Positions 1 to 64,000 of a stretch of DNA of 64,000 nucleotides are shown here, in pieces (position 1 is the first letter of the stretch; each line of letters begins with the position of its first letter). The DNA is from Nakamurella flava (lineage in GTDB: Bacteria; Actinomycetota; Actinomycetes; Mycobacteriales; Nakamurellaceae), in contig NZ_SZZH01000006.1 of the NCBI RefSeq assembly GCF_005298075.1, forward strand, positions 372,001 to 436,000, in the 5' to 3' direction. The notes under the pieces are model-generated. The model made no database searches. It saw only the letters and a program-made list of their open reading frames with translations, and was not told where the DNA came from. Made by a program: the position numbers and the translations under genes.

Positions 1-2
1 AG

Positions 3-242
3 GACGCCTGGATCGCGCAACTCCAGCGGGCCTACCCCGGCGAGTTCGACGAGTGGGGCGCGAGCGGCAAGGCGCCGGCGCTGGAGACCGAGGCCGACGA
101 CCAGTCGCGGCTGCAGCGGATCCGGCAGCTGACCGAGCGCTACGCGATGATCGCCCGGCGCAACGGTCACGACGTCAAGACCCTGCTCGGCCAGATGGCC
201 GAGCAGCTGGACGGCGAGCCGGCCGCCAACGGCCGCCGCTGA
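3..242 (+). CDS. C-terminal part of an unknown protein
   Basis: The frame is open from the window edge and ends at a TGA, giving about 79 residues of a charged, Gln/Arg-rich C-terminus that ends GEPAANGRR. It is predicted helical and has no motif I recognise. The next gene starts 28 bp downstream on the same strand, so the two could be cotranscribed. The N-terminus, and with it any diagnostic domain, lies outside the window. Confidence 0.5.
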   Translation, partial: DAWIAQLQRAYPGEFDEWGASGKAPALETEADDQSRLQRIRQLTERYAMIARRNGHDVKTLLGQMAEQLDGEPAANGRR

Positions 243-270
243 ACGCGGCCCCGACGCAACGGTCCCGGTC

Positions 271-1014
271 ATGACCCACACCGGTGTTCTCGCCCAGAAC
301 GTGCACGGGGCAGCGCAGTGCTTCGTCAGCTACTGCTGTGAGGGGGCTCGACGCCTCGGCGGGCACGTCTATCCCGACATCACCGTCGACTACATCGGTC
401 TCGGCCACACCCTGGCCGCGGCGCAGCGGGACCCGTACCGGGCCCGGGAGATCATCGCCCGCAGCGTCTCCCAGCTGAGCCGGGCCGGCGCCGGGTTCTT
501 CGTCTGCGCCGACAACACCGCCCATCTGGCGCTCGACCTACCGGGAGCCGACCTGGAGATCCCCGGGCTGCACCTGGCCCAACTGGTCACCGAGCAGGCC
601 AGTGCTCGGGGGTTCCGGCGGCTCGGCCTGCTCGGGACCGGGATGACGATCGGCAGCGACCTGTACCCCCGGTGGTGTGCTGCCCAAGGCATCGACGTGG
701 TCCGGCCGGCACCGGAGGACGTCCAGGCCGTCGACCGGATCGTCATGGGAGAGCTGATCAACGGCGGGCTGTCCGAGCAGTCCCGGCAGCAGGCGCAGCG
801 GATCGTCCGGCGGTTCGCCGAGCAGGGGTGCGATGCGGTCGTTCTGGCCTCCACCGAACTACCCCGCCTGGTCGTGGGTCTGGAGCTCGCTCTCCCGGTC
901 CTGGACACGGCGGACATCGCGGCCACGGCCGCCTTGGACGTCGCGCTGGACGATCGGCCGCTACCGACCTGGCGAGGTGGCCCGCATCCCGACCTGCCCC
1001 GTCCCACCGCCTGA
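271..1014 (+). CDS. Aspartate/glutamate racemase-family protein
   Basis: This 247-residue protein has the two-lobe Asp/Glu racemase arrangement. The first catalytic loop reads FVCADNTAH, with Cys79 followed by the usual N-T. The second loop, around residues 192-198, reads LASTELP, where the family normally has a G-C-T-E type sequence, so the second catalytic Cys is Ser194. Family members interconvert amino-acid enantiomers by a two-base Cys/Cys mechanism; with one Cys missing it may act on another substrate or as an isomerase or decarboxylase-like enzyme. The start ATG follows the previous stop by 28 bp and has no strong Shine-Dalgarno. An epimerase gene follows on the same strand. The family call is good; the reaction is unknown. 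Confidence 0.75.
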   Translation: MTHTGVLAQNVHGAAQCFVSYCCEGARRLGGHVYPDITVDYIGLGHTLAAAQRDPYRAREIIARSVSQLSRAGAGFFVCADNTAHLALDLPGADLEIPGLHLAQLVTEQASARGFRRLGLLGTGMTIGSDLYPRWCAAQGIDVVRPAPEDVQAVDRIVMGELINGGLSEQSRQQAQRIVRRFAEQGCDAVVLASTELPRLVVGLELALPVLDTADIAATAALDVALDDRPLPTWRGGPHPDLPRPTA

Positions 1015-1083
1015 CGCGGGCGGTTCGCGGCGCTGGTCGCCGGGGAACACTGCAGGGGGTTCCGGACGAGGGCGAGGTCGGCG

Positions 1084-1941
1084 ATGCGGGTAGCGGTGAC
1101 GGGCGGCAGCGGCAAGCTGGGCCGGGCGGTCGTGCGGGACCTGGTCGAGCACGGTCACGAGGTGATCAACCTGGACCGGGCGCCGTCGGCCGATCCGGTC
1201 GGCACCTTCGTCAAGGTCGACGTCGCCGACTACGGCCAGGTGCTGGGGGCGTTCCTCGGCGTGGACGACCGCTTCGACAATCTCGACGCGGTCGTGCATC
1301 TCGCGGCGATCCCGGCCCCGGGCCTGGTCCCCAACACGGCGGCCTTCGAGAACAACATCCTGTCCACCCATCACGTCTTCGCCGCGGCCCGCGCCGCCCG
1401 CATCCGCACCGTGGTGTGGGCTTCCAGCGAGACCGTGCTCGGTCTGCCCTTCGGCCCGGACGCCCCGCCGCCGTACATCCCGGTCGACGAGGACTACCAC
1501 CCGCGCCCGAACTCCGCGTACTCGCTGGCCAAGACGCTCGAGGAGGAGATGGCCGCCCAGTTCTGCCGCTGGGATCCGGAGCTGACGATGACCGGACTGC
1601 GGTTCTCCAACGTCATGGAGCCCGCGGACTACGCCGAGTTCCCGTCGTTCGACGACGACCCGAGCCGGCGCATCTGGAACCTGTGGGGGTACATCGACGC
1701 TCGGGACGGGGCTCAGGCCGTCCGTCTGTCGTTGACGCGCCCCGGTCCGGGCGTCGAGGTCTGCATCATCGCCGCCGCGGACACCGTGATGGGCCGCCCG
1801 AGTGCCGAGTTGGCCGCCGACGCGTTCCCCGATGTCCCCCTGACCCGTCCCCTCGACGGCCACGAGACCCTCCTGGGCATCGACAAGGCCCGTCGTCTGC
1901 TGGGTTTCGCGCCGGCGCACAGCTGGCGCGCGGAGGTCTGA
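1084..1941 (+). CDS. NAD-dependent epimerase/dehydratase (extended SDR)
   Basis: The protein has 285 residues with an N-terminal Rossmann nucleotide-binding motif TGGSGKLG at residues 6-13, an acidic residue after beta-2 (NLDRAPS) that favours NAD(H), and a YSLAK catalytic motif near residue 143. This is the pattern of sugar-nucleotide epimerases and related reductases. The start ATG is preceded by GAGG about 8 bp upstream. It probably follows the racemase-family gene in one transcript (69-bp gap). The substrate cannot be read from the sequence. Confidence 0.8.
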   Translation: MRVAVTGGSGKLGRAVVRDLVEHGHEVINLDRAPSADPVGTFVKVDVADYGQVLGAFLGVDDRFDNLDAVVHLAAIPAPGLVPNTAAFENNILSTHHVFAAARAARIRTVVWASSETVLGLPFGPDAPPPYIPVDEDYHPRPNSAYSLAKTLEEEMAAQFCRWDPELTMTGLRFSNVMEPADYAEFPSFDDDPSRRIWNLWGYIDARDGAQAVRLSLTRPGPGVEVCIIAAADTVMGRPSAELAADAFPDVPLTRPLDGHETLLGIDKARRLLGFAPAHSWRAEV

Positions 1942-1946
1942 ACGGG

Positions 1947-2765
1947 TCAGGCCGCCGCGAGAGGCGTCGGCGCGGGGCGGTCCGCCACCCGCTCGCCCCA
2001 CAGCACCCGCCCGAACATCGTCAGGCCCAGGCCGAGACTGACGAAGCCGATCGACCAACCCGCTTCGATGACGACGACGTTGAGATCGGACCAGAGCTGC
2101 AGGAGGAAGTGGGCCGGGATCGTGGGGGCCCACCACAGGGCCAGCAGGGTGCGGGACCCGACGGGGCAGCGCAAGGTGCTGCGGCCCCGCAGCGCCGATG
2201 CGGTCAGCGCCGTGGAGACCGCCAGCAGACCGCACCAGAACGGGGTCGCCCCCACCTCGGCAACGCCGACGAGCGCGCCGGCGCCACCGATACCGAGCGC
2301 CACGCCGGCTCGCGCCGACAGCGGTCGGGACACCCGAAACAGCACACCGGCCAGACCGACGACGGTGAGGATCATCAGGCCCGGAAGAGCCGGGAACAGG
2401 ACGGCCTGGAAATGCCCCCACCAGGTGCCCGGCCGGAAATACGCGCCGAACCAGCCGAGACCGACCAGGCTCCATCCGACTCCGGCGATCATGGCCACGA
2501 TGCCGGCGAGTCGCGTCCCGCGGCTGGGCAGGGAGTACCGATCGGCGCCGCCGTCCTGCAGCGCGTGGGTCACGGTGTCCAGTGGGCCGACCCGGTCGAG
2601 GGCCTCCTGCGCCGCGTCGGCATCCGACAGACCGCGGGCCTGGGCCGCCTCGAACGCCGACCACAGGTGATCGCCGTACTCGTCGACGATGTCGTCGACC
2701 TCGCCGCGCCAGGCCAGCTGCTCACGCAGCTGGCTCAGGTATCCGTCAATGCTCGGGGCGGACAC
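1947..2765 (-). CDS. HAAS-domain integral membrane protein (PadR partner)
   Basis: The N-terminal ~75 residues (SQLREQLAWRG through a DAAQEALDRVG segment) look like the helical HAAS/DUF1700 signalling domain that typically pairs with PadR regulators. About six hydrophobic segments follow, from residue ~85 to ~255. The GTG start lies inside the 3' end of the upstream PadR gene (20-bp overlap), so translation is probably coupled. In such pairs the PadR protein represses the operon and the membrane protein is thought to sense or transduce an envelope signal. That role is inferred from context. Confidence 0.7.
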   Translation of the reverse strand: MSAPSIDGYLSQLREQLAWRGEVDDIVDEYGDHLWSAFEAAQARGLSDADAAQEALDRVGPLDTVTHALQDGGADRYSLPSRGTRLAGIVAMIAGVGWSLVGLGWFGAYFRPGTWWGHFQAVLFPALPGLMILTVVGLAGVLFRVSRPLSARAGVALGIGGAGALVGVAEVGATPFWCGLLAVSTALTASALRGRSTLRCPVGSRTLLALWWAPTIPAHFLLQLWSDLNVVVIEAGWSIGFVSLGLGLTMFGRVLWGERVADRPAPTPLAAA

Positions 2766-3090
2766 GGGCGCCGGTGCCGGTGATGGTCGCGACTACCGCG
2801 GACGACAACCGTTCCCAATGGCTGCGTTCCTCGCCGAGCGCGGTCAGGCCGCGCGGGGTGAGCCGGTAGTAGCGGCGCCGTCGCCCGGAGACGACATCCC
2901 AGTCGCTGGTGAGGTATCCGGCCGCCTCCAGCCGATGCAGGGCCGGATAGACGGTGCCCTCGGGGAGGTCGAACTCGCCCTGGCTGCGGGTGCGCAGTTC
3001 ATCGATGAGGGCATAGCCGTGCATCCGCTGCTCGGACAGCACGGCAAGAATCAGCAGGTCGAGATGACCCCGGACAGCATCGCTCCTCAT
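2746..3090 (-). CDS. PadR-family transcriptional regulator
   Basis: A 114-residue winged-helix protein. It has the PadR signatures LDLLILAVL, MHGYALIDEL, GTVYPALHRLEAAGYL and RRYYRLTPRG. I chose the internal ATG at 3090 rather than an upstream in-frame start at 3228 because PadR proteins usually begin just before the LDLLIL helix and the extra 46 residues are not family-like. It likely represses its own operon, which includes the downstream HAAS membrane gene. The 167-bp region to the divergent gene at 3258 should carry its operator. Confidence 0.85.
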   Translation of the reverse strand: MRSDAVRGHLDLLILAVLSEQRMHGYALIDELRTRSQGEFDLPEGTVYPALHRLEAAGYLTSDWDVVSGRRRRYYRLTPRGLTALGEERSHWERLSSAVVATITGTGARVRPEH

Positions 3091-3257
3091 TTCTCGGAGG
3101 GTACTCAGCAGAACGGGAACGGCATGCATAGACAGCGGATGGGACTCCACACCTAGACAGGACATGCCTGGCCTGGCTATGGTCGAACGGCCCTCCCTGG
3201 TCGTCGCAGAACGGGTGATGCGGGGCAATTCGGTCCACTCACCTCCGGAGTGACGTC

Positions 3258-3731
3258 ATGCCGCTGTTCCGCCATGCCCATGTTCTTTTCGCGGTCCTTG
3301 CCATCGTGGCCGGCGCACTCCTCGCGGCGACCGGTTCGGCCAGTGCCGACGACAGCCCACCGGTGACCACCCCGGGGGCTCCGACCGGCGCCTCGTCCGC
3401 TCCGGCGGCCGTCCCGGCCGGCGCTGTCACCGCCGCGGCCGTCGCCTGCAACTCCATGGAGTTCTGCGTCTCGAAGGACACCTACTTCAACGGCGCCACC
3501 TTCAAGTTCACGGCGGCCAGCTCGAACTGGTCCGCGGTCAGTTACGCCAATCTCTACAACGAGGACAGTTCCTGGCGCAGCCGCTGGACGGTCCCGGTCG
3601 TCGTCTACGACTACACCCAGTACGCCGGCAGCCAGACGCTCTGCGTCAACGTGAACTGGGACGTCTTCTACAACAACGGCGCCAGTGACCGCGGGTCGTC
3701 CCACAAGTGGGACGGCCGGAACTCCTGTTGA
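3258..3731 (+). CDS. Secreted protein, peptidase-inhibitor I36-like
   Basis: 157 residues with a classical signal peptide (positively charged start, hydrophobic core at residues 8-25, likely Ala-x-Ala cleavage near residue 30) and a Pro/Ala-rich linker to residue ~62. The compact C-terminal domain has four cysteines (CNSMEFC, a central LCVNV, terminal C) and many aromatic residues. Its layout resembles the beta-gamma-crystallin-like inhibitor I36 proteins of actinobacteria, so it may be a secreted protease inhibitor. A GGAG precedes the ATG by 7 bp. The family call is moderate. Confidence 0.6.
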   Translation: MPLFRHAHVLFAVLAIVAGALLAATGSASADDSPPVTTPGAPTGASSAPAAVPAGAVTAAAVACNSMEFCVSKDTYFNGATFKFTAASSNWSAVSYANLYNEDSSWRSRWTVPVVVYDYTQYAGSQTLCVNVNWDVFYNNGASDRGSSHKWDGRNSC

Positions 3732-4798
3732 CCATCGGCATCGGCGAAGGGCGGGCCGGCTGGGTTTCCCGGCCGGTCCGCCGACGATGGCTGCCTGCCC
3801 TGACGATCGCGGTCGCCCTCGGGGCGGCTCCGCTCGCCGGCTGCGCCGCCGCCGACCGGCCCGCTGCCGCAGCCGACTCGCCGCCGACCGCGCAGGTCCC
3901 GCCCACCCCTGGGCAGGTCATGCCGCAGGCCTCGACGGCCGGGCCGGAAGCGGGAACCGTCGCCGCGGCCCTGGTCGCCCTCCGGTCCGATCTCGAGGTC
4001 ACCGGCGTCGCGGAGTCCGTTCTGGTCGGGGAGTGCGTTCGCCAGGCCGGGTACCCCGTCCGCCCGAGCGACCCGCAAGCCGAACCCGACCGGGAGACCT
4101 TCGCGGCCTACCCCTCGCCCACCCCGGAATCAGCGGCCCGCAGCGGGTACGGCATCGCCGGCCGGGTGCTGACCGCGCAGACCGCGGTCAGCGGGCAGGC
4201 GTGGCTCGAGGTCGACGAGACCTACAAGGCTGGACTGACTCTCGCCATGTTCGGCGATCCGCAGAACCAGGTGGAGGTCACCTTCGCCGACGGGTACAGC
4301 GCCCGCATCGGCGCGGACGGCTGTTACGCAGACGTCCGGCGCAGCTTCTTCGGCGACCTCGGCGAGTATGCCCAGCAGAGTTGGGCGGCCAGCCAGGCCT
4401 TCGGGCGAGCCATCGGTGCGGTGGCCGAGAACCGCACCTGGAAAGCCGCTCTCGCCCCCTGGTCGGCCTGTATGAGCGCGGCGGGCCAGCCCGGTTACGC
4501 GGCTCCGGGCGACATCCGCATGGCGCTGTTCCAGCGGGTCGCGGCCATCGAGGTGACCTCCCCGTCGGACCGGGTCGACCGGTACCGGCAGCTGGCCGCC
4601 GACGAGCGGGCGCTGGCGATGCAGGATGCCGCGTGCGCCGACTCCACCGGTCTGGACGACGCGTGGGTCGCCGCGGTGGCGGCCGACGACCCGGACGGGC
4701 TGGCGGCCAGCGGGGCCCAGATCACCGCATGGGCCGGGCGTCTCGCCCCGCTCGCTCCGCAGGTCCGCGACCGGGCAATCGCCGCGGCGGGGGCGTGA
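3707..4798 (+). CDS. Secreted lipoprotein of unknown function
   Basis: The N-terminus has a basic stretch (RPVRRRW), a hydrophobic segment and a lipobox LAGC, then an Ala/Pro-rich linker and an about 270-residue mature domain with paired cysteines. The protein should be lipid-anchored outside the cytoplasmic membrane. The start is uncertain: GTG 3707 overlaps the preceding gene by 25 bp, while TTG 3728 would give a tight TTGA overlap and still leave a full signal peptide. I recognise no enzymatic motif. It is probably cotranscribed with the secreted protein before it. Confidence 0.65.
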   Translation: MGRPELLLTIGIGEGRAGWVSRPVRRRWLPALTIAVALGAAPLAGCAAADRPAAAADSPPTAQVPPTPGQVMPQASTAGPEAGTVAAALVALRSDLEVTGVAESVLVGECVRQAGYPVRPSDPQAEPDRETFAAYPSPTPESAARSGYGIAGRVLTAQTAVSGQAWLEVDETYKAGLTLAMFGDPQNQVEVTFADGYSARIGADGCYADVRRSFFGDLGEYAQQSWAASQAFGRAIGAVAENRTWKAALAPWSACMSAAGQPGYAAPGDIRMALFQRVAAIEVTSPSDRVDRYRQLAADERALAMQDAACADSTGLDDAWVAAVAADDPDGLAASGAQITAWAGRLAPLAPQVRDRAIAAAGA

Positions 4799-4986
4799 TG
4801 GGGCGGAAGTCGTGGTCGATCGACGTCACCACCGTCGATCGACCGCCGCGTCCGACCCGAAGGCACCCGGCGGTGATCCGCAATCCCCGTCGCATCGACG
4901 AGGCCGGCTCCGGCTCCCCCGCGGACACGGCCACGGACGGTCGGCGTCGTCGACGCCGGTGGTTCGCTCTGGTCGGCCTGCGCTGA
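4798..4986 (+). CDS. Possible small basic protein
   Basis: An ATG shares its first base with the TGA of the lipoprotein gene and opens a 62-codon frame. The product is very basic, with a run of six arginines near the C-terminus, and resembles no family I know. Such a stop-start overlap favours translation, but the frame lies in high-GC DNA where chance ORFs are common. A strong hairpin begins 12 bp after its stop. Confidence 0.3.
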   Translation: MGRKSWSIDVTTVDRPPRPTRRHPAVIRNPRRIDEAGSGSPADTATDGRRRRRRWFALVGLR

Positions 4987-4997
4987 TCGGCGTCCGC

Positions 4998-5035
4998 CCA
5001 GGGTGGGGTGCCGGGTCTCCGGCGCCCCACCCTGG
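4998..5035. terminator. Bidirectional hairpin terminator
   Basis: Two 16-nt arms, 4998-5013 and 5020-5035, pair with a single T/G wobble around a 6-nt loop. It sits between the ends of convergent genes (stops at 4986 on + and 5051 on -). There is no clear U-run, as is common in actinobacteria. Confidence 0.7.
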
Positions 5036-5050
5036 TCGTCGTCCCCGGCT

Positions 5051-5281
5051 TCAGACGGTGTTGTCCGCCGCACCGGGATGGCTGCTGTACCCCGGGATCG
5101 TGGACTGGGTGGCCTCATCGTCGCTGTCGGCCTGCGGGTGGCTGCTGTAGCCGGGGATGCTCGACTGCGTGGTGGCGTCGTCCTCGGCCGCGCCGGGATG
5201 GCTGCTGTAGCCGGGGATCGTGGACTGGGTCGCGGCGTCGCTCGTGGCGTCGTCGATCGGGTGGTTCTGCGGCGTGCTCAT
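5051..5281 (-). CDS. Tandem-repeat acidic mini-protein (IPGYSSHP repeats)
   Basis: This 76-residue protein is made almost wholly of three 20-residue repeats. Each carries TQS[TS]IPGYSSHP (Thr18, Thr38 and Thr58 begin the units), separated by Asp/Glu-rich linkers; the first 11 residues form a short leader. A strong AGGAGG-type Shine-Dalgarno lies 5-7 bp before the ATG, which supports real translation. It has no signal peptide, cysteine or membrane segment. A VOC-family gene lies upstream on the same strand (164-bp gap). I do not recognise the family. It could be a disordered stress protein or a multi-core peptide precursor; no RiPP-modifying enzyme is adjacent. Confidence 0.75.
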   Translation of the reverse strand: MSTPQNHPIDDATSDAATQSTIPGYSSHPGAAEDDATTQSSIPGYSSHPQADSDDEATQSTIPGYSSHPGAADNTV

Positions 5282-5445
5282 GGTGGTTCCTCCTGGCGGG
5301 TGTCGCGGTTGACCGTGCCGACCGCTGTACTTCCCCGCCGCCGCGGTCTCGCAACGCCGCGCCGTCGACCCACCACGGCTCGTATCGCCAGTGGCCACCC
5401 GTACCCCGTTCAGGTTCTCGGGTCGGGAGCCTGACCGACGGACGA

Positions 5446-5790
5446 TCAGCCCGACAGCGGGCTGGTCAAGACGATGCGGTTCCCGTCCGGGTCGGTCAGC
5501 GGCAGGATGCGCACCGTCGTCGCGTCCAGGGGCCGATCGTGCTCGATGCCGGCGGCCGTCAGCCGGTCGGCCGCGTCGTCCACATCGGTGACGTCCAGGA
5601 CGAGCGACGAATGCCCCGCCCGGTCGGCCTCCGCGAACACCTGGACCCCGAACGTCGGGGCGAGATGCCATTCGAGCAGACCATCCATGGGCCGGGCGTC
5701 CGGAGCGGAACCGAACAGCCGCTGGTACCAGGCCTGTGCCACCGCAAGATCGGTGACGGTCATCTGGGCCAGGATGCGGTCGATCTGCAT
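5446..5790 (-). CDS. VOC-family (glyoxalase/bleomycin-resistance fold) protein
   Basis: 114 residues with the paired beta-alpha-beta-beta-beta modules of the vicinal oxygen chelate fold: an N-terminal LAQMTVTDLAVAQAWYQRLFG module and a C-terminal LPLTDPDGNRIVLTSP edge strand. The DPDGN turn is typical. Family members bind a divalent metal and act as glyoxalases, dioxygenases or drug-binding proteins; no specific substrate is visible. It is oriented toward the repeat mini-protein gene and divergent from the lipoprotein gene at 5986. Confidence 0.75.
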   Translation of the reverse strand: MQIDRILAQMTVTDLAVAQAWYQRLFGSAPDARPMDGLLEWHLAPTFGVQVFAEADRAGHSSLVLDVTDVDDAADRLTAAGIEHDRPLDATTVRILPLTDPDGNRIVLTSPLSG

Positions 5791-5985
5791 GGGCGCGGTC
5801 CTCTCTTCGTTGCTTCGCGTCGTCCTTCAGGGTGGACCGAGCTCCTCGACCGAAGTCATCGCCGGTCGACCGGCGGGTTCCCACTGGCCGGTGGAACCGT
5901 CGATGCGATAAGCACAGGGGATCGATGCCCAGGTTGGCGGTGAACGACGATCGGCAGGATGACGATCGACAGGATGAGGTGCCAG

Positions 5986-6639
5986 GTGAAGACTCGGACG
6001 ACGCACACTCTCGGCCTCGTGGCGGCGGCCGGGCTGCTCCTCGGCGGGTGCAACTCGACGAGCGGTACGGCGGGCAGTTCGGCGACAGTGAGTTCCGCCA
6101 GTCCGGCGACCGGTGCCGGCTCGTCGAGCACCCCGGCGACCGGTGCTGGCTCGTCGAGCACCTCAGCGCCGTCCTCCGCCGCGAACGCGGACCAGTTGGA
6201 TGCCCAGAGCGTGGCCTGGTTCGGCACCGTGTGCACGGGCCTGACCGCGATCCAGCAGATGAAGCCACCGGCCGCCGGGCAGTCCCTGAACGCCGCGGGC
6301 GACACCCTCGTCGGTACCGGCGAGACTCTGACCCGGACCGCCCAGGAGCTGCAAAGCCAGCCGGCCCCGACCTTCTCCGGCGCCGACGAGTTCGCGCCCG
6401 CGGCCCAGGACGCGTTCGCCACGGTGGGCGGCCGGCTGACCGAATTGGGCCAGCGGGCCCAGGCGCTCAAGCCCGGGGACATGGCCGCCGGTCAGCAGTT
6501 CATGACCGACTACCAGGCGTTCGTGCAGGAGATGCAGCAGACCCTCGCCCCTACTCTCAACCTGCGGCGGGACATCCTACGAGCGGTGGTCGACCAGGTG
6601 CCGGGTTGTCAGCTCCTGGCCGGTGCGGCCGGGGGCTGA
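5986..6639 (+). CDS. Small secreted lipoprotein
   Basis: From GTG 5986 the protein has a short signal peptide ending in a lipobox LLGGC (Cys22). A Ser/Thr/Gly/Ala-rich linker follows, then a helical ~150-residue domain with a Cys near the start (GTVCTG) and one near the end (VPGCQ). I prefer GTG 5986 over the in-frame ATG 5959 because GAGG sits 6 bp before it and the signal peptide then has normal length. The domain resembles many actinobacterial lipoproteins of unknown role. The linker holds a 30-bp tandem duplication. Confidence 0.7.
   Translation: MKTRTTHTLGLVAAAGLLLGGCNSTSGTAGSSATVSSASPATGAGSSSTPATGAGSSSTSAPSSAANADQLDAQSVAWFGTVCTGLTAIQQMKPPAAGQSLNAAGDTLVGTGETLTRTAQELQSQPAPTFSGADEFAPAAQDAFATVGGRLTELGQRAQALKPGDMAAGQQFMTDYQAFVQEMQQTLAPTLNLRRDILRAVVDQVPGCQLLAGAAGG
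6103..6162 (+). repeat. 30-bp tandem duplication in lipoprotein linker
   Basis: Units 6103-6132 and 6133-6162 differ at one base and encode PATGAGSSST twice. It lies in the low-complexity linker of the lipoprotein, where length changes should be tolerated. Confidence 0.85.
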
Positions 6640-6771
6640 TCGGCCGGGGCTGCCGCCCCCGGACATTGCGTTTTTCGGCTGCCGCGTTGCGCTTGCCCTT
6701 GTTGAATGGTCAAATAACTTCAGCTGGTCCAGAAGAGGCGCTGGCGACTCGACCCATTCTGGGGAGTTGCT

Positions 6772-7710
6772 GTGCCGCCCGAAGATCTTTTTTCCGTTGG
6801 CGTTCTCGACCGTCCGTCCACCGTCCAGCTTCCTGACGATCACATCGTCCCGGCTCTCGATGCCGCCCCGACGATCCCGGCCGTCGCACCCTCGTCGCCT
6901 TCGCCGGCTCCGGCGGACCCGTCAGCAGCCCCGGCCCGGCCGGGTCAGCCGCTGTCGTCCGCACCCTCGCGGGAGCGGGCCGCCCGGTGCCGCGACCTGC
7001 TCGACCAGGCGCTCACCTGCGGCAACGAGGCCCGGGCCCGGCGGCTGCGGGGCGAGGTGGTCGAGGCCTATCTGCCGGCCGCCCGGTCCATCGCGGCCCG
7101 GTACGCCGGGCGCGGGGTCGACCGCGCCGATCTGGAGCAGCTGGCCAGCATCGGTCTGGTCAAGGCGGCCCGTCGCTGGCAGCCCGGTCTGTCCGAGGAC
7201 TTCCTGCAGTTCGCCGTGCCCACGATGGTGGGCGAGATCAAGCGCTACTTCCGCGATCATTCGTTCGTGGTCCGGCCGACGCGGCGCGTGCAGGAACTGC
7301 GGGCGCAGGTCCGCCAGGCCCAGCACGACCACTGGCAGCGGCACGGTTCGGATCCCACGGACCACGACCTGGCCGTGGCCACGGGTGCGGACGTGGCCGA
7401 CGTCCGGGAGGCCCGCGCGGCCTCCGGGGTGTGCCGGCCGCCGTCGTTGGACGAGCCCCAGGGCGCCGGGTGGGCGATCACCCAGACCCTCGGCGAGGTC
7501 GACGACCGCATCGGTGACATCGAGAACCGCATGATGGTCGCGCGTCTGCTGCAGTCGTTGACCGAGCGCGAACGGCGGGTTGTGCAGTTGCGCTTCGAGA
7601 TGCAGTGGTCGCAGTCGCAGATCGGGCAGGAGCTCGGCGTCAGCCAGATGCAGATCTCCCGCTGGCTGCGTGCCATCACGATCAAGCTGCGGGAAGTCGC
7701 CACCCAATAG
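6772..7710 (+). CDS. SigB/SigF/SigG-type RNA polymerase sigma factor
   Basis: 312 residues. After an Ala/Pro-rich N-terminal extension of about 65 residues come sigma regions 2 (YAGRGVDRADLEQLASIGLVKAA), 3 (FAVPTMVGEIKRYFRDH) and 4 (LTERERRVVQLRF then SQSQIGQELGVSQMQISR). This order marks the group-3 general-stress/sporulation sigma factors. GGGGAG precedes the GTG start by 7 bp. No anti-sigma factor or antagonist gene is adjacent, so control of its activity is not visible here. The promoter-like sequence before the small acidic gene at 16160 fits the consensus of this sigma class. Confidence 0.9.
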   Translation: MPPEDLFSVGVLDRPSTVQLPDDHIVPALDAAPTIPAVAPSSPSPAPADPSAAPARPGQPLSSAPSRERAARCRDLLDQALTCGNEARARRLRGEVVEAYLPAARSIAARYAGRGVDRADLEQLASIGLVKAARRWQPGLSEDFLQFAVPTMVGEIKRYFRDHSFVVRPTRRVQELRAQVRQAQHDHWQRHGSDPTDHDLAVATGADVADVREARAASGVCRPPSLDEPQGAGWAITQTLGEVDDRIGDIENRMMVARLLQSLTERERRVVQLRFEMQWSQSQIGQELGVSQMQISRWLRAITIKLREVATQ

Positions 7711-7986
7711 CGCTGGACTGGGCTGCTCCGCAACCGTGCCGGTATTTCTTCGACGCGGGGGGCAGGCGGGGGATTGAGCCGGGGTCCAGCTGGGTCACTT
7801 GTCATCCGGGCGGTACACACCCGTCGGGGATGGCCCGCCCGGGCTTCGGCTTTCCAGCAGCGCGGAACTCGGGGCCGGCCCCGGTCATCCGTGGCTCAGG
7901 CCACGGATGGCCGGCGGTCCCTCCCCGATGGACGGCGGCCTTCGAGGCCGCCAAGTGCGCCGGGGTGACGGGTGGCTCGCCGGGCC
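7711..7986. other. Intergenic region between convergent sigma and GAF-ANTAR genes
   Basis: About 275 bp between the ends of two convergent genes. It holds short overlapping frames but no start with a ribosome site and no recognisable protein. A weak inverted motif (ATCCGTGG with CCACGGAT) lies near 7888-7908. Confidence 0.4.
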
Positions 7987-8694
7987 TCACGGAAGCTGAC
8001 CGGTTTCGGTGACTTCGTCCGCGATGTCCCTGAGCTTGCGATTGAGGGCCGAGCTGGCCAGGCGCAGCCGGTCGAACGCCTCGTCGGCGGTGATGCGGTG
8101 CGCGTACATCAGGATTCCGACGGCATTGCCGATGACGCGGCTGGTGGCCAGAGCCCGGTCCAGGTTGATGGCCTTGTCGGTCTGCCGGGTCAACATCAGC
8201 AGCACCTGGGCGTGAGCGGCGAACAGGGTGACGACGTCCACCGCCTCCGGGGCGAACACGTGGGTCTCGGTGCTGTACAGGTTGAGTGCGGCCCGCACCG
8301 GCGCCGGGTGGATGGTCAGGGACAGCAGCGACCTGATGGGCGTCCGGGCAGTCACCCGGGCGCCGAAGATCGGCCAGTCGTGGCTGGTCCGCAGATCTCC
8401 GGCCAGGAAGACGCCGTCGTGACGGGCGGCGTCCACGCATGGCCCCTGCCGTAGCTCGTACTGCAGGTCATCGGCTTCCGACACCAGGGGATCGGTGGCC
8501 GCGATGGTGACGAAGCGGCTGTCGTCATGGCCGGCGACCTGGGTGATGCCGGCCCAGGCGCAGAACGGCACACTCTGCCGGGCCAGGTGCACGACGTCGT
8601 TCAGGGCGGTGTCGATGTCCTGCGTCCGGAACAGGCGGAGACTGAGCGCCCTGAAGTCCTCCGCCAGGGCTGCGGACATCATCTGATCGATCAT
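7987..8694 (-). CDS. GAF and ANTAR domain RNA-binding regulator
   Basis: 235 residues: an N-terminal GAF domain (about residues 15-160) and a C-terminal ANTAR domain (about 175-228). The ANTAR part has the features ALATSRVIGNAVGILM and ITADEAFDRLR. ANTAR proteins bind paired RNA hairpins and prevent transcription termination; the GAF domain would gate this by a ligand or redox signal. The ATG at 8694 is chosen over 8772 because GGGAGG lies 5-6 bp before it. The RNA target is not evident. Confidence 0.85.
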   Translation of the reverse strand: MIDQMMSAALAEDFRALSLRLFRTQDIDTALNDVVHLARQSVPFCAWAGITQVAGHDDSRFVTIAATDPLVSEADDLQYELRQGPCVDAARHDGVFLAGDLRTSHDWPIFGARVTARTPIRSLLSLTIHPAPVRAALNLYSTETHVFAPEAVDVVTLFAAHAQVLLMLTRQTDKAINLDRALATSRVIGNAVGILMYAHRITADEAFDRLRLASSALNRKLRDIADEVTETGQLP

Positions 8695-9175
8695 GGCGAC
8701 CTCCCAGCGGAGTCGACGGCAGGAACTCCTGGCACCGTCACGCCCAAGGCCGCTGGGTTCAACCCGGGTCATCGCGAACCCTACCCATCATCGGTACCCG
8801 GGCATACCGGCAGCCGGGGCTGGCGGACGGCATCGCCGGCCCACCGGATCGCCGCGACCGGCCGATCGTGATTCGCATAAGACTTCCGAGCGGACTCATG
8901 GGCACAAGCAGTGAACGTGACCAACCCGGATGGCGGCGATATCGAGCCGGATTCGGGTCGCGGCGGCCGAAGGTGGGGTGGGCGGAGTCGCCGGTCGGAC
9001 GAATCGGATGGGAGACCACCGATGCGGAAGAATCGGGCAAAAGTCGGTGGGGGGAGAACCTCGATCGCCGCCGCGCCGCCGCCGACCGCCCGGACGACGG
9101 CCCTGTCCCCGGACGGGCGACGTACTGTCGCTGCGGGCCGCGACAGCGGGGTAGTCGGATCGGGGGGGGGCAGCG
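8695..9175. other. 480-bp intergenic region upstream of the recombinase
   Basis: No convincing gene is present. It should contain the promoter of the GAF-ANTAR gene on the minus strand. At its right end it contains a TACTGT -10-like box (9123-9128), an inverted repeat with arms 9125-9131 and 9140-9146, and a run of nine G (9162-9170) just before the recombinase start. Confidence 0.5.
9125..9146. promoter_or_regulatory. Inverted repeat before recombinase gene
   Basis: CTGTCGC and GCGACAG are perfect 7-bp arms with an 8-bp spacer, 30 bp before the recombinase start and overlapping a TACTGT -10-like box. It could be an operator for the recombinase operon or a recombination core site. Confidence 0.4.
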
Positions 9176-10411
9176 GTGACCGCACTCGACGAGCGGACCG
9201 AGGTCCTGACCTCTCGTCGGCTCCTCGATCTGGTCGACACCGTGATCGACACCGAGCGGCTCGACCTCACGGCCTCGTCGCTCGCGAACGCCACGACCGA
9301 TCCCGAGCCTCGCCCGGCCCCCCTGGACGTCAGCCGGGCCTGGGAGGCGGTCGACCCCGCATCCGCCCCCGCCACCCTGGCGGCCTACCGCGCGGACTGG
9401 ACCCGGTTCACGCGCTGGTGCGTCGAGCACGGCCGACCGGCGCTGCCGGCGGCACCGGCCGTGGTCGCGGAATACCTGACGGCCGTCGGTCGACCGGCCG
9501 GCTCGCGAGCGTGTGCCCCCAGCACGCTGGTCCGGTGGGTCTCGGCCATCAACAAGGTGCACCTGGCCCACGGGATGACTCCACCCGGTCAATCCGCGCC
9601 GGTCCGCAGCATCCTGGCCGAGGCGCGACAGGCCCGCGACGCGGGCGCCCCCCGCTCGGCGCCACTGGCCCTGGACGACCTGCGAGCGATGCTCGCGGCC
9701 ATCGAGCCCGAGCGCGCGGTCTGGCCCACGGCCGTCGCCGCCCGCCGGGACACCGCCCTGCTGCTGCTCGGCTTCGCGGGCGCACTCCGCCGGTCGGAGC
9801 TCATCGAGCTGACCCTGGCCGACGTCACGATCGAGCCCGCGGTGGGGCTGCGCATCCGCGGCGGCGGGGCCGGTCATCGGCGCGATCGTCCCGTTCGGAT
9901 GCTGCCGTTCGGACAGGACCCGGTAACCTGCGCGCCCTGTGCGTGGACGGCGTGGCGCCAGATCCTCGACGCCTGGGACGGCGCCGACCCCGCCGGTGGC
10001 CGCCGGGCCGTCCTGGTCGAGTTGCATCGGCGCCCTGGCGGGGAACGGCCGGGGCACGTCTGCCGGGACGCCGTCCTGGAGCCGGTCGGCCGCGACGCGC
10101 CCCGGGCGCAGCGGTCCCTGTTTCCCGGCGTCCACCGGTCCGGTGCGATCGCCGGTACCGCGATGACCGGCGAGGCCGTCCGCAAGATGGTGCGCCGCCG
10201 AGCCCAGGGCGCCGGGGTGACCGAACCACCGGGCGCCAGCCTGGGCGCACACTCCCTGCGTTCCGGGTTCATCACCGAAGCGCTCCGGCGCGGGGCCGAT
10301 CCGCGGGCCGTCATGGCGCAGACCGGTCACCGCGATCTCGCCGCCGTACAGGCCTACGCCCACCGCGTCGCCCCGCCGCCGGCCGACGCCGTCGCCCTGC
10401 TCGACCTGTGA
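9176..10411 (+). CDS. Tyrosine recombinase with CxxC/HxC motif
   Basis: 411 residues. The core-binding domain spans about residues 60-155 and the catalytic domain about 165-410. The tyrosine-recombinase residues are all present: Arg205 (GALRRSEL), His359-x-x-Arg362 (HSLRSGF), His385 (TGHRD) and Tyr394 (AYAHRV). Between boxes I and II lie Cys252-x-x-Cys255 and His294-x-Cys296, a likely metal site that also occurs in the two degenerate relatives in this window. The GTG start follows a G9 tract. The gene overlaps the next by 4 bp (GTGA), so the two are translated together. No excisionase, att duplication or phage gene is nearby, so this is not an obvious prophage integrase. Confidence 0.85.
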   Translation: MTALDERTEVLTSRRLLDLVDTVIDTERLDLTASSLANATTDPEPRPAPLDVSRAWEAVDPASAPATLAAYRADWTRFTRWCVEHGRPALPAAPAVVAEYLTAVGRPAGSRACAPSTLVRWVSAINKVHLAHGMTPPGQSAPVRSILAEARQARDAGAPRSAPLALDDLRAMLAAIEPERAVWPTAVAARRDTALLLLGFAGALRRSELIELTLADVTIEPAVGLRIRGGGAGHRRDRPVRMLPFGQDPVTCAPCAWTAWRQILDAWDGADPAGGRRAVLVELHRRPGGERPGHVCRDAVLEPVGRDAPRAQRSLFPGVHRSGAIAGTAMTGEAVRKMVRRRAQGAGVTEPPGASLGAHSLRSGFITEALRRGADPRAVMAQTGHRDLAAVQAYAHRVAPPPADAVALLDL

Positions 10412-11490
10412 ACGCCGGCCCACCACGGGCGCGACTGCGTCCGTTGCCGGAACCGCCGCCGCAGCGGGCGCGGACGCCGCGGCCCGTCGGTACCGTGCCG
10501 CCGCGCTACGCCCAGAGCTGGGCGCTGTTCGCCGACTGGTGCGCCGCCGCCGGTCGGTCCGCGTTGCCGGCCGACCCGGCCACCGTGCTGACGTTCCTGC
10601 AGGCGTGCCCGGCGGCGGTGCCGACCCAGCGTCGCCGGGTGGTGGCGATCGACCACCACCACGTCGCCGCCGGGCAGGCCCCACCGGGCGACGACGACGA
10701 CGTCCGCGCGGCGGTGGGCCGCCCGCCCGGTGAGCCGCCCTGGGTCGCGCCGGATCGGGCCGGCGTCGACGCTGCGCTGCGGACCCTGCCATCACACGGG
10801 TTCACCCGCGGCCTGTTCGGCCGGCGGGACCGGGCCCTGCTCGTGCTGGCCGCGGTCGCCGGTCTGCCGTACCGGACGATCGCCGGATCGACCGCTGCCG
10901 ACCTGCATCACGAACCCGGAACGGGCACGGTCGCGGTGGCCATCGGCCGACGTCGACGCGTGATCGTGCCGGTCGAGAACGCCCTGCTCTGCCCGGCGTG
11001 CGCGCTGACCCGGTGGGCGGAGACGCACGCCGTCCTGACCCGGCAGATCGCCACCCGCGCCCTGGCCGCCCATCTCCGCGCCGTCGCGCCGGTCACCGAC
11101 ACCGACGACCACCACTGCCGGCGGCCGGTGTCCTTCGCGGTCGGCCCGGTCCCGCTGTTCCCGCCGATCGACCAGTGGGGGCACGTCGCCTTCCCGCAGA
11201 CCCCCCTGAGCCCCCACGCCGTCTCCCGGCAGACCCGCACCCTGCTCGCCGGTGACGTCAGCGAGCACCGGGACGTCCCGGTCGTCACGGTGGAAGAGCA
11301 GTCGGTCCCCCCGACGGCGCCCGAGCCGGCTGCCCCGACCTACGGCCGGGCCGAGCGGGACGAGGCGTGGAACCGCCGCCGGGCCGACCTGCACCGGTTG
11401 TCCGGGGTGGCCGACGAGCTGGACGAGGTCGAACGCCGGGCCGCCGAGCTGAACCGCCGGGTCGAGGAGTTGCTCGGGCAGCTGCTCTGA
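10408..11490 (+). CDS. Catalytically degenerate tyrosine-recombinase paralogue
   Basis: 360 residues from a GTG overlapping the recombinase stop. Residues ~33-94 match the recombinase core-binding domain (W..F..WC...GR.ALPA, ending in PPG). Residues ~137-280 match its catalytic fold (FGRRDRALLVLAAVAGL, CPACALTRW). The box-I arginine is Pro154, and the HxxR, His and Tyr boxes are absent. Instead the protein ends in an Arg/Glu/Leu heptad segment (about 329-360) predicted to be a coiled coil. Cys195/Cys198 and His235/Cys237 keep the putative metal site; PPIDQW is at 252-257. It probably binds DNA or the active partner without cutting. I know of no named family. Confidence 0.7.
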   Translation: MNAGPPRARLRPLPEPPPQRARTPRPVGTVPPRYAQSWALFADWCAAAGRSALPADPATVLTFLQACPAAVPTQRRRVVAIDHHHVAAGQAPPGDDDDVRAAVGRPPGEPPWVAPDRAGVDAALRTLPSHGFTRGLFGRRDRALLVLAAVAGLPYRTIAGSTAADLHHEPGTGTVAVAIGRRRRVIVPVENALLCPACALTRWAETHAVLTRQIATRALAAHLRAVAPVTDTDDHHCRRPVSFAVGPVPLFPPIDQWGHVAFPQTPLSPHAVSRQTRTLLAGDVSEHRDVPVVTVEEQSVPPTAPEPAAPTYGRAERDEAWNRRRADLHRLSGVADELDEVERRAAELNRRVEELLGQLL

Positions 11491-11747
11491 CCTGCGACGC
11501 GAGGCGAACGGCAAGTATATCCGCTGATCGGTAGATCTATTCCGTCATGCGGATTAGCGTCGGTGCATCGGTTCGGCCGGTTCGATGGAGAACCAGCCCG
11601 GCCCGGGCGTTCGCCGCCCGGCCGACACTCGCGGACCGAGCACCGGAACCGGCGCCGACGCAGCTGCTGCGCCGGCCGGACACCCGCCGTTCGCCTGACC
11701 CGGCGATGTCCAGCCCGTCCCGGATGGCCCTCTTCCGAAGGAGCAGG
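11491..11747. other. Upstream region of the NCS1 transporter
   Basis: 257 bp. The first 60 bp are unusually AT-rich for this window (around 11512-11550, including a palindromic AGATCT) and are the likely promoter/operator region of the transporter operon. An in-frame upstream ATG at 11547 extends the transporter ORF but encodes Arg/Pro-rich sequence with no family likeness. Confidence 0.4.
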
Positions 11748-13226
11748 ATGGCTGTGGTCGATGTGGTGCCGGCGTCCCAGGACCGGATCAGCCCGCGGTT
11801 GTACAACGCGGATCTGGCCCCCACCCAGCGGGCCGGCCGCCGGTGGAACTCGTACAACATCTTCACGCTGTGGGCCAACGACGTCCACAGCCTCGGCAAC
11901 TACGCGTTCGCCATCGGCCTGTTCGCCCTCGGTCTCGGCGCGTGGCAGATCCTGCTCGCCTTTCTCGTCGGCGCCGTCCTGCTCTTCGGCCTGCTCAGCC
12001 TGTCCGGTTTCATGGGCGAGAAGACCGGGGTGCCGTTCCCGGTGATGAGCCGGATCGCGTTCGGCATCCACGGCGCGCAGATCGCCGCGGTCGTCCGCGG
12101 CGGCGTGGCCATCGTCTGGTTCGGCGTGCAGACCTACCTCGCCTCGGTCGTGCTCAGAGTGCTGCTCGTGGCCCTTTTCCCGGGCCTGGACGCGATGGAC
12201 CAGAACAGCATCCTGGGTCTGTCGTCCCTGGGCTGGATCGCCTTCGTCGCCCTGTGGATCGTGCAGGTCGTGATCGTCAGCTTCGGCATGGAGATGATCC
12301 GCAAGTACGAGGCGTTCGCCGGACCGGTCATCCTGGGCAGCATGTTGGCCATCGCCGTGTGGATCTTCTTCTCGGCCGGCGGATCCATCGCCTTCTCCAC
12401 CGACAACGCCCTGACCGGCGGCGAGATGTGGCGGGAGATCTTCGTCGGCGGAGCCCTGTGGGTCGCGATCTACGGCACGTTCGTCCTGAACTTCTGCGAC
12501 TTCACCCGCAACGCGGTCGGCCGGTCGGCGATCACCCGGGGCAACTTCTGGGGCATCCCGCTGAACATGCTGTTCTTCGGGGCCATCGTCGTCGTGCTGG
12601 CCGGCGGCCAGTTCAAGATCAACGGCCAGATCATCGGCAGCCCGGCCGACATCGTGCAGACGATCCCGAACACGGTCCTGCTGGTGCTGGCCTGCCTCGC
12701 GCTGCTGCTGGTCACCATCGCCGTCAACCTGATGGCGAACTTCGTGGCCCCGATCTACGCCCTGACCAACCTGTTCCCGACCAAGCTGAACTTCCGCCGC
12801 GCCGCCCTGGTCAGCGCCGTGATCGGCCTGGTCATCCTGCCGTGGAACGTCTACAACAACCCGACCGTCATCGTGTACTTCCTCGGCGGTCTGGGCGCGA
12901 TCCTGGGCCCGCTGTTCGGCGTGATCATGGCCGACTACTGGCTGGTCCGAAAGGCCCGGGTCAACGTGCCCGACCTGTACACCGAGTCGCCGGACGGCGA
13001 GTACCACTTCACCCGCGGCTTCAACCCCAGGGCCATCGCCGCCCTGATCCCCGCGGCCGCCATCGCCATCGTGATCGCCATCGTGCCGGCCTTCCACGCC
13101 CTGGCCGGGTTCTCCTGGTTCATCGGCGCAGGCCTCGGGCTCGGCTTCGCCCTCCTGCTGGCCGATCGCCGTCGACCGGTCAGCGAGGTCTCGGGCGAGT
13201 CGATCGCCGTTCCCAGCGTTCACTGA
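11748..13226 (+). CDS. NCS1-family nucleobase/hydantoin/allantoin transporter
   Basis: 492 residues with about twelve membrane segments. NCS1 signatures are clear: LYNADLAPT near the N-terminus, RRWNSYNIFTLWANDVHSLGNYAFA in TM1, GGALWVAIYGTFVLNFCDFTR, and YYNN-like VYNNPTVIVYFLGG near the end. The family imports purines, pyrimidines, hydantoins or allantoin with Na+ or H+. The start ATG at 11748 has GAAGGAG 6 bp upstream. A racemase of the hydantoin type follows after 64 bp, suggesting import of a hydantoin or allantoin-like ring compound. Confidence 0.9.
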   Translation: MAVVDVVPASQDRISPRLYNADLAPTQRAGRRWNSYNIFTLWANDVHSLGNYAFAIGLFALGLGAWQILLAFLVGAVLLFGLLSLSGFMGEKTGVPFPVMSRIAFGIHGAQIAAVVRGGVAIVWFGVQTYLASVVLRVLLVALFPGLDAMDQNSILGLSSLGWIAFVALWIVQVVIVSFGMEMIRKYEAFAGPVILGSMLAIAVWIFFSAGGSIAFSTDNALTGGEMWREIFVGGALWVAIYGTFVLNFCDFTRNAVGRSAITRGNFWGIPLNMLFFGAIVVVLAGGQFKINGQIIGSPADIVQTIPNTVLLVLACLALLLVTIAVNLMANFVAPIYALTNLFPTKLNFRRAALVSAVIGLVILPWNVYNNPTVIVYFLGGLGAILGPLFGVIMADYWLVRKARVNVPDLYTESPDGEYHFTRGFNPRAIAALIPAAAIAIVIAIVPAFHALAGFSWFIGAGLGLGFALLLADRRRPVSEVSGESIAVPSVH

Positions 13227-13290
13227 CGACTATTTCCTCGCGTTCCCCTCGCGTTCCCCGCACCACCCCGCCCCCGAAGGAGACCGCGCC

Positions 13291-14064
13291 GTGCGCATCC
13301 TGGTCGTCAACGTCAACACCACCGAGTCCATGACCGCCGCCATCGGACTCAGTGCGGCCGCCGCCGCGTCCCCGGGCACCGAGATCGTCCCGCTCACCCC
13401 GCTGTTCGGCGCCGAATCCGTGGAGGGCAACTACGAGAGCTACCTCGCGGCCATCGCGGTCATGGAGACGGTGCGGGCCTACCCCGAGCCGTTCGACGCG
13501 GTCATCCAGGCCGGCTACGGCGAGCACGGCCGGGAGGGTCTGCAGGAACTGCTGACCGTGCCGGTCGTCGACATCACCGAGGCCGCGGCCAGCACGGCCA
13601 TGTTCCTCGGCCACAAGTACTCCGTCGTCACGACGCTGGACCGCACGGTGCCGCTCATCGAGGACCGGCTCAAGCTCGCCGGCCTGGACGCCCGGTGCGC
13701 CTCGGTGCGGGCCAGCGGCATGGCCGTGCTCGATCTCGAATCCGACCCGGCGGCGGCGGTCGAGGCCATCGTCACCGAGGCCGAACGGGCCGTCCGCGAC
13801 GACCGGGCCGAGGTCATCTGCCTGGGCTGCGGCGGCATGGCCGGTCTGACCGAGCAGGTCATCGAACGCACCGGGGTGCCGGTGGTGGACGGGGTGGCCG
13901 CGGCGGTGACCATCGCCGAGTCGCTCGTCCGGCTCGGGCTCACCACCTCCAAGAGCCGCACGTACGCCCCGCCCCGTCCGAAGCGGATCGTCAACTGGCC
14001 GCCGACGGCCGCCCCCGGGTTCGTGCTGGCCGACGACCCGCACGCCGCGGCGGCGATGGCCTGA
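13291..14064 (+). CDS. Hydantoin/allantoin racemase-like protein (Asp/Glu racemase superfamily)
   Basis: 257 residues beginning MRILVVNVNTTESMT, the hallmark of the hydantoin racemase branch. The second active-site loop is intact (ICLGCGGMAGL). The first, which in characterised members carries Cys before F-G-D/E, reads QAGYGEHGRE, so Gly replaces Cys. A true two-cysteine racemase mechanism is therefore unlikely unless another residue serves. The gene lies behind an NCS1 transporter and before a convergent GntR regulator, which supports a role in catabolism of hydantoin-like compounds. No hydantoinase or carbamoylase gene is in the window. Confidence 0.75.
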   Translation: MRILVVNVNTTESMTAAIGLSAAAAASPGTEIVPLTPLFGAESVEGNYESYLAAIAVMETVRAYPEPFDAVIQAGYGEHGREGLQELLTVPVVDITEAAASTAMFLGHKYSVVTTLDRTVPLIEDRLKLAGLDARCASVRASGMAVLDLESDPAAAVEAIVTEAERAVRDDRAEVICLGCGGMAGLTEQVIERTGVPVVDGVAAAVTIAESLVRLGLTTSKSRTYAPPRPKRIVNWPPTAAPGFVLADDPHAAAAMA

Positions 14065-14073
14065 CCCCCCGCT

Positions 14074-14099
14074 GACGGGCCGCCGACGAGCGGCCCGTC
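14074..14099. terminator. Bidirectional hairpin terminator
   Basis: Perfect 10-bp arms GACGGGCCGC (14074-14083) and GCGGCCCGTC (14090-14099) with a 6-nt loop, between convergent racemase-like and GntR genes. Confidence 0.7.
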
Positions 14100-14105
14100 C
14101 GGTCA

Positions 14106-14837
14106 TCAGGTCTCGACGGTCAGCCCACCGGTCGCCGGCAGGTGGGCGACGATGCCCTCCAGGGTGCGGGAGTGCCGCTCGGCCGCCGCCAGCAGCCGTT
14201 CGGCGTCCCGGGCGGCGAAGGCGTCCGCCATCTCGCGGTGGTCGTCCTGCAGGCTGCGCCGGGTCTCCGGCGGCGTGTGCCGCATCAGCTGGAACGGCTC
14301 GGTGAGATTCCACGCCGACTCCAGCATCGCCAGCAGTCGGTGCATCTGCGAGGAGGTGACCAGCGCGGTGTGGAACCGTCGGCTGCCCTGCTGATAGCCC
14401 GGGCCGTCCTCGGCCATTCCGTCGAGATCGGCCAGCGCGGCCCGGACCTCGGCGTCGTGCTCGTCCCCGGCGTGGGCGACCGCCGCGCCGAGGGCCGCGT
14501 TCTCCAGCACCCGCCGGACGACGTACAGCTCCTCCAACTCGGCCCGGGTCAACGAGGTGATCGTGTAACCGGCCCGGGGCCGGTGGTCGACCAGCCCCTC
14601 CCCGACGAGCGTCTTGAGTGCCTCGCGGACCGGGATCCGGCTCACCGAGAACAGCGCCGCCACGTCGTCGACGGGGATGGCCGTCCCGGGGACGGCGCCC
14701 CCGGCCAGGATGACCTGCCGCAGCTCCGCGACGATCTGCTCGGAGGACGGTCCCACCCCGCCCCGCAGTTGGCGCAGCAGATCGGTCTGGGCGGCCCGCT
14801 CGGCGGGGGGCAGGGGGCGCAGTGACACGTCGATCAT
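14106..14837 (-). CDS. GntR-family (FadR/FCD type) regulator
   Basis: 243 residues. The N-terminal winged helix (about 33-100) has FSVSRIPVREALKTLVGEGLV. The C-terminal all-helical FCD effector domain (about 105-230) contains the metal-ligand type residues D/N and His seen in HTALV, DDHREM and ERHSRTLE. Such regulators repress catabolic operons and release DNA on binding a carboxylate-type ligand. By position it probably controls the convergent NCS1 transporter/racemase operon. The ATG at 14837 begins at the normal distance from the HTH. Confidence 0.85.
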   Translation of the reverse strand: MIDVSLRPLPPAERAAQTDLLRQLRGGVGPSSEQIVAELRQVILAGGAVPGTAIPVDDVAALFSVSRIPVREALKTLVGEGLVDHRPRAGYTITSLTRAELEELYVVRRVLENAALGAAVAHAGDEHDAEVRAALADLDGMAEDGPGYQQGSRRFHTALVTSSQMHRLLAMLESAWNLTEPFQLMRHTPPETRRSLQDDHREMADAFAARDAERLLAAAERHSRTLEGIVAHLPATGGLTVET

Positions 14838-14884
14838 CTTGCGCCAGCGCGGGTCGTCCCGCTTGCACGGCCGGGTGCGCCCGT

Positions 14885-15961
14885 TCAGTGCGGTCGGCGC
14901 TCGAACCGTTCCACCCCGGCCAGCAGCGTCAACTGGACGGCCGCGACCACGGCTCCGAGGAACTGGTCGAGGTAGAAGATCAGACCGGTGGCCACCGTCA
15001 GCGAGAGCAGCAGGCCGATGCGGGCCAGGCCGATCGCCCGGTCGGTCCGGCCCCGCGCGAGCGCGACCGCCGCGATGAGCAGCAGGACACCGACCAGACC
15101 GTCGGCCACGGCCCGGACGACCACGAACACCACGCCGGTCAGGTCGTCGATCTCGATACCGGTGAACTCGTTCGCCGTCCGGACGATGTCGCTCACCGAC
15201 CGGTCGACGAGGTCGACGGCGACCACCGCGACGACCACCAGATCGGCCAGCGCCAGCAGGCCGACGACCACGAAAGCCGCCAGAAGCAGACGGCGCAGCC
15301 GGGCCTGGGTCAGCAGCCGGTCCGTCCGTCGGCCGAGCCGCTCGACGAAACGTCGGAGCCGGCCGGGCGGATCGACCGGCGGCAGGACGTCCTTCGTGAC
15401 GGCATCGGCCAGCGCGCCGGCCAACGGGATGAGCTCGGTCCGGTCCTGCTGGTCCCGGGCCGACGTCAGGCGCCGGCACAGTTCGGCCTGCTCGGACTCG
15501 TCCAGCCGGCCGTCGACCGCGTCGCCGAGCAGCTCCAGCGCGGCGTGCAACTGGGTGCGCGTGCTCGGCCGGCGGCGACCCCGCACCCGCACGTACAGCC
15601 AGACCGTCAGCAGGAAGACGGCCCAGATGACGGGGGCTGCCGGTTGGAAGAAGTAGTCGTAGTCGACGGTGACGAGCTTGCCGACCTCGTCGATGAACAG
15701 GCCGACGCCGACCCCGGTCAGCAGGGCCGACCAGGTCAGGGCCCGTTCGTTGACGATCAGCAGGGGCAGCAGCGCACCGACGAACAGCAGCAGGCCGCCC
15801 CACAGGGCGTGCGAGAAGTGCAGGGTCTCGCCGCCGACCTGGGGATAGCCGGTCAGGGCCAGGTAGGCGCGGGTGAGCAGGACCGATCCGCCGAATCCGA
15901 GCAGGGTCAGCCGCAGGTAGCGGTCGGCGTCGCGTCGCCGCACCCAGTGGGAGTGGCTCAC
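14885..15961 (-). CDS. Multi-pass membrane protein of unknown function
   Basis: 358 residues. Four or five hydrophobic segments lie in residues ~15-125, then a soluble Arg/Asp-rich segment (~130-220) with EQAELCRRL, and further hydrophobic segments at ~222-345. An acidic pair in FIDEVGKLVTVDYDYFF within the first membrane block is notable. I do not recognise the family. The gene ends 47 bp before the GntR start on the same strand. Confidence 0.65.
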   Translation of the reverse strand: MSHSHWVRRRDADRYLRLTLLGFGGSVLLTRAYLALTGYPQVGGETLHFSHALWGGLLLFVGALLPLLIVNERALTWSALLTGVGVGLFIDEVGKLVTVDYDYFFQPAAPVIWAVFLLTVWLYVRVRGRRRPSTRTQLHAALELLGDAVDGRLDESEQAELCRRLTSARDQQDRTELIPLAGALADAVTKDVLPPVDPPGRLRRFVERLGRRTDRLLTQARLRRLLLAAFVVVGLLALADLVVVAVVAVDLVDRSVSDIVRTANEFTGIEIDDLTGVVFVVVRAVADGLVGVLLLIAAVALARGRTDRAIGLARIGLLLSLTVATGLIFYLDQFLGAVVAAVQLTLLAGVERFERRPH

Positions 15962-16097
15962 CCGCCCGGCCCGGACCCGGTTCGTGCTGCGCGTGCGTGC
16001 ATCTCGACCCCCTCAGGGCCGCTGCGGGCCCGCCGTTGTGGTCAGTCTGCGGGCAGTTCCGTCTGCATGTCCGGTGACGTGCCCCGTCGTGGGCCAT

Positions 16098-16123
16098 GTT
16101 TCGTGTTCGGTGACCCGGGTCAT
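16098..16123 (+). promoter_or_regulatory. Candidate SigB/SigF-type promoter
   Basis: GTTT (16098-16101) is followed after 15 nt by GGGTCAT (16117-16123), close to the GTTT-N14-16-GGGTAT consensus of actinobacterial general-stress sigma factors. It lies 37 bp before the small acidic protein gene. Confidence 0.5.
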
Positions 16124-16159
16124 TGTCCAGCCGAGGTTTTCGACGACGAGGGAGACACC

Positions 16160-16378
16160 GTGAGCAAGTCCGACCGGGACGACGTGAACAAGACCGGCAA
16201 GACCGCCGACCACAGCGCCGGGGACAGCCGGGAGCCCTTCAGCGAGGAGGGTGGTCCCGACGCCCGTCACGCCAAGACCCATGACGTGGCCCGCGAGCAG
16301 GCGACCAACTCCGAGCCGCAGACCGAGGAGACCGACGAGTTCGCCGACGACCTCGAGCGGGACAACCGCACCAGCTGA
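16160..16378 (+). CDS. Small acidic, hydrophilic disordered protein
   Basis: 72 residues from GTG 16160 with GAGGGAG 6 bp upstream. The composition is almost entirely charged and polar (Asp, Glu, Lys, Thr, Ser) with no hydrophobic core, so it should be intrinsically disordered and cytosolic, like hydrophilin or stress-protectant proteins. The upstream GTTT-N15-GGGTCAT promoter fits that idea. No named family is recognised. The convergent EamA gene ends 3 bp after its stop. Confidence 0.65.
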   Translation: MSKSDRDDVNKTGKTADHSAGDSREPFSEEGGPDARHAKTHDVAREQATNSEPQTEETDEFADDLERDNRTS

Positions 16379-16380
16379 GT

Positions 16381-17313
16381 TCACCGGCGCAGCCGCACCC
16401 GTACGGCCGTCCCGGCCGCGAGTACCACGGCCGCGCCGCCGACCACGGTCGGCCAGCCCAGCGGCTCACCGAGCAGCAGCACGGCCCAGCCGATGGACAG
16501 GACCGGTTGCACGAGCTGGACCTGGCTGACCGTGGTCATCGGGCCGATCGCCAGACCGCGGTACCAGGCGAAGAACCCCAGGTACATGCTGATCACCGCC
16601 AGGTAGCCGAAAGCGGCCCACTGGGCCGATGTCGCCGACGGGGGCTGGGGCCCGATCGAGATCGCTGTCAGGGCAACGGTGATGGGGGCGGCCACGATCA
16701 GTGCCCACGACACCGTCTGCCAGGCACCGAGTTCCCGGGACAGCAGCCCGCCCTCGGCGTAGCCGACGGCCGCGGCCACCACCGCGCCCAGGAGCAGCAG
16801 GTCGGCCCAGTGCAGACCTCCGCCGGAGCCACCCTGGACCCACGCGAACGCGACCGCGACCACGGCGCCCGCGCCGGCGGCCCACCAGAACGCGGTCGAC
16901 ACCCGTTCGCCGCCGCGCAACACCGCGGCCACCGCGGTCGCCGCCGGCAGCAGCGCGATGACGACCGCTCCGTGTGCGGCCGGCACGCTGCTCAGGGCGA
17001 ACGAGGTGAGGAACGGGAAGCCGATGACGATGCCGCCGGCCACCACCGCGAGCCGGCGCCACTGCCGCGGGGTCGGGCGGGTCTGACGGGTCACGGCCAG
17101 CACGACCGCGGCCAGCGTCGCGGCCACGGCGGCGCGACCGGCGCCGATGAACAGCGGGGACAGTCCGGCGACGGCGACCCGGGTCAGTGGGACGGTGAGG
17201 GAGAACGCGGCCACCCCGAGCAGGCCCAGGACCGGGCCGGCCCACCGGACCGATCGGTGGGGGGTCGGTAGCGGCAGTGCCGGAACTGCAGTAGCGCTAT
17301 CGTTGCTGTTCAT
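16381..17313 (-). CDS. EamA/DMT-family exporter
   Basis: 310 residues with ten predicted membrane helices in two EamA repeats (AAFSLTVPLTRVAVAGLSPLF in the first; WYRGLAIGPMTTVSQVQLVQP and LGEPLGWPTVVGG in the second). DMT exporters expel amino acids or metabolites. The start ATG (17313-17311) overlaps the start ATG of the divergent MocR gene, so the two are almost certainly a regulator-target pair. Confidence 0.85.
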   Translation of the reverse strand: MNSNDSATAVPALPLPTPHRSVRWAGPVLGLLGVAAFSLTVPLTRVAVAGLSPLFIGAGRAAVAATLAAVVLAVTRQTRPTPRQWRRLAVVAGGIVIGFPFLTSFALSSVPAAHGAVVIALLPAATAVAAVLRGGERVSTAFWWAAGAGAVVAVAFAWVQGGSGGGLHWADLLLLGAVVAAAVGYAEGGLLSRELGAWQTVSWALIVAAPITVALTAISIGPQPPSATSAQWAAFGYLAVISMYLGFFAWYRGLAIGPMTTVSQVQLVQPVLSIGWAVLLLGEPLGWPTVVGGAAVVLAAGTAVRVRLRR

Positions 17314-17326
17314 GAATGACGATAGC
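17296..17326. promoter_or_regulatory. Inverted repeat containing face-to-face -10 boxes over both starts
   Basis: GCTATCGT (17296-17303) and ACGATAGC (17319-17326) are perfect arms 15 bp apart. Each arm contains TATCGT (TAnnnT) reading inward: 8 nt before the plus-strand ATG at 17312, and 5 nt before the minus-strand ATG at 17313. The repeat can be the MocR operator and the -10 region of both genes. Confidence 0.55.
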
Positions 17327-18721
17327 ACCGGCCGGTTGGTGCGATGGCTGCGCGAGTGGGTCGCCGCCGTCCCGCCCGGCACCCGGCTGCCCTCCAGTCG
17401 CTCGCTGGCCGCCGAGCACGGGGTGGGACCGGTCACGGTGCAGCGCGCCACCCGCGCCCTGGTCGACGCCGGCCTGGTCGAGACCCGCTCCGGCGTCGGT
17501 GCTTTCGTGCGGCAGCGGGGTACCGCCCGGCCGCCCGACCTCGAGTGGCAGACCGGTGCGCTGGGGCCGCGCCCCCCGGGCCCCGTCGCCCTCCCGGCCC
17601 CGTTACGGCCGACCGCCACCGATGTGCTCGCCCTGCACTCCGGGTACCCGACCGCGGATCTGCTGCCCGAGCGGCTGGTCCACGCGGCCCTGTCCCGAGC
17701 CGCCCGGAGCGCGTCGGCCACCCGGGTGGCCGACTCCGCGGGCCTACCCGAACTGCGGGCCTGGTTCGCCGGCGAACTCGCCGGCGGCACGCCGGCGGGC
17801 ATCGCGCCACCGGCCGCCCGCCAGGTCCTGGTCACGCCGGGCAGTCAGAGCGGGCTGAGCGGGGTGTTCCGCGCCCTGGTCGGCCCGGGCCGCCCGTTGC
17901 TCGTCGAATCGCCCACCTACTGGGGCGCGCTCACCGCGGCGGTCCACGTGGGCGTCCACGTCGTCCCGGTCCCCAGCGGACCGGACGGACCCGACCCCGA
18001 TGCCGTCGACCGGGCCTTCGCCGAGACCGGCGCCCGCGCCTTCTACGCGCAGCCGTCCTTCGCCAACCCGACCGGCACCCGCTGGTCGGCCGAGACGGGC
18101 GACGCCGTCCTCGATGTCGTCCGCCGCCGGTCCGGGTTCTTGATCGAGGACGACTGGGCCCACGACTTCGGCATCGACGCCGACCCCCGACCGCTGGCCG
18201 CCCAGGACGACGCGGGACACGTCGTCTATCTGCGGTCGCTGACCAAGAGCGTCTCGCCGGCCATCCGGGTCGGCGCCGTGATCGCCCGGGGCCCGGCGTT
18301 CGAGCGGCTGCTGGCCGACCACGCCGCCGAGGCGATGTACGTCAGCGCGGTGCTCCAGACCGCCGCCCTGGACGTCGTCCGCCAACCGGCCTGGACCACC
18401 CACCGGCGCAACCTGCGCCGGACGCTGCGTGATCGGCGGGACCTGTTGCTGCACAGCCTGTCCCGCCACACCCCGGCCGCGCTCGTCGACCGGACACCCG
18501 TCGGGGGCCTGCACCTGTGGATCCGCGTCCCCGACGGCGTCGCCGTCGACCGGCTCGTCCGCGACTGCGCCGCGGACGGCGTGCAGATCGCCGCCGGCGA
18601 CGAATGGTTCCCGGCCGAGCCGACCGGCAGCTACGTCCGGGCCAGTTTCGCCGGGCCGGACCCGGACCGGTTCGACGACGCCGCCCGGGTGCTGCAGGGG
18701 GCGGTCGACCGGCAGGCCTGA
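17312..18721 (+). CDS. MocR-type (GntR-aminotransferase) regulator
   Basis: 469 residues: an N-terminal GntR winged helix (about 5-75: GTRLPSSRSLAAEHGVGPVTVQRA) fused to a fold-type I aminotransferase domain (about 110-465). The PLP lysine lies in LRSLTKSVSPAIRVG and FANPTGT precedes it. MocR proteins use bound PLP, or its adduct with an amine, to switch transcription. The likely target is the overlapping divergent EamA exporter. ATG 17312 keeps the helix before the HTH; no Shine-Dalgarno is visible, consistent with leaderless or internal initiation. Confidence 0.85.
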   Translation: MNDDSTGRLVRWLREWVAAVPPGTRLPSSRSLAAEHGVGPVTVQRATRALVDAGLVETRSGVGAFVRQRGTARPPDLEWQTGALGPRPPGPVALPAPLRPTATDVLALHSGYPTADLLPERLVHAALSRAARSASATRVADSAGLPELRAWFAGELAGGTPAGIAPPAARQVLVTPGSQSGLSGVFRALVGPGRPLLVESPTYWGALTAAVHVGVHVVPVPSGPDGPDPDAVDRAFAETGARAFYAQPSFANPTGTRWSAETGDAVLDVVRRRSGFLIEDDWAHDFGIDADPRPLAAQDDAGHVVYLRSLTKSVSPAIRVGAVIARGPAFERLLADHAAEAMYVSAVLQTAALDVVRQPAWTTHRRNLRRTLRDRRDLLLHSLSRHTPAALVDRTPVGGLHLWIRVPDGVAVDRLVRDCAADGVQIAAGDEWFPAEPTGSYVRASFAGPDPDRFDDAARVLQGAVDRQA

Positions 18722-18724
18722 CCG

Positions 18725-19153
18725 TCAGCCCGACGGGGCGTCCGGTCCGGTCGGGTCGACGGCAGCCGCCAACGCGGGACCGACCGCCGCCCCGACGATC
18801 TGGCTCTCCGTCCGGCCCGGCAGACCGGGCAGGGTCGCCCAGTGCGTGACCTCCTCGCCGCCGTGCCCCGAGCCGGCGGGGAAGCGGACCACCCGGTCGG
18901 CATCGAGATAGCAGTCGTGGAGCACCGGATCGCCCGGCTCGATGACGTGCACGGCGCAGAAGTGCATCGGCAGGACCAGCCAGAAGTCGTCGTCCGGCGA
19001 TGGTGACCGACCTGGCTCCGGCGGGTAGCGACCGGTGATGGCGGCCAGCACCAGCTGACCGTCCCGGGGCTGCCGCCGGCGGGCGTCGACCCAGCCGATC
19101 GCCGCACGGTCAGGGGGCGCGGGCATCCCGCGGCCGGCATCGGGCGCGGTCAC
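18725..19153 (-). CDS. DUF551-like small protein
   Basis: 142 residues. GWVDARRRQPRDGQLVLAAI at the start and VTHWATLPGLP near the end match the layout of DUF551 domains, which are usually short and often encoded on phages or plasmids. Function is unknown. The ATG overlaps the stop of the upstream gene by 4 bp, so they form a two-gene operon. Confidence 0.55.
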   Translation of the reverse strand: MTAPDAGRGMPAPPDRAAIGWVDARRRQPRDGQLVLAAITGRYPPEPGRSPSPDDDFWLVLPMHFCAVHVIEPGDPVLHDCYLDADRVVRFPAGSGHGGEEVTHWATLPGLPGRTESQIVGAAVGPALAAAVDPTGPDAPSG

Positions 19154-20226
19154 AACCGGCCCTCGGCCGGCAGCCAGTCACCGAACCGGGCGGCCAACCG
19201 GTCCCGCTCGGCCGGGTCGGCGGCGATGACGTCCACCCCGCCGTCGTAGGGGGCGAACAACCAGCGCAGCTCCGGGTCGGCCAGAATGACCCCGACGATC
19301 ACCTCGTCGGCGACCATGCGCAGGATCGGATCCAGCCGTGGATCGTCCCGGTCCGTCGTCTCGACCCACAGGTGCAGGCAGCGCGGTTCGCCCTCGTCGA
19401 CTTCGGTGACGATGCTGTCCCAGAGCCACGACTGCGGGGTGAGCGCGGTCAACGGCGCCGGGCGATCCGGCACCGCGAGGCCACCGCTCCAGGCCGCCGT
19501 GATCAGGAGCAGCTCGGCCGTTCCGGAAAGGCCGGCGAGCTCGGCCAGGACCGCCCGGTGCCGGCGGACGATCTCCCGGTGGTCGGCTTCGTCGGCGGCG
19601 TACCGCCGGCTCTCCGGCAGCGAATGGAAACGCACCCACCGGTCGGCCAGCGCCGTCCGCAGCTCGTGGCTCACCGGGCGACTTCCCGGCAGCCGGTCCA
19701 TCCACATACGCGTCAACGCCGCACCCTGCGGCGCCCGATCCGGTGCGGGCGGGCGGCGCGGGTCGGGATCGCGGGGGAGGTACCCATCCGGCACCCCGGC
19801 GTGGGCGAGCGCGGCGGCCACCACGTCCGCATCGACCGGCCAGCCGGTGCCGGAGCGGTTGTCACCGACCCGGCCGCCGGCGATCGTGACCCACCGGAGC
19901 CACTCGTCGGCGCCGTCCCGCAGTTCCAGAACGACATCGGAGAGCCGGCCCGGGCCGGCATCGTCGGCCGAGGCCGCCGTCGAGGTGAGCGCGGCCGCCA
20001 GCCGGGCGATGGCCGCCGGGTCGCCCACGACGGCCAGCGGCGGGGGATCGACAGGCCCCGGGTAGGTCTCGTGGAGCGAACCGCCCCACACCAGCACCGT
20101 GACCGCCGACTCCACACCCCGGCGCAGGTCCGCGCGAGCCTGCTCGCCGGTCGGTCGTCGGCTCGATGCCCCGTCCGCGGCTACCACGACGGAGAACGGG
20201 CTGGACGACTCGGCGTCATCGGTCAT
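19150..20226 (-). CDS. DUF3885-like protein
   Basis: 358 residues. The C-terminal half (about 180-358) has RFHSLPESRRYA, HREIVRRHRAVLAEL, LDPILRMVADEVIVGVIL and a terminal FAPYDGGVDVI block, which I recall as typical of DUF3885. The N-terminal half is Asp/Ala-rich and unassigned (it includes ELRDGADEWLRWVTIAGGRVG). It is soluble and of unknown role, and is followed by the DUF551-like gene with a 4-bp overlap. Confidence 0.55.
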   Translation of the reverse strand: MTDDAESSSPFSVVVAADGASSRRPTGEQARADLRRGVESAVTVLVWGGSLHETYPGPVDPPPLAVVGDPAAIARLAAALTSTAASADDAGPGRLSDVVLELRDGADEWLRWVTIAGGRVGDNRSGTGWPVDADVVAAALAHAGVPDGYLPRDPDPRRPPAPDRAPQGAALTRMWMDRLPGSRPVSHELRTALADRWVRFHSLPESRRYAADEADHREIVRRHRAVLAELAGLSGTAELLLITAAWSGGLAVPDRPAPLTALTPQSWLWDSIVTEVDEGEPRCLHLWVETTDRDDPRLDPILRMVADEVIVGVILADPELRWLFAPYDGGVDVIAADPAERDRLAARFGDWLPAEGRL

Positions 20227-20587
20227 CGGCGGCGGTCCCTTCCGGCGGTCGCGGTCACCCGATGCCTACTCCTCCGCCCGGCGCCGCCGTCCCCGGGACC
20301 GGATGCGCCATCCGATCGGGGGGTTGAGCACGGATCGGTGCGGACGCATGACCCCTCGCGCTGGGTCGACGTGCACGCCCACCCGGCCACCGTCCGGACC
20401 GGTCGCTCACCCCGTCCGGTGCATCGCCGGTCCGCCGGCCCCGACCGGCGCTCGCCGACCGTCATCAGACCCCGGCCCGGCCGGCCCGTTCGGGGCTGCA
20501 GGCGCCGTCGGCGGGTCTGGCTACCGTCCGAACCAGAACGTCCGCCGGGCCGCCGGGCGGACCCGTGATCGCCCGTCAGGAGTGCCG
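20227..20587. other. 360-bp intergenic region
   Basis: It separates the divergent DUF3885-like and papain-like lipoprotein genes. No gene is supported. A TACCGT box at 20522-20527 is a possible -10 element for the lipoprotein gene, whose AGGAG ribosome site lies at about 20579. Confidence 0.4.
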
Positions 20588-22153
20588 ATGCCGTTCCCGT
20601 CCCGCGGTCTTCGCCCCGCCCTGGCCGGCCTGGCGCTCGTGACGGTCGCCGTCTCCGGGTGTGGATCGTCGACGACCGTCGAGACGGTCACGGCCGGAGC
20701 CAGCGGGGCCGAGACCGTCAGCAGCGACGCGCAGGTCACAGCCGACAGCGGGTTCCGGGTCGCCGCCAACGGTTTCTCGTTCGCCAACTACGGCAACGAG
20801 AAGTCGCCGGCCAACCTCGACGCGGCCACGATGCAGAGCCTGTTCGGAGACGAGGTCTGCGCCCGCACCGACGGCGGCACCTGTTCGCTGACCGCCGTGG
20901 CCAAGGCGTTCATGAACTTCGCCAACGGGACGATGGGCGACGGCCACTGCTTCGGCATGGCGGCCCTCGCCTCGCTCATGCACCAGGGCACCGTCGACCC
21001 CGCGACCTACGGGGCCGCGACCGTGGCCCAGCTCTCCGACACGGCGGCCGTCCAGCAGGCCGTCGCGCGCTACTTCACCACCCAGATGACTCCGAACGTG
21101 CAGTCCACGGAGACGGGTCAGACGGTGAAGGAGGTCATCGACACCCTCACCCAGGGCTGGGCCCGGGGCGAGGGCTACATCCTCGGCATCTCCGCGGCGG
21201 ACGATACGGGCGGCCACGCCATCACCCCGACCGCGTTGGCCACCCGGCCCGACGGCACCGTCGAGATCCGGGTCTACGACAACAACTTCCCGGGGGTCGA
21301 GCGCGTCGTGCTCGCCGATCCGGCCGCCGACACCTGGCAGTACGCAACCGCCGCCAACCCGGCGACCGACCCGAAGCCCTACGTCGGCAGCCCGACGAAC
21401 CGGATGGTCCTGACACCCGTCAGTGCGGTGACCGGCCCCCAGCAATGCCCGGTGTGCGAGGAGCAGAGCGGCCGCACCCTGGTCATGGTCACGGATCGCT
21501 CCCATGACCTGCCGGTCGACGTCGAGATCACCGCCCCGGACGGCGAGCCGCCGGTCGACCTCCAGAAGCTGGAATCGCTCAGCGACTCCGATTCCACCTG
21601 GGTCTCCGTGGGCACCAGCGGTCGCTTCGTCGTCTCCCTGCAGGCCGGTGACGGGCCGCAGGCCGACGACGTGGACATCGCAGTGCTCGGGTCCGGCTAC
21701 GTGCGGCAGGCCAGCGACGTGAAGATGGCACCTGGTCAGCAGAGCACGATGATCATCGATCCGGGCGCGGACCGGTTCACCTGGCAGTCCACCGGTGACG
21801 GGGCGCCGACCCTCTCGGCCAGTGGTGAGAACGGGGCCGTGTCCTACTCGTTCGCGGCCGGCCTGGACGCGCTGGCCCCGAACACGCCGGTGACGGTCGG
21901 CAGTGACCCTGCCGCGGGCACGGCGTCGGTCTCCGTGGGCACCGACGCGGCCGCCGCGCAGCAGGTGGCGTTGGCCGTCGAACGCACCGACGCCACCTCG
22001 GACGGCACCCTCACCATCACCTACCCGGACCTGGGCGGCGGTCAGACCCTCACCATGGACTACGGCCGGTGGGACGGGAACTCGGCCGGGCCCATCTCGG
22101 CGACGCTGGCCACGCCCGGGCAACCGGACCAGCCGGTGAACCTCACCGGCTGA
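20588..22153 (+). CDS. Secreted lipoprotein with papain-like Cys/His/Asp motif
   Basis: 521 residues. The signal peptide ends in lipobox VSGC (Cys25). Residues ~110-240 hold GDGHCFGMA (Cys121), GGHAITPTA (His210) and VYDNNFPG (Asp231/Asn232), in the order and context of a papain/C39-like catalytic triad. Cys91 and Cys99 may form a disulphide, and CPVC follows at about residue 290. The C-terminal ~230 residues look beta-rich. It is probably a cell-surface protease or transglutaminase-like enzyme; the substrate is unknown. ATG 20588 has AGGAG 5 bp upstream. Confidence 0.7.
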   Translation: MPFPSRGLRPALAGLALVTVAVSGCGSSTTVETVTAGASGAETVSSDAQVTADSGFRVAANGFSFANYGNEKSPANLDAATMQSLFGDEVCARTDGGTCSLTAVAKAFMNFANGTMGDGHCFGMAALASLMHQGTVDPATYGAATVAQLSDTAAVQQAVARYFTTQMTPNVQSTETGQTVKEVIDTLTQGWARGEGYILGISAADDTGGHAITPTALATRPDGTVEIRVYDNNFPGVERVVLADPAADTWQYATAANPATDPKPYVGSPTNRMVLTPVSAVTGPQQCPVCEEQSGRTLVMVTDRSHDLPVDVEITAPDGEPPVDLQKLESLSDSDSTWVSVGTSGRFVVSLQAGDGPQADDVDIAVLGSGYVRQASDVKMAPGQQSTMIIDPGADRFTWQSTGDGAPTLSASGENGAVSYSFAAGLDALAPNTPVTVGSDPAAGTASVSVGTDAAAAQQVALAVERTDATSDGTLTITYPDLGGGQTLTMDYGRWDGNSAGPISATLATPGQPDQPVNLTG

Positions 22154-22156
22154 CGG

Positions 22157-22999
22157 TCAGCGGTCGGCCGATCCCTCGTCCGCCGTCACCCGGGGGTGCC
22201 GCGCCCAGACGAAGCAGTACCCGCCGAAGGCGATCACGCCGAGCGCCAGGACGGCCAGCAGCACGGCCCCGAACGGCGCGTCGTGCACCGTGCGCAGGGC
22301 GTCATCCATCCCCCCGGCCTTGGCCGGGTCGTAGGTGACGGCGGCCCAGACGAACAGGCCGCCGACGACGGCCAGCGCGGCGCCCTTGGCGATGTACCCG
22401 ACCTGGCCCAGCCGGACCACCCAGTGCGCGGCCCCACCGGCCAGGTCGCGGGTGAACTTCTTCCTCGCGCCCTTCCAGATCTGCCGGCCGGCCACCACCA
22501 GGACGGCGATGCCGACGGCGCCCACCAGGAAGCGCCCGAACCCCATGCCCAGCAGTTGCGCGGTCAGCCCCTCCTGCTTCTGGTCACCGCCGGACGAGCC
22601 GGCTCCCGTCACGGTCTTTACCGCAGCCCAGCCCAGCCCGGCGTAGACGACCGCGCGGCCGGCGGACCCGACCCGGCGGCCCAGCCGCTTCTTCTCGTCG
22701 TCGACGTTGCGGTGGCCGATCGCCGCCTCCAGGCCCTGCCACACCACGAGCGCGAACAGGCCGACCGCCGTCACCCACAGCAGCACGGCGCCGAACGGCT
22801 GACCGGCGAGGGTGGCCAGCGCGCCCTGTTGGTCGGCCTCGCCGGAACCGCCGGCCCCGAAGGCGATCTGCAGGGCGAGCCAGCCGACCAGCAGATGGAC
22901 CAGCCCGTAGGCGACGAGACCGACGGTGATGAGAATGCGCAGTGGTCGCGACCCGGCGGCGTCGGCTCCGGCTCGACGCGCCGTTCCCGCGGCCGTCAT
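22157..22999 (-). CDS. DUF1206 membrane protein
   Basis: 280 residues with six membrane helices in three repeated pairs. Each pair contains a GxxxYG/GYxxxG-type helix (ITVGLVAYGLVHLLVGWLA, AGRAVVYAGLGWAAVK, RLGQVGYIAKGAALAVVGG) and a PFGAVLL segment. This is the DUF1206 pattern. Function is unknown. It converges with the lipoprotein gene with only 3 bp between the stops. Confidence 0.85.
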   Translation of the reverse strand: MTAAGTARRAGADAAGSRPLRILITVGLVAYGLVHLLVGWLALQIAFGAGGSGEADQQGALATLAGQPFGAVLLWVTAVGLFALVVWQGLEAAIGHRNVDDEKKRLGRRVGSAGRAVVYAGLGWAAVKTVTGAGSSGGDQKQEGLTAQLLGMGFGRFLVGAVGIAVLVVAGRQIWKGARKKFTRDLAGGAAHWVVRLGQVGYIAKGAALAVVGGLFVWAAVTYDPAKAGGMDDALRTVHDAPFGAVLLAVLALGVIAFGGYCFVWARHPRVTADEGSADR

Positions 23000-23288
23000 C
23001 GGGACTGCTCCGCGAGCGGAGACGAAGCATTCGTCGTCGGCGCGCAGCGCGCCACGGTGCGCATCATGGGCACACCGTTCCCCGCCGCCGGACGCGCAAA
23101 CCTGCTGAATCGGTTCCCGCTGCGGGTTCCGCTCCCCGTGCCGACCCGCCCACCGGGATTGTCACTCCGTGAGACTCGCGTGGTGGCACGGCATCCCGCT
23201 CCCTACGGTGGCGGCAACGGTGACCGCCGCGGTCATCGGCGGGCGATCACGAAAGGCCCGCGCGGCTGCCCATCAAAGGAGTTGTGCA

Positions 23289-24323
23289 GTGACCGACATG
23301 CGTGCAGTCCAGGTCGTCGGCTATCACCAGGACCTGCAGATGACCGAGATCGAAAAGCCCGAGGTCAAGGGACCGTGGGACGTCCTGGTGAAGGTCGGTG
23401 GTGCTGGTGTCTGCCGGACCGACCTGCACATCCTCGAAGGGCAGTGGGAGCCCAAGACCCACGTCCCGCTGCCGTACACCATCGGCCACGAGAACGCCGG
23501 CTGGGTCGAGGCCGTCGGCAGCGCCGTCACCAACGTCAAGGAGGGCGACAAGGTCATCCTCCACCCGCTCATCACCTGTGGGCTCTGCCGGGCGTGCCGT
23601 TCCGGCGACGACGTGCACTGCGTCAACAGTGCGTTCCCGGGGATCGACACCAACGGCGGCTACGCCGAGTATCTGCTGACCTCAGCCCGCTCCACGGTGA
23701 AGATCGACGACTCACTGGAGCCGTCGGACGTCGCTGCCCTGGCGGACGCCGGCCTTACCGCGTACCACGCGGCCGCGAAGGCGGCGAAGAAGCTGACCCC
23801 CCGGGACAAGGTCGTCGTCATCGGCGCCGGCGGGCTCGGCCACATCGGCATCCAGGTCCTGCGGTCGCTGAGCCCGGCCGAGATCATCGTCGTCGACCGC
23901 AACCCGGACGCGGCGAAGCTGGCCCAGAGCATCGGCGCCCACCACGCCGTCGTCGGCGACGGCACCCAGGTCGACCAGGTCCTCGAGCTCACCGGCGGCA
24001 ACGGCGCCGAGGCGATCATCGACTTCGTCGGCGAGGGCGGCGCCACCGCCGAGGGCGTGCGGATGCTGCGCCGGGCCGGCGACTACTACGTGGTCGGGTA
24101 CGGGGAGAACATCGACGTGCCGACCATCGACATCATCTCCACCGAGATCAACTTCATCGGCAACCTGGTCGGTTCCTACAACGACCTGCAGGACCTGATG
24201 GCGCTGGCCGCCCAGGGCGCCGTCACCCTGCACACCCAGAAGTACGCCCTGGACGACTTCCAGTCCGCCATCACCGATCTGGACAACGGCAAGGTCCGCG
24301 GGCGCGCCATCCTCGTCCCCTGA
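23289..24323 (+). CDS. Zinc-dependent NAD(P) alcohol dehydrogenase
   Basis: 344 residues of the medium-chain dehydrogenase family. Catalytic zinc residues lie in GVCRTDLH and GHENAGWV; the structural zinc site is C-x2-C-x2-C-x7-C in TCGLCRACRSGDDVHC. The nucleotide-binding loop is GAGGLGHIG, followed by an acidic residue (VVDRN), which favours NAD. GTG 23289 is chosen because AAAGGAG lies 7-8 bp upstream. The alcohol substrate is unknown. A strong hairpin follows. Confidence 0.88.
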   Translation: MTDMRAVQVVGYHQDLQMTEIEKPEVKGPWDVLVKVGGAGVCRTDLHILEGQWEPKTHVPLPYTIGHENAGWVEAVGSAVTNVKEGDKVILHPLITCGLCRACRSGDDVHCVNSAFPGIDTNGGYAEYLLTSARSTVKIDDSLEPSDVAALADAGLTAYHAAAKAAKKLTPRDKVVVIGAGGLGHIGIQVLRSLSPAEIIVVDRNPDAAKLAQSIGAHHAVVGDGTQVDQVLELTGGNGAEAIIDFVGEGGATAEGVRMLRRAGDYYVVGYGENIDVPTIDIISTEINFIGNLVGSYNDLQDLMALAAQGAVTLHTQKYALDDFQSAITDLDNGKVRGRAILVP

Positions 24324-24358
24324 CGGTGCTTTCCGCCGCCTGACGACGTCGTTCGACG

Positions 24359-24387
24359 CCGGCCGCCCCCGATCCGGGGGCGGCCGG
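24359..24387. terminator. GC-rich hairpin terminator
   Basis: Arms 24359-24371 and 24375-24387 are perfectly complementary (13 bp) around a 3-nt loop, 36 bp after the alcohol dehydrogenase stop. Confidence 0.75.
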
Positions 24388-24454
24388 GGTGATGGTCGCG
24401 CGGCGTGATCGGCGGGCGCTGCGACACCACCCGACGGGGCCGGAACAGCCCGCG

Positions 24455-24469
24455 TACGCTGACCGGGTG
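24455..24469 (+). promoter_or_regulatory. Leaderless promoter of the DUF5318 gene
   Basis: TACGCT (24455-24460) fits the TAnnnT -10 consensus and lies 6 nt before the GTG at 24467. Transcription would start at or within the start codon; there is no Shine-Dalgarno. Confidence 0.55.
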
Positions 24470-24871
24470 CGGACCCAGCGGGGACTCGTGGACTATGCGT
24501 TGCAGCGCCGGGCGCTGCTCGCGGAGGTCCGCTCGGGTCGGACCGGGGTCGGCGAGGTGTGCGACGCGTCGCCGTACCTGCTGCGCGCGGCCAAGTTCCA
24601 CGGGGTGCCCACCGACACCGACTGCCCGGTCTGCCGCAAGGAATCGCTCATCCACGTGTTCTGGGTCTACGGGGACGAGATCAAGCACATGGCCGGCTCC
24701 GCCCGCCTGCCACGCGAACTCGAGACGATGGCGCAGACGTTCGGGGAGTTCGACGTCTACCAGACCGAGGTCTGCCGCACCTGCACGTGGAACCACCTGG
24801 TGGCCTCGTTCGTGATGGGCCACAAGGGCGCCCAGGCCGCGCCGCGGACCCGCCGCCGGGCCGCCAAATAG
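24467..24871 (+). CDS. DUF5318 zinc-ribbon-like protein
   Basis: 134 residues beginning VRTQRGLVDYALQRRALL. Two Cys pairs, CPVC near residue 51 and CRTC near residue 105, would form a zinc ribbon. The protein matches the DUF5318 family found beside ponA1 and a GT87 gene in mycobacteria (Rv0049 type, 137 residues), here followed by a GT87 gene. I chose GTG 24467 over 24389 because of the length, the family-like N-terminus and the leaderless -10 box. Its 3' end is part of a tandem repeat. The biochemical role is unknown, possibly linked to envelope growth. Confidence 0.8.
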   Translation: MRTQRGLVDYALQRRALLAEVRSGRTGVGEVCDASPYLLRAAKFHGVPTDTDCPVCRKESLIHVFWVYGDEIKHMAGSARLPRELETMAQTFGEFDVYQTEVCRTCTWNHLVASFVMGHKGAQAAPRTRRRAAK

Positions 24872-24935
24872 CGCCGCAGACCCGCCGCCCGGGTCGCCAA
24901 GTTGCGCCGCAGACCCGCCGCCGGGCCGCCGGTTC
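24839..24935 (+). repeat. Three imperfect 32-33 bp tandem repeats
   Basis: Units begin at 24839, 24871 and 24904 with GCGCCGC and share the core ACCCGCCGCC. The first unit encodes the last residues of DUF5318; the other two lie after the stop. It looks like duplication of the 3' end of the gene. Confidence 0.75.
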
Positions 24936-24937
24936 GA

Positions 24938-25075
24938 TCAGTCGGTCTCGGGTCCGCAGCAGTAGACGCAGCTCGCGTCCGTGCACCGATCGGCGTCGAG
25001 GCCGGCGGAGCGGGTGAAGGCCAGGGTGTCGGCGGTCGTCTCGGTGGTGTCGGCCAGTTCCAGCAGCATGGTCAT
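24938..25075 (-). CDS. Possible Cys-rich small peptide
   Basis: From ATG 25075 the frame encodes 45 residues: an acidic Thr-rich helical first part (LELADTTETTADTLAF) and a C-terminal RCTDASCVYCCGPETD with four cysteines. A longer form from GTG 25150 exists. There is no clear Shine-Dalgarno and no adjacent modification enzyme. The two-part layout resembles a peptide precursor or a small metal-binding protein, but it could be spurious. Confidence 0.3.
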   Translation of the reverse strand: MTMLLELADTTETTADTLAFTRSAGLDADRCTDASCVYCCGPETD

Positions 25076-25200
25076 GTCTGCTGGACGCACGACACCCGCC
25101 GAGGATGCCCGGTCCGGCGAAATCGGGTGTCCACTCTGCGTGACGGTCACCGTGCGCTGACGGGACGTGTCGCCTTCCCGGGACGGGCGACCCGCCTCGG

Positions 25201-25216
25201 TAGCATCGCCCGGGTG
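25201..25216 (+). promoter_or_regulatory. Leaderless promoter of the GT87 gene
   Basis: TAGCAT (25201-25206) lies 7 nt before the GTG at 25214, the same geometry as for the preceding DUF5318 gene; no ribosome-binding site is present. Confidence 0.5.
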
Positions 25217-26890
25217 ACCGTAGAGCCGCCGGAGCGGGCCATACCGGATCCGGGGCCATCACCCCTGACGTCGGACCCATCGCCGGATCGGTCGGCAACG
25301 GGCGACCCGGCGGACCAGTCGGGGACCACGGGTCGGTCGACCTCACTGTCACCGTCCGACCGGGTCGTCCCCACCTGGACCGACCCGACGGTCGCCCGGG
25401 CCAGCGAAGCCGTCGGCGGACCGATGGGCCGCCACGCGGTGGTCGGCCGGATGACCCTCTTCACGCCCCTGCGCGTCTGCCTGATCATGGCCATCGCCGT
25501 CCTCATCTGTGGATGGCTGTTCAAGGCGGCCTGCATCCAGCAGAAGCCGGACGGCAACGGCGGGGTCACCCTCGACCAGGGCGGCCAACGGCCCTGGATC
25601 ACCGCCTGCTACACCGACGCCGTCCCGCTGTACGGCAGCCACAAGCTCAACACCGGTGACCTGCCCTACGCCACGTCCTGGGAGGACAACGGCCAGGTCC
25701 GGTACATGGAGTACCCGGTCGTCACCGGCTTCTGGATGTGGGCCGTCGCCGGCATCGGACGCGGGTACGACTCGTTCGCGCAGGCCACCGGTGTCCTCCC
25801 GGTGCCGTTGAACGTCGCCAGCTACTTCACGATCGGCGCGATCCTGCTCGGGTTCGTCTATCTCGTCGCGGTGGCCTGCACCGCCCGGATGGCCCGAAGA
25901 CGGGTGTGGGACACGGCCATCATGTGCCTGTCCCCGTTGCTCGTCGTGCACGCCTTCACCAACTGGGACCTGCTGTCCATCGGCTTCACCGCCGGCGCGA
26001 TGCTGGCCTGGGCCCGGGGCAAACCCGTGCTGGCCGGAGCCCTGATCGGGCTCGGGACGGCGGCCAAGCTCTACCCCGCGCTGCTGCTCGGGCCCCTGCT
26101 GGTGCTGTGCCTGCGGTCCGGCCGGATGCCCGAATGGGCGCGGGCCGCGGGGGCGGCGGCGATCGCCTGGCTCGTGGTCAACCTGCCGATCATGCTGCTC
26201 TACCCGCAGGGGTGGTACGAGTTCATCCGGCTGAACTCCGAACGCCCGGCCGAATACGACTCCTGGTACTTCATCACCACCACGCTCACCGGGACCACCC
26301 TGTGGGACAAGGCCCCGGGCACCGACTCGCCGTCGTTCCTGAACGCCGTCTCGCTCGTGCTGTTCCTCGTCGCCTGCGCGGCCATCGGCTGGTTCGCGCT
26401 GTCCGCGCGACGGCGACCCCGGTTCGCCCAACTGGCGTTCCTCGTGGTGGCCGCGTTCCTGCTGACCAACAAGGTCTGGTCGCCGCAGTACTCGCTGTGG
26501 CTGCTGCCGCTGGCCGTGCTGGCCGTCCCGCGCTGGCGGCCGCTGCTGTTCTGGCAGGCCAGCGAGGCCATCGTCTGGGTGCTGCTGATGCTGTCCTTCG
26601 CCGGGGTGTCCAACAAGGGACTGTCGATCTACCCGTTCATCGGCGCCGCGCTCGTCCGGGACGCCCTCGTCATCACCCTGGTCGTGCTCGTCGTCCGGGA
26701 CGTGCTGCGCCCGGAGCGGGACCCGATCCGGATGGCCGGCGACGACGACCCGACCGGCGGGCCGATCGAGAACACCCCTGACCGGTTCACCCTGCCGTCG
26801 CTGCCGGCCTTGTGGGCCCGGCGGAGGACGGCCGCCCCGGAGCCGGTCGACACCGCACCGGGGCCGGGGGAGTCCGTCCCCACCTCGTGA
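25214..26890 (+). CDS. GT87-family polyprenol-phosphate-mannose-type glycosyltransferase
   Basis: 558 residues. A ~90-residue Pro/Ser/Asp-rich cytosolic N-terminus is followed by about ten membrane helices. The first extracytoplasmic loop holds acidic residues and YMEYPVVTGFWMW, and HAFTNWDLLSIGF and GTAAKLYPALLLGPLL are typical of GT87 proteins such as mycobacterial Rv0051 and PimE-like mannosyltransferases. The enzyme would transfer sugar from a polyprenyl-phosphate donor outside the membrane onto a lipid or wall glycan. Its neighbour DUF5318 supports the Rv0049-Rv0051 comparison, but no penicillin-binding protein gene lies between them here. Confidence 0.85.
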   Translation: MTVEPPERAIPDPGPSPLTSDPSPDRSATGDPADQSGTTGRSTSLSPSDRVVPTWTDPTVARASEAVGGPMGRHAVVGRMTLFTPLRVCLIMAIAVLICGWLFKAACIQQKPDGNGGVTLDQGGQRPWITACYTDAVPLYGSHKLNTGDLPYATSWEDNGQVRYMEYPVVTGFWMWAVAGIGRGYDSFAQATGVLPVPLNVASYFTIGAILLGFVYLVAVACTARMARRRVWDTAIMCLSPLLVVHAFTNWDLLSIGFTAGAMLAWARGKPVLAGALIGLGTAAKLYPALLLGPLLVLCLRSGRMPEWARAAGAAAIAWLVVNLPIMLLYPQGWYEFIRLNSERPAEYDSWYFITTTLTGTTLWDKAPGTDSPSFLNAVSLVLFLVACAAIGWFALSARRRPRFAQLAFLVVAAFLLTNKVWSPQYSLWLLPLAVLAVPRWRPLLFWQASEAIVWVLLMLSFAGVSNKGLSIYPFIGAALVRDALVITLVVLVVRDVLRPERDPIRMAGDDDPTGGPIENTPDRFTLPSLPALWARRRTAAPEPVDTAPGPGESVPTS

Positions 26891-26911
26891 CGGCGTGCCG
26901 CCGAGAACCGA

Positions 26912-27226
26912 TCAGACGACCTTGCCGGACTCCTGCGACCGGTCGATCGGCAGGGAGCTGCCCGCGCCGCTGCCGTAGTGCTCGGCGTCGTCCGCCGCCC
27001 GCCCGACCGGCTGATCCCCGGACTCGGCGACGGCCTGCTGGACGTCGCTGAGCAGCCCGACCCAGGTGTCGTCGGGCAGCCCCTGTTCGGCGCGATCCAT
27101 CTGGCCGCGTTCGGCCATCTCCTCCAGGCCGTGCCGGGCCCACTGCGAGATGCCCTGGGCGCGCCACTGCTCGCCGGAGCCCTCGCCGATGTTCTCGCTG
27201 CTGTTGTCCGAACCGTGCGCGCTCAC
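26912..27226 (-). CDS. Small acidic hypothetical protein
   Basis: 104 residues from GTG 27226 with GAGGGAG 7 bp upstream. It is acidic and Gln/Ser/Gly-rich (EQWRAQGISQWARHGLEEMA, DDTWVGLLSDVQQAVAESG), predicted mostly helical, with no cysteine or membrane segment. A weak GTTT-N15-GGGGAC promoter-like match lies upstream on its strand (27343 down to 27319). No family is recognised. It converges with the GT87 gene. Confidence 0.55.
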   Translation of the reverse strand: MSAHGSDNSSENIGEGSGEQWRAQGISQWARHGLEEMAERGQMDRAEQGLPDDTWVGLLSDVQQAVAESGDQPVGRAADDAEHYGSGAGSSLPIDRSQESGKVV

Positions 27227-27394
27227 CAGTACTCCCTCGTCCGTGGGCCGGATCCCGTCCGGGTCCAGCATGCCCTTCCGGCCGTCGACGGGGACGCACC
27301 GACCGGGCTGATGCATCGGTCCCCGCAGTGATCTGGGTGAAACACCCCGGCCATATCGCTCCCGCACGATGACGTCAAGACCGGGGGAGTTGAT

Positions 27395-28264
27395 GTGTCG
27401 ATGACCGAAATGACGACGGCGGTGAGCCGGGCACCGGGGGGTGCCTGTGCTCCGGCCCAGCGGCGGCGGGTACGACGGGCCCGCGACGGCGGCCCGGTCG
27501 ACCTGCCGGTGACCGGACGGGCACCGGCGCCGACGAGGGAGCCCGAGACCCGGGCGCCGTCCGCGCCCCGGATCCTCGTCGTCGACCAGGATCCGCAGAC
27601 CGGCGTGACGATCGCGGCCATGCTCGGCGCGCGCGGCGGCACGGTGCTGCGGACCGTCGGGCGGAGCCGGGACGCGCTGCGGTGGGCCGCCGAGCTCCGC
27701 CCGGACCTGGTGATGGTCGACGCCGGACTGCGGGACGCCGCCGGGAGCGTCGGGCCGACGACGGACGGCCTGGGCGCCGCCGCCGAGCTGCACCGTCGGC
27801 AGGCCGCCCCGGTGGTCCTGATGATCGGTGAGCGCGCCCCGTCCCGGGAGCGGATCGCCACCTCGGGGGCGCTCGGGTGCGTCGTCAAGCCGTTGCGTCC
27901 GGCTGCGGTGCTTCCCGCGGTCGAAGTGGCGCTGGCGCGGTCGGCCACCCTGGAGGCGCTGCGCGACCAGGTGCAGGACATCACCGTCCGGCTGCGGGAC
28001 CGCGAGCTGGTCGAACGGGCGAAGGGCCTGCTGATGACCCATCGGGGGATGAGCGAACCGCAGGCCTTCCGGTGGCTGCAGCGCACCGCCATGGACCGGC
28101 GCACCCCGATGGCCGCCGTGGCCGCCGCGACCCTGGACCGGTTCGCGGCGGACCAGGTCGCCGCACCGTCACCCACCCCGGCCGCCTTCGCGGTGGTCCC
28201 GCCGACGGACCGGCGTACCCGCCCGGCCCTGCTCGACCAGCCCACCCCCACGCGGAGTTCCTGA
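27395..28264 (+). CDS. Receiver and ANTAR domain response regulator
   Basis: 289 residues. After a ~55-residue Arg/Pro-rich extension comes a receiver domain (about 58-180) with acidic residues Asp64/Asp66, phospho-acceptor Asp109 in LVMVDAGL and a VVKPLRP lysine motif. An ANTAR domain follows (about 190-250: LVERAKGLLMTHRGMSEPQAFRWLQRTAM). It should be a phosphorylation-gated RNA-binding antiterminator. No cognate histidine kinase is adjacent. GGGGGAG lies 7 bp before the GTG start. Confidence 0.85.
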   Translation: MSMTEMTTAVSRAPGGACAPAQRRRVRRARDGGPVDLPVTGRAPAPTREPETRAPSAPRILVVDQDPQTGVTIAAMLGARGGTVLRTVGRSRDALRWAAELRPDLVMVDAGLRDAAGSVGPTTDGLGAAAELHRRQAAPVVLMIGERAPSRERIATSGALGCVVKPLRPAAVLPAVEVALARSATLEALRDQVQDITVRLRDRELVERAKGLLMTHRGMSEPQAFRWLQRTAMDRRTPMAAVAAATLDRFAADQVAAPSPTPAAFAVVPPTDRRTRPALLDQPTPTRSS

Positions 28265-28341
28265 GCACCACGCCGGCGCCGCGACCGGTGCCATCGACGG
28301 GCGACGGGGACCGCAGGTCCCGACGGAAGGAAAGGACGACC

Positions 28342-28953
28342 ATGACCACGACGGACGGGACCCACCCTACGACCCGCCGCATCCGCCCCCTGATGCGTCG
28401 GGTGTCGGCCGACCACGTGCAACTGGCCCGGCCCCCCGCACCGCTGCCCGTCCAGGGCTCGTCGTCCGGTTGGATCGTCCGCCGCGACCAGGCGCTGGTC
28501 GCGCTCACCGCGGTGGGGCTGACCGCGCCGGCGGTCTCCGCGCTGACCGTGGGCTGTGTCCGGTTGGGGACGGGCGAGGTGCTGGTCCACGTGCCGGGCG
28601 AGTCGGTCGACGTCCGCGTCCCCGGGTGCCCGGACGGGCGCGCGGTGTGCGGGGCGTGCGCCGTCCACCGGTGGGTCCGGGCCCTGGAACTGACCGTTCA
28701 GCACACCGATCCGTGGGTCATCCCGGCGATCCTGGCGCGCGCCCCGGCGCTCACCGCGTCGGCTGAGCACGACTGCCTGCCGGGACGGTCGGTGGACCCC
28801 GCCGTCGTGCCCCTGATGTTGCTGCCGCCCATCGACCAGTGGGGGCCGGTGCCGAGCCGGGCGTCGACCCGCTCGCCCGCCGGAGCCGGACGGGCCGTCC
28901 CGTCGGCGATCGACCGGCGCGTCCGGCCAGGTCAGTCTTTCCCCGGCCCCTGA
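28342..28953 (+). CDS. Truncated degenerate recombinase-fold protein (relative of the gene at 10408)
   Basis: 203 residues matching the catalytic-like half of the degenerate recombinase at 10408-11490 and lacking the core-binding domain. Shared features are VRRDQALVALTAVGL (Thr61 where the catalytic Arg should be), Cys103-x-x-Cys106 in CGACAVHRW, His143-x-Cys145, and PPIDQWGPV at 162-170. None of the HxxR, His or Tyr catalytic boxes is present. AAGGAAAGG lies before the ATG. It is 77 bp behind the receiver-ANTAR gene and probably in its transcript. It may be a DNA- or protein-binding adaptor; the fold is inferred through the 360-residue relative. Confidence 0.65.
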   Translation: MTTTDGTHPTTRRIRPLMRRVSADHVQLARPPAPLPVQGSSSGWIVRRDQALVALTAVGLTAPAVSALTVGCVRLGTGEVLVHVPGESVDVRVPGCPDGRAVCGACAVHRWVRALELTVQHTDPWVIPAILARAPALTASAEHDCLPGRSVDPAVVPLMLLPPIDQWGPVPSRASTRSPAGAGRAVPSAIDRRVRPGQSFPGP

Positions 28954-29038
28954 CCGCCGACGCCGACGATCGCGGCGCGAAACCGGGATGCCCGGTACTG
29001 GTCCGGCCCGCCCGACCGACCGGGCAGAATGGACCCCC

Positions 29039-31027
29039 GTGTCGTCAGTGTCGAACTCCCCCACGTCGAATTCCGCGACGTCGAGCGCCAAGCGCGTCGA
29101 AACCCTGACCCAGGTGGTCATCCGGTTCGCCGGTGACTCCGGTGACGGGATGCAGCTGACCGGTGACCGGTTCACCGTCGAGACCGCGGCGTTCGGCAAC
29201 AGCCTGTCGACGTTGCCGGACTTCCCGGCCGAGATCCGCGCCCCTGCGGGGACCCTGCCCGGGGTGTCGGCGTTCCAGCTGCACTTCGCCGACCACTCGG
29301 TGGTGACCCCCGGGGACGCGCCGACGGTGCTGGTGGCGATGAACCCGGCCGCGCTCAAGGCCAACCTCGGTGACCTGCCCAAGGGCGGGACCGTCATCGT
29401 CGACACCGACGAGTTCACCAAGCGCAACCTGGCCAAGGTCGGCTACACCGTCAGCCCGCTCGAGGACGGCAGCTTGGCCGACTACCAGGTGCACGCCGTC
29501 GCGCTGACGACGATGACGGTCGACGCCATCAGCCGGCTCGATCTGTCCCGCAAGGACGCCGAGCGGGCCAAGAACATGTTCGCGCTGGGCCTGCTGTCCT
29601 GGCTGTACCACCGGCCGCTGGAGGGGACCCGGCGGTTCCTGGAGACCAAGTTCGCCAAGAAGCCGGACATCCTCAAGGCCAACCTGGTCGCCCTGGAGGC
29701 CGGTTGGTCGTTCGGCGAGACCACCGAGGGCTTCGCCGTCCACTACGAGGTCAAGCCGGCGGCCCTGCCGGCCGGGCGTTACCGCACCATCCGCGGCAAC
29801 CAGGCGCTGGCGTTCGGGCTGGTCGCGGCGGCCGAGCGCGCCGGCCTGCCGCTGTTCCTGGGGTCGTACCCGATCACCCCGGCGTCGGACATCCTGCACG
29901 AGCTGTCCAACCTGAAGCATTTCGGTGTCCGCACCTTCCAGGCCGAGGACGAGATCGCCGGGGTGGCCGCCGCGCTCGGGGCGTCCTACGGCGGCTCGCT
30001 GGGGGTGACCACCACGTCCGGTCCCGGGGTGGCCCTGAAGGCCGAGACCATCGGTCTGGCCGTCGCCCTGGAGCTGCCGTTGATCGTCGTCGACGTGCAG
30101 CGGGGTGGCCCGTCGACCGGTCTGCCGACCAAGACCGAGCAGGCCGACCTGCTGCAGGTGCTGTTCGGCCGCAACGGGGAGGCCCCGGTCCCGGTGGTCG
30201 CCGCGCAGTCGGCGTCCGACTGCTTCGCCGCCGCCCTGGAGGCCGCGCGGATCGCGCTGACCTACCGGACCCCGGTGTTCCTGCTGTCCGACGGCTACCT
30301 GGCCAACGGGTCCGAGCCGTGGCGGATCCCCGACGTGCAGACCCTGCCCGACCTGCGGGTTCCGTTCGCCACCGAACCCAACGGCGGCACCGAGGACCGG
30401 CCGCTGTTCCTGCCCTACCTGCGCGACCCGGAGACCCTGGCCCGCCCGTGGGCGATCCCCGGCACCGCCGGTCTGGAGCACCGCATCGGCGGCATCGAGA
30501 AGAAGGACGGCACGGGCGACATCTCCTACGACCCGGCCAACCACGACTTCATGGTGCGGACGCGCGCGGCCAAGGTCGCCGGGATCGACGTCCCGGACCT
30601 GCAGGTCGATGACCCTTCGGGGGATGCGGACATCCTGGTGCTGGGCTGGGGGTCGACGTTCGGGCCGATCACCGGCGCCGTGCGCAACCTGCGGGCCGCC
30701 GGTCTGCCGGTCGCCCAGGCCCACCTGCGGCATCTCAACCCGATGCCGGCCAACACCGTCGAGGTGCTGCGGTCCTACCGCAAGGTGATCGTGCCGGAGA
30801 TGAACCTCGGCCAGCTGGCCCTGCTGTTGCGGGGTCTGTACCTGGTCGACGCGATCGCGGTGAACCAGGTCCGGGGCCTGCCGTTCCGGGTCGCCGACCT
30901 GGAGGCGGCCGTCCGGTCCGTCGCGGAGGGCACCTTCACCCGGACCGATGTCGGTTCGGCCGGTCGTTACGGGCCGGTCGCCGGCCCGGTCGTCCCCACC
31001 ATCGAGATCACCGGAGAGGACGCCTGA
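29039..31027 (+). CDS. korA: 2-oxoacid:ferredoxin oxidoreductase, alpha/gamma fusion subunit
   Basis: 662 residues. The N-terminal gamma-type domain (about 25-200: RFAGDSGDGMQLTG) is fused to the alpha pyrimidine-binding domain (about 235-460: FLGSYPITPASDILHEL, TTTSGPGVALKAETIG, VDVQRGGPSTGLPTKTEQADL) and a C-terminal transketolase-like domain. This is KorA of 2-oxoglutarate:ferredoxin oxidoreductase, which with KorB decarboxylates 2-oxoglutarate to succinyl-CoA and reduces ferredoxin. It overlaps korB by 3 bp (TGATG). GTG 29039 has a CAGAAT box 8 nt upstream and may be leaderless. Confidence 0.92.
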   Translation: MSSVSNSPTSNSATSSAKRVETLTQVVIRFAGDSGDGMQLTGDRFTVETAAFGNSLSTLPDFPAEIRAPAGTLPGVSAFQLHFADHSVVTPGDAPTVLVAMNPAALKANLGDLPKGGTVIVDTDEFTKRNLAKVGYTVSPLEDGSLADYQVHAVALTTMTVDAISRLDLSRKDAERAKNMFALGLLSWLYHRPLEGTRRFLETKFAKKPDILKANLVALEAGWSFGETTEGFAVHYEVKPAALPAGRYRTIRGNQALAFGLVAAAERAGLPLFLGSYPITPASDILHELSNLKHFGVRTFQAEDEIAGVAAALGASYGGSLGVTTTSGPGVALKAETIGLAVALELPLIVVDVQRGGPSTGLPTKTEQADLLQVLFGRNGEAPVPVVAAQSASDCFAAALEAARIALTYRTPVFLLSDGYLANGSEPWRIPDVQTLPDLRVPFATEPNGGTEDRPLFLPYLRDPETLARPWAIPGTAGLEHRIGGIEKKDGTGDISYDPANHDFMVRTRAAKVAGIDVPDLQVDDPSGDADILVLGWGSTFGPITGAVRNLRAAGLPVAQAHLRHLNPMPANTVEVLRSYRKVIVPEMNLGQLALLLRGLYLVDAIAVNQVRGLPFRVADLEAAVRSVAEGTFTRTDVGSAGRYGPVAGPVVPTIEITGEDA

Positions 31028-32160
31028 TGACCGAGCCGAGCACCCCCACCCGTCCGGCCCGCCCCGCCCGCGGCGCCGGCCCGGTGCTGCTGGACGCCCC
31101 GGCCCTGCGGCACCTGCCGAAGGCCGACGGCCCGCAGAGCGCCAAGGAGTTCAAGTCCGACCAGGAGGTGCGCTGGTGCCCGGGCTGCGGGGACTACGCG
31201 ATCCTGGCCGCGGTGCAGAACTTCCTGCCGCAGCTCGGGGTCAAGCGGGAGAACATCGTCTTCATCTCCGGCATCGGCTGTGCCGCCCGCTTCCCGTACT
31301 ACGTCAACACGTTCGGTATGCACTCGATCCACGGGCGCGCGCCGGCCATCGCCACCGGACTGGCCACCTCCCGGTCCGACCTGTCGGTGTGGGTGGTCTC
31401 CGGCGACGGCGACGCGTTGTCGATCGGTGGCAACCACCTGATCCACGCGCTGCGCCGCAACGTGAACCTCAAGATCCTGCTGTTCAACAACCGGATCTAC
31501 GGGCTGACCAAGGGCCAGTACTCGCCGACGTCCGAGATCGGCAAGCTCACCAAGTCGACGCCGCTCGGCTCGGTGGACACCCCGTTCAACCCGGTGTCGC
31601 TGGCGTTGGGCGCGGAGGCGTCGTTCGTGGCCCGCACCATCGACTCCGACCGCACGCACCTGACGTCGATGCTGCAGGCCGCCGCGTCCCACCCGGGGAC
31701 GTCGCTGGTGGAGATCTACCAGAACTGCAACATCTTCAACGACGGCGCCTTCGACCCGCTCAAGGACTCGACCAGCAAGGACGAGGTCACCATCCGCCTG
31801 GAGCACGGGCAGCCGATCCGGTTCGGCATCGGCGGGCACCGCGGCGTCCGGCGCGATCACGCCGGCCGGCTCGAGGTCGTCGACGTCGACCAGGTCGGGG
31901 TGGACGCCCTGCTGGTGCACGACGCCCACGACCCCGACCCGTCGACCGCGTTCGCGATCTCCCGGCTGTCCGACCCGGAGACCCTGGATCAGACGCCCAT
32001 CGGCATCTTCCGCGACGTCAAGCGCCCGACCTACGAGGCGGCGATGACCGCGCAGATCGACACGGCCATCGCCCGCCGTGGACAGGGCGACCTGTCGGCG
32101 CTGCTGGCCGGGCGGGACACCTGGACCGTCGGGTCGGGTCAGGTCGGGTCAGGTCGGTAA
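31027..32160 (+). CDS. korB: 2-oxoacid:ferredoxin oxidoreductase, beta subunit
   Basis: 377 residues. The [4Fe-4S] ligands Cys51 and Cys54 (WCPGCGDY) and Cys85 (GIGCAARFP) are visible, with the TPP-Mg2+ motif GDGDALSIGGNH and NNRIYGLTKGQ. It carries thiamine pyrophosphate and passes electrons to ferredoxin. Its last residues (VGSGQVGSGR) come from a short DNA repeat and run into the palindrome that ends the operon; the TAA stop is within the stem. The stand-alone ferredoxin at 35437 is one possible electron acceptor in this window. Confidence 0.93.
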   Translation: MTEPSTPTRPARPARGAGPVLLDAPALRHLPKADGPQSAKEFKSDQEVRWCPGCGDYAILAAVQNFLPQLGVKRENIVFISGIGCAARFPYYVNTFGMHSIHGRAPAIATGLATSRSDLSVWVVSGDGDALSIGGNHLIHALRRNVNLKILLFNNRIYGLTKGQYSPTSEIGKLTKSTPLGSVDTPFNPVSLALGAEASFVARTIDSDRTHLTSMLQAAASHPGTSLVEIYQNCNIFNDGAFDPLKDSTSKDEVTIRLEHGQPIRFGIGGHRGVRRDHAGRLEVVDVDQVGVDALLVHDAHDPDPSTAFAISRLSDPETLDQTPIGIFRDVKRPTYEAAMTAQIDTAIARRGQGDLSALLAGRDTWTVGSGQVGSGR

Positions 32161-32204
32161 AGAATGCCGTTACCAGGTACCTGGTAGCGGCATTCTTTAC
32201 CGAC
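32153..32204. terminator. Near-perfect 52-bp palindrome / bidirectional terminator
   Basis: The sequence is self-complementary over 26 bp per side (centre between 32178 and 32179), with one T/G wobble and essentially no loop. It contains AAAGAATGCCG and its complement and includes the korB stop codon. It lies between convergent korB and the class II aldolase gene. Confidence 0.75.
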
Positions 32205-32219
32205 TCGGTGCGGCCCGGG

Positions 32220-32849
32220 CTACTTGCCGTACGAGCCGAGCTTGCCCATCACGACGCCCATCTCGTCGGACGACAGGATGCGCGGGTCGCCGATCTGGCG
32301 GGCCGTGACCCAGACCCGGCACACCCATTCCAGGTACAGCGAGCGGGAGAAGGCGCTGTGCAGGGAGTCGCCCCAGGTGGTGGCGCCGTGGTTCTGCATG
32401 AGGACGGCGTGCCGGTCGACCATGGCGGTACGGACGTGTTCGGCCAGCTCGTCGCTGCCGAACGGCGCGTAGGGCGCGACCCGCACCGGGCCGCCGTGCA
32501 GCGCGAGCATGTAGTGGATGCAGGGGGTCTCGTCGACCAGGGTGGAGACCACGGTCGCGTAGACCGGGTGGGTGTGGATGACGGCCGTCGCGTCGGTCTC
32601 CCGGTAGACCAGCAGATGCATCGGCACCTCGGTGGACGGCTTGCGCTCGCCCTCGACGACGGTGCCGTCCAGGTCGATGACGCTGATCAACTCGGGGGTC
32701 AGGACGTCGTAGTCGACGCCGGACGGGGTGATGGCGACCAGGTCGCCGACCCGGACGCTGATGTTCCCCGAGGTGCCGACGGTCAGGTCCTCGGCGGCCA
32801 TCTTCAGGCAGTAGTCGATGATCTCGCGGCGTTGCGATTCGAGCAGCAT
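32220..32849 (-). CDS. Class II aldolase/adducin-family protein (FucA-like)
   Basis: 209 residues beginning at ATG 32849, after a GGGGG-type ribosome site. The zinc ligands are in VIHTHPVY (two His) and the third His in QNHGATTW; the catalytic acid is in PSTEVPMH. The N-terminal GTSGNISVR phosphate-binding loop is intact. The family cleaves sugar phosphates such as fuculose 1-phosphate or related compounds. No sugar kinase or isomerase gene is adjacent, so the substrate is open. Confidence 0.85.
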   Translation of the reverse strand: MLLESQRREIIDYCLKMAAEDLTVGTSGNISVRVGDLVAITPSGVDYDVLTPELISVIDLDGTVVEGERKPSTEVPMHLLVYRETDATAVIHTHPVYATVVSTLVDETPCIHYMLALHGGPVRVAPYAPFGSDELAEHVRTAMVDRHAVLMQNHGATTWGDSLHSAFSRSLYLEWVCRVWVTARQIGDPRILSSDEMGVVMGKLGSYGK

Positions 32850-32997
32850 GCCCCCGGGTCTACCAGACCGGCCCGCCGGCGACCGCGGGAAGCCCCCGAT
32901 GCGCCGCTGGGACAATCACCGGGACCGCAGGGCCAAGCGCCGGGACCCCCGTCCGTGGTCCCATGGGACACCGCCGGACCGGAAGGGGAGTGCTGCC

Positions 32998-33447
32998 ATG
33001 ACGACCAGCTGTCATCCGCTGGCCGGCCCCGCCGTGGCCACGCGCACCGTGGGGCAGGCCATGCTCCGGTCGCCCAAGCGGTGTGGCCCCTGGACGACGG
33101 TCGCGCAGGCGCGCCAGCTCTTCGCCGGCGGCCACGTGCACGCCCTGCTGGTGGTGGACGGCGACCGGCTGCTCTCGGTGGTGGAGCGCGGCGACCTGAC
33201 TGATCTCGATCCGTCGGCCGGGCCGCTGCCGGTCCGCGGCTTCGGCAGTACGACCGGGCGGGTCGTCGACCCGGCTCTGCCGCTCGACGAGGCGAGGGTG
33301 CTGCTGGGAAGCCACCGTCGCCGGCTCGCCGTGGTCGACGGCGGACGGCTGGTCGGGCTGCTCTGCCTCAAGCGCAGCCGGACCGGGTTCTGCACCGACG
33401 ACGACGTACGGGCCCGGGCCATCGAGCGGAGCACCACCGCCCGCTGA
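32998..33447 (+). CDS. CBS-domain protein
   Basis: 149 residues holding two CBS motifs. The first spans about 17-72 (TVGQAMLRSPKRCGPWTTVAQARQLF ... LLVVDGDRLLSVVERGDL) and the second about 78-130 (VVDPALPLDEARVLL ... RLAVVDGGRLVGLLCLKR). CBS pairs bind adenosine nucleotides. There is no attached catalytic domain, so it is probably a regulatory or sensor protein. GAAGGGGAG lies before the ATG. The AraC gene follows after 26 bp. Confidence 0.8.
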   Translation: MTTSCHPLAGPAVATRTVGQAMLRSPKRCGPWTTVAQARQLFAGGHVHALLVVDGDRLLSVVERGDLTDLDPSAGPLPVRGFGSTTGRVVDPALPLDEARVLLGSHRRRLAVVDGGRLVGLLCLKRSRTGFCTDDDVRARAIERSTTAR

Positions 33448-33473
33448 ACTGCGGAACATGTGATGCCCCCGTC

Positions 33474-34481
33474 ATGAACGTGCCCGATCATGTCCTGATG
33501 GCCATCAGCACGATCGACACCGCGACGGTGGCCGACGCGGACCGTCTGGAGTTCTGGCGGAGCACCGTCTGCGATCAGTTCGTCCCGCTCGCCGTCGATC
33601 CGCTGGAGTCCCGGATGTCCCGGGCCCGGGTGCATGCCACCACGGTCGGCGACACCCTGATCCGCCGCATCGAGGGCGGCCCGCACCGGTTCCACCGCAC
33701 GTCGAGCCTGGTCCGTCGCGCCGACGAGGACTACCTGCAGATCGCGGTGGCCCGACAGGGCACGACCCTGGTGGTGCAGGACGGGCGCGAGGCGGTCATC
33801 GGGCCGGGTGACCTCGTCGTCTACGACAGCAGCCGCCCCTTCGTGTTCGAGACATCGGGTCCGTTCGCCTACTCGGTCTGCCTGTTCCCGACGCGATTGC
33901 TGCCGCTCACCCGCGCGGAGATGACGCGGGTGACGGCGATCCGGTTCGACGGGCGGTACGGGGTGGCTGCGATGGTGCCGCCGTTCCTGTCCGCGTTGCA
34001 TCGCCTCGACGGCGAGGCGCTGGTGGGGCCGGCCGCCGAGGCGATGACGCAGAGCGTCGGGGACCTGCTGGTCGCGCTGGTCCGCAGTGTGCCTGTCCAG
34101 CAGCAGGAATCGACGACGCACCTGCACCTGGACCGGGCGAGGGCATACGTCGCCCGGCATCTGGCCGACCCCGACCTCGCCCCGTCGCAGATCGCAGCCG
34201 CCTGTGCGATCTCGACGAGCTACCTGCACCGCCTCTTCCGCGGCTCCGGGACGTCGGTCGTCGAGTACGTGCGCGAGCAGCGGCTGCAGCGTTGCTGGCG
34301 GGCTCTCGGCGAGCCCGGTGACGTCAGCATCGGGGCGGTGGCGGCCCGTCACGGGTTGCCCGACCACGCCCACTTCTGCCGCATCTTCCGGGCCCGCTTC
34401 GGGATGACGCCCTCTCAGCGGCGGGCGGCGGCCACCGGTTCCGGGGCGGCGGAACCGTCGGCCCCCAGATCACTGGAGTGA
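33474..34481 (+). CDS. AraC-family regulator with AraC-binding-like N-terminus
   Basis: 335 residues. The N-terminal cupin-like domain (about 20-200: EFWRSTVCDQFVPLAV, VARQGTTLVVQDGREAVIGPGDLVVYDSSRPF) is the AraC-binding-like type found beside catabolic genes. The C-terminal two-HTH domain is at about 225-325 (LAPSQIAAACAISTSYLHRLFRGSG, HFCRIFRARFGMTPSQRR). Its 3' end overlaps the convergent ferredoxin reductase gene by 67 bp. The target is unknown; the neighbouring Mo-enzyme operon and the gene itself are candidates. Confidence 0.85.
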   Translation: MNVPDHVLMAISTIDTATVADADRLEFWRSTVCDQFVPLAVDPLESRMSRARVHATTVGDTLIRRIEGGPHRFHRTSSLVRRADEDYLQIAVARQGTTLVVQDGREAVIGPGDLVVYDSSRPFVFETSGPFAYSVCLFPTRLLPLTRAEMTRVTAIRFDGRYGVAAMVPPFLSALHRLDGEALVGPAAEAMTQSVGDLLVALVRSVPVQQQESTTHLHLDRARAYVARHLADPDLAPSQIAAACAISTSYLHRLFRGSGTSVVEYVREQRLQRCWRALGEPGDVSIGAVAARHGLPDHAHFCRIFRARFGMTPSQRRAAATGSGAAEPSAPRSLE

Positions 34482-35440
34482 CCGGGCACCACGGACAGGT
34501 CGGGTCGGGCCAGCGGCGCGAGATGGTTGACCGCGGTCGCGGCCTCCCCGAAGCCCACTGAGATCAGCCGCACCTTGCCGGGGTGGTCGGCGATGTCGCC
34601 GGCGGCGAACACCCGGGGACGGCACGTCTGCATCGACCGGTCGACCGGGATGTGCCGGCGGGCCAGCCCGAGGCCCCAGCCGGCCAGTGCGGACAGGTCG
34701 GCCTGGAATCCGATGGCCCCGACGATCTCCGTCACCGGCAGCGTGCGCACGCCGTCCGGTCCGAGCAGGTCCACGCCGGTGACGGAGTCCTCCCCGTGGA
34801 CGGCGGTCAGCTCGTACGGCGTGAGGACGCGGACCGACGAGGCGTGCAGCTGGTCGACGCTGGCCGCGTGGGCCCGGAACGTGGGCCGCCGGTGCACCAG
34901 GGTGACGCTCGCGGCCAGCGGTTCCAGGCACAGCGCCCAGTCGACGGCCGAGTCCCCACCGCCGACGACCAGCACGTCCTGCCCGGCGAGTTCGGCCGGG
35001 CGGGGCACGGCGTGCCGGACCCCGCGGCCGACGTACTCGTTGCCGACCGGCAGGGGGCGCGGGACGAAGCCGCCCATGCCGCCGGTGATGAGTAGTCCGG
35101 CCGCCCGGACCGTCGCGCCGCGATCGGTGCGGACGGTGACCCCGTCGTCGTCCTGGTTCAGTTCGACGGCCCGGTGCCCGAGCAGGTACGTCGGCCGGGC
35201 CTGCTCGGCCTGCCGGACGAGGTTGTCGACGAGGTCCTGGGCCCGCACCTGGGGGAAGCCGGCGATGTCGTACACCGGTTTCTCCGGGTACAGCGCGGTC
35301 ATCTGCCCACCCGGCTCGGGCAGGGCGTCGATGGCCACCACCGACAGGCCGCGGAAACCCGCGTAGTAGATGGCGTACAGGCCGACCGGCCCGGTCCCGA
35401 CGATCACGAGATCGGCGACCAGGTCGGCGTCCTCGGTCAT
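34415..35440 (-). CDS. Ferredoxin-NADP reductase of thioredoxin-reductase type
   Basis: 341 residues. FAD-binding VGTGPVGLYAIYYAGFRG is at the N-terminus, the second nucleotide-binding loop is VGGGDSAVDWAL at about 155, and the FAD closing motif FAAGDIADHPGKVRLISVGFGEAATA is near the end. There is no CxxC redox pair, which separates it from thioredoxin reductases and points to the type-2 (YumC-like) ferredoxin-NADP reductases. It overlaps the ferredoxin gene by 4 bp (ATGA), so it very likely moves electrons between NAD(P)H and that ferredoxin. Confidence 0.85.
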   Translation of the reverse strand: MTEDADLVADLVIVGTGPVGLYAIYYAGFRGLSVVAIDALPEPGGQMTALYPEKPVYDIAGFPQVRAQDLVDNLVRQAEQARPTYLLGHRAVELNQDDDGVTVRTDRGATVRAAGLLITGGMGGFVPRPLPVGNEYVGRGVRHAVPRPAELAGQDVLVVGGGDSAVDWALCLEPLAASVTLVHRRPTFRAHAASVDQLHASSVRVLTPYELTAVHGEDSVTGVDLLGPDGVRTLPVTEIVGAIGFQADLSALAGWGLGLARRHIPVDRSMQTCRPRVFAAGDIADHPGKVRLISVGFGEAATAVNHLAPLARPDLSVVPGHSSDLGADGSAAPEPVAAARR

Positions 35441-35748
35441 CGGGGCCGCCGTTCGTCGACGATGGGGTGGTCCACGCCGATGGGCTGTTCGTCGGAACCA
35501 CCGCCCAGGCCGTGCTCGGCGACGAATTCCGCCGCGGCCGCGGTGAACGGGGCCTGGTCGGGCGGCATCTTGTACTCCCAGTTGATGGCCTCACTGGGGC
35601 AGGCGGGCATGCACTTGCCGCAGTCGACGCATTCGTCGGGGTGGATGTAGGCCATGCGGTCACCGATGTAGATGCAGGCGACCGGGCATTCCTCCATGCA
35701 CGACCGGTCCATGATGTCGATGCACGCGTCACCGATGACGTAGCTCAT
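35437..35748 (-). CDS. 7Fe-type ferredoxin
   Basis: 103 residues. Cys9, Cys17 and Cys21 would hold a [3Fe-4S] cluster, and Cys40-x2-Cys43-x2-Cys46-x3-Cys50-Pro a [4Fe-4S] cluster, as in FdxA ferredoxins. An extra Cys25 is present. The C-terminal extension is Gly/Asp-rich. It sits between the Mo-enzyme and the reductase with ATGA overlaps on both sides, so the three are translationally coupled. It should be the electron carrier between them, and it could also serve KorAB. Confidence 0.92.
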   Translation of the reverse strand: MSYVIGDACIDIMDRSCMEECPVACIYIGDRMAYIHPDECVDCGKCMPACPSEAINWEYKMPPDQAPFTAAAAEFVAEHGLGGGSDEQPIGVDHPIVDERRPR

Positions 35749-37907
35749 GCGATTTCCACCTCGACCAGCGTGTCCGAGAACGTGGGGGCGTTGCCGAGGT
35801 CGGCGAACGCCGTCGGGTTGACGGCGGCGAGAGTCGCGCCGGCCTTGGAGTGCTTGCGCCATTCGCCCATCGCGGTGACGACAACGCCGGGGAGCAGCGT
35901 CTTGTCGAGTTTGGCCACCAGCGTGAACCGGCCCCGGTCGTTGAACACCTGCACCGTCGCGCCGTCGGTGATGCCGCGGGCGGCCGCGTCCTGCGGGTGC
36001 ACGATCAGGGTCGCGGGCTTTTGCACCTGACGGTGGAACTCGTGGCTCGCGAAACTCGAGTTGAGGTAGGCGTGGGATTTCGGGGTGAGCAGGTTGAGCG
36101 GGTACCGGGCGGCGAGTTCCGGGTCGGCCTCGTGGCTCTCCCGTGGCGGGATGTAGTGCGGCAGCGGGTCGATCGGCTGGCCCGGTTGGAAGTCGTTGGA
36201 ACCCTGCCGGAAGAGGGGCACGACGAAATTCCCGCCGGCCGCGGCCGAGGCCACGAATTCGACCTTGCCGGAGGCGGTGGGGAAATTGCCCTGGGCGTGG
36301 GGCGCGTACTCCTCCGACGGCGGGACCGACAGACGCATCCAGCCTTTCTCCTGCAGCAGTTCCAGGGTGATGCCCTGCATGTGCGGGTGGGTCCAGTCGA
36401 ACGCCTCGGCGATCATCTCTGCGTCGGTGCGCCGGAAGACCGGGTCGTCGAAGCCCATCGCCGCGGCGAGCCGACGGAACAGCTCGGTGTTGGGGACGGC
36501 TTCGCCCAGTGGGTCGATGGAGCGGTGGTTGTACGTCACGTACAGGTGCCCCCAGGAGAACATGATGTCGTCCTGCTCCAGCTGCGTGGTCGCGGGCAGG
36601 ACGATGTCGGCGTAGTCGGTGGTGTCGGTGAGGAACTGCTCGCTGACCACGGTGAACAGGTCCTCGCGCTGCAGTCCGGCGACGAGCCGGTCCTGGTCGG
36701 GGCAGACGACGACCGGGTTCGAGTTGTAGACGAACAGCGCCTTGAGCGGCGGTCCCGCGGGTAGCTCACCGGCGAGGGCGGCGCCCAGGCGGTACTGGTT
36801 CATCACCCGGGTGCCCGGGGTCAGCATCTCGGGGTGCATGAACGCGCCCCAGTTGACGGGGAACGCCCACAGCGGCAGCTGCAGGATGCCGCCCCCCGGC
36901 CGCCGCCACGCGCCGACCAGGCCGGGCAGGCAGGACAGCGCCCGGACGGCCTGCCCGCCGCCGGCGTGCCGTTCCACGGCGACACCGATCCGGATCACCG
37001 ACGGCTGGGTGCTCGCGTACTCGCGGGCCAGGGTGCGGATGACCTCGGCGTCGACCCCGGTCTCCTCGGCGGCCCACTCGGGCGTGTACTGCTGCACGCG
37101 TTCGGCGAACTCGGGGAAGCCGACCGTGTACTGGGCGACGTAGTCGTCGTCGGTGAGTCCCTCGGCGATGATCACGTGGGCCATGGCCAGCGCGAGGGCG
37201 CCGTCGGTGCCGGGCCGGATGGCGATGTGCTGGTCGGCGGCCGCGGCGGTCCGGGTGCGCACCGGGTCGACGACGACGACCTTGGCCCCGCGCTTGCGGG
37301 CCTCGGCGATGATCGGCCACAGGTGCAGGTTGGTGCTCATGATGTTGCAGGCCCAGATGAGGATGAAGCGCGAGTGCACCATGCTCTCCGGGTCGACGCC
37401 GGCGGTGTCGCCGATGGTCATCGCGTAGGCGGTGCACGAGCCGGAGTCGCAGTAGGTCCGTTCGGCGACGGTGGCGCCGAGCTTGGCGAAGAACGGGTCG
37501 CCGACGTTCAGCCCGTTCAGAATGCCCTGGGTCCCCAGGTAGCTGACCGGCATCACCGCTTCCGGTCCGAATTCGTCGACCACGCCGCGCAGGCGGGTGG
37601 CGACCTCGTCGATGGCCTCGGGCCAGCTGATGCGCTCGAACTGGCCGCTGCCCTTGGGGCCGGTGCGGCGCAGCGGGTACAGCACCCGCTCGGGGTCGTA
37701 GACGCGGTCGAGGTAGTTGTTGACCTTCACGCACAGACCACCGTTGGTGTACGGGTGGTCGGGGTCGCCGGCGACCGCGGTGGCCCGGCCGTCGGTGACG
37801 GTCACCAACATGGCGCAGGTGTCGGGGCAGTCATGGGGGCAGGCGCCGCGGACGACCGTGGTGGCGTCCGGTCGCTGGGTGGTGGGGTCGGGCAGGGTGG
37901 TGGTCAT
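35745..37907 (-). CDS. Molybdopterin (Mo-bisMGD) oxidoreductase
   Basis: 720 residues. The N-terminal [4Fe-4S] site is Cys23-x3-Cys27-x3-Cys31 and Cys59. It is followed by the WPEAIDEVATRLRG domain and the molybdopterin-binding parts (LIWACNIMSTNLHLW, VYNSNPVVVCPDQDRL, DIVLPATTQLEQDD). A C-terminal dinucleotide-binding domain follows (LLTPKSHAYLNSSFASHEF, VVVTAMGEWRKHSKAGATLAAVNP). The likely metal-ligand loop CDSGSC is near residues 154-159. There is no twin-Arg signal, so it is cytosolic. The family includes formate dehydrogenases and reductases of S- and N-oxides; the substrate is not predictable. First gene of a three-gene operon. Confidence 0.88.
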   Translation of the reverse strand: MTTTLPDPTTQRPDATTVVRGACPHDCPDTCAMLVTVTDGRATAVAGDPDHPYTNGGLCVKVNNYLDRVYDPERVLYPLRRTGPKGSGQFERISWPEAIDEVATRLRGVVDEFGPEAVMPVSYLGTQGILNGLNVGDPFFAKLGATVAERTYCDSGSCTAYAMTIGDTAGVDPESMVHSRFILIWACNIMSTNLHLWPIIAEARKRGAKVVVVDPVRTRTAAAADQHIAIRPGTDGALALAMAHVIIAEGLTDDDYVAQYTVGFPEFAERVQQYTPEWAAEETGVDAEVIRTLAREYASTQPSVIRIGVAVERHAGGGQAVRALSCLPGLVGAWRRPGGGILQLPLWAFPVNWGAFMHPEMLTPGTRVMNQYRLGAALAGELPAGPPLKALFVYNSNPVVVCPDQDRLVAGLQREDLFTVVSEQFLTDTTDYADIVLPATTQLEQDDIMFSWGHLYVTYNHRSIDPLGEAVPNTELFRRLAAAMGFDDPVFRRTDAEMIAEAFDWTHPHMQGITLELLQEKGWMRLSVPPSEEYAPHAQGNFPTASGKVEFVASAAAGGNFVVPLFRQGSNDFQPGQPIDPLPHYIPPRESHEADPELAARYPLNLLTPKSHAYLNSSFASHEFHRQVQKPATLIVHPQDAAARGITDGATVQVFNDRGRFTLVAKLDKTLLPGVVVTAMGEWRKHSKAGATLAAVNPTAFADLGNAPTFSDTLVEVEIA

Positions 37908-38000
37908 GGGAGCTCCCGGTTGGCGGCGGGCAGGAACGAAGACCTACCTGCGCAGCGTGCGGGATCGTGCGGGCGCCGGACTTGGCTTTCCCGGCACCGT

Positions 38001-38022
38001 GGTTGTCACCGAGGGGACAACC
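38001..38022. promoter_or_regulatory. Inverted repeat upstream of the Mo-enzyme operon
   Basis: GGTTGTC (38001-38007) and GACAACC (38016-38022) with 8 bp between, about 95 bp before the Mo-enzyme start and 14 bp after the stop of the small gene upstream. It could be an operator or a weak terminator. Confidence 0.35.
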
Positions 38023-38035
38023 GGGTCGCTCCGGA

Positions 38036-38251
38036 TCAGGAGAGGGCGGCGGCCTTACGGCGCAGCGACTCGACGACCTTGCGGGCCTCGGCCGCGTCCT
38101 TGATGCCCGAACTCCGGCCGATCAGGGCGCCGGTCTTGCCCCGGTAGACGAAACGGGCCACGTGACGGGCCGGGGGAGCCACGGTGTCCGCCAACGATGG
38201 TTCCGACTCATGGGTGTCCACGCTCGTCACCGTCCTCTCCGTCGTCATCAC
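38036..38251 (-). CDS. Small basic protein of unknown function
   Basis: 71 residues starting GTG-ATG (38251 or 38248). The C-terminal half (ARFVYRGKTGALIGRSSGIKDAAEARKVVESLRRKAAAL) is basic with a predicted helix; the N-terminus is acidic and Thr/Ser-rich. It overlaps the 3' end of the upstream membrane protein gene by 44 bp in another frame, so it is probably read from the same mRNA. Family not recognised. Confidence 0.55.
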   Translation of the reverse strand: MMTTERTVTSVDTHESEPSLADTVAPPARHVARFVYRGKTGALIGRSSGIKDAAEARKVVESLRRKAAALS

Positions 38252-39578
38252 CGGGTGACGCTTCTGGTCCGAGGATACGTCGGCGTCGTCGGGTTGGGGA
38301 GGATCCGACCGGTGAAGGCCGCGGACGGCTGAGGGTCCGGTGGACGGTGGCGGCCACGGCCACGGCCACGGCGGCCCCGAGCAGCAACCACCATCCGACG
38401 GTCCGGGCCGGTTCGGGAACGGGCACGGCCATGTAGAGGCCGGCGGCGATGAGCAGGGCCCCGACTCCGAGGAGGTGGCGGCGCGGGCGGCGCAGGACTG
38501 CAGCCACGATGCGGTCCTCGGGGGTACGGGCGATCCAGGTCAGCACGATGGCGCCCCCGGCGGACAGGATGCCGGCCGCGGTGGGGGCGACGGTGGCGCC
38601 CGGGTTCCACAGGTCACGCAGATGACGACCCAGGACGATCGCACCGAGCACCAGCGTGGCGAGCAGGGTGCCGGCGAAGCTCTGGCTGACCACGCCGTAC
38701 CGGCGCGGTACCAGGGCGGCGACGACCGCCGCGGTGGACAGCCGGGACCGGGGCCGAACGGCCAGGTGTCCGACGCTGACCCCCGCCGACGGCAACTCGG
38801 TGGTTCGCGGGGAGACCTCGTCGCCGGAGACCTGCACGAGGGTGAGTGAGGTGATCTCCAGCAACTGGGGACTGACCAGCTCGAAGTGGTAGCTGGCCGC
38901 CACGCCGAAATGACCCAGGTCCCAACTCATCTCGTACCGGGGGCGGTCGTGGGGATCGTTGCGGGAATCCAGGTAGGAGTACTTGACGATGCACCTGCGG
39001 CCGACCAGGTCTGCGTCCAGTTCGATGACCATGAGGAAGCGGCGGGCGAACACCTCGACCATCGAGAAGAAGGTGGCGACCTCGAGCGGGTCGGCGGCCG
39101 GTGCGCCGGGCGAGTCGTCCAGGAGGCGACGCAGTCGCTCGACGGCCAGTCGCCCCCGTCGGCGGTCGGAGGAGACGATGTCGGCCAGCAGGATGCCGAC
39201 CGTCACCGGTTCGGTGGCCGGCGAGAACCCGTAGGTGACCCGGGCGAGCGCGTGCAGGAACGCGGCCGCCAGCTCGCTGTTGGCCGCCGACTCGAGCAGC
39301 GGGACCGGGCGGTCCTCCGGCCCGATGACGCTGAACTGGCTGAGCGGGCCTTTGGCCAGCAGGGACACCGGGACCTGGACGGCCCCCCGCGAGCCGGGCA
39401 GGGCCAGGTCGGCCGGCACGGTCAGGTCCAGCGACACCTGATGCAGGACATCGCCGGTCGGCATGATCTCCACCCGCTCGACCTGCCGGTGGATCCAATC
39501 CTGCGAGCCCAGGATCAGCTCGATGAGCTTCTGCCCGGCCGACAGTTCCACGGCGGGCGGCGGGGGTGGGCCGGACAT
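38208..39578 (-). CDS. Large protein with C-terminal membrane helices, unknown
   Basis: 456 residues from ATG 39578. The first ~280 residues are soluble (LSAGQKLIELILGSQDWIHRQVERVEIMPTGDV, FFSMVEVFARRFLMVIELDADLVGRRCIVKYSYLDSRND). Four hydrophobic segments follow (~300-415), then a highly basic and acidic tail. The start is chosen because TACGCT lies 6 nt upstream, matching the leaderless geometry seen elsewhere in the window. I do not recognise the family. Confidence 0.65.
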   Translation of the reverse strand: MSGPPPPPAVELSAGQKLIELILGSQDWIHRQVERVEIMPTGDVLHQVSLDLTVPADLALPGSRGAVQVPVSLLAKGPLSQFSVIGPEDRPVPLLESAANSELAAAFLHALARVTYGFSPATEPVTVGILLADIVSSDRRRGRLAVERLRRLLDDSPGAPAADPLEVATFFSMVEVFARRFLMVIELDADLVGRRCIVKYSYLDSRNDPHDRPRYEMSWDLGHFGVAASYHFELVSPQLLEITSLTLVQVSGDEVSPRTTELPSAGVSVGHLAVRPRSRLSTAAVVAALVPRRYGVVSQSFAGTLLATLVLGAIVLGRHLRDLWNPGATVAPTAAGILSAGGAIVLTWIARTPEDRIVAAVLRRPRRHLLGVGALLIAAGLYMAVPVPEPARTVGWWLLLGAAVAVAVAATVHRTLSRPRPSPVGSSPTRRRRRILGPEASPGDDDGEDGDERGHP

Positions 39579-39590
39579 GGGACGAGCGTA
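39576..39590 (-). promoter_or_regulatory. Leaderless promoter (TACGCT box)
   Basis: On the minus strand TACGCT (39590-39585) is followed by 6 nt and then ATG (39578-39576), identical in box and spacing to the DUF5318 gene at 24467. Confidence 0.5.
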
Positions 39591-39766
39591 GGGCGGGGGT
39601 CCGACAGTGGCCTCCGACCGTCCTCGATCCACGTCCGCCCCGTGGTCGTGGTCGTTGGTCCCGTTCGGGGGGCCGAGCCCTCGGCCGGCCCGCTGTCCCG
39701 CCGGGGGGTCGCAGGATCGGTGCCACGGTCTCGGTTCGAGGGGGCCGTCGAGGCGAGGGAGGCGCG

Positions 39767-40342
39767 GTGAACCCCGTTCGGATCCTGCTGGGCATGGCGC
39801 CGTGGATCGTGTTCAGCGTGATCGTCCACGACACCGGCCCACAGGTCGCGACGGTCATCGCTGCGGTGCTCAGCCTCGGGTTGGCGATCTGGCAGCGCCG
39901 CCTGCTCGAGTTCACCAGCCTGGCCGTCTTCGTCGTGCTGGCCGTCATCGCGCACGGTGGGGCCGCGAACGCCGAGTGGGTGGCGGTGTGGGGTCGCACC
40001 ACCGCGGCCGTCGTGCTGGCCGCGGTCATGCTGCTGTCGGCCGCGACCGTCCCGTTCACCGAGGCCTACGCGAAAGAGTCGGTGCCGCAGCAGTACTGGG
40101 GGTCGCCGAGGTTCCGGGAGACCAACCGCCGGATCAGTGCCCTGTGGGGACTGGTCGTCCTGGGCATGGCCGTCAGTCACGTCGTCGCGGCCCTGGTCAA
40201 CCCGGACGCGGCGACGGCCGGGTTGACCTCCGGCCACGGCAACCTGCTGCTGAACTGGGTCATCCCCATCCTGCTCATCGCACAGGGCGTCAAGCAGACC
40301 CAACGGCTGGCCGCCCACGCGCCCACCGCCGACCACCGCTAG
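39767..40342 (+). CDS. Integral membrane protein, unknown
   Basis: 191 residues from GTG 39767, with GAGGGAGG 6-8 bp upstream. There are six hydrophobic segments, including GMAPWIVFSVIVHDTGPQVATVIAAVLSLGLAIW and the last, LLLNWVIPILLIAQGVK. A soluble loop around residues 100-125 holds YAKESVPQQYWGSPRFRETNR. Many actinobacteria have proteins of this form without assigned function. The alpha/beta hydrolase gene follows after 22 bp, so they may be cotranscribed. Confidence 0.7.
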   Translation: MNPVRILLGMAPWIVFSVIVHDTGPQVATVIAAVLSLGLAIWQRRLLEFTSLAVFVVLAVIAHGGAANAEWVAVWGRTTAAVVLAAVMLLSAATVPFTEAYAKESVPQQYWGSPRFRETNRRISALWGLVVLGMAVSHVVAALVNPDAATAGLTSGHGNLLLNWVIPILLIAQGVKQTQRLAAHAPTADHR

Positions 40343-40364
40343 ACCTCGACCCGAGGAGGACCCC

Positions 40365-41564
40365 GTGGGCACCGACCGCTTCTTCGCCGCCGACGACTTC
40401 GACTTCGCCGCCCGGCTGATCGTCGGACACAGCGGACAGGGGGTCATCGACCCCGGGATCGTCCTGCGGACATTGGCCGCCATCGAGGACGACGACGCGA
40501 CCGGCTGGTACACGCAGTGGAACGCGGTCGCCGATCGGCTGGCCGGCCAGGCCGCCGAACGCCAGGCCGCCGGTCGACCCAGCGCCGGTCGGCTGTGGTT
40601 GAACGCTTCCGCGGCCTACGACGCCGCGCTGGCCTTCGTGGACGGCATGCCCGACGACAGCGTGCTGCGGCCGACGTTCCGCCGGCACCGCGACGCCTGG
40701 GACGCGTTCATCGCCGCCTCGGGCGGGGCGCACGTCCGGTTCGACGTCCCGTGGGGTGAGCACCGGCTGCCCGGCTATCTGCTGCGCCCGGCGGCCGACG
40801 GGGCGCCCCGGCCGACGCTGGTGGTCACCAACGGCAGCGACGGCGCCCTGACCTCGCTGTGGTCGGCCTGTCTGCGGATGGCGCTGGACCAGGGCTGGAA
40901 TGCCTACGTCTTCGACGGGCCCGGGCAGCAGTCGATGCTGTTCGAGCAGGGGGTTCCGTTCGTGCCCGATTGGGAGTCCGTGCTGACCCCGGTGGTCGAC
41001 GCGCTGGTGGCGCGGCCGGACGTCGACGCCGACCGGTTGCTGGCCTACGGCATCAGCCAGGGCGGCTACTGGTTGCCGCGGGCGCTGGCCTTCGAGCACC
41101 GGTTCCGCGCGGCGGTGGCCGATGGCGGCGTCGTGGATGTGTCCCGGACCTGGAACGCGCACCTGCCGCCGGTCATGCTCGACCTGCTGCGGTCCGGTGA
41201 CGCCGAGACGTTTGACCGGTACATGGCTGAGCCGGCCGACGATCCGCGCACCGAACGTGAGCTGGCCTTCCGGGCCCGCCCCTACGGCGCCGACCTGACG
41301 CCGTTCGCGTTGTTCACGCAGGTCGACCGGTTCGTCCTCGACCCGGCGACCATCGCCCGCATCGACACCCCGCTGCTGATCACCGATCCGGCGGGCGAGC
41401 AGTTCTTCCCGGGACAGTCCCGTGAGCTGTACGAGGCGTTGCCGGGGGAGAAGCAGCTGATCGCCTACGGGGAGCAGGACGGCGCGAGCTGGCACTGCGA
41501 ACCGATGGCCCGCGGCCTGGTCGCCCTGGACATGGCCGACTTCCTGCACGGGCACCTGGGCTGA
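40365..41564 (+). CDS. Alpha/beta hydrolase (acylaminoacyl-peptidase/esterase-like)
   Basis: 399 residues. The nucleophile elbow GISQGGYW puts the catalytic Ser at about 231; the acid is probably in LLITDPAGEQFFPGQ and the His in GASWHCEP. A helical N-terminal part (~1-110) precedes the hydrolase core (LLRPAADGAPRPTLVVTNGSDG), as in the 2,6-dihydropseudooxynicotine hydrolase/FrsA-like esterase group. Substrate unknown; cytosolic. GGAGGA lies 7 bp before the GTG start. Confidence 0.8.
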   Translation: MGTDRFFAADDFDFAARLIVGHSGQGVIDPGIVLRTLAAIEDDDATGWYTQWNAVADRLAGQAAERQAAGRPSAGRLWLNASAAYDAALAFVDGMPDDSVLRPTFRRHRDAWDAFIAASGGAHVRFDVPWGEHRLPGYLLRPAADGAPRPTLVVTNGSDGALTSLWSACLRMALDQGWNAYVFDGPGQQSMLFEQGVPFVPDWESVLTPVVDALVARPDVDADRLLAYGISQGGYWLPRALAFEHRFRAAVADGGVVDVSRTWNAHLPPVMLDLLRSGDAETFDRYMAEPADDPRTERELAFRARPYGADLTPFALFTQVDRFVLDPATIARIDTPLLITDPAGEQFFPGQSRELYEALPGEKQLIAYGEQDGASWHCEPMARGLVALDMADFLHGHLG

Positions 41565-41678
41565 CCCGGGTATCACCGCCGCGCCCGAACGTCTCGTGAT
41601 CGGCCGGTGCCGGCGTCGCGGCAGGCATCCTGGTCGCGAGTGAGCGCACCCGTCAGCTGATCCACGAGGAGCCCTTCC

Positions 41679-42365
41679 ATGCAGGTCGAACTGCGTCACA
41701 GCCCGTCCTACGCCGTCGCCCGGTGCCATCTGGCGCCCGGGGAGCAGTTCCAGGGGGAGAGCGGGGTGATGGTGATGCAGTCGACCGGGGTCACCGTCTC
41801 CGCGCAGATGCAGGGCGGGTTCATGGGTGCGTTGAAACGGTCGGCGCTGGGCGGGGAGTCGTTCTTCGTCTCCACCTTCGCCGGCCACCCGCATGCCCCG
41901 ACGTGGGTGGACATCGCCCCGAGCCTCCCCGGCGACATCACCGTCATGGAGGTGACCCCGCAGCGCGGGTTGGTCCTCACCCGCGGTTCGTGGATCGCGT
42001 CGGAGCAGGGCATCAGCCTGGACACCAAGTGGGGCGGGGCCAAGCTGCTGTTCGGTGGCGAGGGCGGGTTCGTCGTCCGCTGCTCCGGTCAGGGCAAGGT
42101 GATCGCCGCGTCGTTCGGGGCGTTGGACCTGCTGGAGGTGCCACCGGGTCAGGGTTTCACCATCGACACCGGCCACTTGGTCGCCTACGACGAAGGCATG
42201 CAGGTCCAGTTGCGCAAGGTGGCGAAGGGCTGGATCCAGACCGGTAAGACCGGTGAGGGTTTCGTCATGGACATCCAGGGTCCGGGTCGGGTGTGGACGC
42301 AAAGCCGTAACCCGACCGCGCTGGTCGACTGGCTGACCACCGCGCTGCCGTTCACCCGGGCCTGA
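41679..42365 (+). CDS. AIM24/TIGR00266-family protein
   Basis: 228 residues with the repetitive beta structure of AIM24 proteins: VELRHSPSYAVARCHLAPGEQFQGESGVMVMQ, GGFMGALKRSALGGESFFVSTF, GDITVMEV, GFVMDIQGPGRVWTQSRNP. The bacterial role is not established; the eukaryotic relative is mitochondrial. It is complete and has a GGAG ribosome site. Confidence 0.88.
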   Translation: MQVELRHSPSYAVARCHLAPGEQFQGESGVMVMQSTGVTVSAQMQGGFMGALKRSALGGESFFVSTFAGHPHAPTWVDIAPSLPGDITVMEVTPQRGLVLTRGSWIASEQGISLDTKWGGAKLLFGGEGGFVVRCSGQGKVIAASFGALDLLEVPPGQGFTIDTGHLVAYDEGMQVQLRKVAKGWIQTGKTGEGFVMDIQGPGRVWTQSRNPTALVDWLTTALPFTRA

Positions 42366-42373
42366 CGCCAGGA

Positions 42374-42412
42374 CGCCCGGGCCGCCCGTCATCGCGACGG
42401 CCGACCCGGGCG
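42374..42412. terminator. Bidirectional hairpin terminator
   Basis: Outer arms CGCCCGGG (42374-42381) and CCCGGGCG (42405-42412), with an inner CCGTC/GACGG stem, between convergent AIM24 and dehydrogenase genes. Confidence 0.6.
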
Positions 42413-42419
42413 CGACCGG

Positions 42420-43499
42420 TCACTGGTCGGACAGTCCCTGACCGGACGGCGAGACCAGGATCTTCACCGCGGTGTCGTTGCGGTGGATCAGCGTGTCGAA
42501 GCCCTTGTCCACCAGGTCGTCCAGCCCGATCTTGCCGGTGATGAACGGGGCGAGGTCGACCTTGCCCTCCTGGACGAGCGCGATCGCCGCCGGGTGGTTG
42601 CCGCGGTAGGCGATGGTGCCGCGCAGATCGACCTCCTTGAGCACCAGCTTCTGCAGCTCGATCTGCGCGGGGTGACCCCAGATGGCGACGACGACGATCA
42701 CCCCGCCGGGCCGGATCGCGTCGAAGAGGGTGTCCAGCACGACGTTCACCGAGCTGCACTCGAAACCGACGTCGGCGCCGCGGCCGTCGCTCAGGCGCTT
42801 GACCTCCTCCACAACATCGACCTCGCGGGGATCGAGGGCATGGTCGGCCACCCCGGTGTCGATGGCCTTCTGCCGCCGTAGCGCGCTGGGCTCGGAGACG
42901 ACGACGGTCAGGCCGTTCGCCCGCAGCACCGCGGCGGTGAGCAGGCCGATCGGGCCGGCCCCGCCGACCAGGGCGATGTCGCCGGCCTTGGCGCCGCTGC
43001 GCACGAACGCGTGGTACCCGACCGACAGCGGCTCGATGAGAGCGGCCTGGTCGAGCGGGATGTCGCCGACCGGGTGGACCCAGCGGCGTTCGACGACGAT
43101 CTTCTCGCCCAGCCCGCCGCCGCGGCCGCCGAGGCCGATGAAGTTCATGTTCGGCGTCAGGTGGTAGTCGGTGTCCGGGTCGGTGGAGTACTGCGGGTCG
43201 ACGATGTAGGGCTCGACGACGACCCGGTCACCGACCGACAGCCCTTCGACGCCCTCGCCGACCTCGTAGACGGTGCCGCTCATCTCGTGCCCGATGGTGA
43301 TCGGCGCCGCCTCCCCGGAGACCGGGTGGGGGTGACCGGCCGGCGGGATGAAGATCGGCCCTTCCAGGTACTCGTGCAGGTCGGTGCCGCAGATGCCACA
43401 CCAGGCGACGTCGATGCCGACGGTGCCGGGGTCGACGGGCGGGGCCGGGATGTCCTCGATGCGGATGTCTCCGCGGTCGTAGTAGCGCGCTGCGCGCAT
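42420..43499 (-). CDS. 2,3-butanediol dehydrogenase-like zinc alcohol dehydrogenase
   Basis: 359 residues of the medium-chain family. WCGICGTDLHEYLEGPIFIP, the long insertion before GHEMSGTV, and absence of the four-Cys structural zinc site are features of (R,R)-butanediol/sorbitol-type dehydrogenases. The nucleotide loop is GGAGPIGLL with VVSEPS after it. It would interconvert butanediol and acetoin or similar vicinal alcohols. It lies in a same-strand series with an SDR, a flavin monooxygenase and a GAF regulator. AAAGGAA precedes the ATG. Confidence 0.82.
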   Translation of the reverse strand: MRAARYYDRGDIRIEDIPAPPVDPGTVGIDVAWCGICGTDLHEYLEGPIFIPPAGHPHPVSGEAAPITIGHEMSGTVYEVGEGVEGLSVGDRVVVEPYIVDPQYSTDPDTDYHLTPNMNFIGLGGRGGGLGEKIVVERRWVHPVGDIPLDQAALIEPLSVGYHAFVRSGAKAGDIALVGGAGPIGLLTAAVLRANGLTVVVSEPSALRRQKAIDTGVADHALDPREVDVVEEVKRLSDGRGADVGFECSSVNVVLDTLFDAIRPGGVIVVVAIWGHPAQIELQKLVLKEVDLRGTIAYRGNHPAAIALVQEGKVDLAPFITGKIGLDDLVDKGFDTLIHRNDTAVKILVSPSGQGLSDQ

Positions 43500-43543
43500 G
43501 GGTGTTCCTTTCGACGGTTCGGAGGGGAGGGGGCCGGGCGCGA

Positions 43544-44323
43544 TCAGCGGTAGACGAGGCCGCCGTCGATGAGGCCGGCCTGCCCGGTCATGTAGTCCGA
43601 GTCGGGCCCGGCGAGGTAGGAGACGAACGCGGCGACGTCTTCCGGGGTCTGCGCCCGGCCCAGAGCGATGCCCCCGACGAACTTGTCGTACGTCTCGCCG
43701 ATCGCGGCGCCGGTGAGGGCGGCGAACCGCTCGTCGATGGTCACCCACATGTCGGTGCCGACGACGCCGGGGCAGTAGGCGTTGACCGTGATCCCGGCGC
43801 TGGCGTACTCCTTCGCCGCCGCCTGGGTCAGGCCCCGCACGGCGAACTTGGTGGCGCAGTACGGGCCCAGCATGGCGAAGCCGTCGTGCCCGGCGATGGA
43901 CGACGCGTTGATGATCTTGCCGCCGTGGCCGCGCTGCTGAAACTTCGCGGCCGCGGCCTGGATGCCCCAGAGCACACCGTCGACGTTGACCGCCCAGAGC
44001 TTGGCGACCTCCTCCGGGGTGACCTCGGAGATCGGGTTGACCTGGGCGATGCCGGCGTTGTTGACCATGACGTCGAACCCGCCGAGGGCGGACTCGGCGT
44101 GATCGACCGCGGCGTAGACCTCGTCCCGGCTCGTCACGTCGGCCACGAAGGTGGTGGCCTTCCGGCCGAGCGCGGCCACCTCGTCGGCCACCGCGGTCAT
44201 CTTCGCCTCGTTGAGGTCGACGATCGCGATGTTCGCGCCGTCCGCGGCTAGCCGCAGCGCGATGCCGCGGCCGATGCCCTGACCGGCGCCGGTGATCAGG
44301 ACGACCTTGTCCTGGATGCTCAT
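43544..44323 (-). CDS. SDR-family acetoin/diacetyl reductase-like dehydrogenase
   Basis: 259 residues. Cofactor loop [10 protein letters not shown], Asp at the end of beta-2 (IVDLNE, NAD-type), NNAG, catalytic Ser in [11 protein letters not shown] and YCATK. The layout [29 protein letters not shown] is that of BudC/diacetyl reductases. It probably acts with the butanediol dehydrogenase-like protein on C4 diols or acetoin, though SDR substrate calls from motifs are weak. Confidence 0.78.
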
Positions 44324-44361
44324 GCTTTCTCTCCCTGCTCGTTCTGTCCGGGGGTCGTGGT

Positions 44362-46173
44362 CTAGCGGAGGTGGTGGGTTTCCTGCAGGCCGTAGACCGG
44401 GGTGGGGATTCCCTCCAGGCGGGCCTTCAGCTGGAGCGCGAGGTAGAGCGAGTAGTGGCGCGACTGGTGCAGGTTCCCGCCGTGGAACCAGAGCGCCTCC
44501 TGCTGGGTGGGCTTCCACATGTTGCGCTGTTCGCCTTCCCAGGGACCAGGGTCTTTGGTCGTGTTCGAGCCGAGACCCCAGACCTTGCCGACCTTGTCGG
44601 CGACCTCCTGGGAGATCAGGTCGGCGGCCCACCCGTTCATCGACCCGTAGCCGGTGGCGTAGACGATGACGTCGGCCGGCAGTTCCTTGCCGTTGGTCAG
44701 CACCACCCCGGTCTCGGTGATCCGCTCGACGTCGACCCCGGATTCCAGGTGGATGTCACCGTTGGCCACCAGTTCGGAGGCGCCCACGTCGATGTAGTAG
44801 CCGGAGCCGCGGCGCAGGTACTTCATGAACAGGCCGGAGTCGTCGTCGCCGTAGTCCAACATGAAGCCGGCCTTCTCGAGCCGGTCGTAGAAGTCGGCGT
44901 CGCGCTTGCGGATCTCGTCGTACACCGGGATCTGGAACTCGTGCATGATCCGGTACGGCAGCGAGGCGAAGGTGAGATCGGCCTTCTGGGTGGTCATCCC
45001 GGCCGCCAGGGCTTCCTCGGAGTACAGCCCGCCGAGCGCCACGGTCATCAGCGAATCGCTCTTGACGATGTGCGTGGAGGAGCGCTGCACCATCGTGACG
45101 TTCGCGCCCGCCTCCCACAGGGCGGCGCAGATGTCGTGAGCGGAGTTGTTGGCCCCGATGACGACGGCGTTCTTGCCCTTGTAAGCATCCGGGCCGGGGT
45201 GCTGGGACGAGTGGTGCTGGTCGCCGCGGAACAGTTCCATCCCCGGGAAGCTGGGGATGTTGGCTTTGCCCGACATGCCGGTGGCCAGCACCAGCTGCTT
45301 GGGCCGCAGGGTGATCTCCTCGCCGTCCCGGACGACGACGACCGTCCACTCCTTCTTCTGCTCGTCGTAGCTGGCGCTGCGACACTCGGTGCTGCCCCAG
45401 TAGTTCAGTTCCATGATCCGGGCGTACATCTCGAGCCAGTCGCCGATCTTGTCCTTGGGGGCGAAGACCGGCCAATTCTTCGGGAAGTCGATGTAGGGCA
45501 GGTGGTCGTACCAGACCGGGTCGTGCAGGCACAGGGACTTGTAGCGGTTGCGCCAGGCGTCGCCGGGTCGGGCATTGCGGTCGATGATGATGGTGGGCAC
45601 GCCCAGCTGGCGCAGTCGTGCGCCCAGGGCGATGCCGCCCTGTCCGCCGCCGATGATCAGGGTGTCGGGCTGCGTCGTGTACCCGAGCTGCTTGGCCTCG
45701 TCCTCCTTGCGCTCCAGCCACGTGCGACGCTCCTTGTTGGCCCCGTGCTCGGCCCCCTTGGGCCGCCGGGTGCTCATCGGCTCCTCGTGGCCCTTGAGCT
45801 CGTACATCGTGGTCAGCAGGGTCCACGCCTTGCCGCCCTTGAGGCGGAGGTGGCCGACGCCGCGGCCGACGGAGGTCTCGAACCGGATCCACGACTCGAC
45901 GATGCCCTCGCCGGCCGGTTCGCCCATGTCGTCGGCGATCTCGAAGCCGGTGGGGGCCACCCGCTCGAGGTTGGCCTGCAACATGTCGCGGATCCCGTCG
46001 TGGCCCTCGACGGTGACGATGTTCCAGGTGAACGAGATCAGATCGCGCCAGTAGCTGTCCTCGACGAAAAGGTCGACGACGGCGTCGATGTCACGATCGG
46101 CGAGGGCCTGCTGGAAGTCGCCGAGCCAGGCGGTGACGGTACTGCGGGCGGTGGGTGCGATGGTGGCGGTCAA
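44362..46173 (-). CDS. Flavin-containing monooxygenase with N-terminal SnoaL/NTF2-like domain
   Basis: 603 residues. An NTF2/SnoaL-like domain (about 10-130) is followed by an FAD/NADPH monooxygenase: FAD loop [12 protein letters not shown] near 172, [15 protein letters not shown] near 342, and [14 protein letters not shown] near 510. A canonical Baeyer-Villiger FxGxxxHxxxW is not intact ([13 protein letters not shown] stands there). The start is TTG 46173 with AAGGAG 7 bp upstream. It would hydroxylate or insert oxygen into a ketone or related small molecule from the same pathway. Confidence 0.8.
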
Positions 46174-46279
46174 CGGGGGACTCCTTCGAACTCGGGCGCA
46201 CGGGGGCGCGCGGGGACACCGCGTGGGCGGATGGCCGGAACGCGGGAATGCAACAGGCGCTGGGACGAACAGGGACGGG

Positions 46280-47680
46280 TCAGGCGGTGGCGTGGTGGTC
46301 GTACCGGAGACGTCGAATGGTCGGGGCGAGCGAGGCCGGTAACAGGTCAGCAGGGTCGTCCGGGTAGCGGACCGACACCTCCACCCAGTCGGCCAGCCGA
46401 TAGGGGCGTTGCAGCAGGGAGCCGGTCAGATACCGCCGCAGCCGGGAGATCTCGGAGCGAACCGCCACCACATGGTCGGCGGAACCGTAGATCTGCCGGG
46501 ACAACTCGACGGCGTTCAGGCCGCGTGGGGTCACCGCCAGCAGCAGCAGGATCTCGCTGTGCCGGGGCGTCAGGCGGTGCGACGACCGGCCGGCCTGGGA
46601 CACGATCTGCACCGTCGGCGAAGCGGAGTCACGCAGGTCCAGGACGACCGAGGTGGCGGTGGCGACCTCGTCGTTGAGCACCTCGATGAGCCAGCCGCCG
46701 TCGACCGGTTCGAGCCGGCAGGACCCGAAGGCCGGCAGCCAGGCCCGGTCGGAGTCGCGCTGCTGGGGCAGAGCGACCCGGGACAACGGGACGCCACCGG
46801 TGGAGGCCGCGACCCATCCTTCGGTGTCCGTCACCATGAGGTGCTCACGGCTACCGCGCAGCATATGAGAGGTGTTGCTGCGCAGGGTGTTCAGCGCGGC
46901 GTGGTGTTCTTCGCGGAGGAACGACTCGGCCATCCGGGCCGCCGCGTCCACCAGGGCCAGGGTGCTCGGGTGCACCGTGGAGGCCGCGCCGCTGACGTCG
47001 ACCACTCCGAGCAGGTCGCCGTTCACCGGGTCGAGAATGGGCGCCGCCGCGCACGTCCACGAGTGGTGGCTGCGGACGAAGTGCTCGGCCGAGTAGATCT
47101 GCACCGGTCGGGACAGCACCAGGGCGGTGCCGATGGCGTTGGTGCCGACGGTCCGTTCGCTCCAATTCGCGCCGACCTGGAAACCGAGGCGCTCGGCGTG
47201 CTGCCGGATCTTCGAAGGCCCGTCCTGCCACAGGATCATCCCCTGGGCATCGACGATCACCATCACGTGGCCGGCGTCCTCGGCGGCGGGTAGCAGCACG
47301 TCACCCAGCACGGGCAGCACGCGGGTGAGCTTGCCCGATTCCCGTCGATGCTCGACCTCCGCCTCGTCGGCCGCGTCGGGCAGGGTGCGACCGTGGTCGG
47401 GATCCATGCCGAAGTCCAGGGTGCGTTGCCAGGAGTCGTTGACCAGCGCCCGCGGGGCCGCTGGGGCGGAGCCGCCGGACAGGGCCGCGTCGCGGATCCG
47501 GCCCAGCAAGCGGGCGTATTCACGGGGGTCCGCGCCGGCCGGCACGGCGGCTTCGAACGCGCCGTGGGTCGGGCCCGGACGGGGGGTGCTCCCGCCGGTG
47601 CGGGACCGGGCCGGTCGGCGGGTGGGGGCGGAGTCATCGGCGGACTGCTGCACGCTCGGCACGAGGTTGAGCACCACCAT
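46280..47680 (-). CDS. GAF-domain regulator of AcoR-like type without an AAA+ domain
   Basis: 466 residues. The N-terminal half matches the sensor part of AcoR/MimR-type activators (SWQRTLDFGMDP, then GANWSERTVGTNAIGTALVLSRPVQIYSAEHFVRSHHSWTC). The sigma-54 AAA+ core and Fis helix are missing. The C-terminus instead has a predicted winged helix (LTPRHSEILLLLAVTPRGLNAVELSRQIYG, RSEISRLRRYL). It is therefore suited to sigma-70-type promoters. It probably activates the three catabolic genes downstream. AGGAG abuts the ATG; GTG 47674 may be the true start. Confidence 0.78.
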   Translation of the reverse strand: MVVLNLVPSVQQSADDSAPTRRPARSRTGGSTPRPGPTHGAFEAAVPAGADPREYARLLGRIRDAALSGGSAPAAPRALVNDSWQRTLDFGMDPDHGRTLPDAADEAEVEHRRESGKLTRVLPVLGDVLLPAAEDAGHVMVIVDAQGMILWQDGPSKIRQHAERLGFQVGANWSERTVGTNAIGTALVLSRPVQIYSAEHFVRSHHSWTCAAAPILDPVNGDLLGVVDVSGAASTVHPSTLALVDAAARMAESFLREEHHAALNTLRSNTSHMLRGSREHLMVTDTEGWVAASTGGVPLSRVALPQQRDSDRAWLPAFGSCRLEPVDGGWLIEVLNDEVATATSVVLDLRDSASPTVQIVSQAGRSSHRLTPRHSEILLLLAVTPRGLNAVELSRQIYGSADHVVAVRSEISRLRRYLTGSLLQRPYRLADWVEVSVRYPDDPADLLPASLAPTIRRLRYDHHATA

Positions 47681-47743
47681 CTCCTGACCGCTACGCCGGG
47701 GTCGTTGGACTGACCTGGCTACCGTCTCCCGTGCCGGTTGTCA

Positions 47744-47772
47744 TTGCAACCATTGCAGTGAGGTTGCAGTGA
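47744..47772. promoter_or_regulatory. Repeated TTGCA sites between divergent genes
   Basis: TTGCA occurs at 47744, 47753 and 47764 (TTGCAGTGA twice, and TGCAA-CCA-TTGCA as a short palindrome). They lie upstream of the GAF regulator gene and beside the iron box and may be binding sites for that regulator. Confidence 0.35.
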
Positions 47773-47783
47773 CGTACGTCGCA

Positions 47784-47802
47784 TGAGGTAAGCCTTACCT
47801 AA
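47784..47802 (+). promoter_or_regulatory. DtxR/IdeR-type iron box
   Basis: The 19-bp site matches the iron-box consensus at about 15 of 19 positions and contains the perfect palindrome AGGTAAG-C-CTTACCT (47786-47800). It overlaps the expected -35 of the promoter whose -10 is TAGAGT at 47808-47813. Confidence 0.65.
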
Positions 47803-47807
47803 GGCCC

Positions 47808-47822
47808 TAGAGTGCGACCATG
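47808..47822 (+). promoter_or_regulatory. Leaderless promoter of the siderophore-interacting protein gene
   Basis: TAGAGT (47808-47813) is followed by 6 nt and the ATG at 47820; there is no Shine-Dalgarno. Confidence 0.55.
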
Positions 47823-48653
47823 GCCCGTCAGAATCTGACCGCAACCCGCATCAAGCCGGCGACCAGTGAACTGCTGACGCTGTTCGTCCAGCGATCGGAG
47901 CAGGTGTCACCAGGGTTCCGCCGGGTCACATTCGGCGGCGGCGACATCGCGCGGTTCGTCCCCATGGGGTTCGACCAGTGGTTCCGGTTGTTTCTACCCA
48001 CCGGTGAGGACCAGAACGCCTCACTGCGCAGGCTCCCCACCCGCCTCGACACCCTGACCTATGCCCGGTATCTGCTCATCAGCAAGGCCGTCCGACCGGT
48101 GCTGCGCAACTACACGGTGCGGGCCTACCGACCGGACGGGGCGGACGGCCCGGAGCTCGACGTCGACTTCGTCCTGCACCAGGCGGCCGACGGTTCTTCC
48201 GGCCCGGCCGCGGCCTGGGCGGGGCGGTGTCTGCCCGGCGACGCCGTCGCCATCCTCGACGAGGGCATCGGGTTCAACCCGCCCGCGGACGTCACCGGCG
48301 ATCTGCTGCTGGTCGCGGACGAGACCGGCTTGCCGGCGGTGGCCGGCATTCTCGCCTCCCTTCCGGCCGACGCGATCGGCCGGGCAGTCGTCGAGGTCGG
48401 ACATCCCGACGACCGCCAGCCGCTGGCCGGGCCGCCCGGGGTGAAGGTCGTCTGGGTGGTGCGTGCCGACCCCTTCGCGGTTCCTGGCCGGGCGGCGCTG
48501 GCCGCCGCCCAGGAGGTGCCGGTGCCGCTGTCCGGGTACGGCTGGGTGGTCGGCGAGCAGGGGCTGTGCGCGGACCTGCGCCGATACTGGCTGGCTGCCG
48601 GAATGCCCAAGACGTCGGTCAGCTTCTGCGGCTACTGGAAGGCCGGGCACTGA
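47820..48653 (+). CDS. Siderophore-interacting protein (FAD ferric reductase)
   Basis: 277 residues. The FAD-binding domain spans about 18-135 (FRRVTFGGGDIARFVPMGFDQWFRLFLP, RNYTVRAYRP) and the NAD(P)H-binding SIP domain follows (LLVADETGLPAVAGILASLPADAIG, ending SFCGYWKAGH). The family reduces Fe(III)-siderophore complexes in the cytosol to release iron. An iron box over the promoter predicts repression under iron sufficiency. No siderophore transporter is in the window. Confidence 0.9.
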   Translation: MARQNLTATRIKPATSELLTLFVQRSEQVSPGFRRVTFGGGDIARFVPMGFDQWFRLFLPTGEDQNASLRRLPTRLDTLTYARYLLISKAVRPVLRNYTVRAYRPDGADGPELDVDFVLHQAADGSSGPAAAWAGRCLPGDAVAILDEGIGFNPPADVTGDLLLVADETGLPAVAGILASLPADAIGRAVVEVGHPDDRQPLAGPPGVKVVWVVRADPFAVPGRAALAAAQEVPVPLSGYGWVVGEQGLCADLRRYWLAAGMPKTSVSFCGYWKAGH

Positions 48654-48671
48654 CCTTGTTGAGCTGCCGGC

Positions 48672-49241
48672 TCAGCCGGTCTCGTCCTCGACGGCGACGT
48701 CCGTCTTGATCTGCGCGGTCCGCCGCTGCACCTCCAGGCGCAGCTCCCGCCGCATCCGTGCTTCCGCGGCCCGGCGACGCTCGGTCGGGGTGCGGGGCAC
48801 CCAGGGCCGCACCGGAACCGGTCGGCCGTTCTCGTCGACCGCCACCATCGTGAAGTAGCAGCTGTTGGTGTGCCGCACCTGACCGCCGTGCAGGTTCTCG
48901 GTGGTGACCCTGATCCCCACCTCCATCGACGTGCGGCCGGTGTAGTTGATGCTGGCCTGCAGGGTCAGCAGCTCACCGATGTGCACCGGCTCGCGGAACA
49001 CCACCTGGTCCACCGACAGGGTCACCACGTACGACTGGGACCAGCGGGTACCGCAGGTGTAGGCGACCTGGTCGAGGAACTTCAGGATCTGCCCGCCGTG
49101 CACATTGCCGGAGAAGTTGGCCAGGTCCGGCGTCATCAGCAGCGTCATCGACAGACGGTGCGGGGTGTCGACCCCGTCCTCGGGGCTGCCCACCTGGCTC
49201 GACGGCGGTCCGGTGGGGTTGTGCGATGCAGGGGTCGTCAC
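48672..49241 (-). CDS. Acyl-CoA thioesterase (hotdog fold)
   Basis: 189 residues from GTG 49241, preceded by GAGGAG 5 bp upstream. The hotdog domain (about 30-150) has MTPDLANFSGNVHGGQILKFLDQVAYTCG, with the catalytic Asn/His/Asp region, and a second strand block TSMEVGIRVTTENLHGG. A basic C-terminal tail follows. It hydrolyses acyl-CoA to free acid and CoA in the cytosol. It converges with the siderophore-interacting protein gene. Confidence 0.85.
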   Translation of the reverse strand: MTTPASHNPTGPPSSQVGSPEDGVDTPHRLSMTLLMTPDLANFSGNVHGGQILKFLDQVAYTCGTRWSQSYVVTLSVDQVVFREPVHIGELLTLQASINYTGRTSMEVGIRVTTENLHGGQVRHTNSCYFTMVAVDENGRPVPVRPWVPRTPTERRRAAEARMRRELRLEVQRRTAQIKTDVAVEDETG

Positions 49242-49344
49242 GACGGCTCCTCGGGGCGGCGGGACCGGGGCGGTCACGGTACCGCCTGCTCATCGTGCGG
49301 TGGCCGCCCGGGCCGAGCGCCGACTTCTTGGCAGGCTGGTGGTC

Positions 49345-49659
49345 ATGGACTTCGATGAGATCACCGGACGACTCATGGCTTGTCTGACCGAAGCAGAAGT
49401 TCTGGGACTACCGCAGTTCGATGTCGACAATGTGCGGGACCTCATCTCGCACGGAGAACCCGGGGTCGCTCTGGAGAATCTCTGCACGCAGCTCTACGAA
49501 CTCTCTATTCCGGTCACCGCCGGTGTCCGGGAAAACGTGGCTGCGGTCGGCGCGGCGATGAACGTCGACCAGCACTACTGGACGATCCTCGAAGAGCTGG
49601 ACCCCGCCCGCCCTCGCGCTGACGGAGCCAGGACTGTTGACGACACCCCGCTGCGGTGA
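49345..49659 (+). CDS. MafI-family immunity-like protein
   Basis: 104 residues. The segment NVRDLISHGEPGVALENLCTQLYELSIPV matches the conserved helix pair of MafI-type immunity proteins as I recall them, followed by a short helical C-terminus. Such proteins neutralise polymorphic toxins. No toxin gene is next to it, so it may be an orphan. The gene is visibly less GC-rich than its neighbours. There is no Shine-Dalgarno; a CAGGCT box 7 nt upstream suggests leaderless initiation. Confidence 0.65.
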   Translation: MDFDEITGRLMACLTEAEVLGLPQFDVDNVRDLISHGEPGVALENLCTQLYELSIPVTAGVRENVAAVGAAMNVDQHYWTILEELDPARPRADGARTVDDTPLR

Positions 49660-49669
49660 ACGGATCTCG

Positions 49670-50557
49670 TCAGCCCCCGGTCCCCGTCCGGCGGACCTTC
49701 ACCGTGTCGGCCTGGCAACCCCCAGCCGGTAGTCGTGCTGACCGGTCGGTCGATACCGTCGCGGGGATCGAGTCCTTCCCGCCGCCGTCCGGCGGCCCGG
49801 CGGCGTCGTGGGCCAACGCGTCCGCGGTCAGCCCCGCACCGGCCTGCTGGGCCAGCAGCACCGCCACCCGCAGCTGGGTCGCGGTCGGCCGGCTGACTCG
49901 GCTGGACGCGGTGAGCAGATAGTGCCCGCGCACCCGTCCGCCGCCGACCACCGGCAGCGCGATGGTGCTGTTCGTCGGTAGGCCGAGCCGTGCGACGTCC
50001 AGCGGTCGTCCGCTGCTGACGATCCTGCCGTCGTCGCCGACGGTGGGTCCGCCGTATCGGGTGGCGGGGTCGAAGCGCACCCGGTCGACCCGGAGCACGT
50101 CGGCGATCTGGGCGCCGACCTGCTCGACCAACGACGCCGACGACGACCGGGCGGCCGACGCGGCGGCGGAGATGACGCCGTCGAGGTAGCCCTGGTCGCG
50201 GCTGGCCCGGGCGGCCTGCCGTCGCCCCCACAACGCGATCTCGCCGACCGCCGCCCCGACCAGGAGCAGCAGGGCGGCGGCCTCCAGGTTGTGCGGATCG
50301 GCGATCGTGAAGGTGAAGTACGGCTGGGTCAGGAAGTAATCGAAGGCCAGCGCGGCGGTCACCGCGGACAGCAGGGCCGCCGCCCGTTGTCCCGTCGCGG
50401 CTGCGGCCACGATCAGCACCACCAGGATCAGTACGGCGGTCGCGCTGGTGATCGCGTCCCGGGCGAACGTCAGCAGGGCGCAGGTCAGCACGGGCAGCGC
50501 CGCGGCCAGGAGGACGACCAGGCCACGGTGGGCCCGCAGAAGGGGATCGACTCGCAC
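49670..50557 (-). CDS. KdpD-like DUF4118 sensor without kinase domain
   Basis: 295 residues from GTG 50557 (an upstream start at 50629 would run into the kdp operator repeats). Four membrane helices (about 12-105) include the DUF4118 motif DYFLTQPYFTFTIADPHNLEAAALLLLVG. A GAF-like cytosolic domain follows (about 135-270: SLVEQVGAQIADVLRVDRVRF). There is no histidine-kinase domain, unlike KdpD downstream, which has the equivalent sequence. It is divergent from kdpF and may tune KdpDE or sense K+ or osmotic state independently. Confidence 0.75.
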   Translation of the reverse strand: MRVDPLLRAHRGLVVLLAAALPVLTCALLTFARDAITSATAVLILVVLIVAAAATGQRAAALLSAVTAALAFDYFLTQPYFTFTIADPHNLEAAALLLLVGAAVGEIALWGRRQAARASRDQGYLDGVISAAASAARSSSASLVEQVGAQIADVLRVDRVRFDPATRYGGPTVGDDGRIVSSGRPLDVARLGLPTNSTIALPVVGGGRVRGHYLLTASSRVSRPTATQLRVAVLLAQQAGAGLTADALAHDAAGPPDGGGKDSIPATVSTDRSARLPAGGCQADTVKVRRTGTGG

Positions 50558-50601
50558 CCCTCGATACAACTCCGGCCCCGTTGACGAGCGCCGTAGTGGA
50601 A

Positions 50602-50642
50602 CCGTCAAGGTTCGTGGGCCGCCCGTCAAGGAACCGTCAAGA
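50602..50642 (+). promoter_or_regulatory. Candidate KdpE operator: three CCGTCAAG direct repeats
   Basis: CCGTCAAGG at 50602, CCGTCAAGG at 50623 and CCGTCAAGA at 50634; spacings of 21 and 11 bp are two turns and one turn of the helix, as for OmpR/PhoB-family sites. They end about 28 bp before a TAACGT -10-like box (50670-50675), i.e. at the -35 region of the kdp promoter. Confidence 0.6.
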
Positions 50643-50720
50643 TCACCGGGCCCGACACCACGACCCTCCTAACGTCCGATCCGGACCTGAACCACCCCAC
50701 CCCGGATTGGAACCCCCGCC

Positions 50721-50801
50721 ATGACCGTCGTCGCGGCCCTGCTCGCCCTCGGGCTGCTCGGCTACCTCGTCGTCGCCCTGCTCCGCCCGGAGCGATTCTG
50801 A
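50721..50801 (+). CDS. kdpF: KdpF small membrane subunit
   Basis: A 26-residue single-helix peptide, too short for most gene callers: [11 protein letters not shown] at the start and ending RPERF. It lies directly before kdpA; its TGA shares one base with the kdpA ATG. KdpF stabilises the KdpABC complex in the membrane. A Shine-Dalgarno is weak; the mRNA leader from the TAACGT box would be only about 40 nt, too short for a c-di-AMP riboswitch. Confidence 0.9.
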
Positions 50802-52468
50802 TGAGCCCCGCCCTCGCCGCCGCCCTGTCCATCGCCGTCCTGGTGCTGGCCCTGGCGATCGTGCACGTGCCGCTCGGCGACTACATCGCCCGCCTGCTGA
50901 CCTCCGCGCGGGACAACCGGGTGGAGACCGGCGTCTACCGCCTGCTGCGGGTCGACCCCCGGGCCGACCAGCGCTGGACCACCTACCTGCTGTCGGTGCT
51001 GGCGTTCAGCGTGGTCGGCATCGTGCTGCTGTGGATCCTGGTCAGCGTCCAGGGTCTGCTCCCGTACGCCAACGGCACCCCGAACATGCCGGCCGCCCAG
51101 GGGTTCAACACCGCGGTCAGCTTCGTCACCAACACCAACTGGCAGTCCTACGCCGGCGAGACCGCGCTCGGGTACACGGTGCAGGCCATCGGCCTGACCG
51201 TGCAGAACTTCCTGTCCGCCGCCGTCGGCATGGCCGTGATGGCCGCCCTGATCCGCGGTTTCGTCCGCCGAGCGACGGACCGGCTCGGCAACTTCTGGGT
51301 CGACCTCACCCGGCTGTCCCTGCGCCTGCTGCTGCCGCTGTCGTTCCTGGCCGCGATCGTGCTGGTGATCGGCGGGGTCATCCAGAACCTGCACGCACCC
51401 ACCGATGTCACCACCCTGGCCGCCGGGACCCAGACCCTGCCCGGAGGTCTCGTCGCCTCCCAGGAGGCGATCAAGGAGCTGGGCACCAACGGCGGCGGCT
51501 ACTTCAACGCCAACTCGGCCCATCCGTTCGAGAACCCCAGCGCCCTGACCAATCTGTTCGAGGTCTTCCTCATGCTGGTCATCCCGTTCTCGCTGCCCCG
51601 CACGTTCGGCACGATGGTCGGTAGCGCCAAGCAGGGCCTGGCCATCCTGTCCGTGATGGTCGTGCTGTGGGCCGGCGCGCTGGCCGCCGTCCTGGCGTCC
51701 GAGAACGCCCGCGGCGGGATCGCCACCCAGGCCGCCGGCGCCGCCCTGGAGGGCAAGGAGGTGCGGTTCGGCATCCCGCTGTCCGCACTGTTCGCGGTCA
51801 CCTCGACCGCGACGTCCACCGGGGCCGTCGACGCCACCCACTCCTCGTTCTCCGGGTTCGGCGGCGGCGTCCTGATGCTGAACATGCTGCTCGGCGAGAT
51901 CTCGCCCGGCGGAACCGGTTCCGGCATCTACGGCATCCTGATGCTGGCCGTGGTCACCGTGTTCATCGCCGGTCTGATGGTCGGTCGGACGCCCACCTAC
52001 CTGGGCAAGCGGATCGGCGGCGCCGAGATGAAGTGGGTGGCCGGCTATCTGCTCGTCACCCCGGCCGTCGTGCTGCTCGGTACCGGGGTCGCGCTGTCCG
52101 TCGACGCCGGACGCAGCGCCGTCCTCAACCGCGGACCGCACGCACTGTCCGAGATCGCCTACGCCTTCGCCTCGGCCGGCAACAACAACGGTTCGGCCTT
52201 CGCCGGACTGTCGGCCAACAGCGACTTCTACAACATCACCCTGGGTCTGGCCATGCTCATCGGCCGGCTGCTGCCGATCGCCCTGGTGCTCGGCCTGGCC
52301 GGCACCCTGGCCCGTCAACCCGTGCTGGCCGCCCAGACCAGCGGCACCCTGCCCACCCACCGTCCCCAGTTCGTGACCATGCTCGTCGGTGTGGTCGTCC
52401 TCGTCGCCGGCCTGACCTACCTGCCGGCACTGGCCCTGGGACCGATCGCCGAAGGACTGACCCGATGA
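50801..52468 (+). CDS. kdpA: Potassium-transporting ATPase, channel subunit A
   Basis: 555 residues with about ten membrane helices and four pore-loop repeats. Examples are [51 protein letters not shown] and [13 protein letters not shown], which carry the conserved glycines of the K+ selectivity filter. KdpA conducts K+ into the complex, coupled to ATP hydrolysis by KdpB. It overlaps kdpB by 4 bp (ATGA). Confidence 0.97.
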
Positions 52469-54591
52469 GCGCCCCGGTGCTCCCTCGCCCCGACCAGACC
52501 ACCGAGAACCCCGGCAGCACCGGCGATGTCACCGCCAAGATCGGTGGAGGGGTGTTCCGCCCGGCCGCCCTGGTGGCCGCGCTGCCCACCGCGCTGCGCA
52601 ACCTCGACCCCCGCGTCATGGTCCGCAACCCGGTCATGTTCGTGGTGCTCGTCGGCGCCGCGCTGTGCACGGTGCTGTGTTTCACCGAGCCCAGCGGGTT
52701 CGTCATCGCGGTCACCGTCTGGCTGTGGTTGACCGTGCTGTTCGCCAACCTGGCCGACGCCGTGGCCGAGGGCCGCGGCAAGGCCCAGGCCGCCACCCTG
52801 CGCGCCGCCCGGGACACCGGCGTCGCCCGCAGGCTCGACCCGTCGGCCGGGACCGCGGCGTCCACCGCGGTGGTCACCGAGATCGCCGCCGCCGACCTGC
52901 AGGTCGGTGATCTGGTGGTGTGCGAGGCCGGTGATGTCATCCCCGGCGACGGCGATGTCGTCGAGGGGGTGGCCAGCGTCGACGAGTCGGCCATCACCGG
53001 CGAGTCCGCCCCGGTCATCCGGGAGTCCGGTGGCGACCGGTCGTCGGTCACCGGTGGCACCCGGGTGCTGTCGGACCGGATCGTCGTGCAGATCACGACC
53101 AAGCCGGGCGAGAGTTTCGTCGATCGGATGATCGCGCTCGTCGAGGGGTCGAGCCGCCAGAAGACGCCGAACGAGATCGCCCTGAGCATCCTGCTGGCCG
53201 CGCTGACCATCGTGTTCCTGCTGGTCACGGTGGTGCTGTCGCCGATGGCCGACTTCGCCGGCGCGCCGCAGTCGATCGTCGTGCTGGTCGCCCTGCTGGT
53301 CTGCCTGATCCCGACGACGATCGGCGCACTGGTCGCCGCCATCGGCGTCGCCGGGATGGACCGGCTGGTGCAGCACAACGTGCTGGCCATGAGCGGCCGC
53401 GCGGTCGAGGCCGCCGGTGACGTGTCCACCCTGCTGCTGGACAAGACCGGCACCATCACGTTCGGCAATCGCCGGGCCAGCCGGCTGATCCCCGCCCCGG
53501 GGGTCTCCGAGACCGACCTGGCCACCGCCGCGCTCGTTGCCAGCGGCGCCGACGAGACCCCGGAGGGCCGTTCGCTGGTCGAGCTCTGTGTCAGCGAGTT
53601 CGGCCTGACCGAGCGGGCTGTCGATCCGGAACGGGTCGTCGAGTTCAGCGCGGTCACCCGGATGAGCGGCGTCGACGGCCCGGACGGCCAGATTCGCAAG
53701 GGCGCCGTGTCCGCGGTCGCCCGCTGGGTCACCGACCAGGGCGCCACCGTCCCGGCCGAGTCCCTGGCCACCGCCGACGAGATCTCGTCCACCGGTGGGA
53801 CCCCGCTGCTGGTCGCCGAGACCCGGAGCGGGGCAACGGGTCCGGCGGCCCGGGTGCTGGGCGTCGTGCACCTCAAGGACGTCGTCAAGCCGGGCATCGC
53901 CGAGCGGTTCGCGCAACTGCGGGCCATGGGCATCCGCACCGTCATGATCACCGGCGACACCACCCTCACCGCACGGTCCATCGCCGCCGAGGCCGGGGTC
54001 GACGACTTCCTGGCCGAGGCCACCCCGGAGGACAAACTCGCCTACATCCGCAAGGAGCAGGAGGGCGGCCGTATCGTCGCCATGTCCGGCGACGGCACCA
54101 ACGACGCCCCCGCGCTGGCCCAGGCCGACGTCGGGGTGGCCATGAACACCGGCACGGCCGCGGCCAAGGAGGCCGGCAACATGGTCGACCTCGACTCCAG
54201 CCCCACCAAGCTGCTGGACATCGTGGAGATCGGCAAGCAGTTGCTCATCACCCGCGGCGCGCTCACCACGTTCTCGCTGGCCAACGACGTGGCCAAGTAC
54301 TTCGCGATCCTGCCGGCCATGTTCGTCGGCGCCTACCCGGGCCTCGCGGCGCTGAACATCATGCACCTGTCGTCGCCGACCTCGGCGATCCTGTCGGCCG
54401 TCGTCTTCAACGCGCTGGTGATCATCGCGCTCATCCCGCTGGCCATCCGCGGCGTCCGTTACCGGCCGTCGTCGGCGTCCCGGCTGCTGACCCGCAACCT
54501 GCTGATCTACGGCCTCGGCGGCCTGATCGTCCCCTTCATCGGCATCAAGCTCCTCGACATGGGGCTGTCCCTCATCCCCGGAATCGCGTGA
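52465..54591 (+). CDS. kdpB: Potassium-transporting P-type ATPase, subunit B
   Basis: 708 residues. The phosphorylation motif DKTGTIT has Asp at about 326; [10 protein letters not shown] is the actuator motif and [17 protein letters not shown] the hinge motif. Membrane helices flank these and six lie in total. It hydrolyses ATP to drive high-affinity K+ uptake under K+ limitation. The start ATG 52465 is set by the ATGA overlap with kdpA; the much longer frame upstream is out-of-frame reading of kdpA. It overlaps kdpC by 4 bp. Confidence 0.97.
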
Positions 54592-55280
54592 TCACCATGA
54601 GCACCCCCCACGGCCGCGAGTCGGCCTCCGACACCCTCTCCGCCGCTCGCGTCCTGTCCGACCGGGCCGACACCCGACCGACGGCGACGGCGCTGCTGTC
54701 CATCGGCGGGCGGCAGCTGCTGGTCGCCGTTCGCGCGCTGCTGGTCTTCACCGTGCTGCTCGGCGTCGGCTACCCGCTGGTGGTATTCGGCATCGGCCAG
54801 CTCATCGCCCCCGACCGGGCCAACGGGTCCCTGGTCACCGACGCCGCCGGGCAGACCGTCGGCTCCTCCCTGATCGGCCAGCAGTTCGCCGGCGACCAGT
54901 GGTTCCTCGGCCGGCCGTCCGCCGCCGGCGACGGGTACGACGCGATGTCCTCCGGCGGCTCCAACCTGTCGGCGGACAGCGCCGACCTGCAGGCCACCAT
55001 CGAGCAGCGGCGGGCCGAGATCGCCGCGGCCGACGGGGTCGACCCGGCCGCGGTGCCGGCCGACGCGGTCACCGCTTCGGGATCCGGCCTGGACCCCGAC
55101 ATCAGCCCCGCCTACGCGCTCGAACAGGTCGACCGAGTCGCCGCCGCGCGCAACCTGCCCGCCGATCAGGTCCGCGATCTGGTGGAATCGCAGACCGAGG
55201 GTCGTGCCCTCGGCTTCGTGGGGGAGGAACGGGTGAACGTGCTGGAGCTCAACCTCGCGCTGACCCGGCTCGGCTCCTGA
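54588..55280 (+). CDS. kdpC: Potassium-transporting ATPase, subunit C
   Basis: 230 residues from GTG 54588 (GTGA overlap with kdpB; ATG 54597 is an alternative). One membrane helix is near residues 45-65 ([22 protein letters not shown]). The conserved soluble part has [45 protein letters not shown] and [10 protein letters not shown]. KdpC assists ATP/K+ coupling of the KdpFABC complex. Confidence 0.95.
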
Positions 55281-55284
55281 CTCC

Positions 55285-57864
55285 GTGACCAACGACCCAG
55301 CGCACTCGACCCCGGCCGTCGGTTCCGGCCGGGGTCGGTTGCGGGTGTACCTGGGCGCCGCCCCGGGGGTCGGCAAGACCGTGGCCATGCTGTCCGAGGG
55401 GCGGCGGCGGGCCGAACGGGGCACGGACGTCGTTGTCGCTGTCATGGAGGACCACGGCCGGGACTTCACCGCCCAGGCGGTCGGCGAGCTGCCCGTCCTG
55501 CCCCGCCGCCGGGTCGAGCACCGCGGCGTGGTGGTCACCGAGATGGACACCGCCGCCGTGCTGGCCCGCCGTCCCGCGGTCGCGCTGGTCGACGAGCTCG
55601 CCCACACCAACGCGGTCGGGTCCACGAACCCCAAGCGTTGGCAGGACGTGCAGGAACTGCTTGCCGCCGGGATCGACGTCATCACCACCGTCAATGTGCA
55701 ACACCTCGAGTCGCTCAACGACGTGGTCGCCGCGATCACCGGGGTGCGGCAGCAGGAGACGGTGCCGGATGCGGTGGTGCGGGCGGCCGAGCAGATCGAA
55801 CTGGTCGACATGACCCCGCAGGCGCTGCGCCGCCGCATGGCCCACGGTCACGTCTACCCGGCCGAACGCATCGACACCGCGCTGGGCAACTTCTTCCGGG
55901 AGGGCAACCTGACCGCGCTGCGGGAGCTCGCCCTGCTCTGGGTGGCCGACCGCGTCGAGGAGGGGTTGGAGCGCTACCGCACCGATCACGGCATCACCGG
56001 GTCGTGGCCGGCCCGCGAACGCATCGTCGTCTGCATGTCCGGCGCCCCCGAGGACGCCGCGCTGCTTCGCCGCGGGGCGCGCGTCGCCGGCCGGGTGTCC
56101 GGACGTTCACTGGTGGCCGTGCACGTCGTCCGCTCCGACGGCACCGCCACGGGGGCCGGCAGCGCGACACTGGAAAAGCTCCGGCTGATCACCGAGAGCC
56201 TCGGCGGCACGATGCATCTCGTCGTCGGTGACGACGTCGCCGCCACCGTGCTCGACTTCGCCCGGGCGGTGAACGGCAGCCGGATCGTCGTCGGGTCGTC
56301 CCGGCACGGCCGGTTCACCCGGCTAGTGCGGCCCAGCGTCGCGCAGGCCATCGTCGACGGATCCGGCGACATCGACGTGCTGGTGGTGACCTCCCGCTCG
56401 GCGGGGTCGCGGCCGGCCACCGTACTGCGCACCGCCCGGCGCGGCCCGCAGCGCTGGACCTCCTGGCTGGCCGCCGTGCTCATCCCCGTGCTGCTGGCCC
56501 TGGCGCTGCTGCCGCTGCGGGGTGCGCTCAACCTGACCACCGTGCTGCTGGTCTTTCAGCTCGGTGTGCTCGGCAATGCGCTGATCGGCGGTGTGCTGCC
56601 AGCCGCGGCAGCCGCGGTCACCGCCGGGGTGCTGGCCAACCTGCTCTTCGTCCCACCGCTGGGTTCGCTGACCATCGCCCAGCCCGAGAACGCTTTCGCG
56701 ATCGTCGTCTTCGTCATCGTCGGGGTGACGGTGGCGTCGGTGGTGGACCGCAGCGCCCAACGGGCGGTGGAGGCGGCCCGCGGCCGGGCCGAGGCGCAGA
56801 TGATCGCCGCGGCGGCCACCGGCATCGCCGAGGACGCCGACCCGGTCCACGCGGTGCTGGAGCAGGTCCGGGTGGCGTTCGGGATGCGGCGGGCCCGACT
56901 GCTCCACGGTGCCGACGACACCGTCGCCGCCGAGGGGGAGGTCATGGCCGAGGTCGGCGCCGGGGACCCGGATGCGACCGACGACGTCACCATCCCGGTC
57001 GGTCGGGACGGGCTGGAGCTGGGCCTGCTCGGCCGCACCCTGCCCGGCAGCGACCGCCGGCTGGCCGAGGTGTTCGCCGCCCAGGCCGGTCTGGCCGCCG
57101 AGCGGCAACGACTGGCCGCCGAGGCCCAGGCGACCGCAAAACTCCGGGCCGCCGACCGGGTCCGCACCGCGGTGCTGGCCGCGGTCTCCCACGACCTGCG
57201 CACTCCGTTGGCCACGGTGAAGGCGTCGGTGTCCAGCCTGCGCGATCCCAGCATCGACTTCGACCCGGCCGACCGGTCCGAACTGCTGGCCGCCGCCGAT
57301 GAGGCCGCCGACCAGCTGGACCGGCTGCTGGCCAACCTGCTCGACCTGTCCCGCCTGCAGACCGGCGTGCTGGTGCCGGTACTGCGGCCCCGCTCGGTCG
57401 ACGAGGTGGTGCACCCGGCGCTCCTGGGCCTGCCGCCGGGGACCATCGAGGACCGCATCCCCGACGACCTGCCGCTGGTCTCCACCGACGCCGGCCTGCT
57501 GGAACGGGTCATCGCCAACCTGGTCGGCAACGCGGTCCGGCACCGCGGGGACCGACCGGTCCGGCTGCTGGCCGGGGTGGTCCCGGGGAACGGACCGGGG
57601 ACCCTGCAGATCCGTATCGTCGATCACGGGCCCGGCGTCCCGATGGACCGTCGGGAGACAATGTTCGCCCCGTTCCAGCGGCTGGGGGATGCGCCCGACG
57701 GCGCCGGCCTCGGCCTCGGTCTGGCGGTCGCCCGGGGGCTGGCCGAGGCGGTCGGCGCGACCATCGAGGTCGACGACACCCCCGGCGGCGGGCTGACCAT
57801 GGTGGTGACGGTGCCGCTGTGGGACCCGGATCGCACTGATCGTGCGGCGGAGGTGACGGGATGA
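55285..57864 (+). CDS. kdpD: Osmosensitive K+ sensor histidine kinase KdpD
   Basis: 859 residues. The N-terminal KdpD domain has the Walker A motif GAAPGVGKT and EDHGR, and a universal-stress-like domain (about 235-360) follows. A four-helix DUF4118 region (about 395-490), a GAF-like segment, HisKA with phospho-His636 (VSHDLRTPLATVKAS) and an ATPase domain (NLVGNAVRH, DHGPGVP, GLGLGLAVARGLAE) complete the protein. It phosphorylates KdpE at low K+ or turgor. It starts 4 bp after kdpC and overlaps kdpE by 4 bp. Confidence 0.96.
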   Translation: MTNDPAHSTPAVGSGRGRLRVYLGAAPGVGKTVAMLSEGRRRAERGTDVVVAVMEDHGRDFTAQAVGELPVLPRRRVEHRGVVVTEMDTAAVLARRPAVALVDELAHTNAVGSTNPKRWQDVQELLAAGIDVITTVNVQHLESLNDVVAAITGVRQQETVPDAVVRAAEQIELVDMTPQALRRRMAHGHVYPAERIDTALGNFFREGNLTALRELALLWVADRVEEGLERYRTDHGITGSWPARERIVVCMSGAPEDAALLRRGARVAGRVSGRSLVAVHVVRSDGTATGAGSATLEKLRLITESLGGTMHLVVGDDVAATVLDFARAVNGSRIVVGSSRHGRFTRLVRPSVAQAIVDGSGDIDVLVVTSRSAGSRPATVLRTARRGPQRWTSWLAAVLIPVLLALALLPLRGALNLTTVLLVFQLGVLGNALIGGVLPAAAAAVTAGVLANLLFVPPLGSLTIAQPENAFAIVVFVIVGVTVASVVDRSAQRAVEAARGRAEAQMIAAAATGIAEDADPVHAVLEQVRVAFGMRRARLLHGADDTVAAEGEVMAEVGAGDPDATDDVTIPVGRDGLELGLLGRTLPGSDRRLAEVFAAQAGLAAERQRLAAEAQATAKLRAADRVRTAVLAAVSHDLRTPLATVKASVSSLRDPSIDFDPADRSELLAAADEAADQLDRLLANLLDLSRLQTGVLVPVLRPRSVDEVVHPALLGLPPGTIEDRIPDDLPLVSTDAGLLERVIANLVGNAVRHRGDRPVRLLAGVVPGNGPGTLQIRIVDHGPGVPMDRRETMFAPFQRLGDAPDGAGLGLGLAVARGLAEAVGATIEVDDTPGGGLTMVVTVPLWDPDRTDRAAEVTG

Positions 57865-58550
57865 CCAAGGTCCTGGTGGTCGACGACGATCCGGCGCTGG
57901 CCCGCGCGCTCGGCATCAACCTGCGCGCCCACGGCTACGACGTGCTGGTGGTCGGGACCGGCCGGGCCGCGCTGACCGAGGCGGGCCGGGCCCACCCCGA
58001 CGTCATCGTGCTGGATCTCGGGCTGCCCGACCTCGACGGTTTGGAGGTGCTGGCCGGGGTGCGCGGCTGGTCCCCGGTGCCGGTGATCGTGCTGTCCGCC
58101 CGGTCGACCTCGGCCGAGAAGGTGGCCGCGCTGGACGCCGGCGCCGACGATTACGTGACCAAGCCGTTCGGCATGGACGAGCTGCTGGCGCGTATCCGGG
58201 CCGCCGCCCGCCGGGCCCAGGTGGCCACGGGGCCGGTCGCGACTAGCGACGTGGTGACCACCCCCGACTTCACCGTCGAGCTGACCGCCCACCGGGTGAC
58301 CCGCGGCGGCCAGCCGGTCCGGCTGACCCCGACCGAGTGGTCGCTGTTGGAGATGCTGGTCCGCCACCCTGGGCAGCTGGTCGGCCGCGAGACCCTGCTG
58401 ACCGAGGTGTGGGGGCCGGCGTACAAGGACGAGACCCACTACCTGCGAGTCTATTTCGCCCAGTTGCGCCGCAAGCTGGAGCCGGACCCGGCGCACCCGC
58501 GGTACCTGATCACCGAGGCGGGAGTGGGCTATCGGTTCGAACCGGCGTGA
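57861..58550 (+). CDS. kdpE: KdpE response regulator
   Basis: 229 residues of the OmpR/PhoB type: receiver domain (about 1-115) with VVDDD, phospho-acceptor Asp52 in VIVLDLGLPDLDG and TKPF; and a winged-helix DNA-binding domain (about 130-226: LTPTEWSLLEMLVRHPGQLVGRETLL, YLRVYFAQLRRKLE). It is the activator of the kdp promoter; the direct repeats at 50602-50642 are its probable target. Confidence 0.96.
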   Translation: MTKVLVVDDDPALARALGINLRAHGYDVLVVGTGRAALTEAGRAHPDVIVLDLGLPDLDGLEVLAGVRGWSPVPVIVLSARSTSAEKVAALDAGADDYVTKPFGMDELLARIRAAARRAQVATGPVATSDVVTTPDFTVELTAHRVTRGGQPVRLTPTEWSLLEMLVRHPGQLVGRETLLTEVWGPAYKDETHYLRVYFAQLRRKLEPDPAHPRYLITEAGVGYRFEPA

Positions 58551-58605
58551 CGAGTGAGCCGACAGCAGTGAAACGGCGTTGAGTCCATGCCGAGACGCTC
58601 AGTAC

Positions 58606-59592
58606 CTACTCGATGGTCGAAGTGCGAAGGCGTTCCGCGCGAGAACGCAAGACACCGTCCATCCGGTCGTACATCGCGACCAAAGTGCGTGCCGCCCACA
58701 CGATGAGTCGCTCACGTTCGTCGGAGTCTTCGAGGTCCGAGACCGGCTGGTAGCTCGCGATGCGGCACGCCTTCCTGTCGTCGAGCCGTTCCCAGCTCAG
58801 CTGACCCAGGGTCTCTTCCCAATCGGCCGCCTCCGAATGGATCTCATCAAAGAGCCGCTTGTTCAGATCCGCCGATCCGCTGTCGATATAGGCCTCGACG
58901 CGCAAGGTTGACCGCTGACCAAAAGCAAAGCCCCACCGCCCCCACCGTCCTCCCGCGAAGTTGATCCAGTTCTGCCTTCCGATGTGTGGCATCCGGATAG
59001 CGGGTCGAGACTCGCCAACTGCAGACAAGACGTCGCGGAAGAAGCGTTGGCGTTCGTCGTTGGCGCCGTCGGCTTGACCGGCAAGCGCGGCGCCAGATTG
59101 TTTGACGCCTTTTTGCCACCAGTTCGGACGTGCCACCACCTCGAAGATCGGCGCTCTCGGACCGCTCTCCCCGATTTGGACGACTCCGACCTCAACCCCA
59201 AAAAAGTCGACGCCACTGTCGGTCCGCTCATTCAACCAATCGAAGGCACGGCGATGGTCGTCCCGGAAGCGAGGCGCGACCCATACCACTGCGGTCGCCT
59301 CGAGCCCAGAGGCATAGACCAACAGTTGACCCAGGTGGCCGTGATCGGTTCTCTCCAGCTGATTTTCGACGATGACGATGCGCCCGTCGTCAGCCTCGGC
59401 TTGTATGTCCAGGCGAAAGTCACCCACGATGACCTCGGTGCCGATGAGGGTCAGGGTCATACCGAGTTCGTCGGCTAGGACATCCAGGTTCTCGGCGAGC
59501 CAGGGTGTGAAGTCGCCCGCCTCCGAGATCCATACGTCACGCGCGTTGGCCACGCGACTCAGTCGCCCCAAGCCCTTGCTGTCCAGTTCCAT
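58606..59592 (-). CDS. DUF4268 / PD-(D/E)XK nuclease-like protein
   Basis: 328 residues. The N-terminal ~130 residues show a restriction-endonuclease-like core: Asp58 (GDFRLD), then IVIVENQLE with Glu76 and Gln78 in place of E-x-K, and QLLVY, a RecB-like QxxxY. The C-terminal half (about 175-315: RQNWINFAGGRWGRWGFAFGQRS, AYIDSGSADLNKRLFDEIHSEA, LSWERLDDRKACRI) is the DUF4268 domain. The gene is clearly less GC-rich than its surroundings, suggesting horizontal transfer. It may be a stand-alone defence or repair nuclease; no partner gene is adjacent. Confidence 0.7.
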   Translation of the reverse strand: MELDSKGLGRLSRVANARDVWISEAGDFTPWLAENLDVLADELGMTLTLIGTEVIVGDFRLDIQAEADDGRIVIVENQLERTDHGHLGQLLVYASGLEATAVVWVAPRFRDDHRRAFDWLNERTDSGVDFFGVEVGVVQIGESGPRAPIFEVVARPNWWQKGVKQSGAALAGQADGANDERQRFFRDVLSAVGESRPAIRMPHIGRQNWINFAGGRWGRWGFAFGQRSTLRVEAYIDSGSADLNKRLFDEIHSEAADWEETLGQLSWERLDDRKACRIASYQPVSDLEDSDERERLIVWAARTLVAMYDRMDGVLRSRAERLRTSTIE

Positions 59593-59793
59593 ACCTGTGA
59601 CTTACCAGTTCACCTTGGTGCGGCAGATGTACCCGCGCCGGTTCCAGGAGCACTCTTCTTCGAGCTCTCGAACGTTGGATCGTTGCCGGCGTGAGCCCGA
59701 AGATGCCGGCGCAGACGACGCCGGGTGGCGCACCGGCCGCGCCACGTCCGGCCCGCGGTCGATGACGGAGGTCACTCGGCTTGGTGACGACAG

Positions 59794-59813
59794 AACTTGC
59801 ATACTCTGCAATG

Positions 59814-59831
<18 letters not shown>
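59794..59831. promoter_or_regulatory. Perfect 17-bp-arm palindrome: TetR operator
   Basis: AACTTGCATACTCTGCA (59794-59810) and its exact complement (59815-59831) are separated by ATGA. The left arm contains TACTCT (59802-59807), a -10 box 6 nt before the ATG at 59814. The regulator bound here would block its own leaderless promoter. Confidence 0.8.
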
Positions 59832-62146
<2,315 letters not shown>

Positions 62147-62166
62147 CGGCGCTGGAGCAGGGCCGA

Positions 62167-62208
62167 CGACGAGCCCGGCGGAGCCCTAGGGGTTCACCGG
62201 GCTCGTCG
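62167..62208. terminator. Bidirectional hairpin terminator
   Basis: Perfect 12-bp arms CGACGAGCCCGG (62167-62178) and CCGGGCTCGTCG (62197-62208) with an 18-nt loop, after the MFS gene and reaching into the 3' end of the convergent membrane protein gene. Confidence 0.65.
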
Positions 62209-62734
62209 CGACCGACTCCCGCCGATACCGCAGCAGCACCACGGCCAGGCGCGCGACGGACTCGGCCAGCAGGAAGGCGAGGAGTCCGACGACCAGGAAC
62301 GGGAACACGCCCTGACGCGGCAGCAGATCCTGCTCGGCGACGAGCTTGACGATCAGCAACAGCAGCAGGGCGAGCACCGACTCGATGCTGAACCGCAGAA
62401 CCACACCGTGGAGCGGGGGAACGGCCCGGACGAAGGTCGACCGGGCGCGGTAGACGCCGAATGCCGCTCCGACGACGGCACCGATGGCGGCCCACAGCAT
62501 CGACGGCAGCCCGGCGTCGACGTGGCTGAGGAACACCGATCCGACGACGACCAGGGCGAAGACCGGCTCGACGACCTGCAGCAGCAGCGTCCGGAACCGC
62601 TCACCCCTGCGCAGGTGCAGTCCGGGATGCGCGGCGGCGATCTCCCGCCCCCGGCGGATCTCCCGGACCATCACGACGAGGACCAACAGGACCACCAACG
62701 ACGACACCGACACCGCAAGCTCCCCGATACTCAT
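62186..62734 (-). CDS. Integral membrane protein, unknown
   Basis: 182 residues. The first helix is VSSLVVLLVLVVMV, followed by a basic loop (REIRRGREIAAAHPGLHLRRGERFR). Four more helices include VEPVFALVVVGSVFL, MLWAAIGAVVGAAFGVYRA and a late LAFLLAESVARLAVVLLRY. No motif of known function. Confidence 0.65.
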   Translation of the reverse strand: MSIGELAVSVSSLVVLLVLVVMVREIRRGREIAAAHPGLHLRRGERFRTLLLQVVEPVFALVVVGSVFLSHVDAGLPSMLWAAIGAVVGAAFGVYRARSTFVRAVPPLHGVVLRFSIESVLALLLLLIVKLVAEQDLLPRQGVFPFLVVGLLAFLLAESVARLAVVLLRYRRESVATSPVNP

Positions 62735-62887
62735 GACGCATCAGTCGTTCCTCCTCACCGTGGGGGCGGCGGTGGCGGAGCCGGACGCATCGCGCCCATG
62801 TTCACCCGAAGAGGCCTCGGTCGTCGATCGCAGGGATGGGCCGCCCAGCACGCGCGGTCGGACGGTGCTGCGCGATGGGACCGCCGA

Positions 62888-64000
62888 TCAGAGACGTTCG
62901 AGGATGGTGGCGTTCGCCTGCCCGCCGCCCTCGCACATCGTCTGCAGTCCGTAACGGGCGCCGGTGGCGTGCAGGTGGTGTGCCAGCGTCGTCATGATCC
63001 GCGCCCCCGAACCGCCGAGCGGATGGCCGAGGGCGATGGCGCCGCCGTTCGGGTTGAGCGCCTTCTCGAGGTGGCTGCGGTCGGTGCCGTCCGGACCGAA
63101 CTCGGCGAGCCAGGCCAGCGGAACGGACGCGAACGCCTCGTTGACCTCGAACACCCCGATCTCGTCGAGCCGAAGGCCGCTGCGTTGCAACACCTTCCAG
63201 GTCGCCGGCAGGGGAGCGGTGAGCATTGTCAGCGGGTCGTCGGCCGCCAGCACCGCGGTGTGCACCCGGGCGAGCACCGGCCAGCCGTGGTGGGCGGCGA
63301 CCTCCGACGTCGTCATCAGCAGGGCGGCGGCGCCGTCGGAGATCTGGCTGGCGTTACCGGCCGTCACCACGCCCTGCGGGTCGAACGCCGGACGCAGCAT
63401 CCCGAGTGACTCGAGGGTGCCGCCCCGGCGCACCCCCTCGTCGACGTGCAGCGGCGAGTCCCCGGTCAGCGGGGCCGGGACCGGGGTGATCTCGGCCTGG
63501 AACCGGCCGGAATCCTGTGCGGCGGCGGCCTTCTCGTGTGAGGCGAGACTGAACTCGTCCAGCTGGGCCCGGGACAGGTTCCAGCGGCGCGCGATGGCCT
63601 CCGCGCCGGGGCCCTGGGCGGGCAGCACCTCGCCGTACCGCTCCACCCAGCCGCGGGCGGTGAACGGGTGGCTCTCGGCCGAGATGCTCGATCCCATCGG
63701 GATCCGCGACATCGACTCGACCCCACCGGCCACCACGACGTCGTACTGACCGGCGATCAGCCCGGCCGCCGCGAAGTGCACCGTCTGCTGCGACGACCCG
63801 CACTGACGGTCCACGGTCACCCCGGGTACCGACTCCGGCCAACCGGCGGCCAGGACCGCGAGCCGGGCCAGGTCGAAGCTCTGCTCGCCGACCTGTCCCA
63901 CGCAGCCCCACAGCACGTCGTCGACCTGTGCCGGGTCCAAGCCGGTCCGCGCGACCAGCGCGTTCAGCACATGGGCCGACAGATCGACCGGGTGCACGGC
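62888..64000 (-). CDS. Acetyl-CoA acetyltransferase (thiolase), 5' end outside window
   Basis: About 370 residues are present; the frame stays open to the window edge and the usual first ~25 residues (EAVRTPxGR) are missing. Catalytic residues: Cys in VDRQCGSSQQTVHFA, His in NPNGGAIALGHPLGGSGAR and the terminal Cys in TMCEGGGQANA. GNASQISDGAAALL and EVNEAFASVPLAW are typical. It joins or cleaves 3-ketoacyl-CoA in beta-oxidation or related pathways. Confidence 0.9.
   Translation of the reverse strand, partial: AVHPVDLSAHVLNALVARTGLDPAQVDDVLWGCVGQVGEQSFDLARLAVLAAGWPESVPGVTVDRQCGSSQQTVHFAAAGLIAGQYDVVVAGGVESMSRIPMGSSISAESHPFTARGWVERYGEVLPAQGPGAEAIARRWNLSRAQLDEFSLASHEKAAAAQDSGRFQAEITPVPAPLTGDSPLHVDEGVRRGGTLESLGMLRPAFDPQGVVTAGNASQISDGAAALLMTTSEVAAHHGWPVLARVHTAVLAADDPLTMLTAPLPATWKVLQRSGLRLDEIGVFEVNEAFASVPLAWLAEFGPDGTDRSHLEKALNPNGGAIALGHPLGGSGARIMTTLAHHLHATGARYGLQTMCEGGGQANATILERL

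What the first reader, a model, noticed from the sequence alone, without database searches (positions are those of the whole stretch)
9176..11490. Active tyrosine recombinase translationally coupled to a catalytically dead paralogue
The two genes share GTGA. Both proteins have the same core-binding layout (W..F..WC...GR.ALPA, ending PPG) and catalytic-fold start (RRD.ALL.L). The first keeps Arg205, His359/Arg362, His385 and Tyr394. The second has Pro154 for the Arg, has lost all later boxes, and ends in a coiled-coil-like tail. A conserved CxxCAxxxW and HxC set occurs in both, suggesting a metal site not typical of tyrosine recombinases. This looks like a two-component recombinase with a regulatory or architectural dead subunit, with no phage or IS context.
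Basis: partly seen in the sequence, partly recalled or inferred. Interest (0 to 1): 0.75.

Follow-up and report, generated by a model that had tools for sequence, protein, structure and literature searches.

The report
Cre-like recombinase with dead partner
A DNA-recombining enzyme related to Cre is encoded together with an inactive relative of itself, and this two-gene unit recurs in soil actinobacteria and on many Rhodococcus plasmids, which suggests that the inactive partner has a real job, probably in controlling the DNA exchange.

Summary
In a Nakamurella genome, A (9176-10411) and B (10408-11490) share GTGA. A is Cre-like and keeps R205, H359, R362, H385, Y394, but has Gly where 55 of 60 aligned A rows have the catalytic Lys. 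B keeps a Cre-like core-binding domain and half a catalytic domain, has no catalytic set, and ends in a long helix. B is no random decay: it directly follows A at 33 of 52 B loci, forms one side of a branch (100/98), has dN/dS 0.15-0.48 in 18 comparisons, co-varies with A, and occurs on 109 plasmid records at E 1e-20. In relatives a palindromic, loxP-like core lies upstream of A; one plasmid family shows a crossover inside it. Tn7-like ends lie 34-44 bp from it in 17 of 23 loci. Best reading: a cre/loxP-like recombination module with a conserved non-catalytic subunit. B's role is inferred. The window copy has no recognisable core and may be impaired. The CxxC/HxC set fits a metal site of A; geometry was not measured.

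The parts
9176..10411 (+). A: Cre-like tyrosine recombinase, 411 aa, start GTG
   Evidence: catalytic residues
10408..11490 (+). B: catalytically dead Cre-like partner, 360 aa, start GTG
   Evidence: catalytic positions
10408..10411 (+). GTGA: start codon of B overlaps stop codon of A
9866..9868 (+). codon 231 of A: Gly at the column where 55 of 60 A rows have the catalytic lysine
9929..9940 (+). CxxC (residues 252-255) of A
10055..10063 (+). HxC (residues 294-296) of A
10990..11001 (+). CxxC (residues 195-198) of B
11110..11118 (+). HxC (residues 235-237) of B
11347..11484 (+). C-terminal helix of B (residues 314-359), in place of the second half of the catalytic domain

Best explanation
A and B are the two proteins of a Cre/loxP-like site-specific recombination module. 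A is the catalytic subunit. In relatives it would act at a palindromic core site some 40-260 bp upstream of its core-binding domain. B is a non-catalytic subunit of the same fold, made in step with A by overlapping genes. It would bind the same DNA region through its core-binding domain and join the complex through its half catalytic domain and its long C-terminal helix, and so set when or in which direction A recombines. On plasmids the most likely job is resolution of dimers and cointegrates. Shown: Cre kinship, pairing, loss of the catalytic set in B, purifying selection on B, co-variation of A and B, core sites in relatives, and one natural crossover inside a core. Inferred: that A made that crossover, that B binds DNA or A, that B controls the reaction, and the plasmid role. 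The window copy is a chromosome-like member whose A lost the lysine and whose core was not found; it may be impaired.
For: Profile of 54 A proteins finds Cre at E 5e-37; profile of 42 B proteins finds the Cre core-binding domain at E 1e-11; Foldseek ranks Cre chains first for both models. A directly before B at 33 of 52 B loci. B one side of a branch, 100/98, in all 200 bootstrap trees counted. dN/dS of B 0.15-0.48 in 18 comparisons, none with the window copy. Mantel r 0.84, 0 of 2000 permutations as high, 32 pairs. Core: RTAANNRAACATTAY has 7 matches in 17 Nakamurella genomes, 5 of them upstream of an A gene; in G015 the full palindrome occurs twice in the genome, once per module, at the left edge of homology of the two copies. 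Rhodococcus: a conserved stretch with the core in 47 plasmid records at E up to 1, 28 of them over at least 80% of the 136-base query. Crossover: in NZ_CP040720 a flank 88% identical over 1608 bp to an intact region of NZ_CP142145 switches to the module inside the core. B on 109 plasmid records at E 1e-20.
Against: No activity, binding or expression was tested. The window copy has no recognisable core (best palindrome p 0.24; no core match with up to 1 mismatch) and lacks the lysine. 11 of 52 B loci have no A in the stretch fetched, 5 of them at an edge; G002 has an open B frame without A within 6.5 kb (L054). A relatives without B exist. Cores differ between clades, and 8 of 29 upstream regions reach p 0.05 for a palindrome, some of these at places that are not the shared core (L076, L089, L095). 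Two of the 7 core matches lie away from A, and the control pattern has 2 matches. The second junction of the crossover was not found.
Confidence: 0.6

Rival explanations
1. B is a transcriptional repressor of the A-B operon: a dead recombinase that binds the palindrome upstream of A as an operator, like MrpR of phage SPbeta, with no part in strand exchange.
For: B lacks the catalytic set, as MrpR does (PMC10516654, passages). The palindromes lie 40-260 bp upstream of the A domain, where operators can lie. MrpR is a weak Foldseek hit of B (E 0.23).
Against: Homology edges and a crossover lie in the core, so the site is used for exchange. No expression data.
Confidence: 0.2
2. B is a target-site or partner factor for transposition, like TnsF of Tn6022, and the pair serves Tn7-like elements.
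For: Tn7-like operons flank the pair on several plasmids; TnsF is an inactivated tyrosine recombinase (PMC10293859, passages).
Against: Most loci examined have no TnsABC nearby (TnsA hits beside the pair at L076, L084, L107, L108). B has no N-terminal zinc-finger region. Tn7-like elements look like neighbours inserted beside the site.
Confidence: 0.08
3. A-B is an integrative mobile element whose two ends are bound by A and B.
For: Several copies per genome in different places; sharp homology edges of the two G015 copies.
Against: One core per copy, none at the right end, in G015.
Confidence: 0.07
4. B is a decaying duplicate.
For: Loss of catalytic residues and of the metal motif in most B; some frames are broken (L059).
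Against: dN/dS well below 1, co-variation, single origin, conserved adjacency.
Confidence: 0.03

Closest known systems
Cre/loxP of phage P1 (function and site layout recalled)
   Same: Cre is the nearest solved structure of both proteins by profile and by fold; palindromic core upstream of the recombinase gene
   Different: Cre works alone (recalled). Here a dead Cre-like partner is encoded with the enzyme, A carries CxxC/HxC, and the core centres are 5-7 bp
MrpR/YopR of Bacillus phage SPbeta (PMC10516654, passages seen)
   Same: A tyrosine recombinase fold that lost recombinase function and binds DNA
   Different: MrpR is a stand-alone repressor with K and Y kept; B is encoded with an active-type partner and lacks the second half of the domain
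TnsF of Tn6022 and the Tsy element (PMC10293859, passages seen)
   Same: Inactivated tyrosine recombinase in a mobile element; Tsy uses YRec plus TnsF
   Different: TnsF has N-terminal zinc fingers and works with TniQ or YRec+HTH; in Tsy both recombinases must be active
SE elements of Vibrio (PMC9345347, passages seen)
   Same: Two recombinases per element and imperfect inverted repeat core sites
   Different: Both IntA and IntB keep R-H-R-Y
Tn5053-type res site hunters (PMC7765201, passages seen)
   Same: Transposons found beside a resolution site
   Different: There the site is that of a resolvase at res and the element is TniABQ; here Tn7-like TnsA elements beside a tyrosine recombinase core, targeting not shown

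Membership tests
tyrosine recombinase (A) | R-H-R-(H/W)-Y in the catalytic domain | tested here: met
   R205, H359, R362, H385, Y394 in the window copy; Pfam Phage_integrase E 2.2e-13
tyrosine recombinase (A) | catalytic lysine of the beta hairpin | tested here: not met
   window copy has Gly231; 55 of 60 A rows have Lys
tyrosine recombinase (B as enzyme) | R-H-R-Y set | tested here: not met
   0 of 52 B rows have R205, H359, R362 and Y394 together
Cre/loxP-type module | Cre-like recombinase | tested here: met
Cre/loxP-type module | palindromic core beside the gene | tested here: inconclusive
   found in relatives, not at the window copy
Cre/loxP-type module | recombination at the core | tested here: inconclusive
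   one natural crossover; no assay
MrpR-type repressor | recombinase fold without catalytic set | tested here: met
MrpR-type repressor | represses transcription from bound repeats | not testable with these tools
TnsF target selector | N-terminal zinc-finger region | tested here: not met
   B starts with a disordered stretch and then the core-binding domain
two-ended integrative element | core site at both ends | tested here: not met
   one per copy in G015
known anti-phage defence protein | match to a PADLOC model | tested here: not met
   3 proteins, 0 families at E 0.1

The most novel reading that the evidence does not exclude
An obligately mixed Cre-like recombinase in which only A subunits can cut: with B on part of the core the complex makes a single strand exchange and leaves the junction to replication or to a switch set by B, which gives built-in direction to plasmid resolution; and Tn7-like transposons have learnt to home on this complex.
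Probability: 0.15. Interest if true: 0.85.

Novelty: new variant of a known kind. Interest (0 to 1): 0.62.

Why it matters
Tyrosine recombinases are well studied and widely used as genome tools. A conserved dead partner made in step with a Cre-like enzyme would be a new way to control such an enzyme and could give a Cre system with built-in direction. The window B has no match above a cut-off in Pfam, NCBIfam, PHROGs or PADLOC (two Rhodococcus B have weak sub-threshold matches to tyrosine recombinase models), and on the listed plasmids it is annotated as hypothetical protein or, in some, recombinase. The core site and the fixed position of Tn7-like ends beside it make the module directly testable. 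My paper searches listed no paper whose title or abstract describes such a pair; the library holds open-licence papers only.

Tried and rejected
Viral origin: a scan of viral contigs with the B alignment gave 20 pattern matches, none confirmed. Defence: no PADLOC match. Two-ended element: no second site. TnsF kinship of B: rejected; the Tsy-like trio is a separate insert between A and B. A core at the window copy: not found. The second junction of the kinase-gene crossover: not found in the plasmid collection. Strict term sets in paper searches gave nothing or off-topic papers. The two sites of NZ_CP120358 looked at first like a second crossover, but they are identical only over about 100 bases around the site and differ on both sides beyond, so I count them as weak.

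Weak counts: rows include fragments and near copies (L081/L106, L084/L108; B of L059 lies in two frames and is two rows). For the tree I left out 19 of 112 rows; for the Mantel test I used 32 pairs. Mantel and Fisher values treat related loci as independent. The 135 plasmid records (E 1e-5) may include weak hits to A-type genes; (E 1e-20) gives 109.

Full report
1. What is there. The window is G000, contig C6, 372001-436000. G000 is of the same genus as G008 and G015, whose contigs have the lengths of Nakamurella endophytica and N. silvestris records, so I call it Nakamurella. A matches Pfam Phage_integrase (E 2.2e-13); B of the window matches nothing in Pfam at E 1, nothing in PHROGs or PADLOC and nothing near a cut-off in NCBIfam. 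B proteins of Rhodococcus have weak matches to tyrosine recombinase models (NCBIfam E 2e-4; Pfam E 0.016).

2. Kinship. A profile of 54 A proteins finds Cre at E 5e-37, and one of 42 B proteins finds the Cre core-binding domain at E 1e-11. Models: A mean pLDDT 85.0, B 86.8. Foldseek ranks Cre chains first for both (for B the TM-scores are only 0.24-0.39 among the Cre chains listed). B stops after the first half of the catalytic domain and continues in a 46-residue helix.

3. Catalytic residues (alignment). Of 60 A rows, R205 in 59, K231 in 55, H359 in 57, R362 in 59, H385 in 36 (W in 18), Y394 in 54; 53 have R205, H359, R362 and Y394 together. Of 52 B rows, R205 in 5, K231 in 0, H359 in 1, R362 in 3, Y394 in 0; none has the four together. 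The window A has Gly at 231 and a long end branch (0.83), so I do not call it active.

4. Is B real? B was found in 10 of 61 related genomes, 7 of 17 in the genus, at 32 loci in named genomes of Nakamurella, Rhodococcus, Nocardia, Aldersonia, Williamsia and Antrihabitans, and in 109 plasmid records at E 1e-20, 105 of them over at least 80% of the query (135 at E 1e-5 with another B as query). In 65 of 397 genomes of the order something matched, but there A proteins are hit too. A of the same plasmid type is wider: 306 plasmid records at E 1e-20, many in far phyla, so A-like enzymes often lack B. Of 52 B loci, A lies directly before B (overlapping or within 49 nt) at 33, L076 and L097 with a broken A frame among them; at 5 an insert of 2 to 4.7 kb lies between; at 3 an incomplete A ends 136-260 nt away; at 11 no A is in the stretch fetched, 5 of these at an edge. 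A 4-nt overlap is possible at 14 of 52; at L080 and L103 a later start is also there. B is one side of a branch (100/98) apart from every A in the tree of 93 rows. A and B distances agree (r 0.84; 0 of 2000; 32 pairs). dN/dS: B 0.15-0.48, A 0.14-0.40 in 18 comparisons.

5. The Cys/His set. CxxC and HxC go together: A 53 both, 3 CxxC only, 4 neither; B 14 both, 38 neither. That is what a shared metal site would give. Geometry was not measured. All 14 B rows are of Nakamurella genomes.

6. The site. The two G015 copies share 2.8 kb at 88%, and the left edge is CGTGCATAA-7-TTATGCACG or a near form of it, found twice in that genome, once per copy, and in none of six other Nakamurella genomes with up to 1 mismatch. 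Its centre RTAANNRAACATTAY is also upstream of A at L051 (the other pair of G000, whose A lies in two frames), L060 (G006) and L061 (G001). In 17 genomes it has 7 matches, 5 of them upstream of A, 140-258 bp before the core-binding domain; the reversed control has 2. Three G008 copies have another palindrome and L058b yet another. The window copy has none. Rhodococcus plasmids have a conserved stretch around GGTGCTGCTAATTGCCATTAGCGCACC; 47 records match at E up to 1, 28 over at least 80% of the query. At L142 and L144 no A-B pair is annotated within 6 kb of the site.

7. Exchange at the core. In NZ_CP040720, NZ_CP050179 and NZ_CP120357 homology to the site starts in the middle of the core (query base 40). 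The flank left of it in NZ_CP040720 is 88% identical over 1608 bp to a region of NZ_CP142145 where a gene, by my reading a protein kinase, runs on unbroken. The switch lies within the core. The other half of that gene was not found in these plasmids. It is a trace of exchange, not an assay. Two sites of NZ_CP120358 are identical over about 100 bases around the site only, which I count as weak.

8. Tn7-like neighbours. CCTACA, which I take for the terminus of a Tn7-like element (it reads TGTAGG upstream of TnsA in NZ_CP045807), ends 34-44 bp left of the site in 17 of 23 loci; not in L104, L142, L144, L162, L167, L170 (some loci are near copies). In 7 plasmid records the matched TnsA region starts 223-235 bp from the site match (NZ_CP040723, NZ_CP063451, NZ_CP063452, NZ_CP142144, NZ_CP038031, NZ_CP095852, NZ_CP083976; positions). 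Of 12 records with TnsA at 60% or more, 11 are listed; these 7 are among them, and the other 4 (NZ_CP045807, NZ_CP126457, NZ_CP086600, NZ_CP088909) show no A-B pair within about 4-5 kb of that TnsA by annotation. Whether this is repeated targeting or partly common descent is open. It recalls res site hunters (PMC7765201, passages).

9. Mechanism. I propose that A recombines the upstream core as Cre does loxP and that B is a non-catalytic subunit that binds the same region and controls the exchange. Shown: kinship, pairing, selection, site in relatives, one natural crossover. Inferred: that A is the enzyme of that crossover, that B binds DNA and A, that plasmid resolution is the purpose.

10. 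Known or new. Dead recombinase folds are known (MrpR, TnsF), as are pairs of active ones (SE elements, Tsy). My searches listed no paper on a Cre-like enzyme with a coupled dead partner; I read titles and starts of abstracts, and passages of five papers. I rate it a new variant of a known kind.

Noticed in passing
window 28342-28953 (+): A B-like frame of 203 aa without the core-binding domain, with CxxC and HxC kept, behind an ANTAR-like regulator gene (27401-28264); a similar place in unnamed Nakamurella genome G009 (L066) has a stop inside.
   Followed up: partly
G000 contig C6, about 328, 352, 381 and 400 kb: Four A/B-related loci within about 73 kb of one contig: a pair with A in two frames, an A fragment, the pair of this finding and the B fragment.
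   Followed up: partly
L105 4165-7935; also L075 and L173: A trio (tyrosine recombinase, small HTH, 702-703-aa protein with Cys pairs and a recombinase-like end, by eye) inserted between A and B; it resembles the Tsy element.
   Followed up: partly
L088 2008-5967, L086 1282-5967, L093 3820-5874: Other inserts between A and B, with different genes, one ligase-like by eye.
   Followed up: partly
L141, L145, L163, L107: Tn7-like operons beside the conserved recombination site on Rhodococcus plasmids.
   Followed up: yes
L065, L067-L069, L124-L138: A relatives for which no B was found in the stretch fetched; 18 of 60 A rows have Trp at the third His position.
   Followed up: partly
L060 5293-6186 and L156 9997-10890 (G006): Copies of one insertion sequence of about 0.9 kb lie 105-115 bp from both core matches of this genome.
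   Followed up: partly
L063 after 9110 and L062 counterpart: A stretch behind B conserved in both G015 copies that, by eye, holds a small frame of about 75 aa.
   Followed up: no
window about 32153-32204: A 52-base near-perfect inverted repeat, perhaps a two-way terminator (L053 10154-10205).
   Followed up: no
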